Below are positions 1-52,742 of a stretch of 52,742 nucleotides of DNA, in pieces. The notes beneath the pieces were generated by a model. It saw only the letters and a list, made by a program, of their open reading frames with translations. It was not told where the DNA came from and searched no databases. Origin of the DNA: Armatimonadota bacterium (GTDB lineage: Bacteria > Sysuimicrobiota > Sysuimicrobiia > Sysuimicrobiales > Kaftiobacteriaceae); contig JAVHLZ010000017.1 of NCBI GenBank assembly GCA_031081675.1, positions 1 through 52,742 of the forward strand. The letters run 5' to 3'. Position numbers and translations under genes: made by a program. How positions within the stretch are numbered: position 1 is the stretch's first letter; the number at the start of each line of letters is the position of its first letter.

Positions 1-2
1 TC

Positions 3-386
3 GTCTTCTTCTGGTTTGGCTTCCTCAAGTTCTTCCGTGGACTTAGCCCCGCGCAGGATCTAGCGACCCGAACCATCTCTGTCCTCACGTTCGGTCGGCT
101 CTCTCCTGATCTTTCGATTCTGACCCTCGCTACCTGGGAATGCCTGATTGGCCTCGGGTTGATTCTGGGCATTTTCATGCGAGCGACCTTGCTGCTCCTG
201 TGGCTGCAGATGCTGGGGACAATCACACCGTTATTCCTCTTCCCGGGCGAAGTCTTCACGAGAATCCCGTACGCCCCTACACTCGAGGGCCAGTACATCA
301 TCAAGAACGTCGTTCTGATCAGCGCAGGGATCGTCCTTGGCGCCACCGTGAGGGGAGGGAAGCTCACCAGCGGGGACGCGGCTTAA
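3..386 (+). CDS. DoxX-family membrane protein, 5' end outside window
   Basis: The reading frame is open from the left edge to a TAA at 384-386, giving at least 127 residues of a small integral membrane protein. Hydrophobic segments are visible around LATWECLIGLGLILGIF, LLLLWLQMLGTITPLFLF and IIKNVVLISAGIVLGA, with a WFGFLKFF start and a late GQYIIKN stretch as in DoxX/DUF417-type proteins. The family includes thiosulfate:quinone oxidoreductase subunits and uncharacterised membrane proteins, so the substrate is unknown. The true start lies upstream of the window. Base composition looks lower in GC than the genes to the right. Confidence 0.6.
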   Translation, partial: VFFWFGFLKFFRGLSPAQDLATRTISVLTFGRLSPDLSILTLATWECLIGLGLILGIFMRATLLLLWLQMLGTITPLFLFPGEVFTRIPYAPTLEGQYIIKNVVLISAGIVLGATVRGGKLTSGDAA

Positions 387-542
387 CTGCACCTGGACAC
401 AATGGCATAGAAAGGATTCCTCCGCCTGACCTCACGTCCCTGTCCAGCAGGGACGCAGGCGGAGCAAGGTAAAGGGGACCCTAGTCCTCCACCGACCGTC
501 ACGCCGAACGCCCCGGCGGCGGTCGGCGGGCGAGGGCACAGA

Positions 543-1040
543 ATGGCGGCACCACGGCGCAGGAATCTCGGGCCAGCCGACCTGGGGATCGACCTCGCTT
601 CCGGAGGCGAAGGCGAGCACTTCAAGTGGTTTCTCGCCTGCCTGCTGTTCGGCAAGCCCATCCAGCAGACCGTCGCCCGCCGCGCCTACCAGGAGTTCGT
701 CCGGGAAGGTCTGACGACGCCCGAGGCCATCCTCCACGCGGGGTGGGACCGCCTGGTCGAGGTGCTCGACCGCGGCCACTACGTCCGGTATGACTTCTCT
801 ACCGCCACCAAGCTCCTGACCATCTGCCAGATGCTGCGGGACCGCTACGGAAGCCTGGCCAACCTCCTCGCGCAGGCCTCGGGCGAGGCCGACCTCCGGC
901 GCCGCCTCCTGGAATTTCCGGGCATTGGCCCGGTCACAGCCCGCATCTTCCTCCGTGGGATCCAGCGAGCCCGGCCCGCTCGAAGACCAGGGACCCGCGG
1001 TTCTGCAACCACGAGCGCCCGCATCAGGGAGACCGCCTGA
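543..1040 (+). CDS. Helix-hairpin-helix (endonuclease III/glycosylase-like) protein, apparently C-terminally truncated
   Basis: A 165-residue product starting at ATG 543. Residues about 20-135 look like the helical HhH-GPD base-excision-repair fold, including a clear hairpin-helix-hairpin motif LLEFPGIGPVTARIFL near 120-135, which in this superfamily contacts the DNA backbone. After that motif the sequence turns into low-complexity Arg/Ala/Gly/Thr with no recognisable continuation. The catalytic aspartate and any Fe-S cluster region expected downstream are missing in all three frames. I infer a 3'-truncated or decayed gene rather than an active glycosylase. The following 210 bases hold nothing I can recognise. 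Confidence 0.5.
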   Translation: MAAPRRRNLGPADLGIDLASGGEGEHFKWFLACLLFGKPIQQTVARRAYQEFVREGLTTPEAILHAGWDRLVEVLDRGHYVRYDFSTATKLLTICQMLRDRYGSLANLLAQASGEADLRRRLLEFPGIGPVTARIFLRGIQRARPARRPGTRGSATTSARIRETA

Positions 1041-1251
1041 GGGGGCATATGCCGGCGTCCGCGTTCCTGAGTCGGTCAACCGCGCGAGTCATGACGGACT
1101 CGGCCGGAGCGAGCAGGCGCACACGCCTGGTCGCACTGGGCACCGGACAGACTGCCCCCGCGCGTGACCGTTCGTCGGTGGGCATGGGATACACGTCTCA
1201 GCTGCCGGTCCGTGCACGCCCGCCGGGCTCGGAGACGCTCCTGGGGCGACC

Positions 1252-1482
1252 TCACCGGCTGATTTTCAGGCCGATCTCCACGAGCTTCCTTCTCCCCCGC
1301 CATCCCCCCACCACGCGGACCTGCGCTCGTGAGACGCCCAGGTGAGCGGCGAGCACCCGGACCACCGCGTCGTTGGCCCGGTTTCCCACCGGCGGCTCTC
1401 GCACGTAGACGACATACCCCCCGGCCGTCTGCACGACTTTCTCGTCCCGAGAGCGGGGCTTGACCACCACGGCCACCTTCAT
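1252..1482 (-). CDS. DUF167 (YggU-family) small protein
   Basis: The product is 76 residues, starting MKVAVVVKPRSRDEKVV and ending in the family-typical GWRGRRKLVEIGL. The length and the pattern KPxSR...PPVxxxANxAVV.xLA match DUF167/YggU proteins, a conserved fold of unknown function found across bacteria. An ideal ribosome site AGGAGG lies 10 bases upstream of the ATG at 1482, which fixes the start well inside a longer open frame. It sits 44 bases after the second BMP permease gene and could be the last gene of that operon. No function can be assigned. Confidence 0.85.
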   Translation of the reverse strand: MKVAVVVKPRSRDEKVVQTAGGYVVYVREPPVGNRANDAVVRVLAAHLGVSRAQVRVVGGWRGRRKLVEIGLKISR

Positions 1483-1526
1483 CTCTTCACGTCCTCCTGA
1501 CCCAGGCGTACTGGCGTATCCTGGCC

Positions 1527-2453
1527 TCACACCTGGAGCCGGCGCTCGCGGTCGTAGTTGCGGCCCAGAAACGCCGGCACGCGCAGCCGGCGGAAGGTGG
1601 GCATCATCACCGCCATGGTGGCCAGATACGGCAGCATGAGGATCAGCTGGTAGGGCACGCCCACCCCGGTGACCTGCACCCGGAATGCCAGCACCTCCAC
1701 CGCGGCGAAGAACAGCGCCCCCAGCAGGATCAGGTGGGGACTCCACCCCCCAAAGAACGTCAGGGCGATGGACAGCCATCCCCGCCCCCGCACGATGCCA
1801 TCGGTGAAGGTGGCCGTGTACACCATCGGGAGATACGCGCCGGCCAGCCCGATCAGCATCGACCCCGCCACGGTGGTGGCGTAGCGCATCACCGCCACGT
1901 TGATGCCCAGACTGTCGGCAGCCATGGGATTTTCTCCAACCGCCTGCAGCGCCAGCCCCGGCGCCGTGTGGTACAGCAACAGGTACAGGACCGCCGACAG
2001 CACCACCGCCGCGTACACCAGCGCGTTGTGGCGGAAGAAGACCTCCCCCAGCACCGGCAGGCGGCTCAACCCGGGCACCGGGATGTCCCTCAGGGTCGGG
2101 ATCAGCGGCGGGGTCAGGGTGACGCCGACCGCCAGCCGGTACAGGAGCGTGGACAGGGCCAGGCCGATGAAGAACAGGCTCAGCCCCACCACGAACTGGT
2201 CCATCTTCAACGTGGTGGTGAAGGCGGCCAGGACCAGCCCGAACAGCCCGCCCACCACCATCGCCAGCAGCATCCCATCCAGCAGGTTGCCCCCCGACAG
2301 ATAGGCGCCCAGAAAACCCACCGACGCGCCGGTCAGCATGATGCCCTCCTGGGCGACGTTGAACACGCCCGCGCGGCCGGCCAGCATGGTCCCCTGGCCG
2401 GCCAGGACGTAGGGCACCAGGGTCAGCATCACCAGGCGGATGAAGGTCACCAC
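1527..2453 (-). CDS. BMP-type ABC transporter permease (second subunit)
   Basis: A 308-residue integral membrane protein with about eight hydrophobic segments. It begins MVTFIRLVMLTLVPYVLAGQ and carries the stretch AGRAGVFNVAQEGIML, characteristic of the YufQ/RbsC-like permeases that pair with basic-membrane-protein (BMP) binding proteins. Known relatives move nucleosides or ribose-type sugars; the substrate here is inferred, not shown. It is the fourth gene of the block: binding protein, ATPase, permease, permease, all on the minus strand with gaps of 7 to 16 bases. Confidence 0.9.
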   Translation of the reverse strand: MVTFIRLVMLTLVPYVLAGQGTMLAGRAGVFNVAQEGIMLTGASVGFLGAYLSGGNLLDGMLLAMVVGGLFGLVLAAFTTTLKMDQFVVGLSLFFIGLALSTLLYRLAVGVTLTPPLIPTLRDIPVPGLSRLPVLGEVFFRHNALVYAAVVLSAVLYLLLYHTAPGLALQAVGENPMAADSLGINVAVMRYATTVAGSMLIGLAGAYLPMVYTATFTDGIVRGRGWLSIALTFFGGWSPHLILLGALFFAAVEVLAFRVQVTGVGVPYQLILMLPYLATMAVMMPTFRRLRVPAFLGRNYDRERRLQV

Positions 2454-2469
2454 CGCGTCCGTGGTCGGC

Positions 2470-3495
2470 TCACCTCCTGCGCACGACGTCAGACAGCAGC
2501 ACGAAGACCAGCACCAGCCCCTCCACCACGAACACGACTTCGACCGGGATCATCATGGTGCGCTGCATGGCCCGGGCCCCCACGTCCAGGACCGCGATGG
2601 CGAACGCCACCGGCGGCACGGCCACCAGGTTGCCCCGGGCCAGCAGTCCCACCAGGATGCTGAGCAGGAGGTAGTTGGACTGCACTCCCTCGATCAGCCG
2701 GTGGTGCACCCCTGCGACCTCGATGGCGCCCGCCAGGCCGGCCAGGGCGCCTCCCAGGACCAGCGCCAGAGGCGCGATGCGGCCTACGGGGATCCCGTGC
2801 AGCATCGCGGCTCGGGCATTGGCGCCGGTGGCCCGCAGCTCGTAGCCAGCCGCGGTGCGGTACACGAACACCGCGACCGCGCCCGCAGCGCCCAGGGCCA
2901 GGAGAATCCCGGCGTGCAGGGGCGGGCTGGCCACCAGCAGCGGGAGCCGGGCGGCGGGGGCAATCGGGATTGTGGTGGGATGGCCGGCGGCCGTGTCCGG
3001 CCACCCTTCGGTGGCGACGTAGTCCATCACGCCGAAGGACACGAAGTTCATCAGCACGGTGGTGAGGATCTCGCTGACCCCGAACCGGTACAGCAGCCAG
3101 GCCGGCAGGGCGGCCCACAGCGCTCCCGCTCCCACCCCGGCCACCACCACCGCCGGGAGGATCGCCGCCGCCGGCAGGCCGGCCAGCAGGATCCCCGCCG
3201 CCGCGGACCCGACAGCGCCGGCGATGAGCTGCCCCTCCCCGCCGATGTTGAACTTCCAGGCGGCCAGCGGCACCGTGAACGCCAGCGCCAGCAGCAGGAC
3301 CGGGACGAACTTCAGCAGGGTCTGGATGACGCCGTTGGCGGTGCGGAAGGATGTGAGCAGGATCGTACTGTAGGCCCGGACGACGTCAAAACCCAGGGCC
3401 GCCAGGAAGATGCCCGCCGCCCCGAAGGCGACCGCCACTGCCGCCAGATAGGGCACCGCATCTCCCGCCGGAGGAAGGTGGCGTCGGGTGTTCAC
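2470..3495 (-). CDS. BMP-type ABC transporter permease (first subunit)
   Basis: The product has 341 residues and many hydrophobic helices, with the family stretch WKFNIGGEGQLIAGA near residue 85 and NFVSFGVMDYVATEGWPD near 150. This is the YufP-type partner of the downstream permease. The two form the membrane pore of a nucleoside-like importer driven by the double ATPase encoded just upstream (7 bases away). The paired-permease arrangement and gene order are the standard ones for BMP systems. Confidence 0.9.
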   Translation of the reverse strand: MNTRRHLPPAGDAVPYLAAVAVAFGAAGIFLAALGFDVVRAYSTILLTSFRTANGVIQTLLKFVPVLLLALAFTVPLAAWKFNIGGEGQLIAGAVGSAAAGILLAGLPAAAILPAVVVAGVGAGALWAALPAWLLYRFGVSEILTTVLMNFVSFGVMDYVATEGWPDTAAGHPTTIPIAPAARLPLLVASPPLHAGILLALGAAGAVAVFVYRTAAGYELRATGANARAAMLHGIPVGRIAPLALVLGGALAGLAGAIEVAGVHHRLIEGVQSNYLLLSILVGLLARGNLVAVPPVAFAIAVLDVGARAMQRTMMIPVEVVFVVEGLVLVFVLLSDVVRRR

Positions 3496-3502
3496 CGCCC
3501 GC

Positions 3503-5062
3503 TCACCCAGGGACGTCCACCCCGCTCATCAGCCGGCCGAGCCGGTAGCGGTCGTAGGCCCCGCGCTCCAGCACCCCCACGATCCGCCCGCGGAAGATCA
3601 CGGCGATGCGGTCGGCGAGCAGCATCAACTCGTCCAGGTCCTCGGACAGCAGCAGGATCCCCGCCCCGCGGGAACGCAGGTCCAGCAGCCGGGCGTAGAC
3701 AAACTCGGTGGACGGCACGTCCAGTCCCCGGGTGGGGTTGTGGGCAATCAGCACCCGGCAGGGGTGCGAGAACGCCCGGGCCAGCATCACCCGCTGGATG
3801 TTACCCCCCGACAGGGTCGCCGCAGGAGCGTGGGGGCCGGGCGTCTGGATCCGGTACTCCCCGATCATACCGCGCGCCGCCGCCAGGGCCGCCGACCAGT
3901 CCAGCCACGGCCCGCGGCTGTAGGGCGGGCGGCGGTGGAATCCCAGGATCAGGTTGTGGACCACGCTGGCGGCTGGCAGGAATCCGTCCCGGAGGCGGTC
4001 TTCAGGGATATAGGTCACACCCCGGGCCAGCAGCTGCGCCGTGGTGGCGCGGCTCAGGTCCTCCCCCTCCACCCACAGCCGGCCGGCGGCGCGAGGGCGC
4101 ACGCCCATGATCGCTTCCACCAGTTCGCGCTGGCCGTTGCCGGCGACCCCCGCGATGCCGAGAATTTCCCCCCGGCGGACTTCCAGGGAGCACCCCCGCA
4201 CCACCGGCACGCCGGCGACGGACACGGTCAGGCCGTCCACCCGCAGGGCCACCTGCTCGGCCGGAGGCACCCGCTCGTCCCGCCCCCCGCCGAACAGCAG
4301 GCTGTGGGCCACGTCCACGTCCGCACCCACCATGGCCCGCACCAGGGCCTCCTCGGACGCCTCCCTCCCCGGCAGGGTCGCCACGGTGCGTCCCTGCCGC
4401 ATCACCGAAATGCGGTCGCAGACGGCGCGGGCTTCGCGGATCTTGTGGGTGATGAACACGACGCTGATCCCCTCCCGCACCATCGCCCGCAGGGAGGCGA
4501 ACAGGGAGTCCACCTCCTGCGGCGTCAGATTGGTGGTGGGCTCGTCCAGGATCAGCACCCGCGCCTGGCGGTAAAGGGCCTTGAGGATCTCCACCCGCTG
4601 GCGGGCGCCCACCGGCAGATCCGCGACCCGCACCCGGGGATCCACATCCAGCCCGAAGCGCGCCGCCAGGTCCCGGATGCGCTCGTCGGCCCCGCCCGCC
4701 CGGGCGAGGGCAGGGCCCGGCAGACCCAGGACGATGTTCTGCGCCACGGTGAACGAGTCGATCTGGAGGAAATGCTGGTGGACCATGCCGATGCCGCACG
4801 CCAGGGCATCCCGGGGAGACCGGATCTGCGCGGGGCGGCCACCCAGCCGCACCTCTCCCCCGTCGGCCCGGTACAGCCCGTAGAGGATGTTCATCAGGGT
4901 GGTCTTGCCGGCACCGTTGCCGCCCAGCAGGCCGTGGATCTCTCCCTCGCGGACGTCCAGGCGGGCGCCGTCCAGGGCGACCACCGGCCCGAAGGTCTTG
5001 CGGACGTCCCGCATCTCCACCGCGGCGGCCCCCGCCCCGCCGCCGGCTGCCTGCCCGGTCAT
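3503..5062 (-). CDS. BMP-type ABC transporter ATP-binding protein (two ABC domains)
   Basis: The protein has 519 residues made of two ABC domains in tandem. Domain 1 has Walker A GGNGAGKTT (near residue 48), a linker LPVGARQRVEILKA and Walker B LILDEPTTNLTP. Domain 2 has a degenerate Walker A (GVAGNGQRE), an intact signature LSGGNIQRVMLAR and a Walker B in which the Asp-Glu pair reads His-Asn (LIAHNPTRGLD). That asymmetry is normal for YufO/RbsA-like ATPases, where one site is catalytic. It energises the two permeases encoded next, and is 8 bases from the binding-protein gene. Confidence 0.92.
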   Translation of the reverse strand: MTGQAAGGGAGAAAVEMRDVRKTFGPVVALDGARLDVREGEIHGLLGGNGAGKTTLMNILYGLYRADGGEVRLGGRPAQIRSPRDALACGIGMVHQHFLQIDSFTVAQNIVLGLPGPALARAGGADERIRDLAARFGLDVDPRVRVADLPVGARQRVEILKALYRQARVLILDEPTTNLTPQEVDSLFASLRAMVREGISVVFITHKIREARAVCDRISVMRQGRTVATLPGREASEEALVRAMVGADVDVAHSLLFGGGRDERVPPAEQVALRVDGLTVSVAGVPVVRGCSLEVRRGEILGIAGVAGNGQRELVEAIMGVRPRAAGRLWVEGEDLSRATTAQLLARGVTYIPEDRLRDGFLPAASVVHNLILGFHRRPPYSRGPWLDWSAALAAARGMIGEYRIQTPGPHAPAATLSGGNIQRVMLARAFSHPCRVLIAHNPTRGLDVPSTEFVYARLLDLRSRGAGILLLSEDLDELMLLADRIAVIFRGRIVGVLERGAYDRYRLGRLMSGVDVPG

Positions 5063-5070
5063 GGCCGCTC

Positions 5071-6081
5071 CTACCGGACGGGCGTCACGTCCTTGACCAC
5101 GGTGATCTTGCCGGCCACCAGATCGGCCACCAGCCGCCGCATGGCGACGGCCACCGAGTCGGGGACGTTGCGCAGGGGGAACTGCAGCGCCACGCCGGTG
5201 TCAAACCCCAGCGGGTAGTACCCGCTCCTCTCGCCGCGGGAGATGCGCCGGACGATGGTCCGCAGGGGTCCGGCAAAGTCGTAGAGGACCGACGTGACGT
5301 AGTGCTGGGGGGCGAAGCTCAATTTGTCGGTGTACTTGGCGGTCACCCACACCCGCCGCGGGGCCGCCTTCACCGCCTCGAAAACGCCCAGCATCCCCAG
5401 GTTGAGGGACCCCATGATCACGTCGTGGCCCTCGGCGATCAGGGCGTCGGTGACCTGGCGGGCCTTGGCGGGGTCGTTGAAGTCTCCGACCCAGACCGGC
5501 TTGAACTCCACCTGGCGGCGCTGGTCCCGCAGCGCCTGGCGAATGGCGTGCACTTCGGAGTACGAGAACGGCAGGGTCAGCCCCCCCACGTAGGCGATCT
5601 TCCCGGTCTGGGTGAGCATCGCCGCCAGGGCGCCGATGGGGTAAAAGCCGATGTGGAAGTTGCGGTCGATGACCCACAGGTTGGGCGGCTGGGGCTGCTG
5701 CAGCGGCGCGTCGGCTTCGCCGATGAAGGTGACCGCGGGAAACTCCCGGGCCAGCTTCTCGGTCTGGGAAATGAACTGGCCCCCGTGGGTCCAGATGACG
5801 GAAAATCGCAGGTCGATGTACTCCCGCATGACCCGCTCCACGTCGGGCACCGGGACGCTCTCGGAGTACGCCACCTCGGCCCCGAGCTCGCTGGCCACCG
5901 ACCGCAGGGCCACAAAGCCCAGCGTGTTGTAGTCGGCGTCGGTGACCACTCCCGGAAAGACCGCCGCCACCCGCAGGCGCGGGGCCGGCGCGGCTCCCAG
6001 CTCCCCGGCAGGTAGGACTGCCGCCGTCAGAATCCCTGCCAGAAGAAAAAAGAACGCACTCCGGATAAGACGACCGGACAT
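5071..6081 (-). CDS. BMP-family ABC transporter substrate-binding protein
   Basis: A 336-residue exported protein. I start it at ATG 6081 because GGAGGAGG lies 9 bases upstream and a Sec signal peptide follows (MSGRLIRSAFFFLLAGIL, cleavage near GAAPAP). The longer open frame would translate the palindromic repeat array and is rejected. The mature part has BMP features: RVAAVFPGVVTDADYN at the start, THGGQFISQ, then DRNFHIGFYPIGALAAML. There is no lipobox cysteine, so the protein is probably free or retained by the signal segment. First gene of the transporter operon; its promoter must lie in or beyond the 6173-6386 array. Confidence 0.9.
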   Translation of the reverse strand: MSGRLIRSAFFFLLAGILTAAVLPAGELGAAPAPRLRVAAVFPGVVTDADYNTLGFVALRSVASELGAEVAYSESVPVPDVERVMREYIDLRFSVIWTHGGQFISQTEKLAREFPAVTFIGEADAPLQQPQPPNLWVIDRNFHIGFYPIGALAAMLTQTGKIAYVGGLTLPFSYSEVHAIRQALRDQRRQVEFKPVWVGDFNDPAKARQVTDALIAEGHDVIMGSLNLGMLGVFEAVKAAPRRVWVTAKYTDKLSFAPQHYVTSVLYDFAGPLRTIVRRISRGERSGYYPLGFDTGVALQFPLRNVPDSVAVAMRRLVADLVAGKITVVKDVTPVR

Positions 6082-6172
6082 ATCCGCGGGCCTCCTCCAC
6101 GAGATCTGTGCAGGAGTTTCCATCTGCGCCTGCCGCCCCCCTGCCTCAGGAGCCCAGGCGCCGACACATGGC

Positions 6173-6386
6173 GGGGACAGTCCCCACCTGCCCACCGGGG
6201 ACAGTCCCCACCTGCCCACCGGGGACAGTCCCCACCTGCCGGTCATCGTCCGGCCAGTGGAGGCAATGCGGCGGCAGGCGGCGCCAGGCGCCGGTGACTG
6301 GCCCTGCGGGGACAGTCCCCTGCCGGGCCGGGGGACAGTCCCCTCCTGCTGGCGGGGACAGTCCCCTCCTGCAGGGGACAGTCCCG
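6173..6386. repeat. Array of seven GGGGACAGTCCCC palindromes
   Basis: A 13-base motif, GGGGAC-A-GTCCCC (two 6-base inverted arms around one A), occurs at 6173-6185, 6197-6209, 6221-6233, 6308-6320, 6331-6343, 6354-6366 and 6374-6386 (the last copy ends in G). All are in the same orientation. The first three form an exact 24-base tandem (spacer acctgcccacc). The last four are spaced 23, 23 and 20 bases apart. The array lies between the BMP binding-protein gene (minus) and the split gene at 6410 (plus), and fills most of this 328-base gap. It could be a protein-binding operator array or a REP-like element; the sequence alone does not decide. Confidence 0.9.
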
Positions 6387-6409
6387 GGGGTGGCAGAACT
6401 CCACCCGAG

Positions 6410-7005
6410 ATGACTGCTCAACCCCTGGCGCAGGTGGCCTCTTCCGTCGCGGCGGGCCTGCTGGCGCTTGTGGGGGTCGTGTCGGCCTCCGACCCGGCCG
6501 TCACCCACGAGCGCAGTTCCGGGGTGGCCGTGGTGGGCGGAGGGTTCATCGCCGTCACAGCCGTCTGGGTGACGCCGGGCCTTACCGTCCATCCCCACTA
6601 CGCCACCCGGTGGGTATCCGACCCGGCCCGGCGGGCCCGTCACCGCGAGGTGGCGACCGCCCGGACCCTTTTTTGATCGAGGTCGCCAACCAGAGCGCGC
6701 TGCGTCTGGAAGGGTACCTCGCGCTCAATGCGCGCCTGAGGGTGAACGCGCGGGAACACGCGCCAGACCCGGACCCCGCCGTGCGCGCTCGCCTGCCCGA
6801 TCTGTGGCCCGGACCGGTCCTGCAGAGGGTCCCGCCGCACACCACAGTGCTGACCGCGGCGGCGTTCCCGGCCGTCCCGCCCGGCACCGGACCGGTGATC
6901 CTGCTCATCCCGCCCCTGTGGATCTTCCGGGGCTCCCGGCAGATCGGCGAGACGCCGGCATTCGAGCTAGGTTTTGACCCGCGCGGGCTGACCTATCCGC
7001 CGTGA
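6410..7005 (+). pseudogene. Hypothetical membrane-anchored protein split by a frameshift at a T6 run
   Basis: Two frames join into one plausible protein. The first runs from ATG 6410 (MTAQPLAQVASSVAAGLLAL) with two hydrophobic segments, and ends at a TGA right after six T's at 6669-6674. A -1 slip in that run continues as LFLIEVANQSALRLEGYLAL to a TGA at 7003-7005, giving about 197 residues. The second half has no start of its own. I do not recognise the family; it looks like an N-terminally anchored extracytoplasmic protein. Possibilities are a sequencing error, a true pseudogene, or programmed slippage at the poly-T just before the stop. Confidence 0.5.
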
Positions 7006-7137
7006 ACCGGAAGGGAGCCCGCTCCCGCGCGATAAGATGGGCGCGCTCGGTGAGGGCCCACCGCTGCGGACCTGACGGCGCCGGGGGACCCGGCGGTGGT
7101 GCGGGGCCGCATCTTCGCCGGAGCGGTGCCCGTGGCG

Positions 7138-7806
7138 TCAGACCAGGTGCTCGTCCAGGTAGTCGGCCAGCGCCCGGGCGATGGCCTCCTTGCCGATGGG
7201 CATCTGGGCAATGCGGCCGTCGGGCGTGATGAAGTAGCCGATGTGCCGGCCGCTTTCGATCTCGCTGAGGTCGTTGGCGATGACCAGATCGCATCGGTTG
7301 CGGCGCAGGAAGTCATGCGCGATCTGCCGCAGCTCCTCGGGCGTCTTGCCGATCTCCAGCTTGAACCCCACCAGAAACGTATCGGGGGCCAGCTCCTTCA
7401 CCAGCGCGATGGCCTTGGGGGTGGGCACCAGCCGCACGACCCACTCCTGGACGTGGGAGCCGGTCTTGTAGGGGCGCACGGTGTCGGGCTGGAAATCCAG
7501 GACCGCCATGGGGTGGATCACGGCGTGGTAACCGCCCCCGGGCAGCTCCTGGCGGAAGACCGCGATGAGGTCGTCCACGGTCTCCACGGGCACCAGCTGC
7601 AGGTGGTCCACCCGCGGGCCGCGCAGGACCGGCGTCTGGCTGCCCCGGCCGTAGACGTAGGTCACGTGGGCGCCGCGGCGCACCACCTCCTCGGCGATGA
7701 GCGCCCCCAACCGGCCGGTCGCTTTGTTGGTGATATAGCGCACCGCGTCCAGCGCCACCCGGGTGGGGCCGGAGGTGACCAGCAGCCGCTTGCCGCGCAG
7801 CGGCAT
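7138..7806 (-). CDS. coaB: Phosphopantothenate-cysteine ligase, stand-alone CoaB
   Basis: The product has 222 residues, matching only the C-terminal (CoaB/Dfp) half of the usual CoaBC fusion. The nucleotide-binding start LLVTSGPTRVALDAVRYITN corresponds to the family pattern TxGxTxExxDxVRxIxN, followed by ATGRLGALIAEE. The substrate-loop region reads HPMAVLDFQPD and the C-terminal part LVGFKLE...VIANDL. The enzyme joins cysteine to 4'-phosphopantothenate in coenzyme A synthesis. No CoaC decarboxylase is encoded in the window. It lies 32 bases after glyA on the same strand and is probably cotranscribed. Confidence 0.8.
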   Translation of the reverse strand: MPLRGKRLLVTSGPTRVALDAVRYITNKATGRLGALIAEEVVRRGAHVTYVYGRGSQTPVLRGPRVDHLQLVPVETVDDLIAVFRQELPGGGYHAVIHPMAVLDFQPDTVRPYKTGSHVQEWVVRLVPTPKAIALVKELAPDTFLVGFKLEIGKTPEELRQIAHDFLRRNRCDLVIANDLSEIESGRHIGYFITPDGRIAQMPIGKEAIARALADYLDEHLV

Positions 7807-7838
7807 GACCCCTCACCCGCTCCGCCAAACCGGCGCGC

Positions 7839-9164
7839 CTAGGTTCCGGGAACGGGAAACCGCAGGCACAGCTCCCGCACCTCTTCCCGCACCTCCGCCA
7901 GGCGGCGGTTGTCCTGAATGCTGCGGCGGAACTCCCGCAAGACCGCCGCCCGCCGGTCCCGGTCCTCGGGCAGGTGGAACTCCTCGACCTCCCCGGCCAC
8001 CGCGGCGATCCACTCGGCCAGGCGGTCCATCTCGGGTTCCCGCATACCCCGGGTGGTGGCCGCCGGCGTGCCCAGGCGGATCCCCGACGGGTAGAACGCC
8101 GACGACGGCTCCCGGGGGATGGTGTTTTTGTTGACGGTGATGCCCACCCGGTCCAGCGCCTCCTGCAGGAAGATGCCCCGCCCCGGGCCGCCGGGGGTGA
8201 GATCCACCAGGATCATGTGGTTGTCGGTCCCGCCGGTCACCAGGCGGAACCCCCGGCGCAGCAGGCCGGCGGCCAGGGCCCGGGCGTTGGCCACCACCTG
8301 CCGCCCGTACTCGCGGAACGCCGGCTGCATCGCCTCCCCCAGCGCCACCGCGATGGCCGCGGTGATGTGATCGTGGGGACCGCCCTGCAGGCCCGGAAAC
8401 ACCCAGCGGTCGATCTTCTCGGCCAGCTCGGGATCCTTGCGCAGACCCTTCTCGGTGACCAGGATCATGGCACCCCGGGGGCCGCGCAGGGTCTTGTGGG
8501 TGGTGGTGGTGATGATGTGGGCGTAGGGGGTCGGGCTGCGGTGGACGCCGGCCACCACCAGCCCCGCCACGTGGGCGATGTCGGCGGCAAAGTAGGCGCC
8601 CACCTCGTCGGCGACGGCGGCGAACTCCTCGAACGGGAACTCCCGCACGTAGGCGGTGGCCCCGCACCAGATGAGCCGCGGGCGGTGCTCCCGGGCCAGG
8701 GCCCACACCTCGTCCATGTCGATGTACCCGTCGGCGCGCACGTGATAGGGGATGCTGCGGTAGTACGTCCCGGTGACGCTGACCTTCCACCCGTGGGTCA
8801 GGTGCCCGCCGTCGGGAAGGTTCTGACCCATGATGGGATCGCCCGGCTGGCACGTGGCCAGGTAGACGGCCAGGTTGGCGGGGCTGCCCGAGTACGGCTG
8901 CACGTTGGCGTGGGGGACGCCGAACAGGGCCTTGGCCCGTTCCTGGGCCAGGCGCTCGATCTCGTCCACATACTCGTTGCCGCCGTAGTAGCGTCGGCCC
9001 GGATAGCCCTCCGAGTACTTGTTGGTAAACACGGAGCCCATGGCTTCCAGGACCGCCTCGGAGACGTAGTTCTCCGAGGGGATCAGCTCGATGCCTTCCC
9101 GCTGGCGCCGCCGTTCGGCTTCCAGGATGCGGTAGACGTCCGGATCCTGCTCTCGCAGCGTCAT
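7839..9164 (-). CDS. glyA: Serine hydroxymethyltransferase
   Basis: A 441-residue PLP enzyme that interconverts serine and glycine while loading tetrahydrofolate with a one-carbon unit. The N-terminus LIPSENYVSEAVLEAMGS, the stretch TNKYSEGYPGRRYYGG, the PLP-lysine motif TTTTHKTLRGPRG and a C-terminal RLGTPAATTRGM are all diagnostic. The start at ATG 9164 (MTLREQDPDVYRILEAE) fits the family; the longer open frame adds 31 unlikely residues. It is slightly longer than E. coli GlyA. The leader to the MOSC gene is 89 bases and has complementary segments GTCTGCG/CGCAGAC, but I see no known riboswitch. Confidence 0.96.
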   Translation of the reverse strand: MTLREQDPDVYRILEAERRRQREGIELIPSENYVSEAVLEAMGSVFTNKYSEGYPGRRYYGGNEYVDEIERLAQERAKALFGVPHANVQPYSGSPANLAVYLATCQPGDPIMGQNLPDGGHLTHGWKVSVTGTYYRSIPYHVRADGYIDMDEVWALAREHRPRLIWCGATAYVREFPFEEFAAVADEVGAYFAADIAHVAGLVVAGVHRSPTPYAHIITTTTHKTLRGPRGAMILVTEKGLRKDPELAEKIDRWVFPGLQGGPHDHITAAIAVALGEAMQPAFREYGRQVVANARALAAGLLRRGFRLVTGGTDNHMILVDLTPGGPGRGIFLQEALDRVGITVNKNTIPREPSSAFYPSGIRLGTPAATTRGMREPEMDRLAEWIAAVAGEVEEFHLPEDRDRRAAVLREFRRSIQDNRRLAEVREEVRELCLRFPVPGT

Positions 9165-9253
9165 CGACGGACCCGCCCTTTCCCTGCAACGTCTGCGGAG
9201 GCTACCCTGCTTCCGTTTCTGCGCGGGGCACGCAGACCCTTGCGGACGGGAGG

Positions 9254-9706
9254 TCACAGGCAGGCGACGGGATCGCCCACCCGGATCAGGCCGTCGCCGT
9301 CGGCGGCCACGACCATCGCCAGCTGGCCTCGCACGCCGGCCAGGCGCTGCTGGAACCGCCGGGGGTCGGGCACGCCCAGCAGCGCGCCGATGTGGGTGCA
9401 GGGCTCGCAGGGGCCGGTCAGCTCCAGCACCGCCTGTCCCACGCGCAGGCGAGTCCCGGGCGGAAGCGCGTCCAGCCCGGGCAGGTCCACCGTGATCTGC
9501 TCCCGCAGGTCGCCGGGGCGCAGGTCCAGAGCGGCCAGCGTGGAGGCATCCACCAGAAGCACCTGCCGCCGGCCGCCGGGCCGCGCCTTCCCGTGCACGT
9601 CTCCGTCCAGCCCGCAGCCCACCCGCGCCCTCACCCAGGGGACGGGGTCGGAGGGTTTGCCGTGCTCCCGGAGGACCTGAAGGCTGACCACCCGGCCCCG
9701 GGCCAT
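9254..9706 (-). CDS. MOSC domain protein
   Basis: The product has 150 residues and starts MARGRVVSLQV at ATG 9706, with GGAGGAAG upstream. The conserved glycine/histidine region VGCGLDGDVHGKA and the cysteine motif GPCEPCTHIGAL are typical of MOSC (Moco sulfurase C-terminal) domains, which act as molybdenum-cofactor or sulfur-carrier modules (YiiM-like). No molybdoenzyme is encoded nearby, so its partner is unknown. It lies between the holin gene (41 bases) and glyA (89 bases) on the same strand. Confidence 0.85.
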   Translation of the reverse strand: MARGRVVSLQVLREHGKPSDPVPWVRARVGCGLDGDVHGKARPGGRRQVLLVDASTLAALDLRPGDLREQITVDLPGLDALPPGTRLRVGQAVLELTGPCEPCTHIGALLGVPDPRRFQQRLAGVRGQLAMVVAADGDGLIRVGDPVACL

Positions 9707-9747
9707 GTCCGCATCTTCCTCCGGCCGGCGGCTCGGGGACCGCCGGG

Positions 9748-10299
9748 TCAGCGGTCGTCGGGCCCCACCAGCTCGGGGGGCAGGTCGGGCTCGCCGATCC
9801 TGTCCGAGAGTTCCTCCATCAGGCGGTCAATCCTTTCCCACCGCCGCTGCGACTCGCGCCGCAGCGCCTCCCGGTCCGCCGGGACGACCGCGCCGCTGCC
9901 GACGGGCAGCAGGCCGCCCGAACGGATGGCCAGGACCTTGGCGACGTCGCGCCCTAAAAACCACCACAGCAGCGGCGCCATGACGATCCAGCCCGCCGGC
10001 CCGGCGTCCCCGAAGGTCTGCACCAGGTCCAACATGCGGGAGGGCGCGGCCACCATGGCGATGACGATGAGGGCCGAGATGGCGGGGCGCACGAGAGCGA
10101 TGACGCTGTTGGCCCACACGTAGACCCGCTCGGCGTCGGGAGTGGTGGCCCGGACGAAATCCACCCACACGTCCGCCCGGGCCTTCTCCAGGTCGGCCAG
10201 CTGGCGGCGCACCTGCACCTCCTGGGCCGGGTCCTGCAGCAGACCCAGCCCGCGCAGGAGGTTCACCACAGCCTCGATCAGAGCACCCGAGATCGTCAC
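9748..10299 (-). CDS. Holin-like protein (3TM phage holin family)
   Basis: A 183-residue protein with a GTG start at 10299 that overlaps the stop of the upstream lysozyme-like gene by four bases (GTGA), implying coupled translation. After a charged N-terminal half (VRRQLADLEKARADVWVDFV) come hydrophobic segments VIALVRPAISALIVIAMVAA and GWIVMAPLLWWFLG, then a charged coiled tail. This matches the 3-TM holin family found with endolysins in phages and prophages. A longer open frame covering the upstream gene is a shadow. Pairing with a murein hydrolase supports a lysis or export role. Confidence 0.75.
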   Translation of the reverse strand: MTISGALIEAVVNLLRGLGLLQDPAQEVQVRRQLADLEKARADVWVDFVRATTPDAERVYVWANSVIALVRPAISALIVIAMVAAPSRMLDLVQTFGDAGPAGWIVMAPLLWWFLGRDVAKVLAIRSGGLLPVGSGAVVPADREALRRESQRRWERIDRLMEELSDRIGEPDLPPELVGPDDR

Positions 10300-11000
10300 G
10301 GCCCTCCCCCCTCCGTCACCCGGACAGTCCTGGCCGCCGGGTCGTAGTCCACCCGCCACCCCCGCAGGGCGGCCAGCGCCCGCAGCCGCACGTAGACGCG
10401 GCCGTCGCGCCACCAGACGGCGTCGTCGGGCAGCGGGATGCCGTTCCAGCGCACCACCACCCGCGGCGGCAGCAGGTCGGCGAGATGGCGCTCCATGAAC
10501 GCGACCAGGGCGGCCCCATACCAGGGCGCGGTGGCGTAGCCCGCCCGGGCGATCTCCCGTGCAAACCGGCGCGGGTCGCGGGTCCGGGCATAGGCGTCCA
10601 GAGCCGGGCGGAACCGGGCCGACCGCTGGAAGAAGGCCAGGTAGTCGGCGATGTTGTCCTCCAGGTTCGCGTAGGCCCGGAACAGGGCGCCGGGCGGGCA
10701 CCCGGCGGCCACCGCCTCAGGGTAGCCGGCGTAGACGCGGTGCGTGCCCGGGATGACCACCAGACCCCGGCCGGCGACCCACTCCCGGGTGGTGCCGCAG
10801 TAGACCGCCCCGGGCCACCCCGGCCCGGCCTTGACGCCGAACAGCGCCTGGCCCATCCGGGCCAGGCCGCTGCGGCCCCAGTTGCTCTCCAGGACCGCCT
10901 GGGCGACCATCACCGCGCCGGGAACTCCGGCGGCTTCGGCCTGGGGGATGAACACGCGCAGCCGTGCCAGAAAGGCGCGCTGCTCACCGGACAGTGCCAC
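10296..11000 (-). CDS. Endolysin-like N-acetylglucosaminidase with C-terminal stalk domain
   Basis: The product has 234 residues with a GTG start at 11000 and GGGAGGG upstream. Residues about 10-165 form a glucosaminidase (GH73/FlgJ-like) domain with the catalytic-type motif AQAVLESNWGRSGLA (Glu38) and AIARAGYATAPWYGAAL-like C-terminal signature. Residues about 180-230 (VVRWNGIPLPDDAVWWRDGR) resemble a copper-amine-oxidase-type stalk/wall domain. There is no signal peptide, so export would depend on the adjacent holin. Such an enzyme cuts peptidoglycan glycan strands. No other phage genes are nearby. Confidence 0.8.
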   Translation of the reverse strand: MALSGEQRAFLARLRVFIPQAEAAGVPGAVMVAQAVLESNWGRSGLARMGQALFGVKAGPGWPGAVYCGTTREWVAGRGLVVIPGTHRVYAGYPEAVAAGCPPGALFRAYANLEDNIADYLAFFQRSARFRPALDAYARTRDPRRFAREIARAGYATAPWYGAALVAFMERHLADLLPPRVVVRWNGIPLPDDAVWWRDGRVYVRLRALAALRGWRVDYDPAARTVRVTEGGGP

Positions 11001-11106
11001 GGGATGCCCTCCCAGCCTTCAGCAGGTAGGCCGTCCCGGCCGGGAGGACAAGTCCCCGGTTGGGGGGACGCTTGGACGGGCGACGCTCGTGTGAGGGAAC
11101 GTCGCT

Positions 11107-11136
11107 GTGGGATCGGGAACCGAGGATCAGGGACCA
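11107..11136. repeat. Dispersed GGGATC-rich intergenic repeat, copy 1
   Basis: The 217-base gap between the PP-loop gene and the endolysin gene contains a run of imperfect GGGATC/GGGACC units. The same type of sequence recurs at gene ends near 30001-30030 and 40411-40430. No gene or structured RNA is evident in this gap. Confidence 0.4.
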
Positions 11137-11217
11137 GAAGGACATCGGGGGAGCACAGATGGCGAGGCTGAATCGCCGATCCCGGATCTCGCCCTGCGGA
11201 CAGGAATGAGCGCAGGA

Positions 11218-12237
11218 TCAGGGGAGGATGCGATCCGCGGTCTGACCGCCCGGTTCGTCGCGGGGACGTGCGTCCACCACGTGGAAGGTGCTCAGGCGCG
11301 CGTTGCGGCTGGGCAGCCACTCCACCACGATGGGAGCCGCGAAGTCGGGCCGCAGACGGCCGTGCTCGATCCAGTAGCGGGCGTGGGGGTCTCCGGCCAC
11401 CGCCGGGCCCGCCTTGACCACCAGGGTCAGCGGGCGGTCCACCATCCGCACCTCGTCAATCACGCCCAGGGCCCTCAGGGCGCCGGCGATGCGGTCGGCC
11501 AGATCCGGAGGCGGCGGAGGCAGCAGGTTCACCAGGGCGATGTTGCGGCGCAGCGGCCCGATGATCTTCACGTTGGCCAGCGCGGCCTCGTACCCGGCCC
11601 GCTGGAGCATCTCCAGCAGGACCTCGTTGGCCTCGGCCACCGCCTGCCCGTGGTAGTCGGGGTTGACCAGGGGCTTGAGCAGGTGCTTGAGCTTGCACCC
11701 TTCCCGCCGCAGGCCGGAGGTCTCACCGATGCGGGGCACCCGCAGGCCCAGGGCGTCGGCCAGGGCGCGGATCTGCGGCTTGTCCAGGTCCAGCAGCGGC
11801 GAGTAGAAACCATTGCACACCTTGATCCCCAGCTGACCCCAGGTGTCGGAGCGGTTGGCTCCGGTGAGGACCAGCCGGCCGCCGGCGACCGCCTGGACCA
11901 TCCCCAGCTTGATCTCCCGGGTGCAGCGGTTGCAGGCGGGACCGCCGGACTGCACCCGGTGCTGGGCGAACTGGCCCAGCAGGCACTTCTGGCGCAGGCC
12001 CAATTGCTCGGCCATCTCCAGGACGATCTGGTTGGCGCGCCGGTAGTTGTACGCGCCCATGTTCACGGTGACCAGCAGGACGCGCTCGGGGCCCAGGGCG
12101 CGCTTGGCCAGAGCCGCCACGGTGGTGCTGTCCAGCCCGCCGCTGAAGGCCACCACCACGGGATGGCCATCGGCGACGGTCCGGATCTCGTCCACCAGGC
12201 GGTCGATGAGGGTCGGAGGATCGCAGACGGCCAGCAT
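11218..12237 (-). CDS. PP-loop ATP pyrophosphatase-family enzyme
   Basis: A 339-residue protein starting MLAVCDPPTLIDRLV at ATG 12237. The PP-loop VVVAFSGGLDSTTVAALA (near residue 25-42) binds ATP for substrate adenylation. A CxxC pair, CNRCTREIK, follows at about 115, and GANRSDTWGQ and GCKLKHLLKPL further on. Enzymes of this kind (GuaA, QueC, LarE, TtcA/TtuA) activate carboxyl or carbonyl groups or transfer sulfur. The CxxC recalls the sulfur-transfer members, but the subfamily is not certain. A TATACT -10 box lies 8 bases before the ATG, suggesting a leaderless transcript. Confidence 0.75.
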   Translation of the reverse strand: MLAVCDPPTLIDRLVDEIRTVADGHPVVVAFSGGLDSTTVAALAKRALGPERVLLVTVNMGAYNYRRANQIVLEMAEQLGLRQKCLLGQFAQHRVQSGGPACNRCTREIKLGMVQAVAGGRLVLTGANRSDTWGQLGIKVCNGFYSPLLDLDKPQIRALADALGLRVPRIGETSGLRREGCKLKHLLKPLVNPDYHGQAVAEANEVLLEMLQRAGYEAALANVKIIGPLRRNIALVNLLPPPPPDLADRIAGALRALGVIDEVRMVDRPLTLVVKAGPAVAGDPHARYWIEHGRLRPDFAAPIVVEWLPSRNARLSTFHVVDARPRDEPGGQTADRILP

Positions 12238-12245
12238 CGGCTTCC

Positions 12246-12251
12246 AGTATA
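12246..12251 (-). promoter_or_regulatory. -10 box TATACT of the PP-loop gene (near-leaderless)
   Basis: On the minus strand TATACT is followed by GGAAGCCG and then the ATG at 12237. Transcription would start within a base or two of the start codon. I see no convincing -35 element and no Shine-Dalgarno sequence. Confidence 0.55.
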
Positions 12252-12414
12252 GCCGGTCCGCCCGGGGCGCAGCCTGCCCAGCCGCTAGGTCCACCCCCGC
12301 CCCCGACGCGCGGCAGAACACTGGCCGAACGGGGTCTCCCTCGGCTGTCCGGGCTCGCGCGGCCGCGGGGAGCGCGTCCTGGCTCGAGGCCTGCCCTCGC
12401 GGGGCCGTAGGCCG

Positions 12415-12996
12415 TCAGTCCAGCCAGACGGTCTTCTCGGCAGCCGGGGTGCGGCGCTTTTGGGGCACGACGGCTGGGTAGCCGGCGTAGATCACGCCGA
12501 TCACCCGCTCGTCGGGGCCCAGGCCCAGGAACTCCCGCAGGGGCGGATAGTCCCGCAGGCCGCCGGTGCGGAAGTAGGAACCGATGCCCTGGCTCCAGGC
12601 CGCCAGCATGAAGGCGTAGGCCGCTGCGAACGTGGCCCAGTGGTTTTCCTCCTGCAGCTCCGGGTCGGGGTGGCCGGCGGAGGTGACGACGATGATGAGC
12701 GGCGTGGCCAGGGTGTCGTCCACCAGCTTGCGCAGGGCGGGCTGCGCCTCGGGGGCATGCGGGTCGGGCAGCTGCGCCGCCCGGAAGTCGCGGCGGATCT
12801 CGGCGAAGCGGCGCTTGCTGGTCTCGCCCAGAACATAGAACCGCCAGGGTTCGGTGAGGCGATGGTTGGGCACCCACACGGCGGCCTCCAGCAGGCGCGC
12901 GACGAGGTCGCGGGGGACGGGATCCGGTTTGAACTGGGGGATGCTGCGCCGGGTGGTGATGGCCTCCAGCACCGACATGGTCTGTACGCCGTCCAT
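12415..12996 (-). CDS. Nitroreductase-family FMN oxidoreductase
   Basis: The product has 193 residues with the family start MSVLEAITTRRSIPQFKPDPVP, FMN-contacting Arg-Arg-Ser near residue 16-18, NHRLTEPWRF near 45-55, and the C-terminal signature GLGPDERVIGVIYAGYPA. This matches NfsA/NfnB-like flavoproteins that reduce nitro, quinone or flavin substrates with NAD(P)H. The start at 12996 has GGGAGG 4-5 bases upstream; an internal Met7 is an alternative. A TACAAT -10 box at 13066-13071 would give a leader of about 60 bases. Confidence 0.9.
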   Translation of the reverse strand: MDGVQTMSVLEAITTRRSIPQFKPDPVPRDLVARLLEAAVWVPNHRLTEPWRFYVLGETSKRRFAEIRRDFRAAQLPDPHAPEAQPALRKLVDDTLATPLIIVVTSAGHPDPELQEENHWATFAAAYAFMLAAWSQGIGSYFRTGGLRDYPPLREFLGLGPDERVIGVIYAGYPAVVPQKRRTPAAEKTVWLD

Positions 12997-13065
12997 GGTT
13001 CCTCCCGCTCGAGTGGGCCGCAGGCGGTCTGTCCGTCCGCGGACGCCGCGGCCGGCGTCGGACCT

Positions 13066-13071
13066 ATTGTA
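13066..13071 (-). promoter_or_regulatory. -10 box TACAAT upstream of nitroreductase gene
   Basis: TACAAT followed by AGGTCC on the minus strand, about 60 bases before the ribosome site of the nitroreductase gene. The -35 is weak or absent. It is one of a set of similar boxes in the window with a G-rich discriminator. Confidence 0.45.
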
Positions 13072-13131
13072 CCCGACACCGACCTCCGCTGCGGGGCGTC
13101 TCGGACAGAGCCCGGGACGACGCGGGCTTTG

Positions 13132-13875
13132 TTACTGCAGCACGTTCTGCATCAGCATCATCGCCAGGAATCCGACGATCACGGCCGCCGCGCCATTTCC
13201 GTGCCCACTGTGCTCTTCAGCCTCTGGGACGATCTCGCTGAAGACCAGGAACGCCATGGCGCCGGCCGCAACCCCCAATCCCACGGGCACCAGCGGCTCA
13301 AAAAACGCCACGGCCAGCGCGGCCGGCACGGCCATGAGCGGCTGCGGCAGGCTGGTGAAGATGGACCACCCGATGCAGGCCCATCCGGAGAACCCCTGGC
13401 TGCGGAGCGGTAGGGAAGCGGCGAGCCCTTCGGGGATGTTGTGGATGGCGATGGCCACGGTGACCAGGGCGGCCAGGGCGACCTCGCCTGAGCCGAACGC
13501 CACCCCCACGGCAATGCCTTCGGAGAAGCTGTGGATGGTCAGCGTCCCGATGAAGAGGACAACCCGGCGCGCCGGAGCCCCGTGCAGGTGGTAGAAGTCG
13601 AAGGAGGTGTGGCCGAACCGCCGCTCGGCGAGCCAGAAAAGGGCCGCCCCCAGCGCGATCCCCGCGGCCACGGGGGTGTAGCCGTTGCGGTTGACGCCCT
13701 CGAAGACGAGGTTGAAGACGGAGGCGGAGAGCATCATTCCCCCGCTGACGCCCCACGCCAGGCCGAGGAAACGGTCCGGGAAACCCTGGGTGAACAGGAA
13801 CGGCACCCCGCCCATGCCCGTAGCAACGGCCGTGGCTAAGGCGGAGAGGAAGGTGATGAGGGCCAGGCGGAACAC
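13132..13875 (-). CDS. ZIP-family divalent metal transporter
   Basis: A 247-residue membrane protein (start GTG 13875, VFRLALITFLSALATAV) with about eight helices. The metal-site motifs of helices 4 and 5 are present: HSFSEGIAVGVAFG and HNIPEGLAASLPL. ZIP proteins carry zinc, iron or manganese into the cytoplasm. The longer open frame to 14019 would overlap the divergent SLC13 gene and starts with an Arg-rich stretch, so I reject it. A TATCAT -10 box lies only six bases before the GTG, with no Shine-Dalgarno, suggesting leaderless expression. Confidence 0.85.
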   Translation of the reverse strand: MFRLALITFLSALATAVATGMGGVPFLFTQGFPDRFLGLAWGVSGGMMLSASVFNLVFEGVNRNGYTPVAAGIALGAALFWLAERRFGHTSFDFYHLHGAPARRVVLFIGTLTIHSFSEGIAVGVAFGSGEVALAALVTVAIAIHNIPEGLAASLPLRSQGFSGWACIGWSIFTSLPQPLMAVPAALAVAFFEPLVPVGLGVAAGAMAFLVFSEIVPEAEEHSGHGNGAAAVIVGFLAMMLMQNVLQ

Positions 13876-13881
13876 TGCTTT

Positions 13882-13887
13882 ATGATA
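13882..13887 (-). promoter_or_regulatory. -10 box TATCAT of the ZIP gene (leaderless type)
   Basis: On the minus strand TATCAT is followed by AAAGCA and then the GTG start at 13875. The start site would coincide with the first codon. No Shine-Dalgarno is present. Confidence 0.5.
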
Positions 13888-13987
13888 GCGGCCGCGGATG
13901 AGGCGGGCTATCCGGCGGGTACCCGATGGGCCGCGGAGAGCGGGGAGAGGTCGTCGCGACCTGGTCCTCCGTACCGGCGTGTGAGGC

Positions 13988-15763
13988 ATGAGCGGATCCC
14001 AGACCGTCGTCCTTGGCATCCTGCTGGCAACCCTCGCGTTGTTGGCATGGGGGCGGTGGCGTTACGATCTCGTGGCGCTGCTCGCCCTTCTGACCCTGAC
14101 CATCGCCGGCTACGTAGCGCCGGAAGACGCCTTTGACGGATTCGGCCACCCCGCGGTGATTACCGTGGCCGCTGTCCTCGTGGTCAGCCGGGGACTGCTG
14201 AACTCGGGGGTGGTCGACCTCCTGACCCGGGAGCTAGGGCGTATCGGGGGCCACGCGCTCCTCCAGATGACGGCGCTGACCACCCTCGCGGCGCTGGCGT
14301 CGGCTTTCATGAACAACGTGGGCGCGCTCGCCCTGCTGATGCCCGTGGCGATGCAAACGGCGCGCCGCCGCAGGATCGCTCCCTCAGCGCTGCTCATGCC
14401 GCTCGCCTTTGCCTCCCTGCTGGGCGGGCTGATCACGCTCATCGGGACGCCCCCCAACGTTGTCATCGCCACGTACCGGATGCAGGAGACCGGCGTTCCT
14501 TTCCGCATGTTCGACTTCACACCGGTCGGAGCGGGGGTGGCTGCCGCCGGGATCCTCTTCATCGCCTTGCTGGGCTGGCGGTTAATTCCGCGGCGCCAGG
14601 GACGCCAGTCCCCCGAAGAACTGTTCGAGATCTCAGACTACATCGCCGAGGTCGAGGTCCCCAAGGGCGCGCCCGTAGTCGGCAGGACAGTGCAGGAGCT
14701 GGAAACTCTGGACGACGCCGAGGTGACGGTGGTCGGCATCGTCCGCAGCGAGCGCCGAATGCCCGCGCCCTCCGGCGGGGAGATCGTCCGCGCGGACGAC
14801 GTCCTGATCGTCAAAGCCGATCCGGCCGACCTCAAGACCCTCCTGGACGCCGGTGGCCTCCAGCTGGTCGGAGATAGGCCTTTGGACCCGGAGAAGCTCG
14901 GATCCGACGAAGTGGTTCTGCTCGAGGCCGTGGTGCGGCCCAACGCTCGCATCGTCGGCAAGACGGCCCGCACGTTGAACCTGCGCCGGCGCTTCGGGGT
15001 AAACCTGCTGGCGGTAGCCCGCGCAGGCCAGCGGGTAAAGGATCGCCTGGCCCGCCTCCAGCTCCGGGCCGGGGACGTGTTGTTGGTGCAGGGCAGTGGA
15101 GACCTCCTGCAGGAGGCTATTGCTGATCTGGGCCTCCTCCCGCTGGCCGAGCGGAAGCTGCGCCTCGGCCAGCCCCGCCGGACTATGTCGGCCGTCTCGA
15201 TTTTCGGCCTGGGCCTGGCCACCGCCGCCCTGGGCGTGGTCCCCGTCCAGGTGGCCTTCGTCTGCGCGGCGGTCGCCATGGTGCTGACAGGACTGCTGCC
15301 CCTGCGCGACGCCTATGACAGCATTGACTGGCCAATTCTCGTGCTCCTGGGGGCGATGATCCCCGTCGGGCAGGCCCTGGAGACCACCGGAGTGGCGACG
15401 ACAATCGCGGGCGCCCTGCTCGCCGTCGGCCAGCACCTGCCTCCCTGGGCCACGCTGACCGTGGTGCTGGTCGCCACCATGTTTCTCTCGGACGTCATCA
15501 ACAACACAGCGGCCGCCGTGCTGATGGCTCCCATCGGTCTGGGTGTCGCCCGCGGGCTCGGCGTCCATAGCGACGCCTTCCTGATGGCTGTCGCCATCGG
15601 TGCGTCCTGCGCCTTCCTCACACCGGTCGGCCACCAGTCCAACACGCTCGTCATGGGGCCAGGAGGGTACCGGTTCGGTGACTACTGGCGCATGGGATTG
15701 CCGCTGGAGCTTCTGATCACGCTCGTGGCCGTGCCGCTGCTCCTGCACTTCTGGCCGCTGTGA
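13988..15763 (+). CDS. SLC13/DASS-type permease with two TrkA-C domains
   Basis: A 591-residue membrane protein. Helices run through residues 1-210 (for example NNVGALALLMPVAMQTAR and IGTPPNVVIATYRM, the SxGT/NxxxxN-type hairpin region) and again from 395 to the end (DVINNTAAAVLMAPIG, TPVGHQSNTLVMGPGG). Between them are two RCK_C/TrkA-C domains, about residues 215-285 and 300-385, ligand-sensing regulatory modules. Relatives carry sulfate, dicarboxylates or phosphate with sodium; the substrate here is not evident. It diverges from the ZIP gene, and its stop overlaps the promoter of tRNA-Ser. Confidence 0.9.
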   Translation: MSGSQTVVLGILLATLALLAWGRWRYDLVALLALLTLTIAGYVAPEDAFDGFGHPAVITVAAVLVVSRGLLNSGVVDLLTRELGRIGGHALLQMTALTTLAALASAFMNNVGALALLMPVAMQTARRRRIAPSALLMPLAFASLLGGLITLIGTPPNVVIATYRMQETGVPFRMFDFTPVGAGVAAAGILFIALLGWRLIPRRQGRQSPEELFEISDYIAEVEVPKGAPVVGRTVQELETLDDAEVTVVGIVRSERRMPAPSGGEIVRADDVLIVKADPADLKTLLDAGGLQLVGDRPLDPEKLGSDEVVLLEAVVRPNARIVGKTARTLNLRRRFGVNLLAVARAGQRVKDRLARLQLRAGDVLLVQGSGDLLQEAIADLGLLPLAERKLRLGQPRRTMSAVSIFGLGLATAALGVVPVQVAFVCAAVAMVLTGLLPLRDAYDSIDWPILVLLGAMIPVGQALETTGVATTIAGALLAVGQHLPPWATLTVVLVATMFLSDVINNTAAAVLMAPIGLGVARGLGVHSDAFLMAVAIGASCAFLTPVGHQSNTLVMGPGGYRFGDYWRMGLPLELLITLVAVPLLLHFWPL

Positions 15764-15767
15764 GGCG

Positions 15768-15773
15768 TATAAT
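15768..15773 (+). promoter_or_regulatory. -10 box TATAAT of tRNA-Ser
   Basis: Perfect TATAAT followed by GGGCTGG, with its last base 14 bases before the first base of the tRNA. It begins five bases after the stop of the SLC13 gene. The -35 is weak, but the G-rich discriminator is strong. Confidence 0.7.
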
Positions 15774-15786
15774 GGGCTGGAACCTC

Positions 15787-15878
15787 GGAGGGGTGCAGGG
15801 AATCCGGCGATCCGGGCGGTCTTGAAAACCGCTGGGCCGCGCAGGCCCGTGTGGGTTCGAATCCCACCCCCTCCGCCA
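15787..15878 (+). tRNA. tRNA-Ser (anticodon UGA), CCA encoded
   Basis: The cloverleaf can be drawn directly. Acceptor GGAGGGG pairs with CCCCTCC, with discriminator G and encoded CCA. The anticodon stem GCGGT/ACCGC holds loop CTTGAAA (anticodon TGA). A long variable arm GGGCC/GGCCC marks a class II serine tRNA, and the T-arm is GTGGG-TTCGAAT-CCCAC. The D-stem is poor: C10-G25 and G12-C23 pair, but positions 11/24 read A and C. Confidence 0.95.
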
Positions 15879-15943
15879 CGGCCCGCAACGCCTCGACTTC
15901 CTTCTCGACCGGTTCCGCGGTGGCCGTGCGCCCTTCCACCATC

Positions 15944-16099
15944 TCACGAGCCTGCGGGAGCGTATCGGGCGGGATCCCTCTCGAAGCTGGTCTGGCAGTG
16001 CGCGGAACAGAAGTAATACTTGATGCCGCCGCGTTCTGCTGTGTGGCGGGCGGAGGCGATCTCCACCTCCATGCCGCATTCGGGGTCGACGGCGTGAGC
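15944..16099 (-). pseudogene. YHS-domain (metal/TRASH-like) protein remnant
   Basis: A minus-strand frame ending at TGA 15944-15946 encodes AHAVDPECGMEVEI, then GGIKYYFCSAHCQTSFERDP and ARYAPAGS. This is a textbook YHS domain (DPxCGMxV ... YYFCSxxCxxxFxxDPxxY), a small module in heavy-metal ATPases and monooxygenases. The frame runs back to a TAA near 16170 without any ATG, GTG or TTG before the CGM methionine, so the natural start has been lost. Starting at Met (16072) would give only 42 residues without the first cysteine. It fills the 370-base gap between the tRNA and the Yip1 gene. Confidence 0.65.
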
Positions 16100-16248
16100 C
16101 GCCGATATCCGGTCAGGACCCCGCGCCTTCCGGCGGCGCCCGCCCGTACGCTGTCCGCCGCAGATACAGGGCGATTACCCCGGGGGAGAGGTCTCGCGCC
16201 GAGGCGAATCATTCCCCGGCGGCATCACGAAGGCACAGGAGGGAGACC

Positions 16249-16770
16249 GTGGCAATCACCGAGCGGATGATTCGCGCGTCCAGGCTGGACCCCCGGCTGT
16301 ACGAGGAGGTGGAAGCCGATCCCGGCCTCACCCGGGAAGCGGCGACGGTGGTGCTGCTGTCCGCGCTGGGCGCGGGCATAGGCGGCGTCGCGCGGGGAGG
16401 GATACTGGGGCTGGTGGTCGTGGCGGTCACCGCCCTGCTGGCCTGGTACGTGTGGGCCTACCTGACCTACTGGATCGGGACCCGCGTTCTGCCGGGAGAG
16501 GCCACCCACGCCGACGTGGGGCAGATGCTGCGGGTGCTGGGGTTCGCCAGCGCCCCGGGGGTGCTGCGGGTCCTGGGGATCGTGCCGGGGCTGGGGGCCC
16601 TGGCGTTCCCGGTCGCCAACGTGTGGATGCTGGTGACCACGGTGGTGGCGGTACGCCAAGCCCTGGACTACACGTCCACTTGGCGCGCTCTGGCCGTGGT
16701 GGCCCTGGGCTGGCTGGCCTACCTGGTGGCCCTGGCGCTGGTGACGGCCGCCCTGCGGGCGGGAGGGTAA
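16249..16770 (+). CDS. Yip1-family membrane protein
   Basis: The product has 173 residues and a GTG start, with AGGAGG six bases upstream. A soluble head (ITERMIRASRLDPRLYEEVE) is followed by about five hydrophobic segments. The region TYWIGTRVLPGEATHADVGQMLRVLGFASAP is the usual YIP1 domain signature in bacteria, where function is unknown. The stop is 43 bases before the HAD hydrolase gene and the two may be cotranscribed. Confidence 0.75.
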   Translation: MAITERMIRASRLDPRLYEEVEADPGLTREAATVVLLSALGAGIGGVARGGILGLVVVAVTALLAWYVWAYLTYWIGTRVLPGEATHADVGQMLRVLGFASAPGVLRVLGIVPGLGALAFPVANVWMLVTTVVAVRQALDYTSTWRALAVVALGWLAYLVALALVTAALRAGG

Positions 16771-16813
16771 CGGTTTCCGCGGTGGGCGCGGATCCCCCCC
16801 GTCCCCGCCTCCG

Positions 16814-17533
16814 GTGATCACCGCCGTCCTGTTCGATCTGGACGGAACCCTGCTGCCGGTCGACACCGGCCGGCTGGTGGAAGAGTACGTCCGCCTCCTG
16901 GCGCGGGACTTTGCCGACCTGATCGACCCCGGGCGGTTTGTGTCCTGCCTGCTGGACGCCACCCGGGTGATGCTCGCCAACCGCGATCCCTCCCGGACTG
17001 TCCGGGAGGTGTTCGCCGCCTCGTTCTATCCGGCGGTGGGCCTCACCGAAGAGCAGGCCGCCCCGCGCCTGGCGCAGTTTTACGCGCGCACCTACCCCCG
17101 CCTGCGGGCGCTGACACGCCAGGACCCCGCCGCCCGGGAGGCGGTGCGGGCGGCTCTCGGGCGCGGTCTGGTGGCAGTCCTGGCCACGAACCCCATCTTC
17201 CCCGAAGTCGCCATCCGCCAGCGCATGGCGTGGGCGGGGGTGGACGACCTGCCCTTTGCTGTCGTCACCACCTACGAGACGGCGCACGTCTGCAAGCCCC
17301 ACCCCGAGTACTTCCTGGAGGTCTGCGAGGCCATCGGCCACCCGCCGCAGCGGTGCCTGATGGCGGGCAACGACGCCCGCGAGGACGCCGTGGCCCGCCG
17401 GCTGGGCATGCGCACCTTCCTGGTCACCGACCATCTCATCAACCCCGGGGGCCTGCCCGTGGAGGCAGACCGCGCCGGCTCCCTGGCCGACCTGGCCACT
17501 TTTCTGCGCACGGCGGACCTGGACGCGCTGTAG
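16814..17533 (+). CDS. HAD-superfamily hydrolase
   Basis: A 239-residue protein with GTG start and the nucleophile motif VLFDLDGTLLPVDT (motif I, DxDGT). Motif II is LATNP near residue 125, and motif III/IV reads KPHPEYF...MAGNDAREDAVARRLGM. It is a Mg-dependent phosphatase of the phosphoglycolate-phosphatase type; the substrate is unknown. The cap region is helical. It may be expressed with the Yip1 gene in front. Confidence 0.88.
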   Translation: MITAVLFDLDGTLLPVDTGRLVEEYVRLLARDFADLIDPGRFVSCLLDATRVMLANRDPSRTVREVFAASFYPAVGLTEEQAAPRLAQFYARTYPRLRALTRQDPAAREAVRAALGRGLVAVLATNPIFPEVAIRQRMAWAGVDDLPFAVVTTYETAHVCKPHPEYFLEVCEAIGHPPQRCLMAGNDAREDAVARRLGMRTFLVTDHLINPGGLPVEADRAGSLADLATFLRTADLDAL

Positions 17534-17569
17534 GCCGACGCTGCTGCCGCGCGCAGGGCCCCGGCGGTT

Positions 17570-17575
17570 TATAAT
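17570..17575 (+). promoter_or_regulatory. -10 box TATAAT upstream of P5C dehydrogenase
   Basis: A perfect TATAAT followed by GGAGCC, about 57 bases before the start codon. A normal ribosome site GGAGGTGG precedes the ATG at 17633, so this gene has an ordinary leader of about 50 bases. No good -35 is visible. Confidence 0.6.
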
Positions 17576-17632
17576 GGAGCCACCCGCACGATGCCGTGAC
17601 GGCACATTCCTGCGCGTGACCGGAGGTGGAGC

Positions 17633-19183
17633 ATGGCCCTGCCGGAGTTCCGCAACGAGCCGTTCACCGACTTCTCCCAGGACGCCGCCCGCACGGCGAT
17701 GCAACAGGCCCTGCGGTCGGTGGCCGCCCAGCTGGGCAAGGAGTTCCCGCTGGTCATCGGCGGCCAGCGGGTGACCACCCGGGAGAAGTTCACCTCCCTG
17801 AACCCCTCCCAGAAGGACGAGGTGGTGGCCGTCTGTCAGAAAGCCGGTCCCGATCACGTGGAGGCGGCGGTGGTCGCCGCCGAGCAGGCCTTCGCCTCCT
17901 GGTCCCGGGTCCCGGCGGCCGAGCGCGCCGCGATCCTGCTGCGGGCCGCCGACTGGCTGCGCCGCCGCAAGTTCACCGCCGCCGCCTGGCAGGTCTACGA
18001 GGTCGGCAAGAACTGGGCCGAGGCCGACGCCGACGTGGCCGAGACCATCGACCACCTCGAGTTCTTCGCCCGGGAGGCGCTGCGCTACGACCGGGGCCAG
18101 CCTACGGTCCCCCATCCCCAGGAGATGAGCGAGTATGTCTACCTGCCCCTGGGCGTGGTGGCCGTGATCCCGCCCTGGAACTTCCCCCTGGCCATTCCGG
18201 TGGGCATGGCGTCGGCCGCCATCGCCGCCGGCAACACCGTGGTGATGAAGCCCAGCTCCGATTCTCCGGCCAACGCCTACGTCTTCCTGGAGGCGATGGA
18301 GGCCGCGGGGTTGCCGCCGGGCGTGCTGAACATCGTCACCGGTCCCGGATCGGCGGTGGGAGACCCCCTGGTCCAGCATCCCCGGGTGCGGATGGTGGCG
18401 TTCACCGGCAGCAAGGAGGTCGGCATCCGCATCTACGAGCAGGCGGCCCGGGTCCCGCCCGGTCAGAAGTGGCTGAAACGCTGCATCGCCGAGATGGGGG
18501 GCAAAAACGCCGTCATCATCGACGAGGAGGCCGACCTGGAGGAGGCGGTACAGGCTGCGGTGGTCTCCGGCTACGGGTTCCAGGGCCAGAAGTGCTCGGC
18601 GGGATCCCGGCTGGTGGTCACCGCCCCGGTGTACGCCGACGTCCTGGAGGCGTTCGTGGAGAAGGTCCGCTCCCTGGAGCAGGGGCCGGCCAAGGACAAC
18701 TACTTCAGCGGCCCGGTCATCAACGAGGCCGCCATGAAGAAGATCCTGGGCTACATCCAGATCGGCAAGGGCGAAGGCCGCCTGCTGGCCGGCGGAGAGC
18801 CCGGGGACGGATCCGGGTACTACATCCAGCCCACGGTCTTCGCCGACGTGGACCCCTCCGCCCGGATCGCCCAGGAGGAGATTTTCGGGCCCGTGGTGGC
18901 CGTGATCAAGGCGCGAGACTTCGCCGACGCCCTGGCCATGGCCAACAGCACCGAGTACGGGCTGACCGGCGCGGTGTTCACCCGCAACCCCGAGAAGATC
19001 GCCCGCGCCCGCCGGGAGTTCTTCTGCGGCAACCTGTACATCAACCGCAAGTGCACCGGCGCCCTGGTGGGGGTGCACCCCTTCGGGGGGTTCAACATGA
19101 GCGGCACCGACGCCAAGGTGGGCGGGCCGGACTACCTGCTGTACTTCCTGCAGCCGAAGGTGGCGTCCATCAAGCACCGCTGA
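17633..19183 (+). CDS. L-glutamate gamma-semialdehyde (1-pyrroline-5-carboxylate) dehydrogenase
   Basis: A 516-residue aldehyde dehydrogenase. The length and N-terminal FRNEPFTDFSQDAARTAM are typical of the RocA/PruA branch, which oxidises glutamate semialdehyde to glutamate in proline and arginine breakdown. Catalytic features are present: PPWNFPLAIP, FTGSKEVG, the glutamate in IAEMGGKNAVI, the cysteine in GFQGQKCSAGSR, and EEIFGPVVAV. No proline dehydrogenase is in the window. Ribosome site GGAGGTGG is clear. Confidence 0.93.
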   Translation: MALPEFRNEPFTDFSQDAARTAMQQALRSVAAQLGKEFPLVIGGQRVTTREKFTSLNPSQKDEVVAVCQKAGPDHVEAAVVAAEQAFASWSRVPAAERAAILLRAADWLRRRKFTAAAWQVYEVGKNWAEADADVAETIDHLEFFAREALRYDRGQPTVPHPQEMSEYVYLPLGVVAVIPPWNFPLAIPVGMASAAIAAGNTVVMKPSSDSPANAYVFLEAMEAAGLPPGVLNIVTGPGSAVGDPLVQHPRVRMVAFTGSKEVGIRIYEQAARVPPGQKWLKRCIAEMGGKNAVIIDEEADLEEAVQAAVVSGYGFQGQKCSAGSRLVVTAPVYADVLEAFVEKVRSLEQGPAKDNYFSGPVINEAAMKKILGYIQIGKGEGRLLAGGEPGDGSGYYIQPTVFADVDPSARIAQEEIFGPVVAVIKARDFADALAMANSTEYGLTGAVFTRNPEKIARARREFFCGNLYINRKCTGALVGVHPFGGFNMSGTDAKVGGPDYLLYFLQPKVASIKHR

Positions 19184-19308
19184 TCTTCGCCGGCGGGGGG
19201 GTGGGGCCCGGGGACCGAACGGGCCGCGGGATGATACCAAAGTCCCATGGCCCTGGCAGGAAGTTTGCTGCACATTTTGGGTATGCTAGAAGAGGACCCA
19301 TTCGTTCC

Positions 19309-20826
19309 ATGAGCGGCGAGGCCCCGTTCCACAAGGTGCGCTGGCACGTGCCGGCCCGGACCCTGGGCATCACCCTGCCCCCGGGCTACCACCTGCTGGA
19401 GGCCCCTCTCCAGCTGTTTCTGTGCTACGGGGATCAGGAAATCGCCCGGTTCGCCTCGGGGGTGGATCCCGCGGAGATCCAGAGGGCGGCGGAGGCGCAC
19501 GCCGCCCGCCATCCGTCCCCCGCCCCCACCGGGGCGCCGGCGGAAGACCCGATCACGGGCCTGCCCTGGTCGGTGTCCCTGCGGGACGAGGCCGCGCGCC
19601 TGGCCCGCACCGCCGACCTCCACGTGATGGTGGTGCAGCTGGCGGGCCTGGACACCCTCATGGACGTGTACGGCTACAAGGCCGCCCATTCGGTGCTCCG
19701 GCAGATCGCCCGGCGCCTGCGGCGCCTGATGGACGACCGGGACCGGCTCTCCCGGCACGGCGGGGATACCTTCCTGATCCTGACCACCCGGTCCCTGGAC
19801 GAGGTCCGCACCCAGGTGGACATGATCCACCAGCAGGTGGAGGTGGCCGGGCTGGACACTGACGGGGCCCGCCTGCCCCGCAGCCGCATCGGCATCGCCA
19901 CCGTGGACCGCCTGGCCGACGTGGACCCCCTGGCGGCGGCCGCGGTCATTGACGCCGTCATCATCTCCGCCGAGGTGGCGGCTTCCACCGCCGAAGCCAC
20001 CGGCCAGGTCGCACAGGCCGAGGCGCCCGCACCCCCTGGCCCCGAGGCTGTCCCCGAGGCGCCTCACGAGGAGGCGGTGCCCGAGCCGGAGGCCGCGGCT
20101 CCCGCCGCCGCGCCGGCCCCCGAGCCGGTGGCGGCCGTGGAGGCTCCCGAGTCCCGGTACGAGCCCTGGACCCCGCCGCAGCCGGACGAAGCTCCGGCCG
20201 AGGAACCCGTGGAAGCGGCGGGGTTTCCCCCATTCGAGGCCCCGGCCCCTGCCGCCCCGATAGAAGAGGCTGAGGAGCCGTCCGTGGAGGAACTCCCGCC
20301 GCGGGTGTATGAGATCCCGGTCCCGGAAGCGCCTGCTCCTGCGCCCCCATCCCCCGCGCCCCCTCCCCCACCCCCCGCCGCCGCGGCCCCGGAGCAGCCG
20401 CCAGCCATGCCCGTCCCCGCCCCGGACGGCACGGGACGCATCCGGCTCAAGGGGGCGAGCCTGGACGTCTCCGGCCTGGTGGCGACCGCCACGGTCAAGA
20501 TGGCCCTGGGGGACCGGGAGGTGGTGGGGCGGGCCGTGGGGCGCAACGCCCAGGAACGGCGCCTGTTCCTGGCCGCCGAGGCGGCCGCCCGGGCGATTAC
20601 GGAGTTCCTGCCCCCCGGCTATGGGGTGGTGGTCCACGACATCCAGCAGGCTCCTCCCGAGGTAGGCAAGGCGCTGTGGGCCGTGGTCCTGTTCCTGACC
20701 CCCGCCGGTGAGGAGTCGCTGCTGGGGATCGCGCCCATCGACGACATGGTTTTCGAAGCCGCGGGCAAGGCGGTCCTCAACGCCGTCAACCGGCGCATCG
20801 CTCCGCTGCTCACCCAGCCTTCCTGA
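19309..20826 (+). CDS. Degenerate GGDEF-domain protein with long Pro/Ala/Glu-rich linker
   Basis: The product has 505 residues from ATG 19309. Residues about 80-215 form a GGDEF domain (DPITGLPWSVSLRDEA onward), but the signature reads RHGGDTF (151-155), so the catalytic Glu is Thr, and no RxxD inhibitory site precedes it. Residues about 225-380 are a Pro/Ala/Glu-rich linker. The C-terminal 120 residues (GRIRLKGASLDVSGLVATATVKM, later FLPPGYGVVVHDI) form a compact alpha/beta domain I cannot name, recalling leucine-synthase regulatory domains. No membrane segment is visible. I infer a c-di-GMP-related scaffold or sensor, not an active cyclase. Confidence 0.75.
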   Translation: MSGEAPFHKVRWHVPARTLGITLPPGYHLLEAPLQLFLCYGDQEIARFASGVDPAEIQRAAEAHAARHPSPAPTGAPAEDPITGLPWSVSLRDEAARLARTADLHVMVVQLAGLDTLMDVYGYKAAHSVLRQIARRLRRLMDDRDRLSRHGGDTFLILTTRSLDEVRTQVDMIHQQVEVAGLDTDGARLPRSRIGIATVDRLADVDPLAAAAVIDAVIISAEVAASTAEATGQVAQAEAPAPPGPEAVPEAPHEEAVPEPEAAAPAAAPAPEPVAAVEAPESRYEPWTPPQPDEAPAEEPVEAAGFPPFEAPAPAAPIEEAEEPSVEELPPRVYEIPVPEAPAPAPPSPAPPPPPPAAAAPEQPPAMPVPAPDGTGRIRLKGASLDVSGLVATATVKMALGDREVVGRAVGRNAQERRLFLAAEAAARAITEFLPPGYGVVVHDIQQAPPEVGKALWAVVLFLTPAGEESLLGIAPIDDMVFEAAGKAVLNAVNRRIAPLLTQPS

Positions 20827-20954
20827 AATTCTCCGGCGCCGGCAGGACCCTGAACGCACCGCGAGGAATTGCGCTGCGGAGGATCATACCCGGGGGTCGC
20901 GAAGACCTTCGGTGAGGTCGCGCGGGGAGACCACCGAGTAAGGGGGGAGGACGC

Positions 20955-21143
20955 GTGGCGCGAAAGAAGGCAGCCAAGAAGGCCCGGGCGGCAAAGAAGA
21001 AGCCGGCGCGCCGGGCAGTCCGGAAGGTGGCGCGCAAGCCCGCCGCCCGGAAGAAGGCCGCCAAACCCATGGAGATGCCGGGGCCGTCCCAGCCCTCGGC
21101 GCCCTGGACACCCTCAGGCGAGAGCTGGATGCCCACCCAGTAG
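20955..21143 (+). CDS. Histone H1-like Lys/Ala-rich basic protein
   Basis: A 62-residue protein with GTG start 20955 behind a strong GGGGGGAGG ribosome site. The first 40 residues are almost only Lys, Ala, Arg and Pro (ARKKAAKKARAAKKKPARR), as in the C-terminal tails of bacterial histone H1-like proteins. The tail is acidic-neutral (PMEMPGPSQPSAPWTPSG). I expect non-specific DNA or RNA binding and a nucleoid role. A strong hairpin terminator follows at 21176-21207. Confidence 0.75.
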   Translation: MARKKAAKKARAAKKKPARRAVRKVARKPAARKKAAKPMEMPGPSQPSAPWTPSGESWMPTQ

Positions 21144-21175
21144 TCTCCGGGCACCGGCCTTCATCCGCTGTCTTT

Positions 21176-21207
21176 CCGGCGAGGGCCCGCGGACAGGCCC
21201 TCGCCGG
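21176..21207. terminator. Bidirectional hairpin terminator
   Basis: A perfect 12-base stem (CCGGCGAGGGCC / GGCCCTCGCCGG) with an 8-base loop, flanked by TCTTT on the left and CTTTCT on the right. It lies between the converging H1-like and M42 peptidase genes and could stop transcription from both sides. Confidence 0.8.
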
Positions 21208-21249
21208 CTTTCTGCCCCGCCTTCAGGACCGCGGCCCCCGGCGAAGCCC

Positions 21250-22305
21250 TCACAGGCCCAGGAGGGCCCGCGCCTCCTGGACGAACGCGCCGACCAGGCG
21301 GACGACCTGCTCGAAGTCGTCCAGGGCCATCAGGCCCACCGGGGAGTGGATGTAGCGCACCGGCACTGAGACAACCCCGGCCAGCACCCCCGCCCGGGTC
21401 GTGTGGATGGCGCCGGCGTCTGTCCCTCCAAAAAGCGGCAGCTTGATCTGGTAGCGCACCTCGTGCCTCCGGGCCAGCTCCTCCAGGGCCCGCACCATCC
21501 TCTGGCTGACCACGATGGACTGGTCGGCGACGGTGATGGCCGCCCCTCCGCCCAGGGCGGTGGGCTGGCGCTGGGGAGCGACCCCCGGCAGGTCGGCGGC
21601 AGCGGTGGCCTCCACCGCCAGCGCCACCTGGGGGTTGACCTGGTAGGCGGCGGTCCGCGCCCCCCGCAGGCCTGTCTCCTCGCTCACGGCGAAGGCGCAC
21701 ACCACGGTGGCGTCGGGGGGCCGCTCCGCCAGGGACTCCAGAACCTTCACCAGGACCGCGCACCCGGCCCGGTCGTCAAAGTTCCTCCCCACAACCCACC
21801 CCTCCCGCAGCACCTCCAGGGGGTGTCCGAGCACCACCGGGTCCCCCACGCCCAGGCCCAGCGCGCGGGCCTGGTCCGCTGAGAACACCCCCACGTCGAT
21901 GACCAGGGAGTCCGGAGGGATCGGCTTGTCGCGCTCCTCGGGCTTGAGCACGTGCGGGGGCAGGCTGCCGATCACCCCGCGCACCCTCCGGCCGTCGCGC
22001 GTCCGGATCGTCGCCATCTGCGCGGGCAGGATGCGGGTGTCCCACCCTCCCAGGGTGGCAAAGCGCACGAACCCCTTGTCGTCGATGTGGCTGGTGATCA
22101 GCCCGATCTCGTCCATGTGGGCGTCGAGCATCACCGTGACGTCCGAACGGCCCCGGCGCGTCACCAGCAGGTTGCCCAGCACGTCGGTGCGCACCTCGTC
22201 GGCCAGGGGCTCCACCAGCCTCCGGATCGCCTCGCGCACCTCGTCCTCAAATCCGGCCACGCCGACGGCGTCGGTCAGTGTCCGCAGCAGCGCCACCGTG
22301 TCCAC
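21250..22305 (-). CDS. M42-family metallopeptidase (glutamyl aminopeptidase/FrvX-like)
   Basis: The protein has 351 residues with a GTG start at 22305 behind GGAGGGGGGA. Dinuclear-metal ligands are all visible: His in VMLDAHMDEIGL, Asp in GRNFDDRAGCA, the Glu pair in SEETGLRGA, the acidic ligand in LAVEATAAADLPG and His in RYIHSPVGLMALDD. M42 enzymes form large tetrahedral aminopeptidase shells that trim peptides in the cytoplasm; older annotations call some endoglucanase CelM. The long open frame extending to 23274 is a shadow of the cyclase gene. Confidence 0.93.
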   Translation of the reverse strand: MDTVALLRTLTDAVGVAGFEDEVREAIRRLVEPLADEVRTDVLGNLLVTRRGRSDVTVMLDAHMDEIGLITSHIDDKGFVRFATLGGWDTRILPAQMATIRTRDGRRVRGVIGSLPPHVLKPEERDKPIPPDSLVIDVGVFSADQARALGLGVGDPVVLGHPLEVLREGWVVGRNFDDRAGCAVLVKVLESLAERPPDATVVCAFAVSEETGLRGARTAAYQVNPQVALAVEATAAADLPGVAPQRQPTALGGGAAITVADQSIVVSQRMVRALEELARRHEVRYQIKLPLFGGTDAGAIHTTRAGVLAGVVSVPVRYIHSPVGLMALDDFEQVVRLVGAFVQEARALLGL

Positions 22306-22421
22306 GGCTGTCGTCCCCCCTCCGGGGATCTCCGGTGCCCTTCGCCGGCGCCCCGGCGGGCCCCTGGCCGGACCGGGGGGAGCCTGCCCTGTCCGCTCTT
22401 GTCGGGCCCTGCCGGGGCCTA

Positions 22422-22427
22422 TAGACT
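22422..22427 (+). promoter_or_regulatory. -10 box TAGACT of the cyclase/AAA gene (near-leaderless)
   Basis: TAGACT is followed by GGAAGATGTT and then ATG 22438. The start of transcription would fall only a few bases before the start codon, and there is no Shine-Dalgarno. The TANNNT-GGAA pattern matches the boxes at 12246 and 28135. Confidence 0.45.
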
Positions 22428-22437
22428 GGAAGATGTT

Positions 22438-25400
22438 ATGCCCGCCTCCGCCGCCTCCTCCACCCCTTTCTGCCAGCGCTGCGGCACCGCCAACCCGCCG
22501 GAAGCCCGCTTCTGCATGGCCTGCGGTGCGCCGCTGCAGACCCCCTGCCCCGCGTGCGGGGCGGGCAACCCGCCGGGGGCGCGCTTCTGCCGGCGGTGCG
22601 GGACGGCCCTGGCGGAGATCTCGCTGACAGAGCGCCGGGTGGTCACCACCCTGTTCGCCGACCTGGCCCGCTCCACGACCCTGATCCGGCGGATGGACCC
22701 GGAGGCGGCGCGCGGCCTGCTGGGCCGGTTCTTCGCGGCGATGCGGGAAGAGATCGAGCGCTGCGGAGGCACCGTGGAGAAGTTCATCGGCGACGCCGTG
22801 ATGGCGGTCTTCGGCCTGCCCGCGGCCCACGAGGACGATCCGGAGAGGGCGGTGCGGGCGGCGGTGGGGATGCAGGCGCGGATGGAGGCCCTGCGGGCGG
22901 ACCTGGGCGTCGACCTGCGGCTGCGGTGCGGCATCGCCACCGGGGAGGTGGTCGCGGATGCCCGCGCGGCGGCGGAGGGCCAGTTCATGGTGACCGGAGA
23001 TGTGGTGACCTTCGCCGCGCGCCTGCAGGCCGCCGCCCCTCCGGGAGGGATCCTCATCGACGACCGCACCCGGGAGGCGCTGCGCGGCCGGGTGATCTGC
23101 GAGGCCCTGCCCCAGGGCCCGGCGGAGTTCGGCGACCACCGGGCGTGGCGGGTCACGGGCCTGTCGGATCGGCCACCGGCCCGGAGGCTGCAGGCGGCCA
23201 TGGTGGGCCGCCGGGAGGAGCTGGACGTGCTGCGGGCGCTGTTCCGCCGCGTCCGCGACGGCTCCCACGGCCACCTGGTGACCATCGTGGGGCCCGCCGG
23301 CATCGGGAAGACCCGTCTAGTGGAAGAGTTCCTGCTGGATGCCCGATCGCTGCCTCACCCGCCCCACATCCTCCGCGGCCGCTGTCCCGCCTACGGGGAG
23401 GGGCTGACCTATCGCCCGCTGGCGGAAATGCTCCGGGACCACTTCGATGCCCACGCCAGCGGCGCGGAGGCGGGCCGCAGGCTGGCGGAAGCCATCGCGC
23501 AGGCGTGTGCGCCAGCCGCGGGTCCCGACGAGGCCCGGGCGGTGGGGGAGGCGCTGGCGGCCCTGGTCGGTCCGGAGCGGCCCGCCGCCGGGAGGCCGGG
23601 AAGCCTGCACCCGCCGGCTCCCGCCGTCGATACCCGCACCGCCGACAGGCGCGCCCGGGCCGCCGGCGCCGCGGCGGAGGGCCCCGGGGTGGAGGCCGTC
23701 GTGCACGCTTTCCGGACGCTGGCCACATCCCTGGCCCGCACGGCGCCTGTGGTTCTGGTGGTGGAAGACATCCAGTGGGCAGAACGCAGCCTGCTGGAGT
23801 TCCTCGAGCGCATGGCGGCCCACAGCGCGGACGTCGCCCTGATGGTCATCTGCCTGGCCCGGCCGGAGCTGCGGGACCGCTATCCCACCTGGGGCCTGGG
23901 TGTGCGGGACCACACCACCGTCTCCCTGTCCCCGCTGACGGCGGACGAGGCGGCCCGGCTGATCGAGGCGGCGCTGGGGCAGCCGGCCCTGCCCCCGGAG
24001 GTGCAACAGGCGGTCCTGGCACGGGCCGAAGGCAATCCGTTCTTTCTGGGAGAGATCCTCCTGATGCTGGTGGACGAAGGCCGGCTGGTCGAAGACGGAT
24101 CCCGGTGGCGGTGGGCGTCGTCCTCTCCAGACATCCGCATCCCCGACACCGTGCACGGCCTGGTCCTGTCTCGGCTCGACCTGCTGGCGCCCCTGGACAA
24201 GCGCGTGCTCCAGGATGCGTCGGTGGTGGGCCGGGTCTTCTGGCCGGGGGCGATCGCCGCGGTCGATGACGTGGGGGAGGACGAGGTGGCCGCGACGCTG
24301 CAGCGGCTGGTGGAGCGGGAACTGGTGGAGGAGCGTCCGGGCTCCGCCCTGGTGGGCGAGCGTGGATTTGCCTTCACCCACGCCCTCATCCGGGAGGTGG
24401 CCTACGGGACCATCCCCAAGGCCACCCGCAGCGAGCGCCACCGCCGCCTGGCCTCGTGGCTGCAGCCGAGGACGCCCACCCCTGGTGACGCCGACCTGGA
24501 GGACCTGGCGCACCACCGGGAGCAGGCGTGGAGGTATGCGGCGGACGCGGGGGCGCCGTCCGAGGATCTCGCCCGCGACGCAGTGGACGCCCTCCGCCGT
24601 GCGGCACGGCGGGCGATCACCCTGGGGGCCCTGCCCGAGGCTCGCGAGGGGTACGAGCGCGCTCTGGACATCCTGCGGGCATCGGGGCTGGATGCCGACC
24701 CCGCGCTGTACGCGGAGGTGCTCACCGACTACTCGGACGCCATCCGCTGGATGTCCCTTCCGGACCGCGTGCTGGAGACGACGTCGCGGGTGCTGGACCT
24801 GGCCGGTCCACTGGCGCGGCCGGACCTGATGGCGCGGGCCTGGCTCCACCGCGCCTTCGCCGAGTATGACCGGGCCAGCCTGACGGCGGCTGAGGACGCC
24901 CTGGCGCGGGCCCGGGACGCCTTCCGCCGCCTGGGAGACCGGCAGGGAGAGGCGGAGGCGTACGAACTGCTGGGCATCATCACCCACTCCCTGCGGGGCC
25001 GCCTGGGCACCGCTCGGGTCGCCTATCGCACGGCCCTGGAGATGTTCCGGGCCCTGGGCGACGCCCGGGGTGAGGCGCGGGCCACCGCGTTTCTGGGGAG
25101 GGCCACCCTGGACGCAGGGGAGATCGCCGCCGCCCGGCCGATCCTGCACGAGGCGCTGGCTGTGGCGCGGGCGCACCGGGAGCGGACCAGCGAGGCCCGC
25201 AGCCTGGTGGGGCTGGGGATCGTCGAGCACCTGGCCGGAGAGTCGGCTTCCTGCGTCCGCTACTTCCAGGAAGCGGTGGCCACCTGGCACAAGATGGGGA
25301 ACCGGGACGCCGAGGCCTACACCCGCCGCCACCTGGCCATGCACCTGCTGCGCCAGGGGCGGGTGGACGAGGCCGGCCGGGAGGTGGAAGCCGCGCGGAC

Positions 25401-25911
25401 CCTCTTGCGCGAGCACCGCAGCCAGGTCGTCGAGCGCCGGGGAGACGCGGCGCTGGGGCCGCCGACGCCGCGGGCCGAGGGCCAGGCCGACCCGCCGTCC
25501 CTGCTGCGGACCCTGGCGGAACTGCACCTGGCCCGGGGAGACCTGGCGGGGGCATCCGAGTACGGCGAGCGGTCAGTGGAGGGCCTGGACCCCGAAGACG
25601 AGGTCCCCCACGCCACCCACCGGGCCACCCTGGGGCGGATCCGGGCCGCCCAAGGAAGGGCACAGGAGGCGCTGGCGCTGTTCGCGCAGGCGCTGGAGGT
25701 GCTGGACCGGCCCGACCAGGAGTACCGGTTCGACCTGGCCCTCACCCTGCTCAAGTACGGGGAGGCCCTGCGCGTTCTCGGCCGCCGGGCCGAGGCTGCC
25801 GCAGTCACCGGGCGGGCGCGGGACCTCTTCGGCGGGATGGGCGCCTCCAACTTCGTCCGCGCCGCCGAGGCGATGATGAAGGGGTGGGGCAAGGAAGCAG
25901 TAGGGCGTTGA
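22438..25911 (+). CDS. Class III adenylate/guanylate cyclase-like domain, AAA ATPase and TPR regulator
   Basis: A 1157-residue soluble protein. Residues 11-56 hold two zinc-ribbon CxxC pairs (FCQRCG...FCMACG; CPACG...FCRRCG). Residues about 66-240 are a class III cyclase domain with metal aspartates in LFADLARST (Asp74) and KFIGDAVMAVFG (Asp119). The transition-state Asn is replaced by Thr (GDVVTFAARLQ). Residues about 255-600 are an AAA/STAND-type NTPase with Walker A GPAGIGKTRL and Walker B LVVEDIQWAERS. The C-terminal half is TPR-like helical repeats. Such proteins act as large signal-integrating switches; the ligand is unknown. Confidence 0.88.
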   Translation: MPASAASSTPFCQRCGTANPPEARFCMACGAPLQTPCPACGAGNPPGARFCRRCGTALAEISLTERRVVTTLFADLARSTTLIRRMDPEAARGLLGRFFAAMREEIERCGGTVEKFIGDAVMAVFGLPAAHEDDPERAVRAAVGMQARMEALRADLGVDLRLRCGIATGEVVADARAAAEGQFMVTGDVVTFAARLQAAAPPGGILIDDRTREALRGRVICEALPQGPAEFGDHRAWRVTGLSDRPPARRLQAAMVGRREELDVLRALFRRVRDGSHGHLVTIVGPAGIGKTRLVEEFLLDARSLPHPPHILRGRCPAYGEGLTYRPLAEMLRDHFDAHASGAEAGRRLAEAIAQACAPAAGPDEARAVGEALAALVGPERPAAGRPGSLHPPAPAVDTRTADRRARAAGAAAEGPGVEAVVHAFRTLATSLARTAPVVLVVEDIQWAERSLLEFLERMAAHSADVALMVICLARPELRDRYPTWGLGVRDHTTVSLSPLTADEAARLIEAALGQPALPPEVQQAVLARAEGNPFFLGEILLMLVDEGRLVEDGSRWRWASSSPDIRIPDTVHGLVLSRLDLLAPLDKRVLQDASVVGRVFWPGAIAAVDDVGEDEVAATLQRLVERELVEERPGSALVGERGFAFTHALIREVAYGTIPKATRSERHRRLASWLQPRTPTPGDADLEDLAHHREQAWRYAADAGAPSEDLARDAVDALRRAARRAITLGALPEAREGYERALDILRASGLDADPALYAEVLTDYSDAIRWMSLPDRVLETTSRVLDLAGPLARPDLMARAWLHRAFAEYDRASLTAAEDALARARDAFRRLGDRQGEAEAYELLGIITHSLRGRLGTARVAYRTALEMFRALGDARGEARATAFLGRATLDAGEIAAARPILHEALAVARAHRERTSEARSLVGLGIVEHLAGESASCVRYFQEAVATWHKMGNRDAEAYTRRHLAMHLLRQGRVDEAGREVEAARTLLREHRSQVVERRGDAALGPPTPRAEGQADPPSLLRTLAELHLARGDLAGASEYGERSVEGLDPEDEVPHATHRATLGRIRAAQGRAQEALALFAQALEVLDRPDQEYRFDLALTLLKYGEALRVLGRRAEAAAVTGRARDLFGGMGASNFVRAAEAMMKGWGKEAVGR

Positions 25912-25947
25912 CGCGCCGGAGCGTTGAGACGTGCAGACCGGAGTAGC

Positions 25948-26415
25948 CTAAGAGCCGGACAGATCCGGCCCGATGGCCCAGCGCAGGGTCCACTCCCCGT
26001 GCGGGCCGCGCTCCAGGCAGGCCACCCCGGCGGCGGGCAGCGCCAGCACCGGCCTGCCGGCATCCCCGCACAGGAGCAGAGCCGCCAGGCGGTTGAGAAA
26101 CGGCTGGTGGCCCACCAGCGCCAGGTCGCGGCCCTCCTCCGCCAGGGCGGGCACCAGGGACCCGGGATCCGCCGACGGGTTCAGGCGGGCGTCGGCGGTC
26201 ACCTCCACCTCGGGGAGGACTTCCCGCCACGCCTGCGCCGTCTGCGCCGCCCGGAGTTTTTCGCTGTGGACGATGCGCAGGGGGCGCGCTCCGGCCCGGG
26301 TGACCGCCTGGCGCGCCACGGACCGGGCCTGCGCCCACCCCCGCTCGGTCAGCGGACGCGCCGGATCCCGCTCTTCAGGGACCGCCTCCGCGTGATGGAC
26401 GAGGTAGAGCTTCAT
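25948..26415 (-). CDS. SixA-like phosphohistidine phosphatase
   Basis: The product has 155 residues and starts MKLYLVHHAEAVPEERDPA at ATG 26415. The histidine-phosphatase motif, usually RHG/RHA, reads HHA here; the second His is the phospho-acceptor. The arginine in RPLTERGWAQA, RIVHSEKLRAAQTA and VGHQPFLNRL (second catalytic His) are conserved. SixA enzymes remove phosphate from phosphohistidine proteins, and short members lack the long inserts of phosphoglycerate mutases. The open frame upstream to 26499 covers a repeat and is rejected. The gene is flanked on both sides by related GCGTTGA/CGCTGAA repeats. Confidence 0.85.
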   Translation of the reverse strand: MKLYLVHHAEAVPEERDPARPLTERGWAQARSVARQAVTRAGARPLRIVHSEKLRAAQTAQAWREVLPEVEVTADARLNPSADPGSLVPALAEEGRDLALVGHQPFLNRLAALLLCGDAGRPVLALPAAGVACLERGPHGEWTLRWAIGPDLSGS

Positions 26416-26440
26416 GCGCGCGTGATCTGTACGGCGACAC

Positions 26441-26470
26441 GGTGAAACGCTGAAGCGGTGAAACGCTGAA
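26441..26470. repeat. Tandem repeat GGTGAAACGCTGAA x2
   Basis: Two copies of a 14-base unit at 26441-26454 and 26457-26470, in the 97-base gap between the SixA-like gene and the oxidoreductase gene. A related degenerate sequence lies on the other side of the SixA gene, near 25905-25932. It belongs to a loose family of CAAC/TGAAAC-type simple repeats also present at 30095-30126 and 44313-44385. Confidence 0.7.
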
Positions 26471-26512
26471 ACGTCCGGACGTCGGGAGCGACCGGACACC
26501 GCATCCCGGCAG

Positions 26513-28126
26513 TCACCGATAGCCCCTCCAGTCCCGCAGGATCTCCCGGGCCGCGTTGTAGCCCGGCGCCCCCATCACCCCGCCGCCGGGGTGCGCGCCC
26601 GACCCGCACAGGTACAGCCCCCGCACCGGCGTCCGGTACTGGGCCCACCCCACGACGGGCCGGAAGAAGAACAGCCGGTCGGGGGTCATCTCGCCATGGA
26701 AGATGTCCCCACCGGTGAGCCCGAACTCCCTCTCCAAGTCCACCGGGCTCAGGACCTGCCGGTGGATCACGATGTTCCTGATGTCGGGGGCGTAGCGGGA
26801 GATGACCTCCAGCACCCGGTCGGCGTAGCGCTCCTTCAGGTCGTCCCAGGACCCCTCGGCCAGCCGGTAGGGAGCATACTGCACGAAGATGGACACCACG
26901 TGGCGGCCCGGCGGCGCCAGCGTCGGATCGTAGACCGTCGGGATGGTGATCTCCGCGAAGGGCTCCTGGGAGGGGCGGCCCTGCCGGGCGTCCTCCCACG
27001 CCCGGTCGATGTACTCCATGGTGGGACCGATGTGGATGGTGGCCCGGTGCTCCGGGCCCGGCCCGGTCCGCGCGCCGCCCACAGCCGGGAAGACGGGCAG
27101 CCCGTCGGTGGCCAGGTTGATCTTCATGGCCACGCCCTCGGTGCGGATTCTCTCCACATCCCGGCGGAACTCCGGATCCAGCGCCTGCGCGGGCACCAGG
27201 CGCAGGAAGGTCCGCTTGGGATCGGCGTTGCTGGCCACCGCCCGGGAGCGCAGTTCGGTCCCGTCGGCCAGGACCACGCCCGCCGCCCGGCCGCCGTCCA
27301 CCAGGACCTGCGCCACCTCGCATCCGGTGCGGATCTCCACGCCGTGGCGGAGGCAGCAGGCCGCCAGCGCCTCGCTGATCCGCCCCATCCCGCCCCGGAC
27401 GAACCCCCACAGGCCGCGCTTGCCGGCGGCGCGTCCCATGCAGTGGTGGAACAGCACGTAGGCCGTCCCCGGCGTGGACGGGCCGCCCCGGGCCCCGATC
27501 ACCCCGTCGGTGGCCAGGGACGCCTTCAGGTGGGGGGACTCAAACCACCCGTCCAGGAAGTCCCGGGCGCTCTGGGTCAGCATCTGCACGGCCCGGGCCA
27601 GGTCGGCGGGGGGCAACCGCAGGACATCCGCGGCCAGCCGGCCCAGCCCCACGAAGTCCCGCCAGCGGCGGCGCACGATGTCGGGCGGGGTGCTCAGCAG
27701 CCAGCGCTCCATGCGGTCCGCCACACGCGCCAGGAATGCTTCGTACTCGGGGTACGCCCGGGCGTCGCGGGTTGAAAAGCGCGCTACCTCCTCGACCGTG
27801 CGGCGCTCGTCGCGCCACACATAGAGGTGGCTGCCGTCGGGGAAGGGGCTGAAGAACGCCGGATCCTTGGGCAGGATCTCGTACCCGTAGCGGGGCAGGT
27901 CCAGGTCGGAGACGATCCGCGGCTGCAGGAGGCCGCACAGGTAGGCCGCCGTATTGACCCGGTAGCCCGGCCACACCTCCTCGGTGACGCACGCCCCGCC
28001 CACCCGCGGACGCTTCTCCAGAACCAGCACCCGCAGGCCGGCCCGGGCCAGATAGGCCGCCGCCACCAGACCGTTGTGGCCGGCCCCCACCACGATGACG
28101 TCGTAGCGCGTGCCCGCGACGCCCAT
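26513..28126 (-). CDS. Phytoene desaturase-like FAD oxidoreductase (PYROXD2-like)
   Basis: A 537-residue flavoprotein. The N-terminal dinucleotide motif VIVVGAGHNGLVAAAYLARAG (GxGxxG) binds FAD, followed by LEKRPRVGGACVTEE. The C-terminal FAD motif is GLYLCGSGAHPGGGVMGAPG. The overall layout and length match the CrtI/PYROXD2 branch of uncharacterised oxidoreductases rather than true carotenoid enzymes, and no carotenoid genes are nearby. A TATGAT -10 box lies 8 bases before the ATG, with no Shine-Dalgarno, suggesting a leaderless mRNA. Confidence 0.88.
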   Translation of the reverse strand: MGVAGTRYDVIVVGAGHNGLVAAAYLARAGLRVLVLEKRPRVGGACVTEEVWPGYRVNTAAYLCGLLQPRIVSDLDLPRYGYEILPKDPAFFSPFPDGSHLYVWRDERRTVEEVARFSTRDARAYPEYEAFLARVADRMERWLLSTPPDIVRRRWRDFVGLGRLAADVLRLPPADLARAVQMLTQSARDFLDGWFESPHLKASLATDGVIGARGGPSTPGTAYVLFHHCMGRAAGKRGLWGFVRGGMGRISEALAACCLRHGVEIRTGCEVAQVLVDGGRAAGVVLADGTELRSRAVASNADPKRTFLRLVPAQALDPEFRRDVERIRTEGVAMKINLATDGLPVFPAVGGARTGPGPEHRATIHIGPTMEYIDRAWEDARQGRPSQEPFAEITIPTVYDPTLAPPGRHVVSIFVQYAPYRLAEGSWDDLKERYADRVLEVISRYAPDIRNIVIHRQVLSPVDLEREFGLTGGDIFHGEMTPDRLFFFRPVVGWAQYRTPVRGLYLCGSGAHPGGGVMGAPGYNAAREILRDWRGYR

Positions 28127-28134
28127 CTTTTTCC

Positions 28135-28140
28135 ATCATA
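28135..28140 (-). promoter_or_regulatory. -10 box TATGAT of the FAD oxidoreductase gene (near-leaderless)
   Basis: On the minus strand TATGAT is followed by GGAAAAAG and then ATG 28126. Spacing and discriminator are almost the same as at 12246-12251. Confidence 0.55.
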
Positions 28141-28197
28141 GCCGTCCGGCCGCCCCGCGGGCATGTCGGCGGCTTCGGCCCGGAGCCGTCTCCGAGA

Positions 28198-28683
28198 TCA
28201 CCCCGAGGCGCCCGCCGAGGGAGCGCAGACGGGCAGGGCCGCGTTGGCGTTGTGGAGGAAGATCTGCACCCGCTCCCGGGGGTACAGGTACACCGCCACC
28301 TGCCAGCTGGCCAGGGCCTGGCCGGTGAGGGCCTGGGCGACCACATAGTACCACCGGTCGCCGGGGAGGTTGGCAAAGGTGAAGCGCCCTCGGGTGTCGG
28401 TCCGGGTGCGGGCGTAGGCCAGCCGGTTCTGGATCTCGGGGCTGCTGACGACGTATTCCACGAACATGTGGGCCAGCAGAGGGTTGAACACGCCGTCCCG
28501 GACGGCCTTCTGCTTGACGTCCTCCAGATCGAGGGGCTTGACCAGCAGGTACACCGGCGCGTTGGCGCAGGGGAGGATCGTGCCGGAGCCGGTCACCAGG
28601 CCGATCCGGCCCTCGATCGTCCCGTTCAGGTCGGCCGCCGACGCGGCGCGCTGGGCCTGGAGCAGCTTGCGGAGAATCGGCAC
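28198..28683 (-). CDS. Hypothetical protein with carboxypeptidase-regulatory-like (beta-sandwich) region
   Basis: The frame gives 161 residues from GTG 28683, which lies two codons after an in-frame TGA, so the start is uncertain. The stretch NGTIEGRIGLVTGSGTILPCANAPVYL followed much later by TRTDTRGRFTFANLPGDRWYYVVA resembles CarboxypepD_reg-like Ig folds used as extracellular spacers. No signal peptide is visible, as if the 5' end of the gene has been lost. I do not assign a function. The start of the alpha-oxoamine synthase lies 106 bases away, divergently. Confidence 0.5.
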   Translation of the reverse strand: MPILRKLLQAQRAASAADLNGTIEGRIGLVTGSGTILPCANAPVYLLVKPLDLEDVKQKAVRDGVFNPLLAHMFVEYVVSSPEIQNRLAYARTRTDTRGRFTFANLPGDRWYYVVAQALTGQALASWQVAVYLYPRERVQIFLHNANAALPVCAPSAGASG

Positions 28684-28788
28684 CCCTCAGCAGCGGTCTC
28701 CCTCTCTGTATGCCCGCCCCCACGGGGGCCGAAGACGGGAACGGCAGGCTTCCCGCCCCGCCCCGGCGAACGGGCTTTGCCAAGGCCC

Positions 28789-30036
28789 ATGGCGCAGCCC
28801 CCCGAAGCCAACCCCATTACCCGCCGCGTCCGGGAATTCGCCGGGCGGGTGCGGCGCGTGCAGGAACGCGACCTCTACCTGTACCTGCAGCCGGTGGAGG
28901 CCCTGGGCGGGGCCTACGTGACCATCGGCGGGCGGCAGGTGCTGCTGGGGTCGTCGTACTCCTACCTGGGACTGCTGGGCCACCCGGCCATCGAGGCGGC
29001 CGTCCGGGAGGCGGCGCGGCGCTACGGCTCCGGCACCCACGGCGTGCGGCTGCTGGCGGGCAACACCGACCTGCACGACCGCCTGGAGAGGCGCCTCGCG
29101 GCCTGTGTGGGCGCCGAGGCCGCGGTGGCCTACAGCAGCGGGTACGTGGCCAACGTGGCCTGCATCTCCACCCTGGTGGGCCGGGGCGATCTGGTCGTCG
29201 CCGACAAACTGGACCACGCCAGCATCATCGACGGCTGCCTGCTGTCGGGCGCGCGCCTGGTGCGGGTCCCCCACAACAACATCGCCGCCGTGGACCGGGC
29301 GCTTCAGGAGGCGCCGCCGGGAGCGGGGACGCTGGTAGTGGTGGACGCGGTGTTCAGCATGGACGGCGACGTCATCGATCTGCCGGCCCTGGTGGAGGTG
29401 TGCCGGCGGCGGGGGGCGTGGCTGATGGTGGACGAGTCCCACTCGCTGGGGGTGCTGGGACCGGACGGCCGGGGCATCCAGAGCCACTTCGGGCTGCCCG
29501 GCGCCGTGGACATCGTCATGAGCTCGCTGTCCAAGAGCATCCCGTCCGTGGGCGGGTTCATCGCGGGGGGATCCGACCTGGTAGACCTGCTCAAGCACGC
29601 CTCCCGGGCGTTCGTCTTCTCGGCGGCGCTGCCCCCGCCCAGCGCGGCGGCGTCCCTGGCGGCTCTGGACATCATGGAGGCGGAGCCCCAGCGGGTGGCC
29701 CGTCTGCACGCCAACCTCCGCCGCCTGCGGGCGGGCCTGCGCGCGGGAGGCCTGGACGTCCGCGATGATCCCACCCCCATCGTGCCGGTCATCACCGGCT
29801 CCGACGACGCTGCGCTGCGGATGGCCCGCCGGCTGTTCGACCGGGGTGTCTTCGTCCCGCCCATCGTGACCCCGGCCGTCCCGCCCCGCACCAGCCGCCT
29901 GCGGGTCACCGTCACCGCGGCCCACACCGAGGCGGATGTGGACCGGGTGGTGGAGGCGGTGGTGGCCACGTGGCGGGAGGTCATGGTGGCCGACGTCCCG
30001 AGGTCCGGAGTCGGGGATCCGGGGTCCGGCCGTTAA
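28789..30036 (+). CDS. Alpha-oxoamine synthase (BioF/KBL/serine palmitoyltransferase family)
   Basis: A 415-residue PLP enzyme. Diagnostic parts are SSYSYLGLLGHPAIEAAV, GTHGVRLLAGNTDLHDRLE, DESHSLGVLGPDGRG and the PLP-lysine motif SSLSKSIPSVGGF. The family condenses an amino acid with an acyl-CoA or acyl-ACP with loss of CO2. The SKSIPSVGG variant and the extended N-terminus recall members outside biotin synthesis, such as polyketide- or sphingoid-type synthases. No biotin genes are nearby. The last dozen residues (SGVGDPGSGR) are encoded by a GGGATC-type repeat. Confidence 0.85.
   Translation: MAQPPEANPITRRVREFAGRVRRVQERDLYLYLQPVEALGGAYVTIGGRQVLLGSSYSYLGLLGHPAIEAAVREAARRYGSGTHGVRLLAGNTDLHDRLERRLAACVGAEAAVAYSSGYVANVACISTLVGRGDLVVADKLDHASIIDGCLLSGARLVRVPHNNIAAVDRALQEAPPGAGTLVVVDAVFSMDGDVIDLPALVEVCRRRGAWLMVDESHSLGVLGPDGRGIQSHFGLPGAVDIVMSSLSKSIPSVGGFIAGGSDLVDLLKHASRAFVFSAALPPPSAAASLAALDIMEAEPQRVARLHANLRRLRAGLRAGGLDVRDDPTPIVPVITGSDDAALRMARRLFDRGVFVPPIVTPAVPPRTSRLRVTVTAAHTEADVDRVVEAVVATWREVMVADVPRSGVGDPGSGR
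30001..30030. repeat. Dispersed GGGATC-rich repeat, copy 2
   Basis: Imperfect GGTCCGGAGTCGGGGATCC-type units at the 3' end of the alpha-oxoamine synthase gene. They supply its last codons just before the stop. Similar sequence lies at 11107 and 40411. Confidence 0.4.
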
Positions 30037-30060
30037 CTGCCGGGGCACCTCACCTTCAAC

Positions 30061-30126
30061 GGCGGGACGCTGCCGGAATCCCGCCGCGGGACGTGCTTCA
30101 CGTTTCAACGCTTCAACGTTTCAACG
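30061..30126. repeat. Hairpin plus tandem TTTCAACG octamers between convergent genes
   Basis: A 7-base stem GGCGGGA/TCCCGCC is followed by octamer units TTTCAACG, CTTCAACG and TTTCAACG (30103-30126), with a partial unit before them. The SDR stop codon lies inside the repeat. It is placed between the converging synthase and SDR genes and may serve as a terminator. Confidence 0.55.
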
Positions 30127-30913
30127 TTCCCCGCGCGCACACGTCGGGCCGCAGCCGGCGGACCGCCCGGGAGGCCAGCCGGTCCAGCAGACCGGGCGCC
30201 AGGGCGTTGAGGACGACCGCCACCCAGAAGATCCGCGGCATCACCACCATCCGCCGCGGCCGGTCGGCCAGCGCCACGATCTGCGCCGCCACCTGCTCGG
30301 TGGACAGGCGCAGCCGGCGCGGCATCAAGTAGCCGGTGCGGGGCCGGCGTCCGCGGCGAAATTCGGTCCCCTCCACCGTGCTCGGGTAGATCCCGCAGAC
30401 GGCGATCCCCTGGGGCCCGAGCTCCCGGCGCAGCGCCTCGGTGAGGCCCCGCAGGCCGAACTTGGTGGCGTTGTACACCGACGTGGTCGGCACGGCCAGC
30501 AGCCCGGCCACCGAGGAGACGTTGATCACCACGCCGCCGGTGCGCCGCATCACCGGGACGGCGGCGCGGATCATCAGGATCGGCGCGACCAGGTTGGTGG
30601 CCACCTCGTCCCCCACGTCCCGGGGGTCCAGCTCGTCCACCCAGTTGTACCGGCCGATGCCGGCGTTGTTGACCAGGACGTCGAGGCGGCCGTAGCGGGA
30701 GGCGGACGCCTCCACCACCCGGGCGGGAACCTCGGGGTCGGTCAGGTCTGCCGGCACCACCAGGGCGTCCGGCAGCGCGGCCGCCACCTCCCGGAGGCGG
30801 TCCTCCCGCCGCGCCACCAGCACCACCCGGTCCCCGCGGGCGCCGAAGGCCCGGGCGGTGGCGGCGCCGATCCCGGAACTCGCCCCGGTGACGAGGACGA
30901 CCCGGCCGCTCAC
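30113..30913 (-). CDS. Short-chain dehydrogenase/reductase with C-terminal hydrophobic tail
   Basis: The protein has 266 residues, starting at GTG 30913, which overlaps the stop of the aminotransferase gene by four bases (GTGA). The cofactor motif VLVTGASSGIGAATARAFG, the NNAG motif VLVNNAGIG, the catalytic Ser in INVSSVAG and the YNATK motif (canonical YxxxK) are all present. A hydrophobic C-terminal stretch (FWVAVVLNALAPGLLDRL) suggests membrane association, as in lipid-acting reductases. Translational coupling implies joint function with the class III aminotransferase; the substrate is unknown. Confidence 0.88.
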   Translation of the reverse strand: MSGRVVLVTGASSGIGAATARAFGARGDRVVLVARREDRLREVAAALPDALVVPADLTDPEVPARVVEASASRYGRLDVLVNNAGIGRYNWVDELDPRDVGDEVATNLVAPILMIRAAVPVMRRTGGVVINVSSVAGLLAVPTTSVYNATKFGLRGLTEALRRELGPQGIAVCGIYPSTVEGTEFRRGRRPRTGYLMPRRLRLSTEQVAAQIVALADRPRRMVVMPRIFWVAVVLNALAPGLLDRLASRAVRRLRPDVCARGTLKR

Positions 30914-32244
30914 GCCGACGCTGCGGCCAGGACGGACTCCCGCAGGATTTCCACCATCCGCTCCAGCTGGGCCTCGGTGATGACGTACGGCGGCGCCAGC
31001 AGGACGGTGTCTCCGATGGGATGGGGGGCCGTCTGGCCGACCCGGATGCGGGTGATCAGCCCCCGCCGGCGCGCTTCGGCCACCACCCGGCCGCCCACGC
31101 CCACCGCCGGCGTCCGGGCCGCCTTGTCGGCGACCAGCTCCACCCCGGCCATCAGCCCCAGCCCCCGCACGTCGCCCACCAGGGGCAGATCGCGCAGCGC
31201 CTGCAACCGCTCCAGCAGCCGCGCCCCCAGGGTGGCCGCGCGCTCCACGAGGTTCTCCCGCTCGTAGATGTCCATGGTCGCCACCCCCACGGCGCAGCAG
31301 GTGGGGTGGGCCGAATAGGTGGCGGCGTGCATGAACCGCTCCGGGGGCGGCGCCGAGAGGATGGCCTCGTGGATCCGCCGGGACACCATCACGCCCCCCA
31401 GGGGCAGGTAGGCGCTGGTCACCCCCTTGGCAAAGGTCACCAGGTCCGGCCGGACGCCCCAGTGCTCCAGGGCGAACCACCGGCCGGTCCGTCCGAACCC
31501 GGTGATGATCTCATCGGCAATCAGCAGCACGTCGTAACGGTCGCAGATCTCCCGCAGCGCCGGGAAGTAGTCCGGGGTGGGCGGGATGACCCCGCCGGCA
31601 CCGATGACCGGTTCGGCGATGACCGCCGCCACCGACTCGGGACCCAGCCGGCGGATGGCGTCTTCCACCTCCTGAGCGCCTGACCCCGGGTAGCGGTACG
31701 GATACGACGGCAGCACGTGCACGAACCCGGGCACCAGGGGCTGGAACATGGTGTGGAACGAGGGAATGCCGGTGGCGCTCATGGCCGCCAGGGTCACCCC
31801 GTGGTAGGCGTGGACCCGGGAGATGATGGTGGTCTTGGCGGGCCGGCCCTGACGCCGCCAGTAGTACCGGGCGATCTTGAACGCCGTCTCGTTGGACTCG
31901 GCGCCGCCGGTGGTGAAGTACACGCCCGACAGGTTCGGGTAGGCCCGGGCCAGCAGGCGCCGGGCCAGCTCCACCGCCGGCTCGTTGGTGAAGCCGGCGT
32001 AGGCGGAGGCGTAGGCCAGCCGCCGCATCTGGGCCGCCGCGGCATCGGCCAGCTCGGTCCGCCCGTGGCCCAGGGTCACGTTCCACAGGCAGGACAGGCC
32101 GTCCAGGTACTCCCGGCCTTCGGCGTCGCGCAACACCGCGCCCCGTCCTTCCACGAACAGGATCGGGGCCTCGTGGTCGGCGGGGTGGTGCAGCGGGTGG
32201 ATCAGGACCTGGTGGTCGGTGCTGACCAGCGTGCGGACATCCAT
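30910..32244 (-). CDS. Class III (omega) aminotransferase
   Basis: A 444-residue PLP enzyme. Features include YLDGLSCLWNVTLGHG, YFTTGGAESNETAFKIAR, HAYHGVTLAAMSATG, IADEIITGFGRTGRWFA and the PLP-lysine segment FAKGVTSAYLPLGG. It is most like beta-alanine/omega-amino acid:pyruvate or putrescine-type transaminases, which deaminate terminal amines to aldehydes. ATG 32244 has GGGAGAGA upstream. It is the first gene of a two-gene unit with the SDR and diverges from the peptide-type ABC operon. Confidence 0.9.
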   Translation of the reverse strand: MDVRTLVSTDHQVLIHPLHHPADHEAPILFVEGRGAVLRDAEGREYLDGLSCLWNVTLGHGRTELADAAAAQMRRLAYASAYAGFTNEPAVELARRLLARAYPNLSGVYFTTGGAESNETAFKIARYYWRRQGRPAKTTIISRVHAYHGVTLAAMSATGIPSFHTMFQPLVPGFVHVLPSYPYRYPGSGAQEVEDAIRRLGPESVAAVIAEPVIGAGGVIPPTPDYFPALREICDRYDVLLIADEIITGFGRTGRWFALEHWGVRPDLVTFAKGVTSAYLPLGGVMVSRRIHEAILSAPPPERFMHAATYSAHPTCCAVGVATMDIYERENLVERAATLGARLLERLQALRDLPLVGDVRGLGLMAGVELVADKAARTPAVGVGGRVVAEARRRGLITRIRVGQTAPHPIGDTVLLAPPYVITEAQLERMVEILRESVLAAASA

Positions 32245-32415
32245 GGCTGTCTCTCCCGTGAAAAGGTGTCGCGCCGTTCGTGCACGGGAACAGTTAGGCG
32301 CGGGCGGGGTCGGCCCCTGCGCCGGCGCGGGGAAGGAGCGCGGCGCGTCCGGGTCTAATCAGAAACGTCAATCATCAGACGCGCCACGTCGTCTCGGGAT
32401 CGGAGTACAGCAGGC

Positions 32416-33378
32416 GTGAACGCTCGTCCAGCCGACGGCGCCACCGGGCGGCCCGGAGCGCCGCTGCCGGCATCATCACCGGCGGATGTGATCCGCGCCC
32501 TCCGCGTCGCCGCTCCCCGGCCCCGGGTGCCGCCGTCGCCGTGGAGCCGGGTGGCGCGCAACCGGGCGGCGCTGTTCGGCATCGCGGTGATTGCGGTGGT
32601 GACCGCGCTGGCGGTGCTGGCGCCCTGGGTGGCCCCGCACGATCCCGCCGAGCAGTTCACCGAGGGCCTGTCCCCCGAGGGCCGCCCCCTGCCGCCGGGA
32701 GGCCGGTTCTGGCTGGGCACCGACCTTCTGGGACGCGACCTGCTGTCGCGGCTGATCTACGGCGCCCGGGTCACGCTGCTGATCGGGGTGGCCGCCAACG
32801 GCGCCGCGCTGGCCATCGGGACGGTGCTGGGCACAGTCGCCGGCTATTTCCGCGGGTGGGTGGGGACCGCGTTCATGCGCCTGACCGACATGATGATGGC
32901 CTTTCCGGCCCTGATCCTGGCCATCGCCCTGGCGGCCATCCTGCGCCCCAGCCTGTGGATCGTGGCCCTGGTGATCGCCATGGTCAACTGGGTGTGGATC
33001 GCCCGGGTGATCTACAGCCAGGTCCTGTCCATCGCCCAGCGGGAGTTCATCGAGGCGGCGCGGGCCCTGGGGGTACCCACCGGACGCATCTTCGCCCGCC
33101 ACCTCTTCCCCCACCTGCTGCCGACGCTGCTGGTGTGGGGCACCCTGGGCATTTCCACCACCGTGATGTTCGAGGCGGCCCTGTCGTTCCTGGGTGTGGG
33201 TGTGCAACCGCCCACCCCCAGCTGGGGCGGCACCATCAACGAGAGCCAGTCCTACTTCCTGGAAGCCCCCTGGCTGGTCGGCTTCCCGGGCGCGGCCATC
33301 CTGCTCACGTCGCTGTCGTTCAACCTGGTGGGCGACGCCCTGCGGGACGCCCTGGACCCGCAGATGCGGGGGCGCTGA
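32416..33378 (+). CDS. Peptide/nickel-type ABC permease (DppC/OppC family)
   Basis: The product has 320 residues and a GTG start behind a modest GGAG. After a Pro/Ala-rich N-terminus come six hydrophobic segments. Landmarks are the family motif GRFWLGTDLLGRDLLSRLIYGARVTL and the EAA loop EAARALGVPTGRIFARHLFP that touches the ATPase. It is the first gene of the operon, ahead of its DppB partner, the reverse of the usual order. Its stop overlaps the next ATG (TGATG). Confidence 0.92.
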   Translation: MNARPADGATGRPGAPLPASSPADVIRALRVAAPRPRVPPSPWSRVARNRAALFGIAVIAVVTALAVLAPWVAPHDPAEQFTEGLSPEGRPLPPGGRFWLGTDLLGRDLLSRLIYGARVTLLIGVAANGAALAIGTVLGTVAGYFRGWVGTAFMRLTDMMMAFPALILAIALAAILRPSLWIVALVIAMVNWVWIARVIYSQVLSIAQREFIEAARALGVPTGRIFARHLFPHLLPTLLVWGTLGISTTVMFEAALSFLGVGVQPPTPSWGGTINESQSYFLEAPWLVGFPGAAILLTSLSFNLVGDALRDALDPQMRGR

Positions 33379-34298
33379 TGGCCGCCTACCTGGTGCGCCG
33401 CATGGTCCAGTCGGTGGTCATCCTCGTGGGGGTGACGGTGATCACCTTCGCGCTCCTGTACGCCCTCCCCGCCGATCCGGCCCGGATGATCGCCGGCCGC
33501 AGCGCCACCGTGGAGACGGTGCAGCGCATCCGCGCCGAGCTGGGCCTGGACCAGCCGCTGCCGGTGCAGTACGCCCGCTACGTCAGCCGGCTGGTGCGGG
33601 GAGATCTGGGCCGCTCCTACGCCCAGAAGATCCCGGTGGCCGACCTGCTGTGGTCGCGGCTCCCGGCCACCGCCCTGCTCATGGCGGGCGGCATCGCCTT
33701 TGAGCTGCTCATCGGGCTGCCGGCGGGGATGCTGGCGGCGCTGCGCCGGCGCTCCCGGCTGGACCAGCTGGTGATGGTCGCGGCCTTTGTGGGCGTGTCT
33801 GCGCCGCAGTTCGTGGTCGGGCTCTTCCTGCTGTACTGGCTGGCCTACCGCTGGGGGCTGTTCCCCCTGGGCGGCTACGGGACGCCGGCCCACCTGATCC
33901 TGCCGGCGTTCGCCCTGGGCGTCGCCGGGGGCGGATGGTACGCCCGGGTGATGCGCTCGTCCATGCTGGACGTCATCCACCAGGACTACGTGCGCACCGC
34001 CCGGGCCAAGGGCCTGTCGGAACCCCGGGTGGTGGTCCGGCATGCGGTGCGCAACGCTCTGCTGCCGGTGGTGTCCATGGTGGGGCTGGACATCGGCACC
34101 TTCATGGGCGGCGTGGTGGTGGTGGAGACGGTGTTCAGCTGGCCGGGCATCGGCCAGCTGGCCTGGCAGGCCATCCAGATCGTGGACATTCCCGTGATCA
34201 TGGGCGTGGTGGTGGTCTCGGCCCTGGCCATCACCACAGGCAACCTGCTGGCAGACCTGGTGTACCCGCTGCTGGATCCCAAGATCCGGTACGGGTGA
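33378..34298 (+). CDS. Peptide/nickel-type ABC permease (DppB/OppB family)
   Basis: A 306-residue membrane protein with the DppB start AAYLVRRMVQSVVILVGVTVI, the ELGLDQPLPVQYARY segment, and the EAA-loop region YVRTARAKGLSEPRVVVRHA. It pairs with the preceding permease to form the channel of an importer for peptides or similar solutes. One-base overlap with the upstream stop indicates translational coupling. No DppD/DppF-like ATPase gene follows. Confidence 0.93.
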   Translation: MAAYLVRRMVQSVVILVGVTVITFALLYALPADPARMIAGRSATVETVQRIRAELGLDQPLPVQYARYVSRLVRGDLGRSYAQKIPVADLLWSRLPATALLMAGGIAFELLIGLPAGMLAALRRRSRLDQLVMVAAFVGVSAPQFVVGLFLLYWLAYRWGLFPLGGYGTPAHLILPAFALGVAGGGWYARVMRSSMLDVIHQDYVRTARAKGLSEPRVVVRHAVRNALLPVVSMVGLDIGTFMGGVVVVETVFSWPGIGQLAWQAIQIVDIPVIMGVVVVSALAITTGNLLADLVYPLLDPKIRYG

Positions 34299-34324
34299 CA
34301 TCCCACACACGGAGGTGAGCGCAC

Positions 34325-35947
34325 ATGGGCAAAGCCTGGATGGCGGCGGTCACGGCGGTGGCGGTGGCGCTGGCGGCGGCCACGCTGGCGCCCCCGGGGT
34401 TCGGCCAGGCCCGGGGCAATACGATGATCGTCACCTTCAAGGACGACGTCAGCACCCTGGACCCGGCCATCGGCTACGACTGGCAGAACTGGTCCATCAT
34501 CAAATCCATCTTCGACGGCCTGATGGACTACGAGCCGGGGACCACCAAGCTGGTCCCGCACCTGGCCGAGTCCTACACCATCTCCGCCGACGGCAAGACC
34601 TACACCTTCCGGCTGCGCCGGGGGGTGAAGTTCCACAACGGGCGCGAGGTGACGGCCCAGGACTTCAAGTACTCGCTGGAGCGCGTCCTCAACCCCAAGA
34701 CCCAGAGCCCCGGGGCCGGCTTCTTCGGCGGGATCGCGGGGGCGGCGGCGTTCAGCGAGGGCAAGGCCGCGGAGGTCTCGGGCATCCGGGTGGTGGACCG
34801 CTACACCCTGACCATCACCCTGGACAAGCCCAACGCCGCCTTCCTGCACACCATGGCCCTGAACTTCTCCCACGTGGTGCCCCGGGAAGAGGTCGAGAAG
34901 GCCGGCGCCGACTTCGGCCACAAGCCGGTGGGCACCGGCGCGTTCCGGGTCAAAGAGTGGGTGCTGGGCCAGCGGCTGGTCCTCGTCCGCAACCGGGACT
35001 ACTTCCTGCGGGGGCGGCCCTACCTGGACGAGATCGTCTTCCAGGTGGGCGTGGAGCCCAACGTGGCGTTTCTGAAGCTGCAGCGGGGCGAGGTGGACGT
35101 TCTGGGCGACGGCATCCCGCCCGCCGAGTTCGTCAAGGTGATGAACAACCCCACCCTGCGCCGGCTGGTGGCGGTGGGCGACCAGCTCCACACCGGCTAC
35201 GTCACCCTCAACACCCAGGTCAGCCCTCTCACCGATGTGCGGGTGCGCCGGGCCCTGAACATGGCGGTGGACAAGGCGCGCATCGTCCGCATCATCAACA
35301 ACCGGGCCGTGCCCGCCACCCAGGTCCTCCCGCCCCTGATGCCGGGCTACGACCGGTCGTACACGGGCTACCCCTTTGACCGCGCGCAGGCGAAGAAGCT
35401 GCTGGCGGAGGCCGGGTACCCCAACGGGTTCTCCACCGTCCTGTACGCCAACAACACCGACCCCAACCCGCGCATCGCCCAGGCCATCCAGCAGGACCTG
35501 GCGGCCATCGGCGTGCGGGTGGAGCTCAAGACCCTGGCCCAGAGCACCGTCATCGAGGCCGGAGGCCAGAAGGGTCAGGCGCCGATGATCTGGTCGGGCG
35601 GCATGGCGTGGATCGCCGACTACCCCGATCCCAACAACTTCTACTGGCCCATCCTGTCCTGCGCGGCCCTGGCCCCCGGCACCTGGAACTGGGCGTGGTA
35701 CTGCAACCAGCAGGTGGAAAAGCAGGTGGAGCAGGCCGACGCCATGGTGCAGCCCGCCCAGGCGGCCGCCCGGGAGCAGCGCTTCCGGCAGATCTACCGG
35801 ACCATCATGGGCGACGCGCCGTGGATTCCCATCTTCCACGAGAAGCGCTACACGATGCACTCGGCCCGCATGGGCGGGCCGGAGGTTCTGTGGGTGGACC
35901 CCATCCACATCCCGGTGCACTACGACGAGGTGCGGGTGGTCCGATGA
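34325..35947 (+). CDS. ABC transporter substrate-binding protein, family 5 (DppA-like)
   Basis: The product has 540 residues with a Sec signal peptide (MGKAWMAAVTAVAVALAAAT, cleavage near GFGQA). The mature protein shows the SBP_bac_5 plan: VSTLDPAIGYDWQNW, LAESYTISADGKTYTFRLR, VKFHNGREVTAQDFKYSLERV, PVGTGAFRVKEW. It lacks a lipobox cysteine. It delivers the solute to the two permeases in front; coupling to an amidase gene suggests an amide, formyl-amino or short peptide ligand. The stop overlaps the next start (ATGA). Confidence 0.93.
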   Translation: MGKAWMAAVTAVAVALAAATLAPPGFGQARGNTMIVTFKDDVSTLDPAIGYDWQNWSIIKSIFDGLMDYEPGTTKLVPHLAESYTISADGKTYTFRLRRGVKFHNGREVTAQDFKYSLERVLNPKTQSPGAGFFGGIAGAAAFSEGKAAEVSGIRVVDRYTLTITLDKPNAAFLHTMALNFSHVVPREEVEKAGADFGHKPVGTGAFRVKEWVLGQRLVLVRNRDYFLRGRPYLDEIVFQVGVEPNVAFLKLQRGEVDVLGDGIPPAEFVKVMNNPTLRRLVAVGDQLHTGYVTLNTQVSPLTDVRVRRALNMAVDKARIVRIINNRAVPATQVLPPLMPGYDRSYTGYPFDRAQAKKLLAEAGYPNGFSTVLYANNTDPNPRIAQAIQQDLAAIGVRVELKTLAQSTVIEAGGQKGQAPMIWSGGMAWIADYPDPNNFYWPILSCAALAPGTWNWAWYCNQQVEKQVEQADAMVQPAQAAAREQRFRQIYRTIMGDAPWIPIFHEKRYTMHSARMGGPEVLWVDPIHIPVHYDEVRVVR

Positions 35948-36870
35948 CGCACCACACCCTGCACCGCCAGCGGCATCACTTCGGCTGGAACAACGCCCTG
36001 GAGCCCGCCCTGCGGGTGGCGCCGGGGGAGGTGGTGGCGTTCGAGGTGGTGGACGCGAGCGGGGGCCAGCTGACCCGCTCCTCCACCGTCGCCGACGTCG
36101 CCTCTCTGGACTTCGCGCGGGTGAATCCGGTCACCGGCCCGGTGTACGTTGAGGGCGCCCGGCCCGGAGACGCCCTCGAGGTGGAGATCCTGGACCTGGA
36201 GGGCAGCGGGTGGGGGTGGACGGCCATCATCCCGGGCTTCGGGCTGCTGGCCGAGGACTTTCCCGCCCCCTTCCTGCACATCAGCACCTACGATGCCCGG
36301 GGGGTGGAGTTCGCCCCCGGCATCCGCCTGCCGGTAAGGCCGTTCCCGGGCACCATCGGGGTTGCCCCCGCCGAACCGGGCGTGCACTCGGTGGTGCCCC
36401 CGCGGGAGGTCGGCGGCAACATGGACATCCGCGATCTGGTCCGGGGGACCACCCTGTGGCTGCCGGTCCGGGTGCCCGGAGCGCTGTTCTCGGTGGGCGA
36501 CACTCACGCCGCCCAGGGGGACGGCGAGGTGTGCGGGACGGCGGTGGAGTCGCCCATGGTGGTGACCCTGCGCTTCGGCCTGCGCCCCCAGGCGGGGCTG
36601 CGCCGGCCCCGGTTTTCGGTTCCCGGCCCGCCCACCCGGCACGTGGACGAGCGCGGCTACCACGTGACCACCGGCATCGGCCCGGACCTGATGCAGGCCA
36701 GCAAGGACGCCGTCCGGGACATGATCGACCTGCTGGGCCGCGAGTACCGCCTGACTCCCGAACTGGCCTACGCCCTGTGCAGCGTGGCCGTGGACCTGCG
36801 GATCAGCGAGGTGGTGGACGCGCCCAACTGGGTGGTGTCCGCCTACCTGCCGCGGTCCATCTTCGTGTAA
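35944..36870 (+). CDS. Acetamidase/formamidase family amidohydrolase
   Basis: A 308-residue protein with the FmdA/AmdA pattern: HHFGWNNALEPALRVAPGE, the acidic/histidine region GDTHAAQGDGEVCGTAVE, and the C-terminal segment DLLGREYRLTPELAYAL with SVAVDLRISEVVD. These zinc-dependent enzymes release ammonia from formamide or acetamide. ATG 35944 overlaps the binding-protein stop by four bases, so it is the last gene of the uptake operon. A stable hairpin follows at 36878-36903. Confidence 0.92.
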   Translation: MTHHTLHRQRHHFGWNNALEPALRVAPGEVVAFEVVDASGGQLTRSSTVADVASLDFARVNPVTGPVYVEGARPGDALEVEILDLEGSGWGWTAIIPGFGLLAEDFPAPFLHISTYDARGVEFAPGIRLPVRPFPGTIGVAPAEPGVHSVVPPREVGGNMDIRDLVRGTTLWLPVRVPGALFSVGDTHAAQGDGEVCGTAVESPMVVTLRFGLRPQAGLRRPRFSVPGPPTRHVDERGYHVTTGIGPDLMQASKDAVRDMIDLLGREYRLTPELAYALCSVAVDLRISEVVDAPNWVVSAYLPRSIFV

Positions 36871-36877
36871 CGCGCCC

Positions 36878-36903
36878 GGGGCCGGGGAAACCCTCCCGGC
36901 CCC
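36878..36903 (+). terminator. Hairpin after the formamidase gene
   Basis: A 9-base perfect stem GGGGCCGGG/CCCGGCCCC with an 8-base loop, 8 bases after the stop codon. A second smaller GC hairpin follows. There is no T-run, so termination efficiency is uncertain. Confidence 0.5.
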
Positions 36904-36982
36904 GCCGCCCTCCTCCCCGGCGGGCAGGGATCCTTCCGCGCCGCAGACAAGTGATCTCCATCCCGGGTGGGAGGTGGTAGCC

Positions 36983-37879
36983 ATGAACAGAGGGTCGGGC
37001 GCGGTCGGCGGGCTGCTGGCGGTCGCCCTGACGGTGGGGTGGGCTGTCGCCGGCGGGGCGGCGCCGGCGGAGGCGCCGATCCTGGTGAGTGGCTTCGCCA
37101 CCCCCGAGTCGATCCTGTACGATTCCCGGGCCGATGTCTACCTCGTCTCCAACATCAACGGCTCGCCCACCGCAGCCGACGACAACGGGTTCATCTCCCG
37201 GGTGGCGCCCGACGGGCGCGTTCTGGACCTGAAGTGGATTGACGGCGCCCGGCCCAAGGTCCGGCTGAACGCTCCCAAGGGCATGGCGGTGTCCGGCGAC
37301 ACCCTGTACGTGTCCGACATCACCACGGTGCGGATGTTCGACCGCCGCACCGGCGAGCCCCGGGGCGCGGTGGTGATCCTGGGATCCACCTTCGTCAACG
37401 ATCTGGCGGCCGGCCGCGACGGCACCGTCTACATCACCGACACCGGCGTGCGGCCGGACTTCAGCCCCTCGGGCACCGACGCCATCTACCGGCTGTCCGG
37501 CGGCCAGATCGGCGTGGTGGCCCGGTCGCCCGATCTCAACCACCCCAACGGCATCGCCGTCCTGCCCGACGGCACGCTGGTGGTGGTCACCTTCAGCCCC
37601 GCAGGCGAGATGTACACGGTGGGCTCGGACGGGACACGCCGGAACGTGCGCCGCCTCCCGGCGGGCAACCTGGACGGGGTGGAGGTCCTGCCGGGCGGCG
37701 CGCTGCTGGTGTCGTCGTGGGGCGCGTCGGCGGTCTTTCGCGTGGAGCCCGATGGAACGGTCTCCACAGCCGTCGGCAACGTGCCCTCCCCCGCGGACAT
37801 CGGGTACGACGGCCGGCGGAACCGGGTGCTGATCCCGGTCTTCACCGAGAACCGGATCGTCATCCACCCGCTGCGCTAG
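36983..37879 (+). CDS. Secreted SMP-30/gluconolactonase-like beta-propeller protein
   Basis: The product has 298 residues. I choose ATG 36983 because GGGAGGTGG lies just upstream; a GTG nine bases earlier is possible. A signal peptide (NRGSGAVGGLLAVALTVGWA, cleavage near PAEA) is followed by repeated propeller blades such as ESILYDSRADVYLVSNI, KGMAVSGDTLYVSDI, NDLAAGRDGTVYITDT and NGIAVLPDGTLVVVTF. These are typical of SMP-30/NHL-like six-blade folds. Enzyme activity (lactonase) is possible but not shown. Confidence 0.8.
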   Translation: MNRGSGAVGGLLAVALTVGWAVAGGAAPAEAPILVSGFATPESILYDSRADVYLVSNINGSPTAADDNGFISRVAPDGRVLDLKWIDGARPKVRLNAPKGMAVSGDTLYVSDITTVRMFDRRTGEPRGAVVILGSTFVNDLAAGRDGTVYITDTGVRPDFSPSGTDAIYRLSGGQIGVVARSPDLNHPNGIAVLPDGTLVVVTFSPAGEMYTVGSDGTRRNVRRLPAGNLDGVEVLPGGALLVSSWGASAVFRVEPDGTVSTAVGNVPSPADIGYDGRRNRVLIPVFTENRIVIHPLR

Positions 37880-37904
37880 GGATCCACGGTCCTCCGGGTG
37901 AGGG

Positions 37905-38582
37905 TCAGCGCACCAGGACCCGGCAGGGGCCCAGGCCGGTGGCGATGGGCAGGGCGATGCTGTAGTTCTCCTGAGGGTTGCTGGCGATGAAGATGGCCAC
38001 CACGAACCCCCGGGCGTCCAGGACCGGCGAGCCGCTGGCGCCCTGGTGCAGGGCCGGCCGGAAGACCACCATGGGGGTGTTGACCCGCCGGCCGGACAGC
38101 ACGGCCACCCGGATCACCTGGGTGACCCGGCCCGAGGCCACCGTCCATCGCCGGCCGGGATAGCCGCCGGTGCGGACGGGCTCGCCCACGGTCACCATAC
38201 GCCAGGCGATGCGGTACCGCGGGGTGCCCCGGGGCATGCGCGCCGTGATCACGGCCGTGTCCCGGTCCGGAGCGCGGCACTGCACGTGTCCGGTCACCGT
38301 CGCTGCGGGCAGGACGATCTGCACCGCCCCGGACACTGCGTGCTTGGCGGTCAGCACGGTCTCGGGGCCGACGATGACCCCGGTGCCGTACCGCACCACG
38401 TCTCCCTCGCGGGTGACCAGCATGGGAATGCCCCGCCGGTCGGGCGCAGTCAGCACCGGACCGTCGGCGCGGGCGGGAGACGCCGCGGTCGTCAGGGCCA
38501 GAACGGCCAGGGCGGGAAGGGCCACCGGCCCTCTGCGGGCCATCGTCCGCTGTCTTGCCCGCGACGCTGCGGCGACAGGCAT
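37905..38582 (-). CDS. Secreted trypsin-like serine protease
   Basis: A 225-residue protein with an N-terminal export signal (ARRGPVALPALAVLALTTAA, cleavage near PARA). The chymotrypsin-fold triad can be picked out: His in VLTAKHAVSG, Asp in APDRDTAVIT and Ser in HQGASGSPVLD. No PDZ domain is present, unlike DegP. I start at ATG 38582, with GAGGG upstream; ATG 38543 is an alternative. It is convergent with the propeller gene. The ATG at 38582 shares a CATG with an opposite-strand ATG at 38581. Confidence 0.82.
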   Translation of the reverse strand: MPVAAASRARQRTMARRGPVALPALAVLALTTAASPARADGPVLTAPDRRGIPMLVTREGDVVRYGTGVIVGPETVLTAKHAVSGAVQIVLPAATVTGHVQCRAPDRDTAVITARMPRGTPRYRIAWRMVTVGEPVRTGGYPGRRWTVASGRVTQVIRVAVLSGRRVNTPMVVFRPALHQGASGSPVLDARGFVVAIFIASNPQENYSIALPIATGLGPCRVLVR

Positions 38583-38885
38583 GATCGCCCTCGGAGGCAG
38601 GTCAGCCGCCGCGTCCGCACCGCCCGGCGGACGGGCTGTGGTGGAGGTGCGGGACACCCTCTTCACCCCCGCCGTCCTGCGGATCCGCCCCGGCACCACC
38701 CGTGACGTGGCGCCACAGCGGCCGCAACGCCCACCGCCCCCGCCTCCGACCGCTCCGGGGACTCCGATCTGCGGGGCCCGGGCAGACCTACCCGGTGGAC
38801 CTTCTCGCAGCCGGAGCGTACCGGTATTATCGCACACCTCCCCGCGCACCCGCAGGCCGCGGCCCAGCCGGCGTGATCCTGTGGG
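38581..38885 (+). pseudogene. Cupredoxin-like gene remnant (frameshifted)
   Basis: One frame reads AVVEVRDTLFTPAVLRIRPGTT, then, after a shift at about 38700 (an extra C), the next frame continues VTWRHSGRNAHRP and PGQTYPVDLLAAGAYRYYR. Joined, this follows the plastocyanin/cupredoxin plan (FTPxxLxIxxGTTVTWxxxGxxAH ... GxYRYYC). The copper cysteine position reads Arg and the following His reads Pro, so the copper site is broken as well. No signal peptide is seen. Further fragments up to about 39030 look like decayed coding sequence without identity. Confidence 0.55.
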
Positions 38886-39036
38886 ACGTGGACCCACGAG
38901 CCGTGATTGGCGGGATGTCGACCGGACGGCGGCGTCACGGTGCCGGGCGCCGACGGCGTGGCGGCGGAAAATCCGGCCGCGTGGCGCTCCACCCTGGACC
39001 GGGGTGCGTGGCTACCAGGCCATCTACGTGACCGCC

Positions 39037-39042
39037 TACAAT
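39037..39042 (+). promoter_or_regulatory. -10 box TACAAT upstream of hisD
   Basis: TACAAT followed by AGGAGA, about 104 bases before the GTG of hisD. A separate ribosome site GGGAGG precedes the start, so a leader of about 95 bases is predicted. I see no attenuator-type His codon run in it. Confidence 0.4.
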
Positions 39043-39145
39043 AGGAGAACACGGCCTGTAGGCTTGTGACGGGCATGCGCGGGGTGGCGCGCCCGGCGCG
39101 GGTGCCGACGCGCCGGCAGAATGTGACCCGTTCCGGGAGGTCGCC

Positions 39146-40402
39146 GTGCAGATCCTGAAGGCGCCGCGGACGCCGCTCGAACCCGACGACGAGGAAGTCA
39201 GGGCCGCCGTCGCCCGCATCATCGCCGACGTCCGCGCGCGGGGCGATGCGGCCGTGCGGGAGTACACCCGCAGGTTCGACGGCGTGGACCGGGAGCCGGT
39301 CGTCTCCGGGGACGAAGCCCGGCGGGCGCTGGCGTCCCTGGATCCGGCGGACCGGGAGGCGCTGGAGGGGGCCGCGGGGAGGATCGAGGCGTTTGCCCGC
39401 GCCCAGCGGCAGGCGCTGCAGGACGCAGCGGTCGAGGTCAGCCCCGGCGCACACGCCGGACACCGCCTGGTGGCGGTGAGGTCGGCCGGGTGCTACATCC
39501 CCGGCGGCCGGCGCCCGCTGCCGTCCACCGCCCTGATGACCATCATCCCCGCGCGCGTGGCGGGCGTGCCCCGCATCGCCGCCTGCGCCCCGCCGGGCCC
39601 GGACGGCTCCGTGCACCCGGCCACCCTGGCGGCCGTGGCGCTGGCCGGCGCCCACGAGATCTACTGCATGGGCGGGGCCCAGGCCATCGCCGCCCTGGCC
39701 TACGGGACGGAGTCGGTGCGCCCCGTGGACCTGATCTGCGGGCCCGGCAACGCCTTCGTGGTGGAGGCCAAACGGCAGGTCTACGGCCGCGTGGGGATCG
39801 ACCTGCCGGCCGGCCCCAGCGAGGTGTGCGTCCTGGCCGACGCCAGCGCCGACCCCGCGCTGGTGGCGGCGGACCTGCTGGCCCAGGCCGAGCACGACGT
39901 CCGGGCGCGGGCGGCGCTGGTCAGCACCGACGCGCGGGTGGCCCGGGCGGTGCTGCGGTGGATCGACGAAGCCCTGGCCCAGGCGCCTGCGGACGATGTG
40001 GCCCGCACGGCGTGGCAGGACCGCGGGGAGGTGGCGGTGGCCGCCGACCTGGACGAAGCCTGCGCATACGTCAACGCGGCGGCCCCCGAGCACGTGGAGC
40101 TCCACCTGGCCGACCCCGATGCGGCGCTGGGCCGCCTGGACGCCTGCGGGGCGGTGTTCATCGGCCCGGCCTCGTCGGCGGTGTTCGGCGACTACGGCGC
40201 CGGACCCACCCACGTGCTGCCCACGGGGGGCGCGGCCCGCTTTGCGGGAGGCCTGTGGGTGGGCACCTTCCTGCGCCCGGTCGCCTCCCTGCGGCTGACC
40301 CCCGACGCCGCCTCCGCCCTGGCCCCGGTGGTGGAGCGTCTGGCCGCGCTGGAAGGCCTGCCCCGCCACGCCCGCGCCGCCCGCATGCGCCGGCGCGTCT
40401 GA
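39146..40402 (+). CDS. hisD: Histidinol dehydrogenase family protein
   Basis: The product has 418 residues from GTG 39146, behind GGGAGG. Family signatures are AGCYIPGGRRPLPSTALM, CGPGNAFVVEAKRQVYG, GIDLPAGPSEVCVLAD, AQAEHDVRARA (zinc-site region) and FGDYGAGPTHVLPTGGAARF. True HisD oxidises histidinol to histidine in two NAD steps. Here it is not next to other his genes but ahead of a branched-chain-type ABC system, so a paralogue acting on another alcohol is possible. Confidence 0.85.
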   Translation: MQILKAPRTPLEPDDEEVRAAVARIIADVRARGDAAVREYTRRFDGVDREPVVSGDEARRALASLDPADREALEGAAGRIEAFARAQRQALQDAAVEVSPGAHAGHRLVAVRSAGCYIPGGRRPLPSTALMTIIPARVAGVPRIAACAPPGPDGSVHPATLAAVALAGAHEIYCMGGAQAIAALAYGTESVRPVDLICGPGNAFVVEAKRQVYGRVGIDLPAGPSEVCVLADASADPALVAADLLAQAEHDVRARAALVSTDARVARAVLRWIDEALAQAPADDVARTAWQDRGEVAVAADLDEACAYVNAAAPEHVELHLADPDAALGRLDACGAVFIGPASSAVFGDYGAGPTHVLPTGGAARFAGGLWVGTFLRPVASLRLTPDAASALAPVVERLAALEGLPRHARAARMRRRV

Positions 40403-40410
40403 CAAGACCC

Positions 40411-40430
40411 AGGGATCCGGGATCGGGAGG
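40411..40430. repeat. Dispersed GGGATC-rich repeat, copy 3
   Basis: AGGGATCCGGGATCGGGAGG, nine bases after the hisD stop. It resembles the units at 11107 and 30001. Confidence 0.4.
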
Positions 40431-40517
40431 GCTCAAACCGGAAGGTCCGGGCAGGCGTTCGCCCCGCCCGAGGTCGAAAGGATCCTGTGAAAGGATTCCA
40501 CGCGGAGGTGACGGACG

Positions 40518-41663
40518 GTGGCACGACGCAGCGTGCTGCTTGTGGTGGTGGGTGTGGCCCTGGCCGCCGCGGGCGCCGGCGCCCAGGCGGAGCCGGTCCC
40601 CATCGGCCTCAGCGCACCCCTGACCGGGTTCGGAGCGCCCGACGGTCTCAGCGTGCGGCAGGCCGTGGAGCTGGGCGTGCGGCAGATCAACGCCGCCGGC
40701 GGCGTGCTGGGCCGGCAGATCCGGCTGGTGGTCTACGACGACCAGGCCGCCCCGCCCCAGGGCGTGGCGGTGGCCCAGCGGCTGATCGAGCGCGACAGGG
40801 TCGTGGCGGCTGTGGGCGGATCCTACAGCGGCGCCACCCGGGGCGCGGCGCCCATCTTCCAGCAGAACCGCGTCCCCTTCGTGGTGGGCTACGCGGTGCA
40901 CCCCGAGATTACCCGCGCCGGTCCCTACGTGTTCCGGGTGGGCTTTCTGGGCCCGGTGGAAGGGGCCGGGGCCGCGGAGGTGGCCCGGCTGTACTTCAAC
41001 GCCCAGCGGGTAGCCATGCTCACCATGGACAACGACTTCGGCCGCGCCCTGGCCCAGGGTTTCCGGGACCGGGCCAGCAAGACCGGCCTGAACATCGTGG
41101 GGGAGGTCATCTACCCCCTGGGCGAAAAGGACATGGCTCCCCACGTGACCCGGGTGCGGGCCATGAACCCGGACCTGATCTTCGTCAGCGGCCTGTTCAA
41201 CGAGGCGGCGCTGATCACGCGCACCGTCCGCCAGCTGGGCCTGCGGGCCCAGATCCTGGGCGAGGAAGGCTTTGACTCGCCCAAGTACCTGGAGCTGGCC
41301 GGAGCGGACGCCGAGGGCGTGGTCATCGTCACCAACCTCAACCGGGACGACCCGCGGGCCGTGGTGCAGACGTTCCTGCGGGAGTACCGCCAGGCCTACA
41401 AGATGGAGGCCGACATGGTGGGAGCGTCCAGCTACGACGCCCTGCGCATCATCGTGGACGGGCTGCGCCGGGCCGGCACCACCGAGTCGGCCCGGCTGCG
41501 GGACGCGATTGCGGCCACCCGCAACTTCAACGGGGTGACCGGGGTTCTGTCCTTCACCCCCCAGCGGGAGACCATCAAGCCCATCCAGGTCCAGGTGGTC
41601 CGCAACGGCCAGTTCCGGTACTTCGGCGTGATCACCGACCCGGAGATCATCACGCCGCCCTGA
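40518..41663 (+). CDS. Branched-chain amino acid-type ABC substrate-binding protein (LivJ-like)
   Basis: A 381-residue exported protein with GTG start and an ideal GGAGGTGA site. The signal peptide is ARRSVLLVVVGVALAAAGAG. The mature part has the type-I periplasmic fold pattern: IPIGL-like start PVPIGLSAPLTGFG, GGVLGRQIRLVVYDDQAAP, and MLTMDNDFGRALAQGFRD. Ligands of such proteins include leucine-type amino acids, amides and aromatic acids. A very strong hairpin lies between it and the permease gene, which would give more binding protein than permease. Confidence 0.92.
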   Translation: MARRSVLLVVVGVALAAAGAGAQAEPVPIGLSAPLTGFGAPDGLSVRQAVELGVRQINAAGGVLGRQIRLVVYDDQAAPPQGVAVAQRLIERDRVVAAVGGSYSGATRGAAPIFQQNRVPFVVGYAVHPEITRAGPYVFRVGFLGPVEGAGAAEVARLYFNAQRVAMLTMDNDFGRALAQGFRDRASKTGLNIVGEVIYPLGEKDMAPHVTRVRAMNPDLIFVSGLFNEAALITRTVRQLGLRAQILGEEGFDSPKYLELAGADAEGVVIVTNLNRDDPRAVVQTFLREYRQAYKMEADMVGASSYDALRIIVDGLRRAGTTESARLRDAIAATRNFNGVTGVLSFTPQRETIKPIQVQVVRNGQFRYFGVITDPEIITPP

Positions 41664-41688
41664 CGGGCCCCGGGAGACGGGTCGTCGG

Positions 41689-41720
41689 GCTCCGGGCGCC
41701 GGCGCACCGGCGCCCGGAGC
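41689..41720 (+). terminator. Strong hairpin between binding-protein and permease genes (attenuating terminator)
   Basis: A perfect 14-base stem GCTCCGGGCGCCGG / CCGGCGCCCGGAGC with a four-base loop CGCA, then GGCTTTCG. It lies 26 bases after the binding-protein stop and ends 34 bases before the LivH start. It probably stops part of the transcription. Confidence 0.75.
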
Positions 41721-41754
41721 GGCTTTCGCGGGGCGCGCGCCCGAGGCGCATGGC

Positions 41755-42609
41755 ATGCTTGTCCAGCAGATCGTCAACGGCCTGACCGTCGGCGCCATCT
41801 ACGCCGTGGTCGCTTCCGGCCTCACCCTGGTCTACGGGGTGCTGCGCATCCTCCACGTGGCGCACGCCGGCATCTACACCCTGGGCGCCTACCTGGGAGT
41901 GGTGACCTACGCCCGCACCCACAGCCTGGCCCTCGCGTTTGCCGCCGCCATGGCCGGCAGCGGGGTGGCCGGGTGGGCGGTCCAGCGGTGGATCTACCTG
42001 CCGCTGCTGTCCCAGCCCCGCATCGTCCCCCTGATCGCCAGCATCGGCCTATACATCGCCCTCGAAGACCTGTTCCGCCTGGCGGCGGGGCCGTACTCCC
42101 TGGCGTTTTCCGCCCGGCTGCCCGTGGGGCCGCTGGCCGCAGGTGGGCTCACCATCACGCCGGCCCAGATCCTGGTGGCCGCCGTAGGCGCGCCCCTGCT
42201 CGTGGCGGCGTGGTGGGTGCTCACCCGCACCCGGGTCGGGCTGGCGTGGCGGGCGCTGGCCGACGACGCCCCGATGGCCGCCGCCAGCGGGGTGGACGTG
42301 GGGCGGGCGGTGGGCCTGAACGTCCTGCTGGGCTCGGCCCTGGCGGGGGCCGCCGGCGTGCTGGTGGGGGTGTTCTTCAACGCCGTGGAGCCCACCATGG
42401 GCAGCGTCCCCGCCTACAAGGGGCTGGCCATCATCGTGCTCGGCGGCCTGGGATCGTTTCCGGGTGCGGTGGCGGCGGCGCTGCTGCTGGGCGTGGTGGA
42501 GGCGGTGGCCATCGGGACGGTGGGCCTGCTGCCGCGGGACGCCCTGGCGTTCATCGCCCTCATCGCCATCCTGCTCCTCCGCCCGCAGGGCCTGTGGGGG
42601 CGGCGCTAG
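41755..42609 (+). CDS. Branched-chain amino acid-type ABC permease (LivH-like)
   Basis: The product has 284 residues and about eight hydrophobic segments. It starts LVQQIVNGLTVGAIYAVVAS, has the GLTLVYGVLRILHVAHAGIY segment typical of LivH, and near the end the cytoplasmic loop YKGLAIIVLGGLGSFPGA. It forms the pore with the LivM half of the next gene. The gap to that gene is four bases, implying coupled translation. Confidence 0.92.
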   Translation: MLVQQIVNGLTVGAIYAVVASGLTLVYGVLRILHVAHAGIYTLGAYLGVVTYARTHSLALAFAAAMAGSGVAGWAVQRWIYLPLLSQPRIVPLIASIGLYIALEDLFRLAAGPYSLAFSARLPVGPLAAGGLTITPAQILVAAVGAPLLVAAWWVLTRTRVGLAWRALADDAPMAAASGVDVGRAVGLNVLLGSALAGAAGVLVGVFFNAVEPTMGSVPAYKGLAIIVLGGLGSFPGAVAAALLLGVVEAVAIGTVGLLPRDALAFIALIAILLLRPQGLWGRR

Positions 42610-42613
42610 GATC

Positions 42614-44317
42614 ATGGAGATCGGCCTCTACCACGTCACCGTCGCCATCGTGGCGGCCATCTACGCCATCCTGGCCATCGGGCTGAACATCATCTCCGGC
42701 TACGCCGGTCAGCCCACCCTGGGCCACGCGGCGTTTTGGGGCATCGGCGCCTACACCCAGGCCCTGCTCGTCACCCGGGCGGGGCTGTCGTTCTGGGAGG
42801 CGCTACCGCTGTCGGCGGCGGTGACGGCCCTCATCGGCGCGGGCGTGGGCACCGTCAGCATCCGCCTGCGCGAGGACTTTTTGGCCATCACCACCATCGG
42901 CATCAACTTCGTGGTCGTCTCCATCTTCCTGTACACGCCCTTCTTCGGCGGCAGCCTCGGCATCGGCGGTGTCCTGCCTCCCACGCTGGGCGGGACGACA
43001 CTCTCCAAGCCGGCCTACCTGGCCCTGGTGGGGGCGGTGGTGGTGGCCCTGGCGGGGCTGGATGTCTGGCTGCGGCGCACGTGGCTGGGCATGGGGTGGG
43101 CGGCCCTGCGGGAGGACGAAATTGCCGCCGAGACGTGCGGGGTGGACACCCGGCGGTTCAAGGTGGTCGCCTTCGTCCTGGGGACGGCCCTGGCGGGCCT
43201 CGCCGGAGGACTGTACGCGCACTTCATCCAGTTCGTGGAGTACCGGGATTTCGGCTTTCCGGCGTCGGTGGCCGTCCTGAGCATGGTGGTGGTGGGAGGC
43301 CTGGGGACCCTGCGGGGCGCCGTCGCGGGGGCTGTGCTGCTTACGGTCCTGCCGGAAGTGTTCCGGGTGGTCAGCAACTACCGGATGCTCCTGTACGGCG
43401 TCACCCTGGTCCTGGTGATGCGCTACCAACCGTCAGGGCTGCTGGGGCCGGGCTCGTGGCTGGGCCGCGTCCTGGACCGGCGCCTGGCCCGGCCCCTCCG
43501 GCGGGTCCCCGCGCCTGCCCGCCCCGCAGCGGCGGCGGCCGTCCCCGCCTCCGACGGCGGACCGATCATCGAGGTGCGCCAGGTCAGCAAGAGGTTTGCC
43601 GGCCTGTGGGCCGTCCGGGACGTCTCCCTCCAGGTGCGCCGCGGGGAGATCGTGGGGCTGGTCGGCCCCAATGGCGCCGGCAAGACCACCCTGTTCAACG
43701 TCATCTGCGGCCTGCTGCCGGCCGACGGGGGAGAGGTCCTGCTGGACGGGCGGCCGCTGACCGGGCTGCGGCCGTCGGAGATCGCCCGCCGGGGAGTGGG
43801 CCGCACCTTCCAGATCACGCGGCCATTTGGGGGGATGTCGGTGCTGACCAACGTGGTCGTCGCCCTGGGGCACGGCGCATACCCGCATCCCCGCCGGCGC
43901 CTGCGGAGGGCGGAGGAACCGGAGGTCCTGGGGCGGGCGTGGGAGATCCTGGACCGGACCGGGCTGGCCGATCACGCCCACACACCCGCGCGTGCCCTGC
44001 CCCTGGGGATGCAGCGGCGGCTGGAGGTCGCCCGCGCTCTGGCCCTGGACCCCACAGTACTGCTGCTGGACGAGCCGCTGGGCGGGCTCACCGCCGGCGA
44101 GATCGAAGGCGTGGTGGCCCTCATCCGCGCCCTGCGCGAGGAGGGCAGGACCTTTCTGGTGGTAGAGCACAACATGCCGGTGGCGATGCGGCTGTGCGAC
44201 CGCATCGTGGTGATGCACTACGGGGAGAAGATCGCCGAGGGATCTCCCGCCCAGATCCAGGCCGACCCACGGGTGCGGGAGGCCTACCTTGGGGCGACGT
44301 ATGCTGAACGACGTTGA
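42614..44317 (+). CDS. LivM-LivG fusion: ABC permease joined to ATP-binding domain
   Basis: A 567-residue fusion. Residues 1-285 are a LivM-type permease (LNIISGYAGQPTLGHAAFWG, REDEIAAETCGVDTRRFK, SVAVLSMVVVGGLGTLRGA). A Pro/Ala/Arg linker spans about 285-315. From residue 316 an ABC ATPase follows, with Walker A GPNGAGKTTLFN (about 351), a signature reading LPLGMQRRLEVARAL instead of LSxGxQRRLE, Walker B VLLLDEPLGGLT, and the H-loop VVEHNM. The usual second ATPase gene (LivF) is absent downstream. The stop lies inside a 23-base inverted repeat. Confidence 0.92.
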   Translation: MEIGLYHVTVAIVAAIYAILAIGLNIISGYAGQPTLGHAAFWGIGAYTQALLVTRAGLSFWEALPLSAAVTALIGAGVGTVSIRLREDFLAITTIGINFVVVSIFLYTPFFGGSLGIGGVLPPTLGGTTLSKPAYLALVGAVVVALAGLDVWLRRTWLGMGWAALREDEIAAETCGVDTRRFKVVAFVLGTALAGLAGGLYAHFIQFVEYRDFGFPASVAVLSMVVVGGLGTLRGAVAGAVLLTVLPEVFRVVSNYRMLLYGVTLVLVMRYQPSGLLGPGSWLGRVLDRRLARPLRRVPAPARPAAAAAVPASDGGPIIEVRQVSKRFAGLWAVRDVSLQVRRGEIVGLVGPNGAGKTTLFNVICGLLPADGGEVLLDGRPLTGLRPSEIARRGVGRTFQITRPFGGMSVLTNVVVALGHGAYPHPRRRLRRAEEPEVLGRAWEILDRTGLADHAHTPARALPLGMQRRLEVARALALDPTVLLLDEPLGGLTAGEIEGVVALIRALREEGRTFLVVEHNMPVAMRLCDRIVVMHYGEKIAEGSPAQIQADPRVREAYLGATYAERR

Positions 44318-44385
44318 AGGTTGGAGGGTGAAGGTGAGGATGAAGGAGTAGTGAGGATTCTTACCTTCACCATTCAACCTTCAAC
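44313..44385. terminator. 23-base inverted repeat carrying both convergent stop codons
   Basis: Left arm 44313-44335 and right arm 44363-44385 are complementary at 21 of 23 positions (GTTGAAGGTTG...GGTGAAGGT), with a 27-base loop. The LivM-LivG stop (44315-44317) is in the left arm, and the stop of the opposite small gene (44381-44383) is in the right arm. It probably acts as a bidirectional terminator. Its TTCAACC units resemble the repeats near 30103. Confidence 0.7.
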
Positions 44386-44563
44386 CCAGTTCACCGGCAA
44401 GTCGCTGGAACTCGGCGGCGCGCCAGGGGGCCCTCTTGACCAGCTTCTCGAGGATCTTCTGCTTCTCCTCGGCGGTTCGCGCCTGCTGCAGGCGTGCCAG
44501 CAGCTTGCGGACCCGCTCACGGCGGTGGCGCCGCTGGCGGAGTTCGCGGTCCCGCACACGCAT
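44381..44563 (-). CDS. Small basic protein, DUF6800-like
   Basis: A 60-residue protein starting MRVRDRELRQRRHRRERVRK at ATG 44563, behind GGGAGGTGAGA. It is rich in Arg, Glu and Lys, forms one or two amphipathic helices (LLARLQQARTAEEKQKILEKL), and ends with a WRAAEFQRLAGELG tail. The pattern recalls the DUF6800 family of short proteins with unknown role; that match is from memory of the family. The charge suggests nucleic-acid or ribosome binding. It follows the VWA gene by 30 bases and is probably cotranscribed. Confidence 0.7.
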   Translation of the reverse strand: MRVRDRELRQRRHRRERVRKLLARLQQARTAEEKQKILEKLVKRAPWRAAEFQRLAGELG

Positions 44564-44593
44564 CCGCTCTCACCTCCCGCGACGGTCCAGGCA

Positions 44594-45526
44594 TCAGCCG
44601 ATCCGGTACAGCCGCGCCCCGGCCACCAGGGAGGCGACCAGGAACGCCGCCGCCGCCGCGGCCGCGGCGGGCGAGGCGTCCACCGGCCGCACCGTCCACC
44701 CGACCACCCGGGACAGGTCCCGGTAGACCTCCCGCAGCCGGCGGGCGTCGGAGGCCCGGTAGTAGGTCCCACCGGTGCGGTCGGCGATGGCCTGCAAGGT
44801 AGGCTCGTCGAGCACTCCCCAGATGCCGCTGCGCAAGCGCGCCGGGTCGGTCTCGGTGGCCACCCCCACAGTATACACCCGCACTCCCCGGGCGCGGGCA
44901 ACCTCCGCCGCCTCCAGGGGAGGAACGCCGTCACTGGCCCGGCCGTCCGACAGCAGCACCGCCACCGCCCGGAGGGTCGGCAAAGCCGCCTCCCCCGCCC
45001 GCCCCTCACCCGCCACCGCCCGCACCGCCTCCACCAGGCCCGAGCCGAGCTGGGTCCGCAACTGGGTGGACAGGGTGCGGATGGCCTGAGCCAGCCGGTC
45101 CCGGTCGGTGGTCAGGGGCACGACCGTCGCCGCGTAGTTGCCGAAGGTCACCAGCGCCACCGGCGTGGCGGCCGGCAGCCCGGCCAGGAACTCCAGGGCC
45201 GCGGCCTTGGCGGCCTCGATCCGGCTGGGAAGGATGTCGGCCTCCTCCATGCTGCGGCTGACGTCCACCACCAGCGCCACCGGCAGCCCCTTCGGAACCC
45301 GCCACGGCACTACCGGACCCGCGGCCGCCACCACCGACGTCAGCAGCGCGGCGCCCAGGGCGACCGCCCCCGCGTGTCGCCCGCGGGAGGCGGTCGCCTG
45401 CAGCAGGGACGAGGGAAAGCGTACCGCCAGGCGCGCCGGCGCCCGCCGCAGGGCGGTGACGTACAGCACCGCCAGGGCAGGAAGCGCCGGGATCACCGCC
45501 AGGACCTGTGGATGTCTCCAGCCCAT
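44594..45526 (-). CDS. VWA-domain membrane protein (BatA-like)
   Basis: The product has 310 residues, ATG 45526 behind GGGAGGAGG. An N-terminal helix (VLAVIPALPALAVLYVTALR) and a second near 55-75 place it in the membrane. The VWA domain follows, with MIDAS residues DVSRSMEE (DxSxS) and VLLSDGRASDG, and a C-terminal helix AAAAAAFLVASLVAGARLY closes it. This is the BatA/aerotolerance layout, usually paired with MoxR ATPases and other VWA proteins, none of which are here. The role is unknown. Confidence 0.85.
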   Translation of the reverse strand: MGWRHPQVLAVIPALPALAVLYVTALRRAPARLAVRFPSSLLQATASRGRHAGAVALGAALLTSVVAAAGPVVPWRVPKGLPVALVVDVSRSMEEADILPSRIEAAKAAALEFLAGLPAATPVALVTFGNYAATVVPLTTDRDRLAQAIRTLSTQLRTQLGSGLVEAVRAVAGEGRAGEAALPTLRAVAVLLSDGRASDGVPPLEAAEVARARGVRVYTVGVATETDPARLRSGIWGVLDEPTLQAIADRTGGTYYRASDARRLREVYRDLSRVVGWTVRPVDASPAAAAAAAAFLVASLVAGARLYRIG

Positions 45527-45616
45527 GCCGGCCTCCTCCCGGCCCGCCGGGTCGGTGGCGCTATCGTACACCGCCCGCCCCGGTCCTGGCGACCCGGTCC
45601 CCGTCCCGGGGCGCGG

Positions 45617-45622
45617 TATCAT
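45617..45622 (+). promoter_or_regulatory. -10 box TATCAT upstream of the radical SAM gene
   Basis: TATCAT followed by GGGAATGG, 14 bases before the GTG I choose at 45637. The resulting leader would be under 10 bases and has no Shine-Dalgarno. Confidence 0.45.
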
Positions 45623-45636
45623 GGGAATGGCCGGCC

Positions 45637-46791
45637 GTGGACCTGACCGTGGATGCGCGCCCCGCGGCGCCCGCCCAGCGCTGCGCCCTGTGCGGGACCC
45701 ACTCTCCCCTGATCGCCTCGTGGCTGGGGGTCTGCGGTCCCTGCGTCCGCCGCCATCCGGAGCGGGCGGAGCCCCTGGTCCGCGCGGCCCACCGCCGCAT
45801 CCGCCGGATGTTCGGCCAGCCCGAGTCCCCGCCCCGCACGCCGGGCGGAGTGCGGTGCACCCTCTGCGCCCACCAGTGCGTGATCGGCCCGTCCGAGGTC
45901 GGCTACTGCGGCCTGCGGGTCGCCCGGGACGGACGGCTGGTGCACCTGGCCGGGACGCCGTCCCGGGGCCTGCTCCACTGGTACCGGGATCCGCTGCCCA
46001 CCAACTGCGTGGCCATGGAGGTGTGCGCCGGGCGGGGCAGGCGGCGGGGCCACAACCTGGCCGTGTTTTACGGCAGCTGCACGCTGAACTGCGGGTACTG
46101 CCAGAACTGGCACTACCGGGACTTCCTGCCCACATCCGCCGAGATCGCGGCGGAGCGGGTGGCGCCATCGCCGGCAGCGTCGCCCCTGGCGCGGCGGGGC
46201 ATCAGCGCCGCCGACCTGGCGGCGGTCGCCACGGCCGACACCTTCTGCGTGTGCTACTTCGGAGGCGACCCCGCCTCCCAGATGCCCCACGCCCTGGCCT
46301 CGGCCGCGCTGCTGGCCTCCCGGGGCGTGGTCGTCTGCTGGGAAACGGCCGGCACGGCGCACCCCCACCTGCTGGACCGGGCCGTGGAGCTGTCCCTGCA
46401 CACCGGCGGCACCGTCAAGTTCGACCTCAAGGCGTACTCGGAGGGCCTCCACCTCGCCCTCACCGGCAGCTCCAACCGGCAGACCCTGGCCACCTTCGCC
46501 CGCGCCGCCGCCCGGTTCGCCGAGCGGCCGGACCCGCCCCTGGTGGTGGCCAGCACGCTCCTGGTGCCGGGATATGTGGACGCCGACGAAGTCCATCAGA
46601 TCGCCCGGTTCATCGCGGGGTTCAACCGCGACATCCCCCTGGTCCTGCTGGGGTTCGCGCCGAACTTCTTCATGCCGGACCTGCCCCCCACATCGGTCCG
46701 CCACGCCGACGACGCCGTCGCCGCGGCCCGGGCCGCCGGCCTGACCACCGTGCGGGTCGGCAACCGCCACCTGCTGTCCCGGGACTACTGA
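45637..46791 (+). CDS. Radical SAM enzyme of the AmmeMemoRadiSam type
   Basis: A 384-residue protein, GTG 45637 chosen from the promoter position and lack of similarity upstream. N-terminal cysteine clusters (CALCGTH...CGPCVR; RCTLCAHQCVIG...GYCGLR) precede the radical SAM motif GSCTLNCGYCQNW (CxxxCxxC for the Fe-S cluster), near residue 150. KFDLKAYSEG and the late FAPNFFMPD fit the PflA-like AmrS branch. Its usual partners AMMECR1 and Memo are not in the window. The system's chemistry is not established. Confidence 0.85.
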   Translation: MDLTVDARPAAPAQRCALCGTHSPLIASWLGVCGPCVRRHPERAEPLVRAAHRRIRRMFGQPESPPRTPGGVRCTLCAHQCVIGPSEVGYCGLRVARDGRLVHLAGTPSRGLLHWYRDPLPTNCVAMEVCAGRGRRRGHNLAVFYGSCTLNCGYCQNWHYRDFLPTSAEIAAERVAPSPAASPLARRGISAADLAAVATADTFCVCYFGGDPASQMPHALASAALLASRGVVVCWETAGTAHPHLLDRAVELSLHTGGTVKFDLKAYSEGLHLALTGSSNRQTLATFARAAARFAERPDPPLVVASTLLVPGYVDADEVHQIARFIAGFNRDIPLVLLGFAPNFFMPDLPPTSVRHADDAVAAARAAGLTTVRVGNRHLLSRDY

Positions 46792-46804
46792 ATATCGCCA
46801 TCGC

Positions 46805-46820
46805 CTGAGCCGGGGCTCAG
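46805..46820. terminator. Small hairpin between convergent radical SAM and aldehyde dehydrogenase genes
   Basis: Stem CTGAGC/GCTCAG with loop CGGG, overlapping the stop codon of the aldehyde dehydrogenase on the minus strand. It is short, so only weak termination is expected. Confidence 0.35.
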
Positions 46821-47905
46821 CCCGACGTCCGGATCGCCACCATCTGGATATGGGTCATCTCCTCGATGGCGTAGCGCACCCCCTCCCGCCCGATCCCGCT
46901 CTGCCGCATGCCTCCGTACGGCATGTGGTCGGCGCGGAAGGTGGGCGCGTCGTTGATGATCACGCCGCCGAAAGTGAGCGTGCGGATGGCCCGAAAGATC
47001 CGGTCAATGTCCCGGGTGAACACGGCGGCCTGCAGCCCGTAGGTCGTGGCGTTGGCCTGCTCCAGCGCTTCCTCGAAACTGTCGGCCTCCATGACCGCCG
47101 CCACCGGAGCGAAAGCCTCCTTCTCCACCACCTTCATCGGGGGCCGGGTCCCGGTCAGCACCGTGGGCCAGTACACCGCACCCTCCCGGCGGCCACCGGT
47201 CACCACCTCCGCCCCGTCCGCTTGCGCTTCCCTGACCCACTCCTCGATGCGCTCGGCCTCCCGCACATCGATCATCGGCCCGACGTCCACCCTCTCGTCC
47301 AGGGGATCGCCGATCACCATCTCCTCGGTTGCCCGGGTAAACTTGTCCAGGAAAGGCTCGAAGACCCGCCGGTCGGTGTAGATGCGCTGGACCGAGAGGC
47401 AGACCTGCCCGGAGTTGTAGTACGCGCCCACGGCGCAGCGCCTGGCCGCCACCTCCAGATCGCCGTCGGCGGCGATCACCACCGGTGAGGTGTTTCCCAG
47501 CTCGAGGGTGACCTTCTTGATCCCGGCGCGGCTGACGATGTGGCGCCCCACATCCGTGCTGCCGGTAAAAGTCACCTTCCCGACCCGCGGGTCGGTCACG
47601 AGCCAGTCGCCCACGGTGCCGCCGGGCCCCACGACCAGGTTGATGGCGCCCGGCGGCACCCCGCACGCCTCCAGAATCTGGCAGAGCCTCACCGAAGTCA
47701 GCGGCGTCGCGCTGGCCGGTTTCAGGACAACGGCGTTCCCGGCCGCGATGGCCGGAGCCACCTTATGGGCCACCAGGTTGAGCGGAAAGTTGAACGGGGT
47801 GATCGCCGCCACGACGCCGACCGGCCGCCGCACGTAGAATCCGACGTACCCCACCCCCGCGGGCACGGCGTCCAGAGGGACGGTCTCTCCGTGTGTATAA
47901 AGAGC
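46817..47905 (-). pseudogene. Aldehyde dehydrogenase lacking its N-terminal part
   Basis: The C-terminal three quarters of an ALDH are intact: VAAITPFNFPLNLVAHK, FTGSTDVGRH, the Glu in VTLELGNTSPVV, the catalytic Cys in NSGQVCLSVQ, and PYGGMRQSGIGREG. Family members have about 120 more residues before this. The frame can be read back through THGETVPLDAVPAG to an in-frame TGA at 47906-47908, with no normal start; a GTG at 47866 is the first candidate. Directly beyond lies the hydantoinase gene on the other strand. I infer truncation by recombination at about 47905. Confidence 0.8.
47896..47901 (+). promoter_or_regulatory. -10-like TATAAA upstream of hydantoinase A
   Basis: TATAAA lies 14 bases before the ATG at 47916, at the junction with the truncated aldehyde dehydrogenase. 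No -35 and no Shine-Dalgarno are evident. Expression would rest on a very short leader. Confidence 0.4.
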
Positions 47906-47915
47906 TCATCCGGTC

Positions 47916-50021
47916 ATGGTGCGGGTCGGCGTAGACGTTGGCGGGACGTTCACAGACCTGGTGGCCTTTGCCGAGGAGACGGACGAGACGGCCCTCATCA
48001 AGGTCCCCTCCACCCCGTCGGACCCGGCCCACGGCGTGGTCGAAGCCGTCCGGCGATTCCTGCGGGACCATGGCCGTCGCTGGGAGATCCGTGGTGCCTC
48101 CGTGTCCTTGATCCATGCCTCCACCATCGGCACGAACCTGCTCCTGGGACAGAAGGGCCTCCGCATCCCCACGGGCGCGCTGGTCACCACCGAGGGGTTC
48201 CGGGATGTCCTGGAGATCGGAAGGCAGCGGCGGCCTGACCTCTATGATCTGTTCTTCCAGCGCCCGAGGCCTCTGGTTGAGCGGCGGCACCGGTATACGG
48301 TACGGGAGAGGATGGATGCGCAGGGTACGGTCGTGGTGCCTCTGGACGAAGAGGGGATCCGGCACATCGCGGAGGGGATGCGGGAGGAAGGGATCGAGAC
48401 CGTGGCCGTCTGTTTCCTGCACTCCTACGCAAACCCGACCCACGAGACCGCCGCCAGGCGCCTTCTGTCCGCGCTCCTTCCGGACGTTCCCATCGTCATC
48501 TCCTCCGACGTGAACCCGGAGTACCGGGAATATGAGCGAACCAGCACCACCGTCGTCAACGCGTTGTTGATCCCGGTGGTGTCCAGCTACCTCCGGGAGC
48601 TCGAGGGGAGAATCCGCGCCGAGGGAATGGCCTGTCCGGTGTACGTCATGCAGTCCAACGGGGGGCTCGCCACCGTCGAGTCGGCATGCCGCCTCCCCGC
48701 CGCCACCATCGAGTCCGGTCCTGCCGCCGGGGTTGTGGCGTCTGCCACCCTCGGGAAGATGCTCGGGATCCCTTCCATCCTGAGCTTCGACATGGGGGGA
48801 ACCACAGCGAAAGCAGGTGCCATTGTGGGCGGCGTCCCCCAGGTGGTCACGGAGTACGAGGTCGGGGGGCGCATCCACAGCGGCCGCATCGTGAAGGGAA
48901 GCGGGTATCCCGTGCGGTTTCCCTTCATTGACCTGGCCGAGGTCAGTGCCGGGGGCGGGACCATCGCATGGCTGGATCCGGCGGGCGGGCTTCGCTGCGG
49001 TCCCCTGAGCGCGGGCGCACGCCCCGGACCGGCGTGCTATGGCCTGGGAGGGGAGGACCCCACCGTCACCGATGTCAACCTCCTCCTGGGCCGGATCAAT
49101 CCGCGGGGTCTTGTGGGCGGCGAGATGCCGGTGTCGCCGGCCCTGGCGGAGGAAGCGCTGAGGAAGAAGATCGCCGATCCCCTGGGACTGGACCTCGTGC
49201 GTGCCGCTTCAGGAATCCTCCAGATCGTGAATACCCAGATGGTGCGCGCCCTTCGCCTGGTATCCCTGGAGCGGGGGTATGACCCCAGGTCGATGGTCCT
49301 CATGGCGTTCGGGGGGGCGGGCCCCATGCACGCGGCGTTCCTGGCGGAGGAGCTCGGCATCCCGGAGGTCATCGTCCCCCCCGCCCCTGGGCTCTTTTCT
49401 GCCCTCGGCCTCGTGACGAGCGACTTCAAGCACGACTATGTGCGCAGCATCATGCGCCTTGCCGCGGCGGTGGACCTGGAAGCCCTGGAGCAGGCGTTCC
49501 GAGATCTGGAGCGGGAGGCCGTGCGGCAGCTCCGCCATGAGGGCGTTCCCGAGGCGCAGATCCTTCTGCAGCGGCAGCTCGACCTTCGCTATCTCGGGCA
49601 GTCCTACGAGATTACCGTGAACGCCCCGCGGCCCGTGGAGAGGACGAGTCTGAACTCCGTGGTCGAGGCCTTTCACAGGCGGCATGCGGAGATCTATGGC
49701 TATGCGGCGGAGAGAGAACCGGTGGAGGTCGTAAACGCCAGGCTCACGGCCACAGGGATCGTCGAGAAACCAGCCCTGGCACGGCCAGGCGGGCGAGGGT
49801 CTCAAGCGCCGGGCGACGCCAGGGTGGGGGAGCGGCCCGTATACTTCGAGGGCTCCGGTTGGCACTCCGCCCCCGTCTACTGGCGTCCGCATCTCTCCCC
49901 TCACGAGTCGGTCAAGGGCCCGGCGATCGTTGAGCAGTACGACGCCACCACCGTCATCCCTCCAGGGTACACGGCGACGGTCGACGAGGCGTCGAACCTC
50001 CACCTGCGCCGGCAGATGTAG
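47916..50021 (+). CDS. Hydantoinase/oxoprolinase family protein, subunit A
   Basis: A 701-residue protein with the actin-like ATP-binding start VRVGVDVGGTFTDLVAFAEE and a second phosphate motif ILSFDMGGTTAKAG. HASTIGTNLLLGQKG and MAFGGAGPMHAAFLAEELG are further family marks. HyuA/acetone-carboxylase-like subunits use ATP to activate cyclic amides such as hydantoin, N-methylhydantoin or 5-oxoproline for hydrolysis by subunit B, encoded next. Base use (many CTC, CTT, AGG, GGG, lower GC) differs from most of the window, consistent with acquisition. Confidence 0.93.
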   Translation: MVRVGVDVGGTFTDLVAFAEETDETALIKVPSTPSDPAHGVVEAVRRFLRDHGRRWEIRGASVSLIHASTIGTNLLLGQKGLRIPTGALVTTEGFRDVLEIGRQRRPDLYDLFFQRPRPLVERRHRYTVRERMDAQGTVVVPLDEEGIRHIAEGMREEGIETVAVCFLHSYANPTHETAARRLLSALLPDVPIVISSDVNPEYREYERTSTTVVNALLIPVVSSYLRELEGRIRAEGMACPVYVMQSNGGLATVESACRLPAATIESGPAAGVVASATLGKMLGIPSILSFDMGGTTAKAGAIVGGVPQVVTEYEVGGRIHSGRIVKGSGYPVRFPFIDLAEVSAGGGTIAWLDPAGGLRCGPLSAGARPGPACYGLGGEDPTVTDVNLLLGRINPRGLVGGEMPVSPALAEEALRKKIADPLGLDLVRAASGILQIVNTQMVRALRLVSLERGYDPRSMVLMAFGGAGPMHAAFLAEELGIPEVIVPPAPGLFSALGLVTSDFKHDYVRSIMRLAAAVDLEALEQAFRDLEREAVRQLRHEGVPEAQILLQRQLDLRYLGQSYEITVNAPRPVERTSLNSVVEAFHRRHAEIYGYAAEREPVEVVNARLTATGIVEKPALARPGGRGSQAPGDARVGERPVYFEGSGWHSAPVYWRPHLSPHESVKGPAIVEQYDATTVIPPGYTATVDEASNLHLRRQM

Positions 50022-50167
50022 GGAGATGCGCCGTGCGACTCTGGCGGGGCCTCCCTACGGGGAAGAGCGGAAGGGAGGTCCCTCCCACGACGGGCGCGCG
50101 CTCGGCCGGGGACGCGGAGCGGGACCTCTTTGGACATGCGGGGCATGAGGCCTTTCGGAGGATTCCG

Positions 50168-51808
50168 ATGAACACGGATCCCGTCACCGTCGAGGTCGTT
50201 CGAAATGCCCTCACCTTCGCTGCCGAGGAGATGGGGGTGGCACTGCGCAACAGTTCCTACTCCCACAATATCAAGGAGCGCATGGACCACTCCTGCGCTC
50301 TATTCGATGCGGGTGGAAGGCTCATCGCCCAGGCCGAGCACATCCCCGTGCACCTGGGCTCCCTCCCCTGGGGTGTGAGGAACACCCTGGAGTACCTGGC
50401 GAGGGAACGGATCGCCCTGGAGGAGGGCGATGCGATCCTGCTCAACGACCCTCACCTTGCGGGGACGCACCTGAACGACCTCACCCTCCTCACCCCTGTC
50501 TTCGTGGGCGGGCGGATCGTGGCCTACGCCGCCAACAAGGCCCATCATGTGGACGTGGGAGGCCGCGCGCCGGGGAGCATCACGGGGGACGCCGCCGAAC
50601 TGTTCCAGGAGGGCGTTGTGGTCCCGCCCGTCAAGCTTCTGCGCGCAGGAGAGCTCTCCCGTGACGTGCTGGCGATCCTTTGCAGCAACGTCCGGGCCCC
50701 TGACATCACCCTCGGGGATCTCCGCGCGCAGATCGCCGCCAACAACCTGGGGGCGCGCCGGGTGGTCGATCTCGTCGGGCGGTACGGACTGGAGGTTCTG
50801 CAGGCGACCTGGGAGGAGATCATCGCCCACACCGAGAGGCTGGCCAGGGGGGATCTCGGTCGCCTCCCCAACGGGATCTATCGCGCGGAAGACTGCCTGG
50901 AGGACATCGGCGTCAGGGACGAGCCCGCGTGGATTCGCGCCTCGATTACGGTGGAGAAAGGCCGGGTTCATGTGGACTTCACGGGGACCTCCGCCCAGGT
51001 GGAGGCCCCCCTCAACGCTGTCTTCGGTGTCACCCTTTCGGCGGTGTACTTTGTCATCAAGTGCATCCTCGATCCCTCCATCCCCATGAATGAGGGGGTT
51101 CTGCGGGCCGTGACGGTGACCGCACCCGAGGGCACGCTGGTGAACCCCCAGCGCCCGGCACCCGTGGCGGGCGGCAATCTGGAGACATCCCAGCGCATCG
51201 CCGATGTCCTCTTCCGGGCCCTCGCCCAGGCCATTCCCGACCGCATCCCCGCCGCCAGCAACGGAAGCATGAACAATGTCATGGCCGGAGGCCGTGATCC
51301 CGTGCGACAGCGGTCCTGGGTCTATTACGAGACCATCGGCGGGGGTTCGGGCGGGAGGCCTGGTCAGGACGGCGTGGACGGGATCCACTGCAACATGACC
51401 AATACCCTCAACACACCCATCGAGGCCATGGAGCAGTATTATCCCGTGCGGTTCGAGCGCTACGAAATCCGCCCCGGCACAGGCGGGCGGGGGCGGTGGA
51501 GGGGAGGGTGCGGGATCGAGCGCTCCTGGACGCTCCTGGGCCCGTCCGCCACGGTCTCCATCCTCACGGAGCGGACGAAGATCCCGCCGTGGGGTCTCGC
51601 CGGCGGGGAACCCGGGGGGTTAGGCGAGCACTGGATACGCAGGAAGGACGGCCGGTGGGAGAGACTTCCCGGAAAGGGGACATTCACCCTCCGAGAGGGA
51701 GATACGCTCGTGATCCGGACCCCCGGGGGAGGCGGCTACGGCGACCCCGCACAGCGTGACCCGGCCCTGATCGAGCGTGACCGTGCCAACGGCCTTATGC
51801 CAGTCTAG
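50168..51808 (+). CDS. Hydantoinase B/oxoprolinase family protein, subunit B
   Basis: The product has 546 residues from ATG 50168 (MNTDPVTVEVVRNALTFAAE), with GGAGG six bases upstream; the open frame before it is unlikely coding. Typical blocks are SYSHNIKERMDHSCALFD, LNDPHLAGTHLNDLTLLTP, VAGGNLETSQRIADV and the C-terminal GGGGYGDPAQRDP. It is the catalytic partner of subunit A, separated by 146 bases that hold no gene I can support. No racemase or carbamoylase is encoded here. A transposon end follows within three bases of the stop. Confidence 0.93.
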   Translation: MNTDPVTVEVVRNALTFAAEEMGVALRNSSYSHNIKERMDHSCALFDAGGRLIAQAEHIPVHLGSLPWGVRNTLEYLARERIALEEGDAILLNDPHLAGTHLNDLTLLTPVFVGGRIVAYAANKAHHVDVGGRAPGSITGDAAELFQEGVVVPPVKLLRAGELSRDVLAILCSNVRAPDITLGDLRAQIAANNLGARRVVDLVGRYGLEVLQATWEEIIAHTERLARGDLGRLPNGIYRAEDCLEDIGVRDEPAWIRASITVEKGRVHVDFTGTSAQVEAPLNAVFGVTLSAVYFVIKCILDPSIPMNEGVLRAVTVTAPEGTLVNPQRPAPVAGGNLETSQRIADVLFRALAQAIPDRIPAASNGSMNNVMAGGRDPVRQRSWVYYETIGGGSGGRPGQDGVDGIHCNMTNTLNTPIEAMEQYYPVRFERYEIRPGTGGRGRWRGGCGIERSWTLLGPSATVSILTERTKIPPWGLAGGEPGGLGEHWIRRKDGRWERLPGKGTFTLREGDTLVIRTPGGGGYGDPAQRDPALIERDRANGLMPV

Positions 51809-51810
51809 GT

Positions 51811-52742
51811 TGTCAAGTTCCGGAAGGGTGTTGACACCTTGCTCATGAGGAGACCTCCTTGCGATGCATGAAGAGCTCGCCAGGGGTACGACCTCGAGTC
51901 CGATACCCCAGGTGGGGACGGTGGTAGTTGTAGAACGTCAGGTAGCGATCCAGAGCGTCCTGCATGGCCGCCACGCGGGTGAAGAAGCGTCGGCGAAACT
52001 CCAGGCGCCACAGTTCGCCCAGAATGGTGCCTTGCAGGCGCTCGACGAAGCCGTTGGTCCAGGCATGGCGGGGTTGGGTCCGCGTGTGCTGGATCCCCAG
52101 CGCCCGACAGGCCTGATCGAACGCCCCCCGGTACTCGCTGCCCTGATCGGTCAGGACCCGCTGGATGACCCAGCCCGCGCCCCGATAGGTCGGCTCCACT
52201 CGGCTGGTCAGGAAGCGGGCTGCCGCCCGGGCCGAGAACTCGGTCGACACCTCGGCGATGGCATACGAGCATGCCGCATCGCAGGCGGTGTACTGCCAGA
52301 CTTTGCCGACCCCCTTGAGCTTGCCGATGTAGAACGTATCGACACAGACCACTTCGCCGGGACGGCGCGCTGCGATGTGCCGGGCCTGCTGCGCCAGCCA
52401 GCGACGTGTCCGGTCGGTCAACAACCCCGCACTCTGGGCACTGTGGATCTCCAGCACGGCCAGGCGTTCCCAGCGGGTTTGCAGCCCGCGGCGGCGCAGC
52501 AGGCGGTAGATCGTCGTCGGGGCCACCCGCAGCCCGCCCTGCTCCGGTCGCGCCAGCTGGGCGGCCACTCGGGCCGGCCCCCATGTCGGCCAGGCGAGGG
52601 CGAGCGCCAGGATGGCGCGCTCCTCCTGCGCGGTCAGGGTGGGGGGCCGACCGCGTCGGGGCCCCTGGCGGCGGGGATGCAAGCCATCGGGGCCGTAGGC
52701 CACGTACCGTTTCCGCCAGCGGTAGAACAGGGTGCGGGAGAT
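51811..52742 (-). mobile_element. IS481/IS3-like insertion sequence, incomplete at right edge
   Basis: The element probably begins at TGTCAAGTTCCGG (51811), two bases after the hydantoinase B stop. TGTCAA at 51811-51816 and TTGACA at 51831-51836 form an inverted pair near this end. The transposase gene fills the rest, and the other terminus lies beyond the window, so target duplication cannot be checked. Confidence 0.65.
51843..52742 (-). CDS. DDE transposase (rve integrase core), N-terminus outside window
   Basis: At least 299 residues, open through the right edge (ISRTLFYRWRKRY continues upstream of the first GTG at 52703). An HTH region (GRPPTLTAQEERAILALAL; TTIYRLLRRRGL) is followed by the integrase core with the DDE triad: Asp in VVCVDTFYIGK, Asp in VLTDQGSEYRGAF and Glu in TNGFVERLQGTIL. 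The C-terminal YLTFYNYHRPHLGYRTRGRT is standard for IS481/IS3 transposases. No frameshift or internal stop is seen. Confidence 0.9.
   Translation of the reverse strand: MSRTLFYRWRKRYVAYGPDGLHPRRQGPRRGRPPTLTAQEERAILALALAWPTWGPARVAAQLARPEQGGLRVAPTTIYRLLRRRGLQTRWERLAVLEIHSAQSAGLLTDRTRRWLAQQARHIAARRPGEVVCVDTFYIGKLKGVGKVWQYTACDAACSYAIAEVSTEFSARAAARFLTSRVEPTYRGAGWVIQRVLTDQGSEYRGAFDQACRALGIQHTRTQPRHAWTNGFVERLQGTILGELWRLEFRRRFFTRVAAMQDALDRYLTFYNYHRPHLGYRTRGRTPGELFMHRKEVSS

Follow-up and report, generated by a model that had tools for sequence, protein, structure and literature searches.

An array of seven near-identical 13-bp palindromes lies in front of the first gene of an ABC transporter operon in the window, as we call the whole stretch of 52,742 nucleotides that was analysed. 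It raises the question whether the palindromes are the operator of this operon or one cluster of a repeat that is dispersed over the genome. The evidence given below makes it very probable that the repeat goes with a transposase-like gene at another place in the genome and is not a dedicated switch of the transporter.

The array and its neighbouring genes

The array begins with three exact copies of GGGGACAGTCCCC at 6173..6185, 6197..6209 and 6221..6233 (+ strand, as are all seven), each starting 24 bp after the one before, with the linker ACCTGCCCACC between the first two. After a spacer of 74 bases (6234..6307) follow three further exact copies in a 23-bp register (6308..6320, 6331..6343 and 6354..6366) and, 20 bp on, a seventh copy (6374..6386), GGGGACAGTCCCG, which differs only in its last base, a G. 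Between 6173 and 6386 there are thus six exact copies of GGGGACAGTCCCC, versus 0.02 expected from shuffled windows. The seven-copy array, described in an earlier note on this DNA, is real, and so is its exact 24-base tandem of three. The note also gave the spacing of the other four correctly as 20–23 bases and left out the 87-base step in front of them (steps in order: 24, 24, 87, 23, 23 and 20). That all copies have the same orientation holds for the central A only, because the arms are perfectly self-complementary and carry no direction. The note took the spacing to be near two helical turns, so that a dimeric regulator could bind one face of the DNA; a step of 23 bp corresponds to 2.2 turns of 10.5 bp, which is non-integral. 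As a single strand the array folds better than shuffled sequences (z −4.5, DNA parameters).

On one side of the array lies the gene for a BMP/PnrA-like substrate-binding protein (PF02608; 5071..6081, − strand), the first gene of an ABC transporter operon that extends to 1527. Its start is most likely the ATG at 6081, to judge from a GGAGG upstream of it and a predicted hydrophobic signal peptide behind it; this leaves about 92 bases between the gene and the array ahead of it. A 391-amino-acid version of the reading frame, running through three copies of the array, was rejected as an over-extension in favour of this ATG. On the other side the next clear gene is a DFP/CoaB C-terminal-like gene (PF04127; 7138..7806, − strand). 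The array had been placed between the BMP operon and a gene of opposite orientation; the opposite gene is doubtful, since the plus-strand open reading frames 6410-6676 and 6610-7005 have neither a Pfam match nor a coding composition. These two frames (6410-7005), with the array on one side and the DFP/CoaB-like gene on the other, may represent a gene that is decayed or mis-framed. A scan for promoters and terminators found nothing, T-tract terminators included.

A dispersed repeat and the transposase-like genes

The window lies on contig C17 of a genome (G000) of 2.29 Mb in 50 contigs, which contains 42 exact copies of GGGGACWGTCCCC and none of a reversed control pattern. The copies form ten multi-copy clusters (on C1, C2, C3 (two), C17, C20, C24, C25, C29 and C39), and two stand singly; the number is 54 when the forms with one mismatch in the clusters that were read, among them GGTGACTGTCCCC and GGGGACAGTCACC, are included. 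None of the ten clusters lies within a gene called by a simple gene finder based on codon composition. Their neighbours have unrelated functions and various orientations; those of the other clusters include, with names assigned by eye, a gene for a REP-associated tyrosine transposase (RAYT) and MoaE-like, NUDIX, TatD-like and DinB-like genes. Single near-matches on C6, on C33 and at C1:134414 were set aside, being one copy each inside a gene and probably due to chance or coding. Scaffold gaps of about 100 N adjoin the repeat clusters at loci L035 (on C39) and L048 (on C20), so that the copy numbers there are lower bounds.

The suspicion that the motif is a dispersed, transposase-linked element is supported by 42 dispersed copies and by one cluster beside a RAYT gene, and also by the cognate repeat/transposase pairs and the filled and empty sites of a sister genus described below. 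The note would have given up a local operator on finding the motif at hundreds of unrelated sites between genes, beside a Y1 transposase. The genome agrees with this in kind but not in number: there are tens of copies, and one of the ten clusters adjoins the Y1 gene. In a literature search for the exact motif no relevant paper was found.

A search with PF01797 (Y1_Tnp) revealed four genes in the genome. The one on C39 (L035 1413-2096, − strand; 36.7 bits) has three copies of the 13-mer about 100 bases 5′ of it (L035 2194-2276) and a degenerate fourth in register, and within 1 kb on its 3′ side no copy was found at up to two mismatches. Its protein passes the NCBIfam model NF047646 (REP_Tyr_transpos) narrowly (81.2 versus a cut-off of 80) and has the HUH and Tyr motifs (HLH and YIHANP in the alignment); its relatives keep HxH and YxHxNP, and a profile of these relatives finds the TnpA_REP structure 4ER8 (E = 7e-8). 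By domain, motifs and specific model alike it is a RAYT/TnpA_REP gene. This single-copy HUH/Y1 protein is most likely the driver of the repeats.

The three other RAYT-like genes have 13-mers different from that beside the C39 gene. Beside the gene on C6 are four copies of the palindrome GGGGTCTGTCCCC, beside that on C32 is GGTGACTGTCACC, and GGGGTCTGACCCC stands on both sides of the gene on C34. These three palindromes are also dispersed (102 copies of the joint pattern versus 2 of a control), and each of the four genes, as in REPtrons, has a 13-mer of its own. All four are divergent single copies without a duplicate transposon. The distribution of GGTGACWGTCACC follows that of its RAYT group in G000, G002 and G005. 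Such cognate repeat/RAYT pairs in Sysuimicrobiota are new here. The surroundings of the GGTGAC-type RAYT are syntenic between genera (L037 on C32 of G000 and L151 of G002, 74% over 1047 bp), which is why this gene seems to have been inherited in place rather than moved.

The spacing of the copies is more regular than the sequence between them. Of 43 intervals between nearest neighbours 23 measure 23 bp and six 24 bp, and the linkers have at most a weak CCTGC in common. Larger intervals also occur, of 77, 87, 88, 99 (in four cases) and 101 bp; they differ by about 11 bp, a pattern seen in small numbers and noticed after the fact. Spacers in the other clusters are 64, 75, 86, 86, 86, 86 and 88 bases long. 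When those of L039, L042, L044 and L048-L051 were compared with the window's own (6234-6307) for a common body, the lengths were near-fixed and no sequence was shared. With linkers and spacers so little conserved, this genome does not directly show a unit transferred as one block. The step pattern may stem from the mode in which copies were added; phasing on double-stranded DNA is the other possibility. A rigid register of 23 bp with linkers that are hardly conserved is new here. The GGGGTCTGTCCCC family (contigs C6, C8, C9 and C10; for example C6:57511-57581), which is paired with the C6 RAYT, prefers 16-bp steps where the window's family prefers 23 bp.

Relatives with and without the repeat

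Among 31 genomes compared (the own genome, the family and the order) only G000 (42), G003 (11) and G008 (15) contain at least ten copies of the motif. These three are also the genomes with the closest RAYTs over at least 127 amino acids (100%, 52% and 54% identity, respectively). By hand calculation the coincidence of these three genomes among 31 has a chance of 1 in 4495, with thresholds that were set after the data had been seen. In G003 the motif lies upstream of the RAYT gene as the core of the 25-bp palindrome GCAGGAGGGGACTGTCCCCTCCTGC. By sequence identity G002, G003 and G006 are linked to the public MAGs JACPRY01 ('Armatimonadetes' NC_groundwater_691), VBAI01 and VBAP01 (ANGP1); as ANGP1 now bears the name Candidatus Segetimicrobium, in the phylum Sysuimicrobiota, the window probably comes from that family. 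The pairing is not perfect: G002 has a RAYT fragment of 103 amino acids (52% identical) and yet one copy of the motif, and G006 has two copies without a close RAYT. A control palindrome, GGTACCWGGTACC, is absent from G000 and is most frequent in G006 (8) and G008 (10); a RAYT gene of G006 is flanked by it. Since G003 and G011 also hold 4–5 copies, this control is supportive, not clean.

The association of such genes with repeats extends beyond the order. RAYT relatives with usable flanks numbered 71 and came from GTDB genomes of a wide range of phyla. Exact inverted repeats of at least 12 bp across the gene were found in 48 of them, versus 3.15 for mismatched flanks, and a GGGGWC, GGTGYC or GGTACC box within 200 bp upstream in 51, versus 19.6% of control windows. 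Odd palindromes of at least 13 bp were not clearly enriched near RAYT genes across phyla (0.57 versus 0.43 per kb). It is the inverted repeats with GGGGWC-like boxes that are general; the form with a perfect odd palindrome is local.

In the sister genus (g4, with G008 and G006) the motif occurs mostly as dimers 77 bp apart, and about 22 bp beyond most copies stands a box resembling TGACTCA..GGCTA. Here filled and empty sites can be compared. The dimer on C124 of G008 (L119) is absent from G006:C87, where the flanks, 94% and 92% identical, are 4 bases apart; it is also absent from G003, with a less clean join. The dimer on C56 of G008 (L116) is absent from G006:C130, where the flanks directly abut (0 bases). 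Overall the flanks of these two empty sites are 92–95% identical. At a third site (L123) the element of G008 is missing from G006, which has an element of the GGGGTCAGACCCC family instead, and G003 has neither. One dimer with similar flanks is common to G006 and G008 (L114 and L122). Presence and absence at orthologous sites indicate that in the sister genus the repeats come and go between genes. As G003 is also without the element, a gain in G008 is favoured over a loss in G006; site by site the two are indistinguishable. The filled and empty sites are those of the sister-genus version, which differs in layout, and not of the window's own site. L119 also contains, at 1439-1518, about 80 bp of unrelated sequence with dozens of matching places in G003 and G006.

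The nature of the repeat and its likely mode of action

How probable is it, then, that a dimeric regulator on the seven palindromes controls the BMP transporter operon? Perfect palindromes in steps of 20–24 bp, about 92 bases from the BMP start, speak for a local operator. Nine other clusters, however, adjoin unrelated genes, and one of the clusters lies at a RAYT gene that has paralogs with different palindromes. Moreover, the orthologous BMP operon of G004, a member of the same family (82% protein identity), has a different upstream region without a copy of the motif, which G004 lacks altogether. From the nine clusters at unrelated genes and the motif-free operon we conclude that a dedicated BMP operator, as the note had considered, is highly improbable; a secondary effect on expression is compatible with both findings.

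The dispersal itself could be explained by a global regulator or a chromosome-organising protein that binds the double-stranded palindromes, with the spacings (23; 77, 87–88, 99–101) selected for helical phasing. The preference for 23 and 24 bp despite variable linkers, and the larger steps that differ by about 11 bp, speak for it. Independent large spacings are few, however, and were noticed afterwards, and a mobile repeat is indicated by the presence and absence of elements at orthologous sites in the sister genus as well as by the pairing of repeats with RAYTs, so that we consider a global binder very unlikely; proteins may nevertheless use the repeats secondarily, as with the REPs of E. 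coli. That the palindromes act at the RNA level, as terminators or as hairpins that stabilise mRNA, and arose at many genes by independent selection, would agree with the folding of the array. A hairpin needs no perfect identity of a 13-mer across loci with different linkers, though, the scan gave no T-tract terminators, and RAYT pairing and empty sites would be left unexplained; we hold this to be extremely improbable.

The array is therefore highly likely to represent one cluster of a RAYT-associated, REP/BIME-like repeat that is dispersed and non-autonomous and has the core GGGGACWGTCCCC. As in REP, BIME and REPIN systems with their RAYTs, there are intergenic clusters of palindromes, one of them at a RAYT gene, and several repeat/RAYT pairs (PMC6006769, PMC8266576, PMC3116915); in REPtrons one RAYT goes with each repeat type, with several pairs per genome (PMC6006769). 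The ten clusters, none in called genes, are dispersed, intergenic and clustered like canonical REPs. The number of 42 exact copies is low in comparison with REPs, for which Nunvar 2010 (PMC2817692) gives usually more than 100, and the tag GT[AG]G stands beside 2 of 52 copies (background 6.6%). The palindrome is also shorter than in REP/BIME, and the arrays consist of at least three copies rather than of alternating REP/iREP dimers; G008 does have dimers, mostly with opposite central bases, 77 bp apart. Evenly spaced tandem REPs are known in P. fluorescens.

A second comparison is with TIRtrons, in which TIRYT genes are flanked by repeats, some with GGGGWSAS and some self-complementary, and in which the TIRs reach moderate numbers and occur as single units, dimers or groups (Di Nocera et al., 2013, PMC3733652). 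Here, too, an HUH/Tyr RAYT-like gene has repeats, and GGGGACAG fits GGGGWSAS. Unlike in TIRtrons, the repeats flank the C39 gene on the 5′ side only (those of the C34 gene lie on both sides), and the repeat has as its core an odd palindrome of 13 bp, which recurs in the 23-bp register. With IS200/IS605 the system has in common the Y1_Tnp domain (PF01797) and hairpin ends, but four divergent single-copy genes without a duplicate transposon, and repeats that outnumber the gene, set it apart. For the TnpA_Y1 subclasses 2.1 and 2.3 no REP-like sequences were reported (Quentin et al., 2018). Given the absence of GT[AG]G and the pairing with RAYTs, the system works like REP/RAYT; its nearest counterpart is the TIRtron type, and it is no canonical REP.

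By analogy with TnpA_REP of E. coli, the C39 RAYT would bind the single-stranded hairpin GGGGA-CWG-TCCCC and would cut and rejoin the DNA beside it. Repeat units could in this way be copied or moved between genes, and clusters would grow by local addition in the fixed 23-bp register. Catalysis by the C39 RAYT, recognition of its cognate repeat and mobilisation of the repeats we infer from what is known of the family and from the genome comparison; any effect of the array on the BMP operon would be secondary.

Going further, one may ask whether Sysuimicrobiota contain a GTAG-less RAYT system in which paralogous RAYTs each have their own CWG-centred 13-bp palindrome, with a 23-bp register regardless of the linker and larger steps by about 11 bp. 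We regard this as possible but rather unlikely; if true, a nucleoprotein complex would measure DNA distance while inserting or maintaining copies.

Once what looks like an operator array is recognised as a mobile-type repeat, a wrong promoter annotation can be avoided. With 13-mers that differ by a few bases, the four repeat/transposase pairs of this small genome form a compact set for the recognition of cognate repeats by RAYTs without a GTAG tag.
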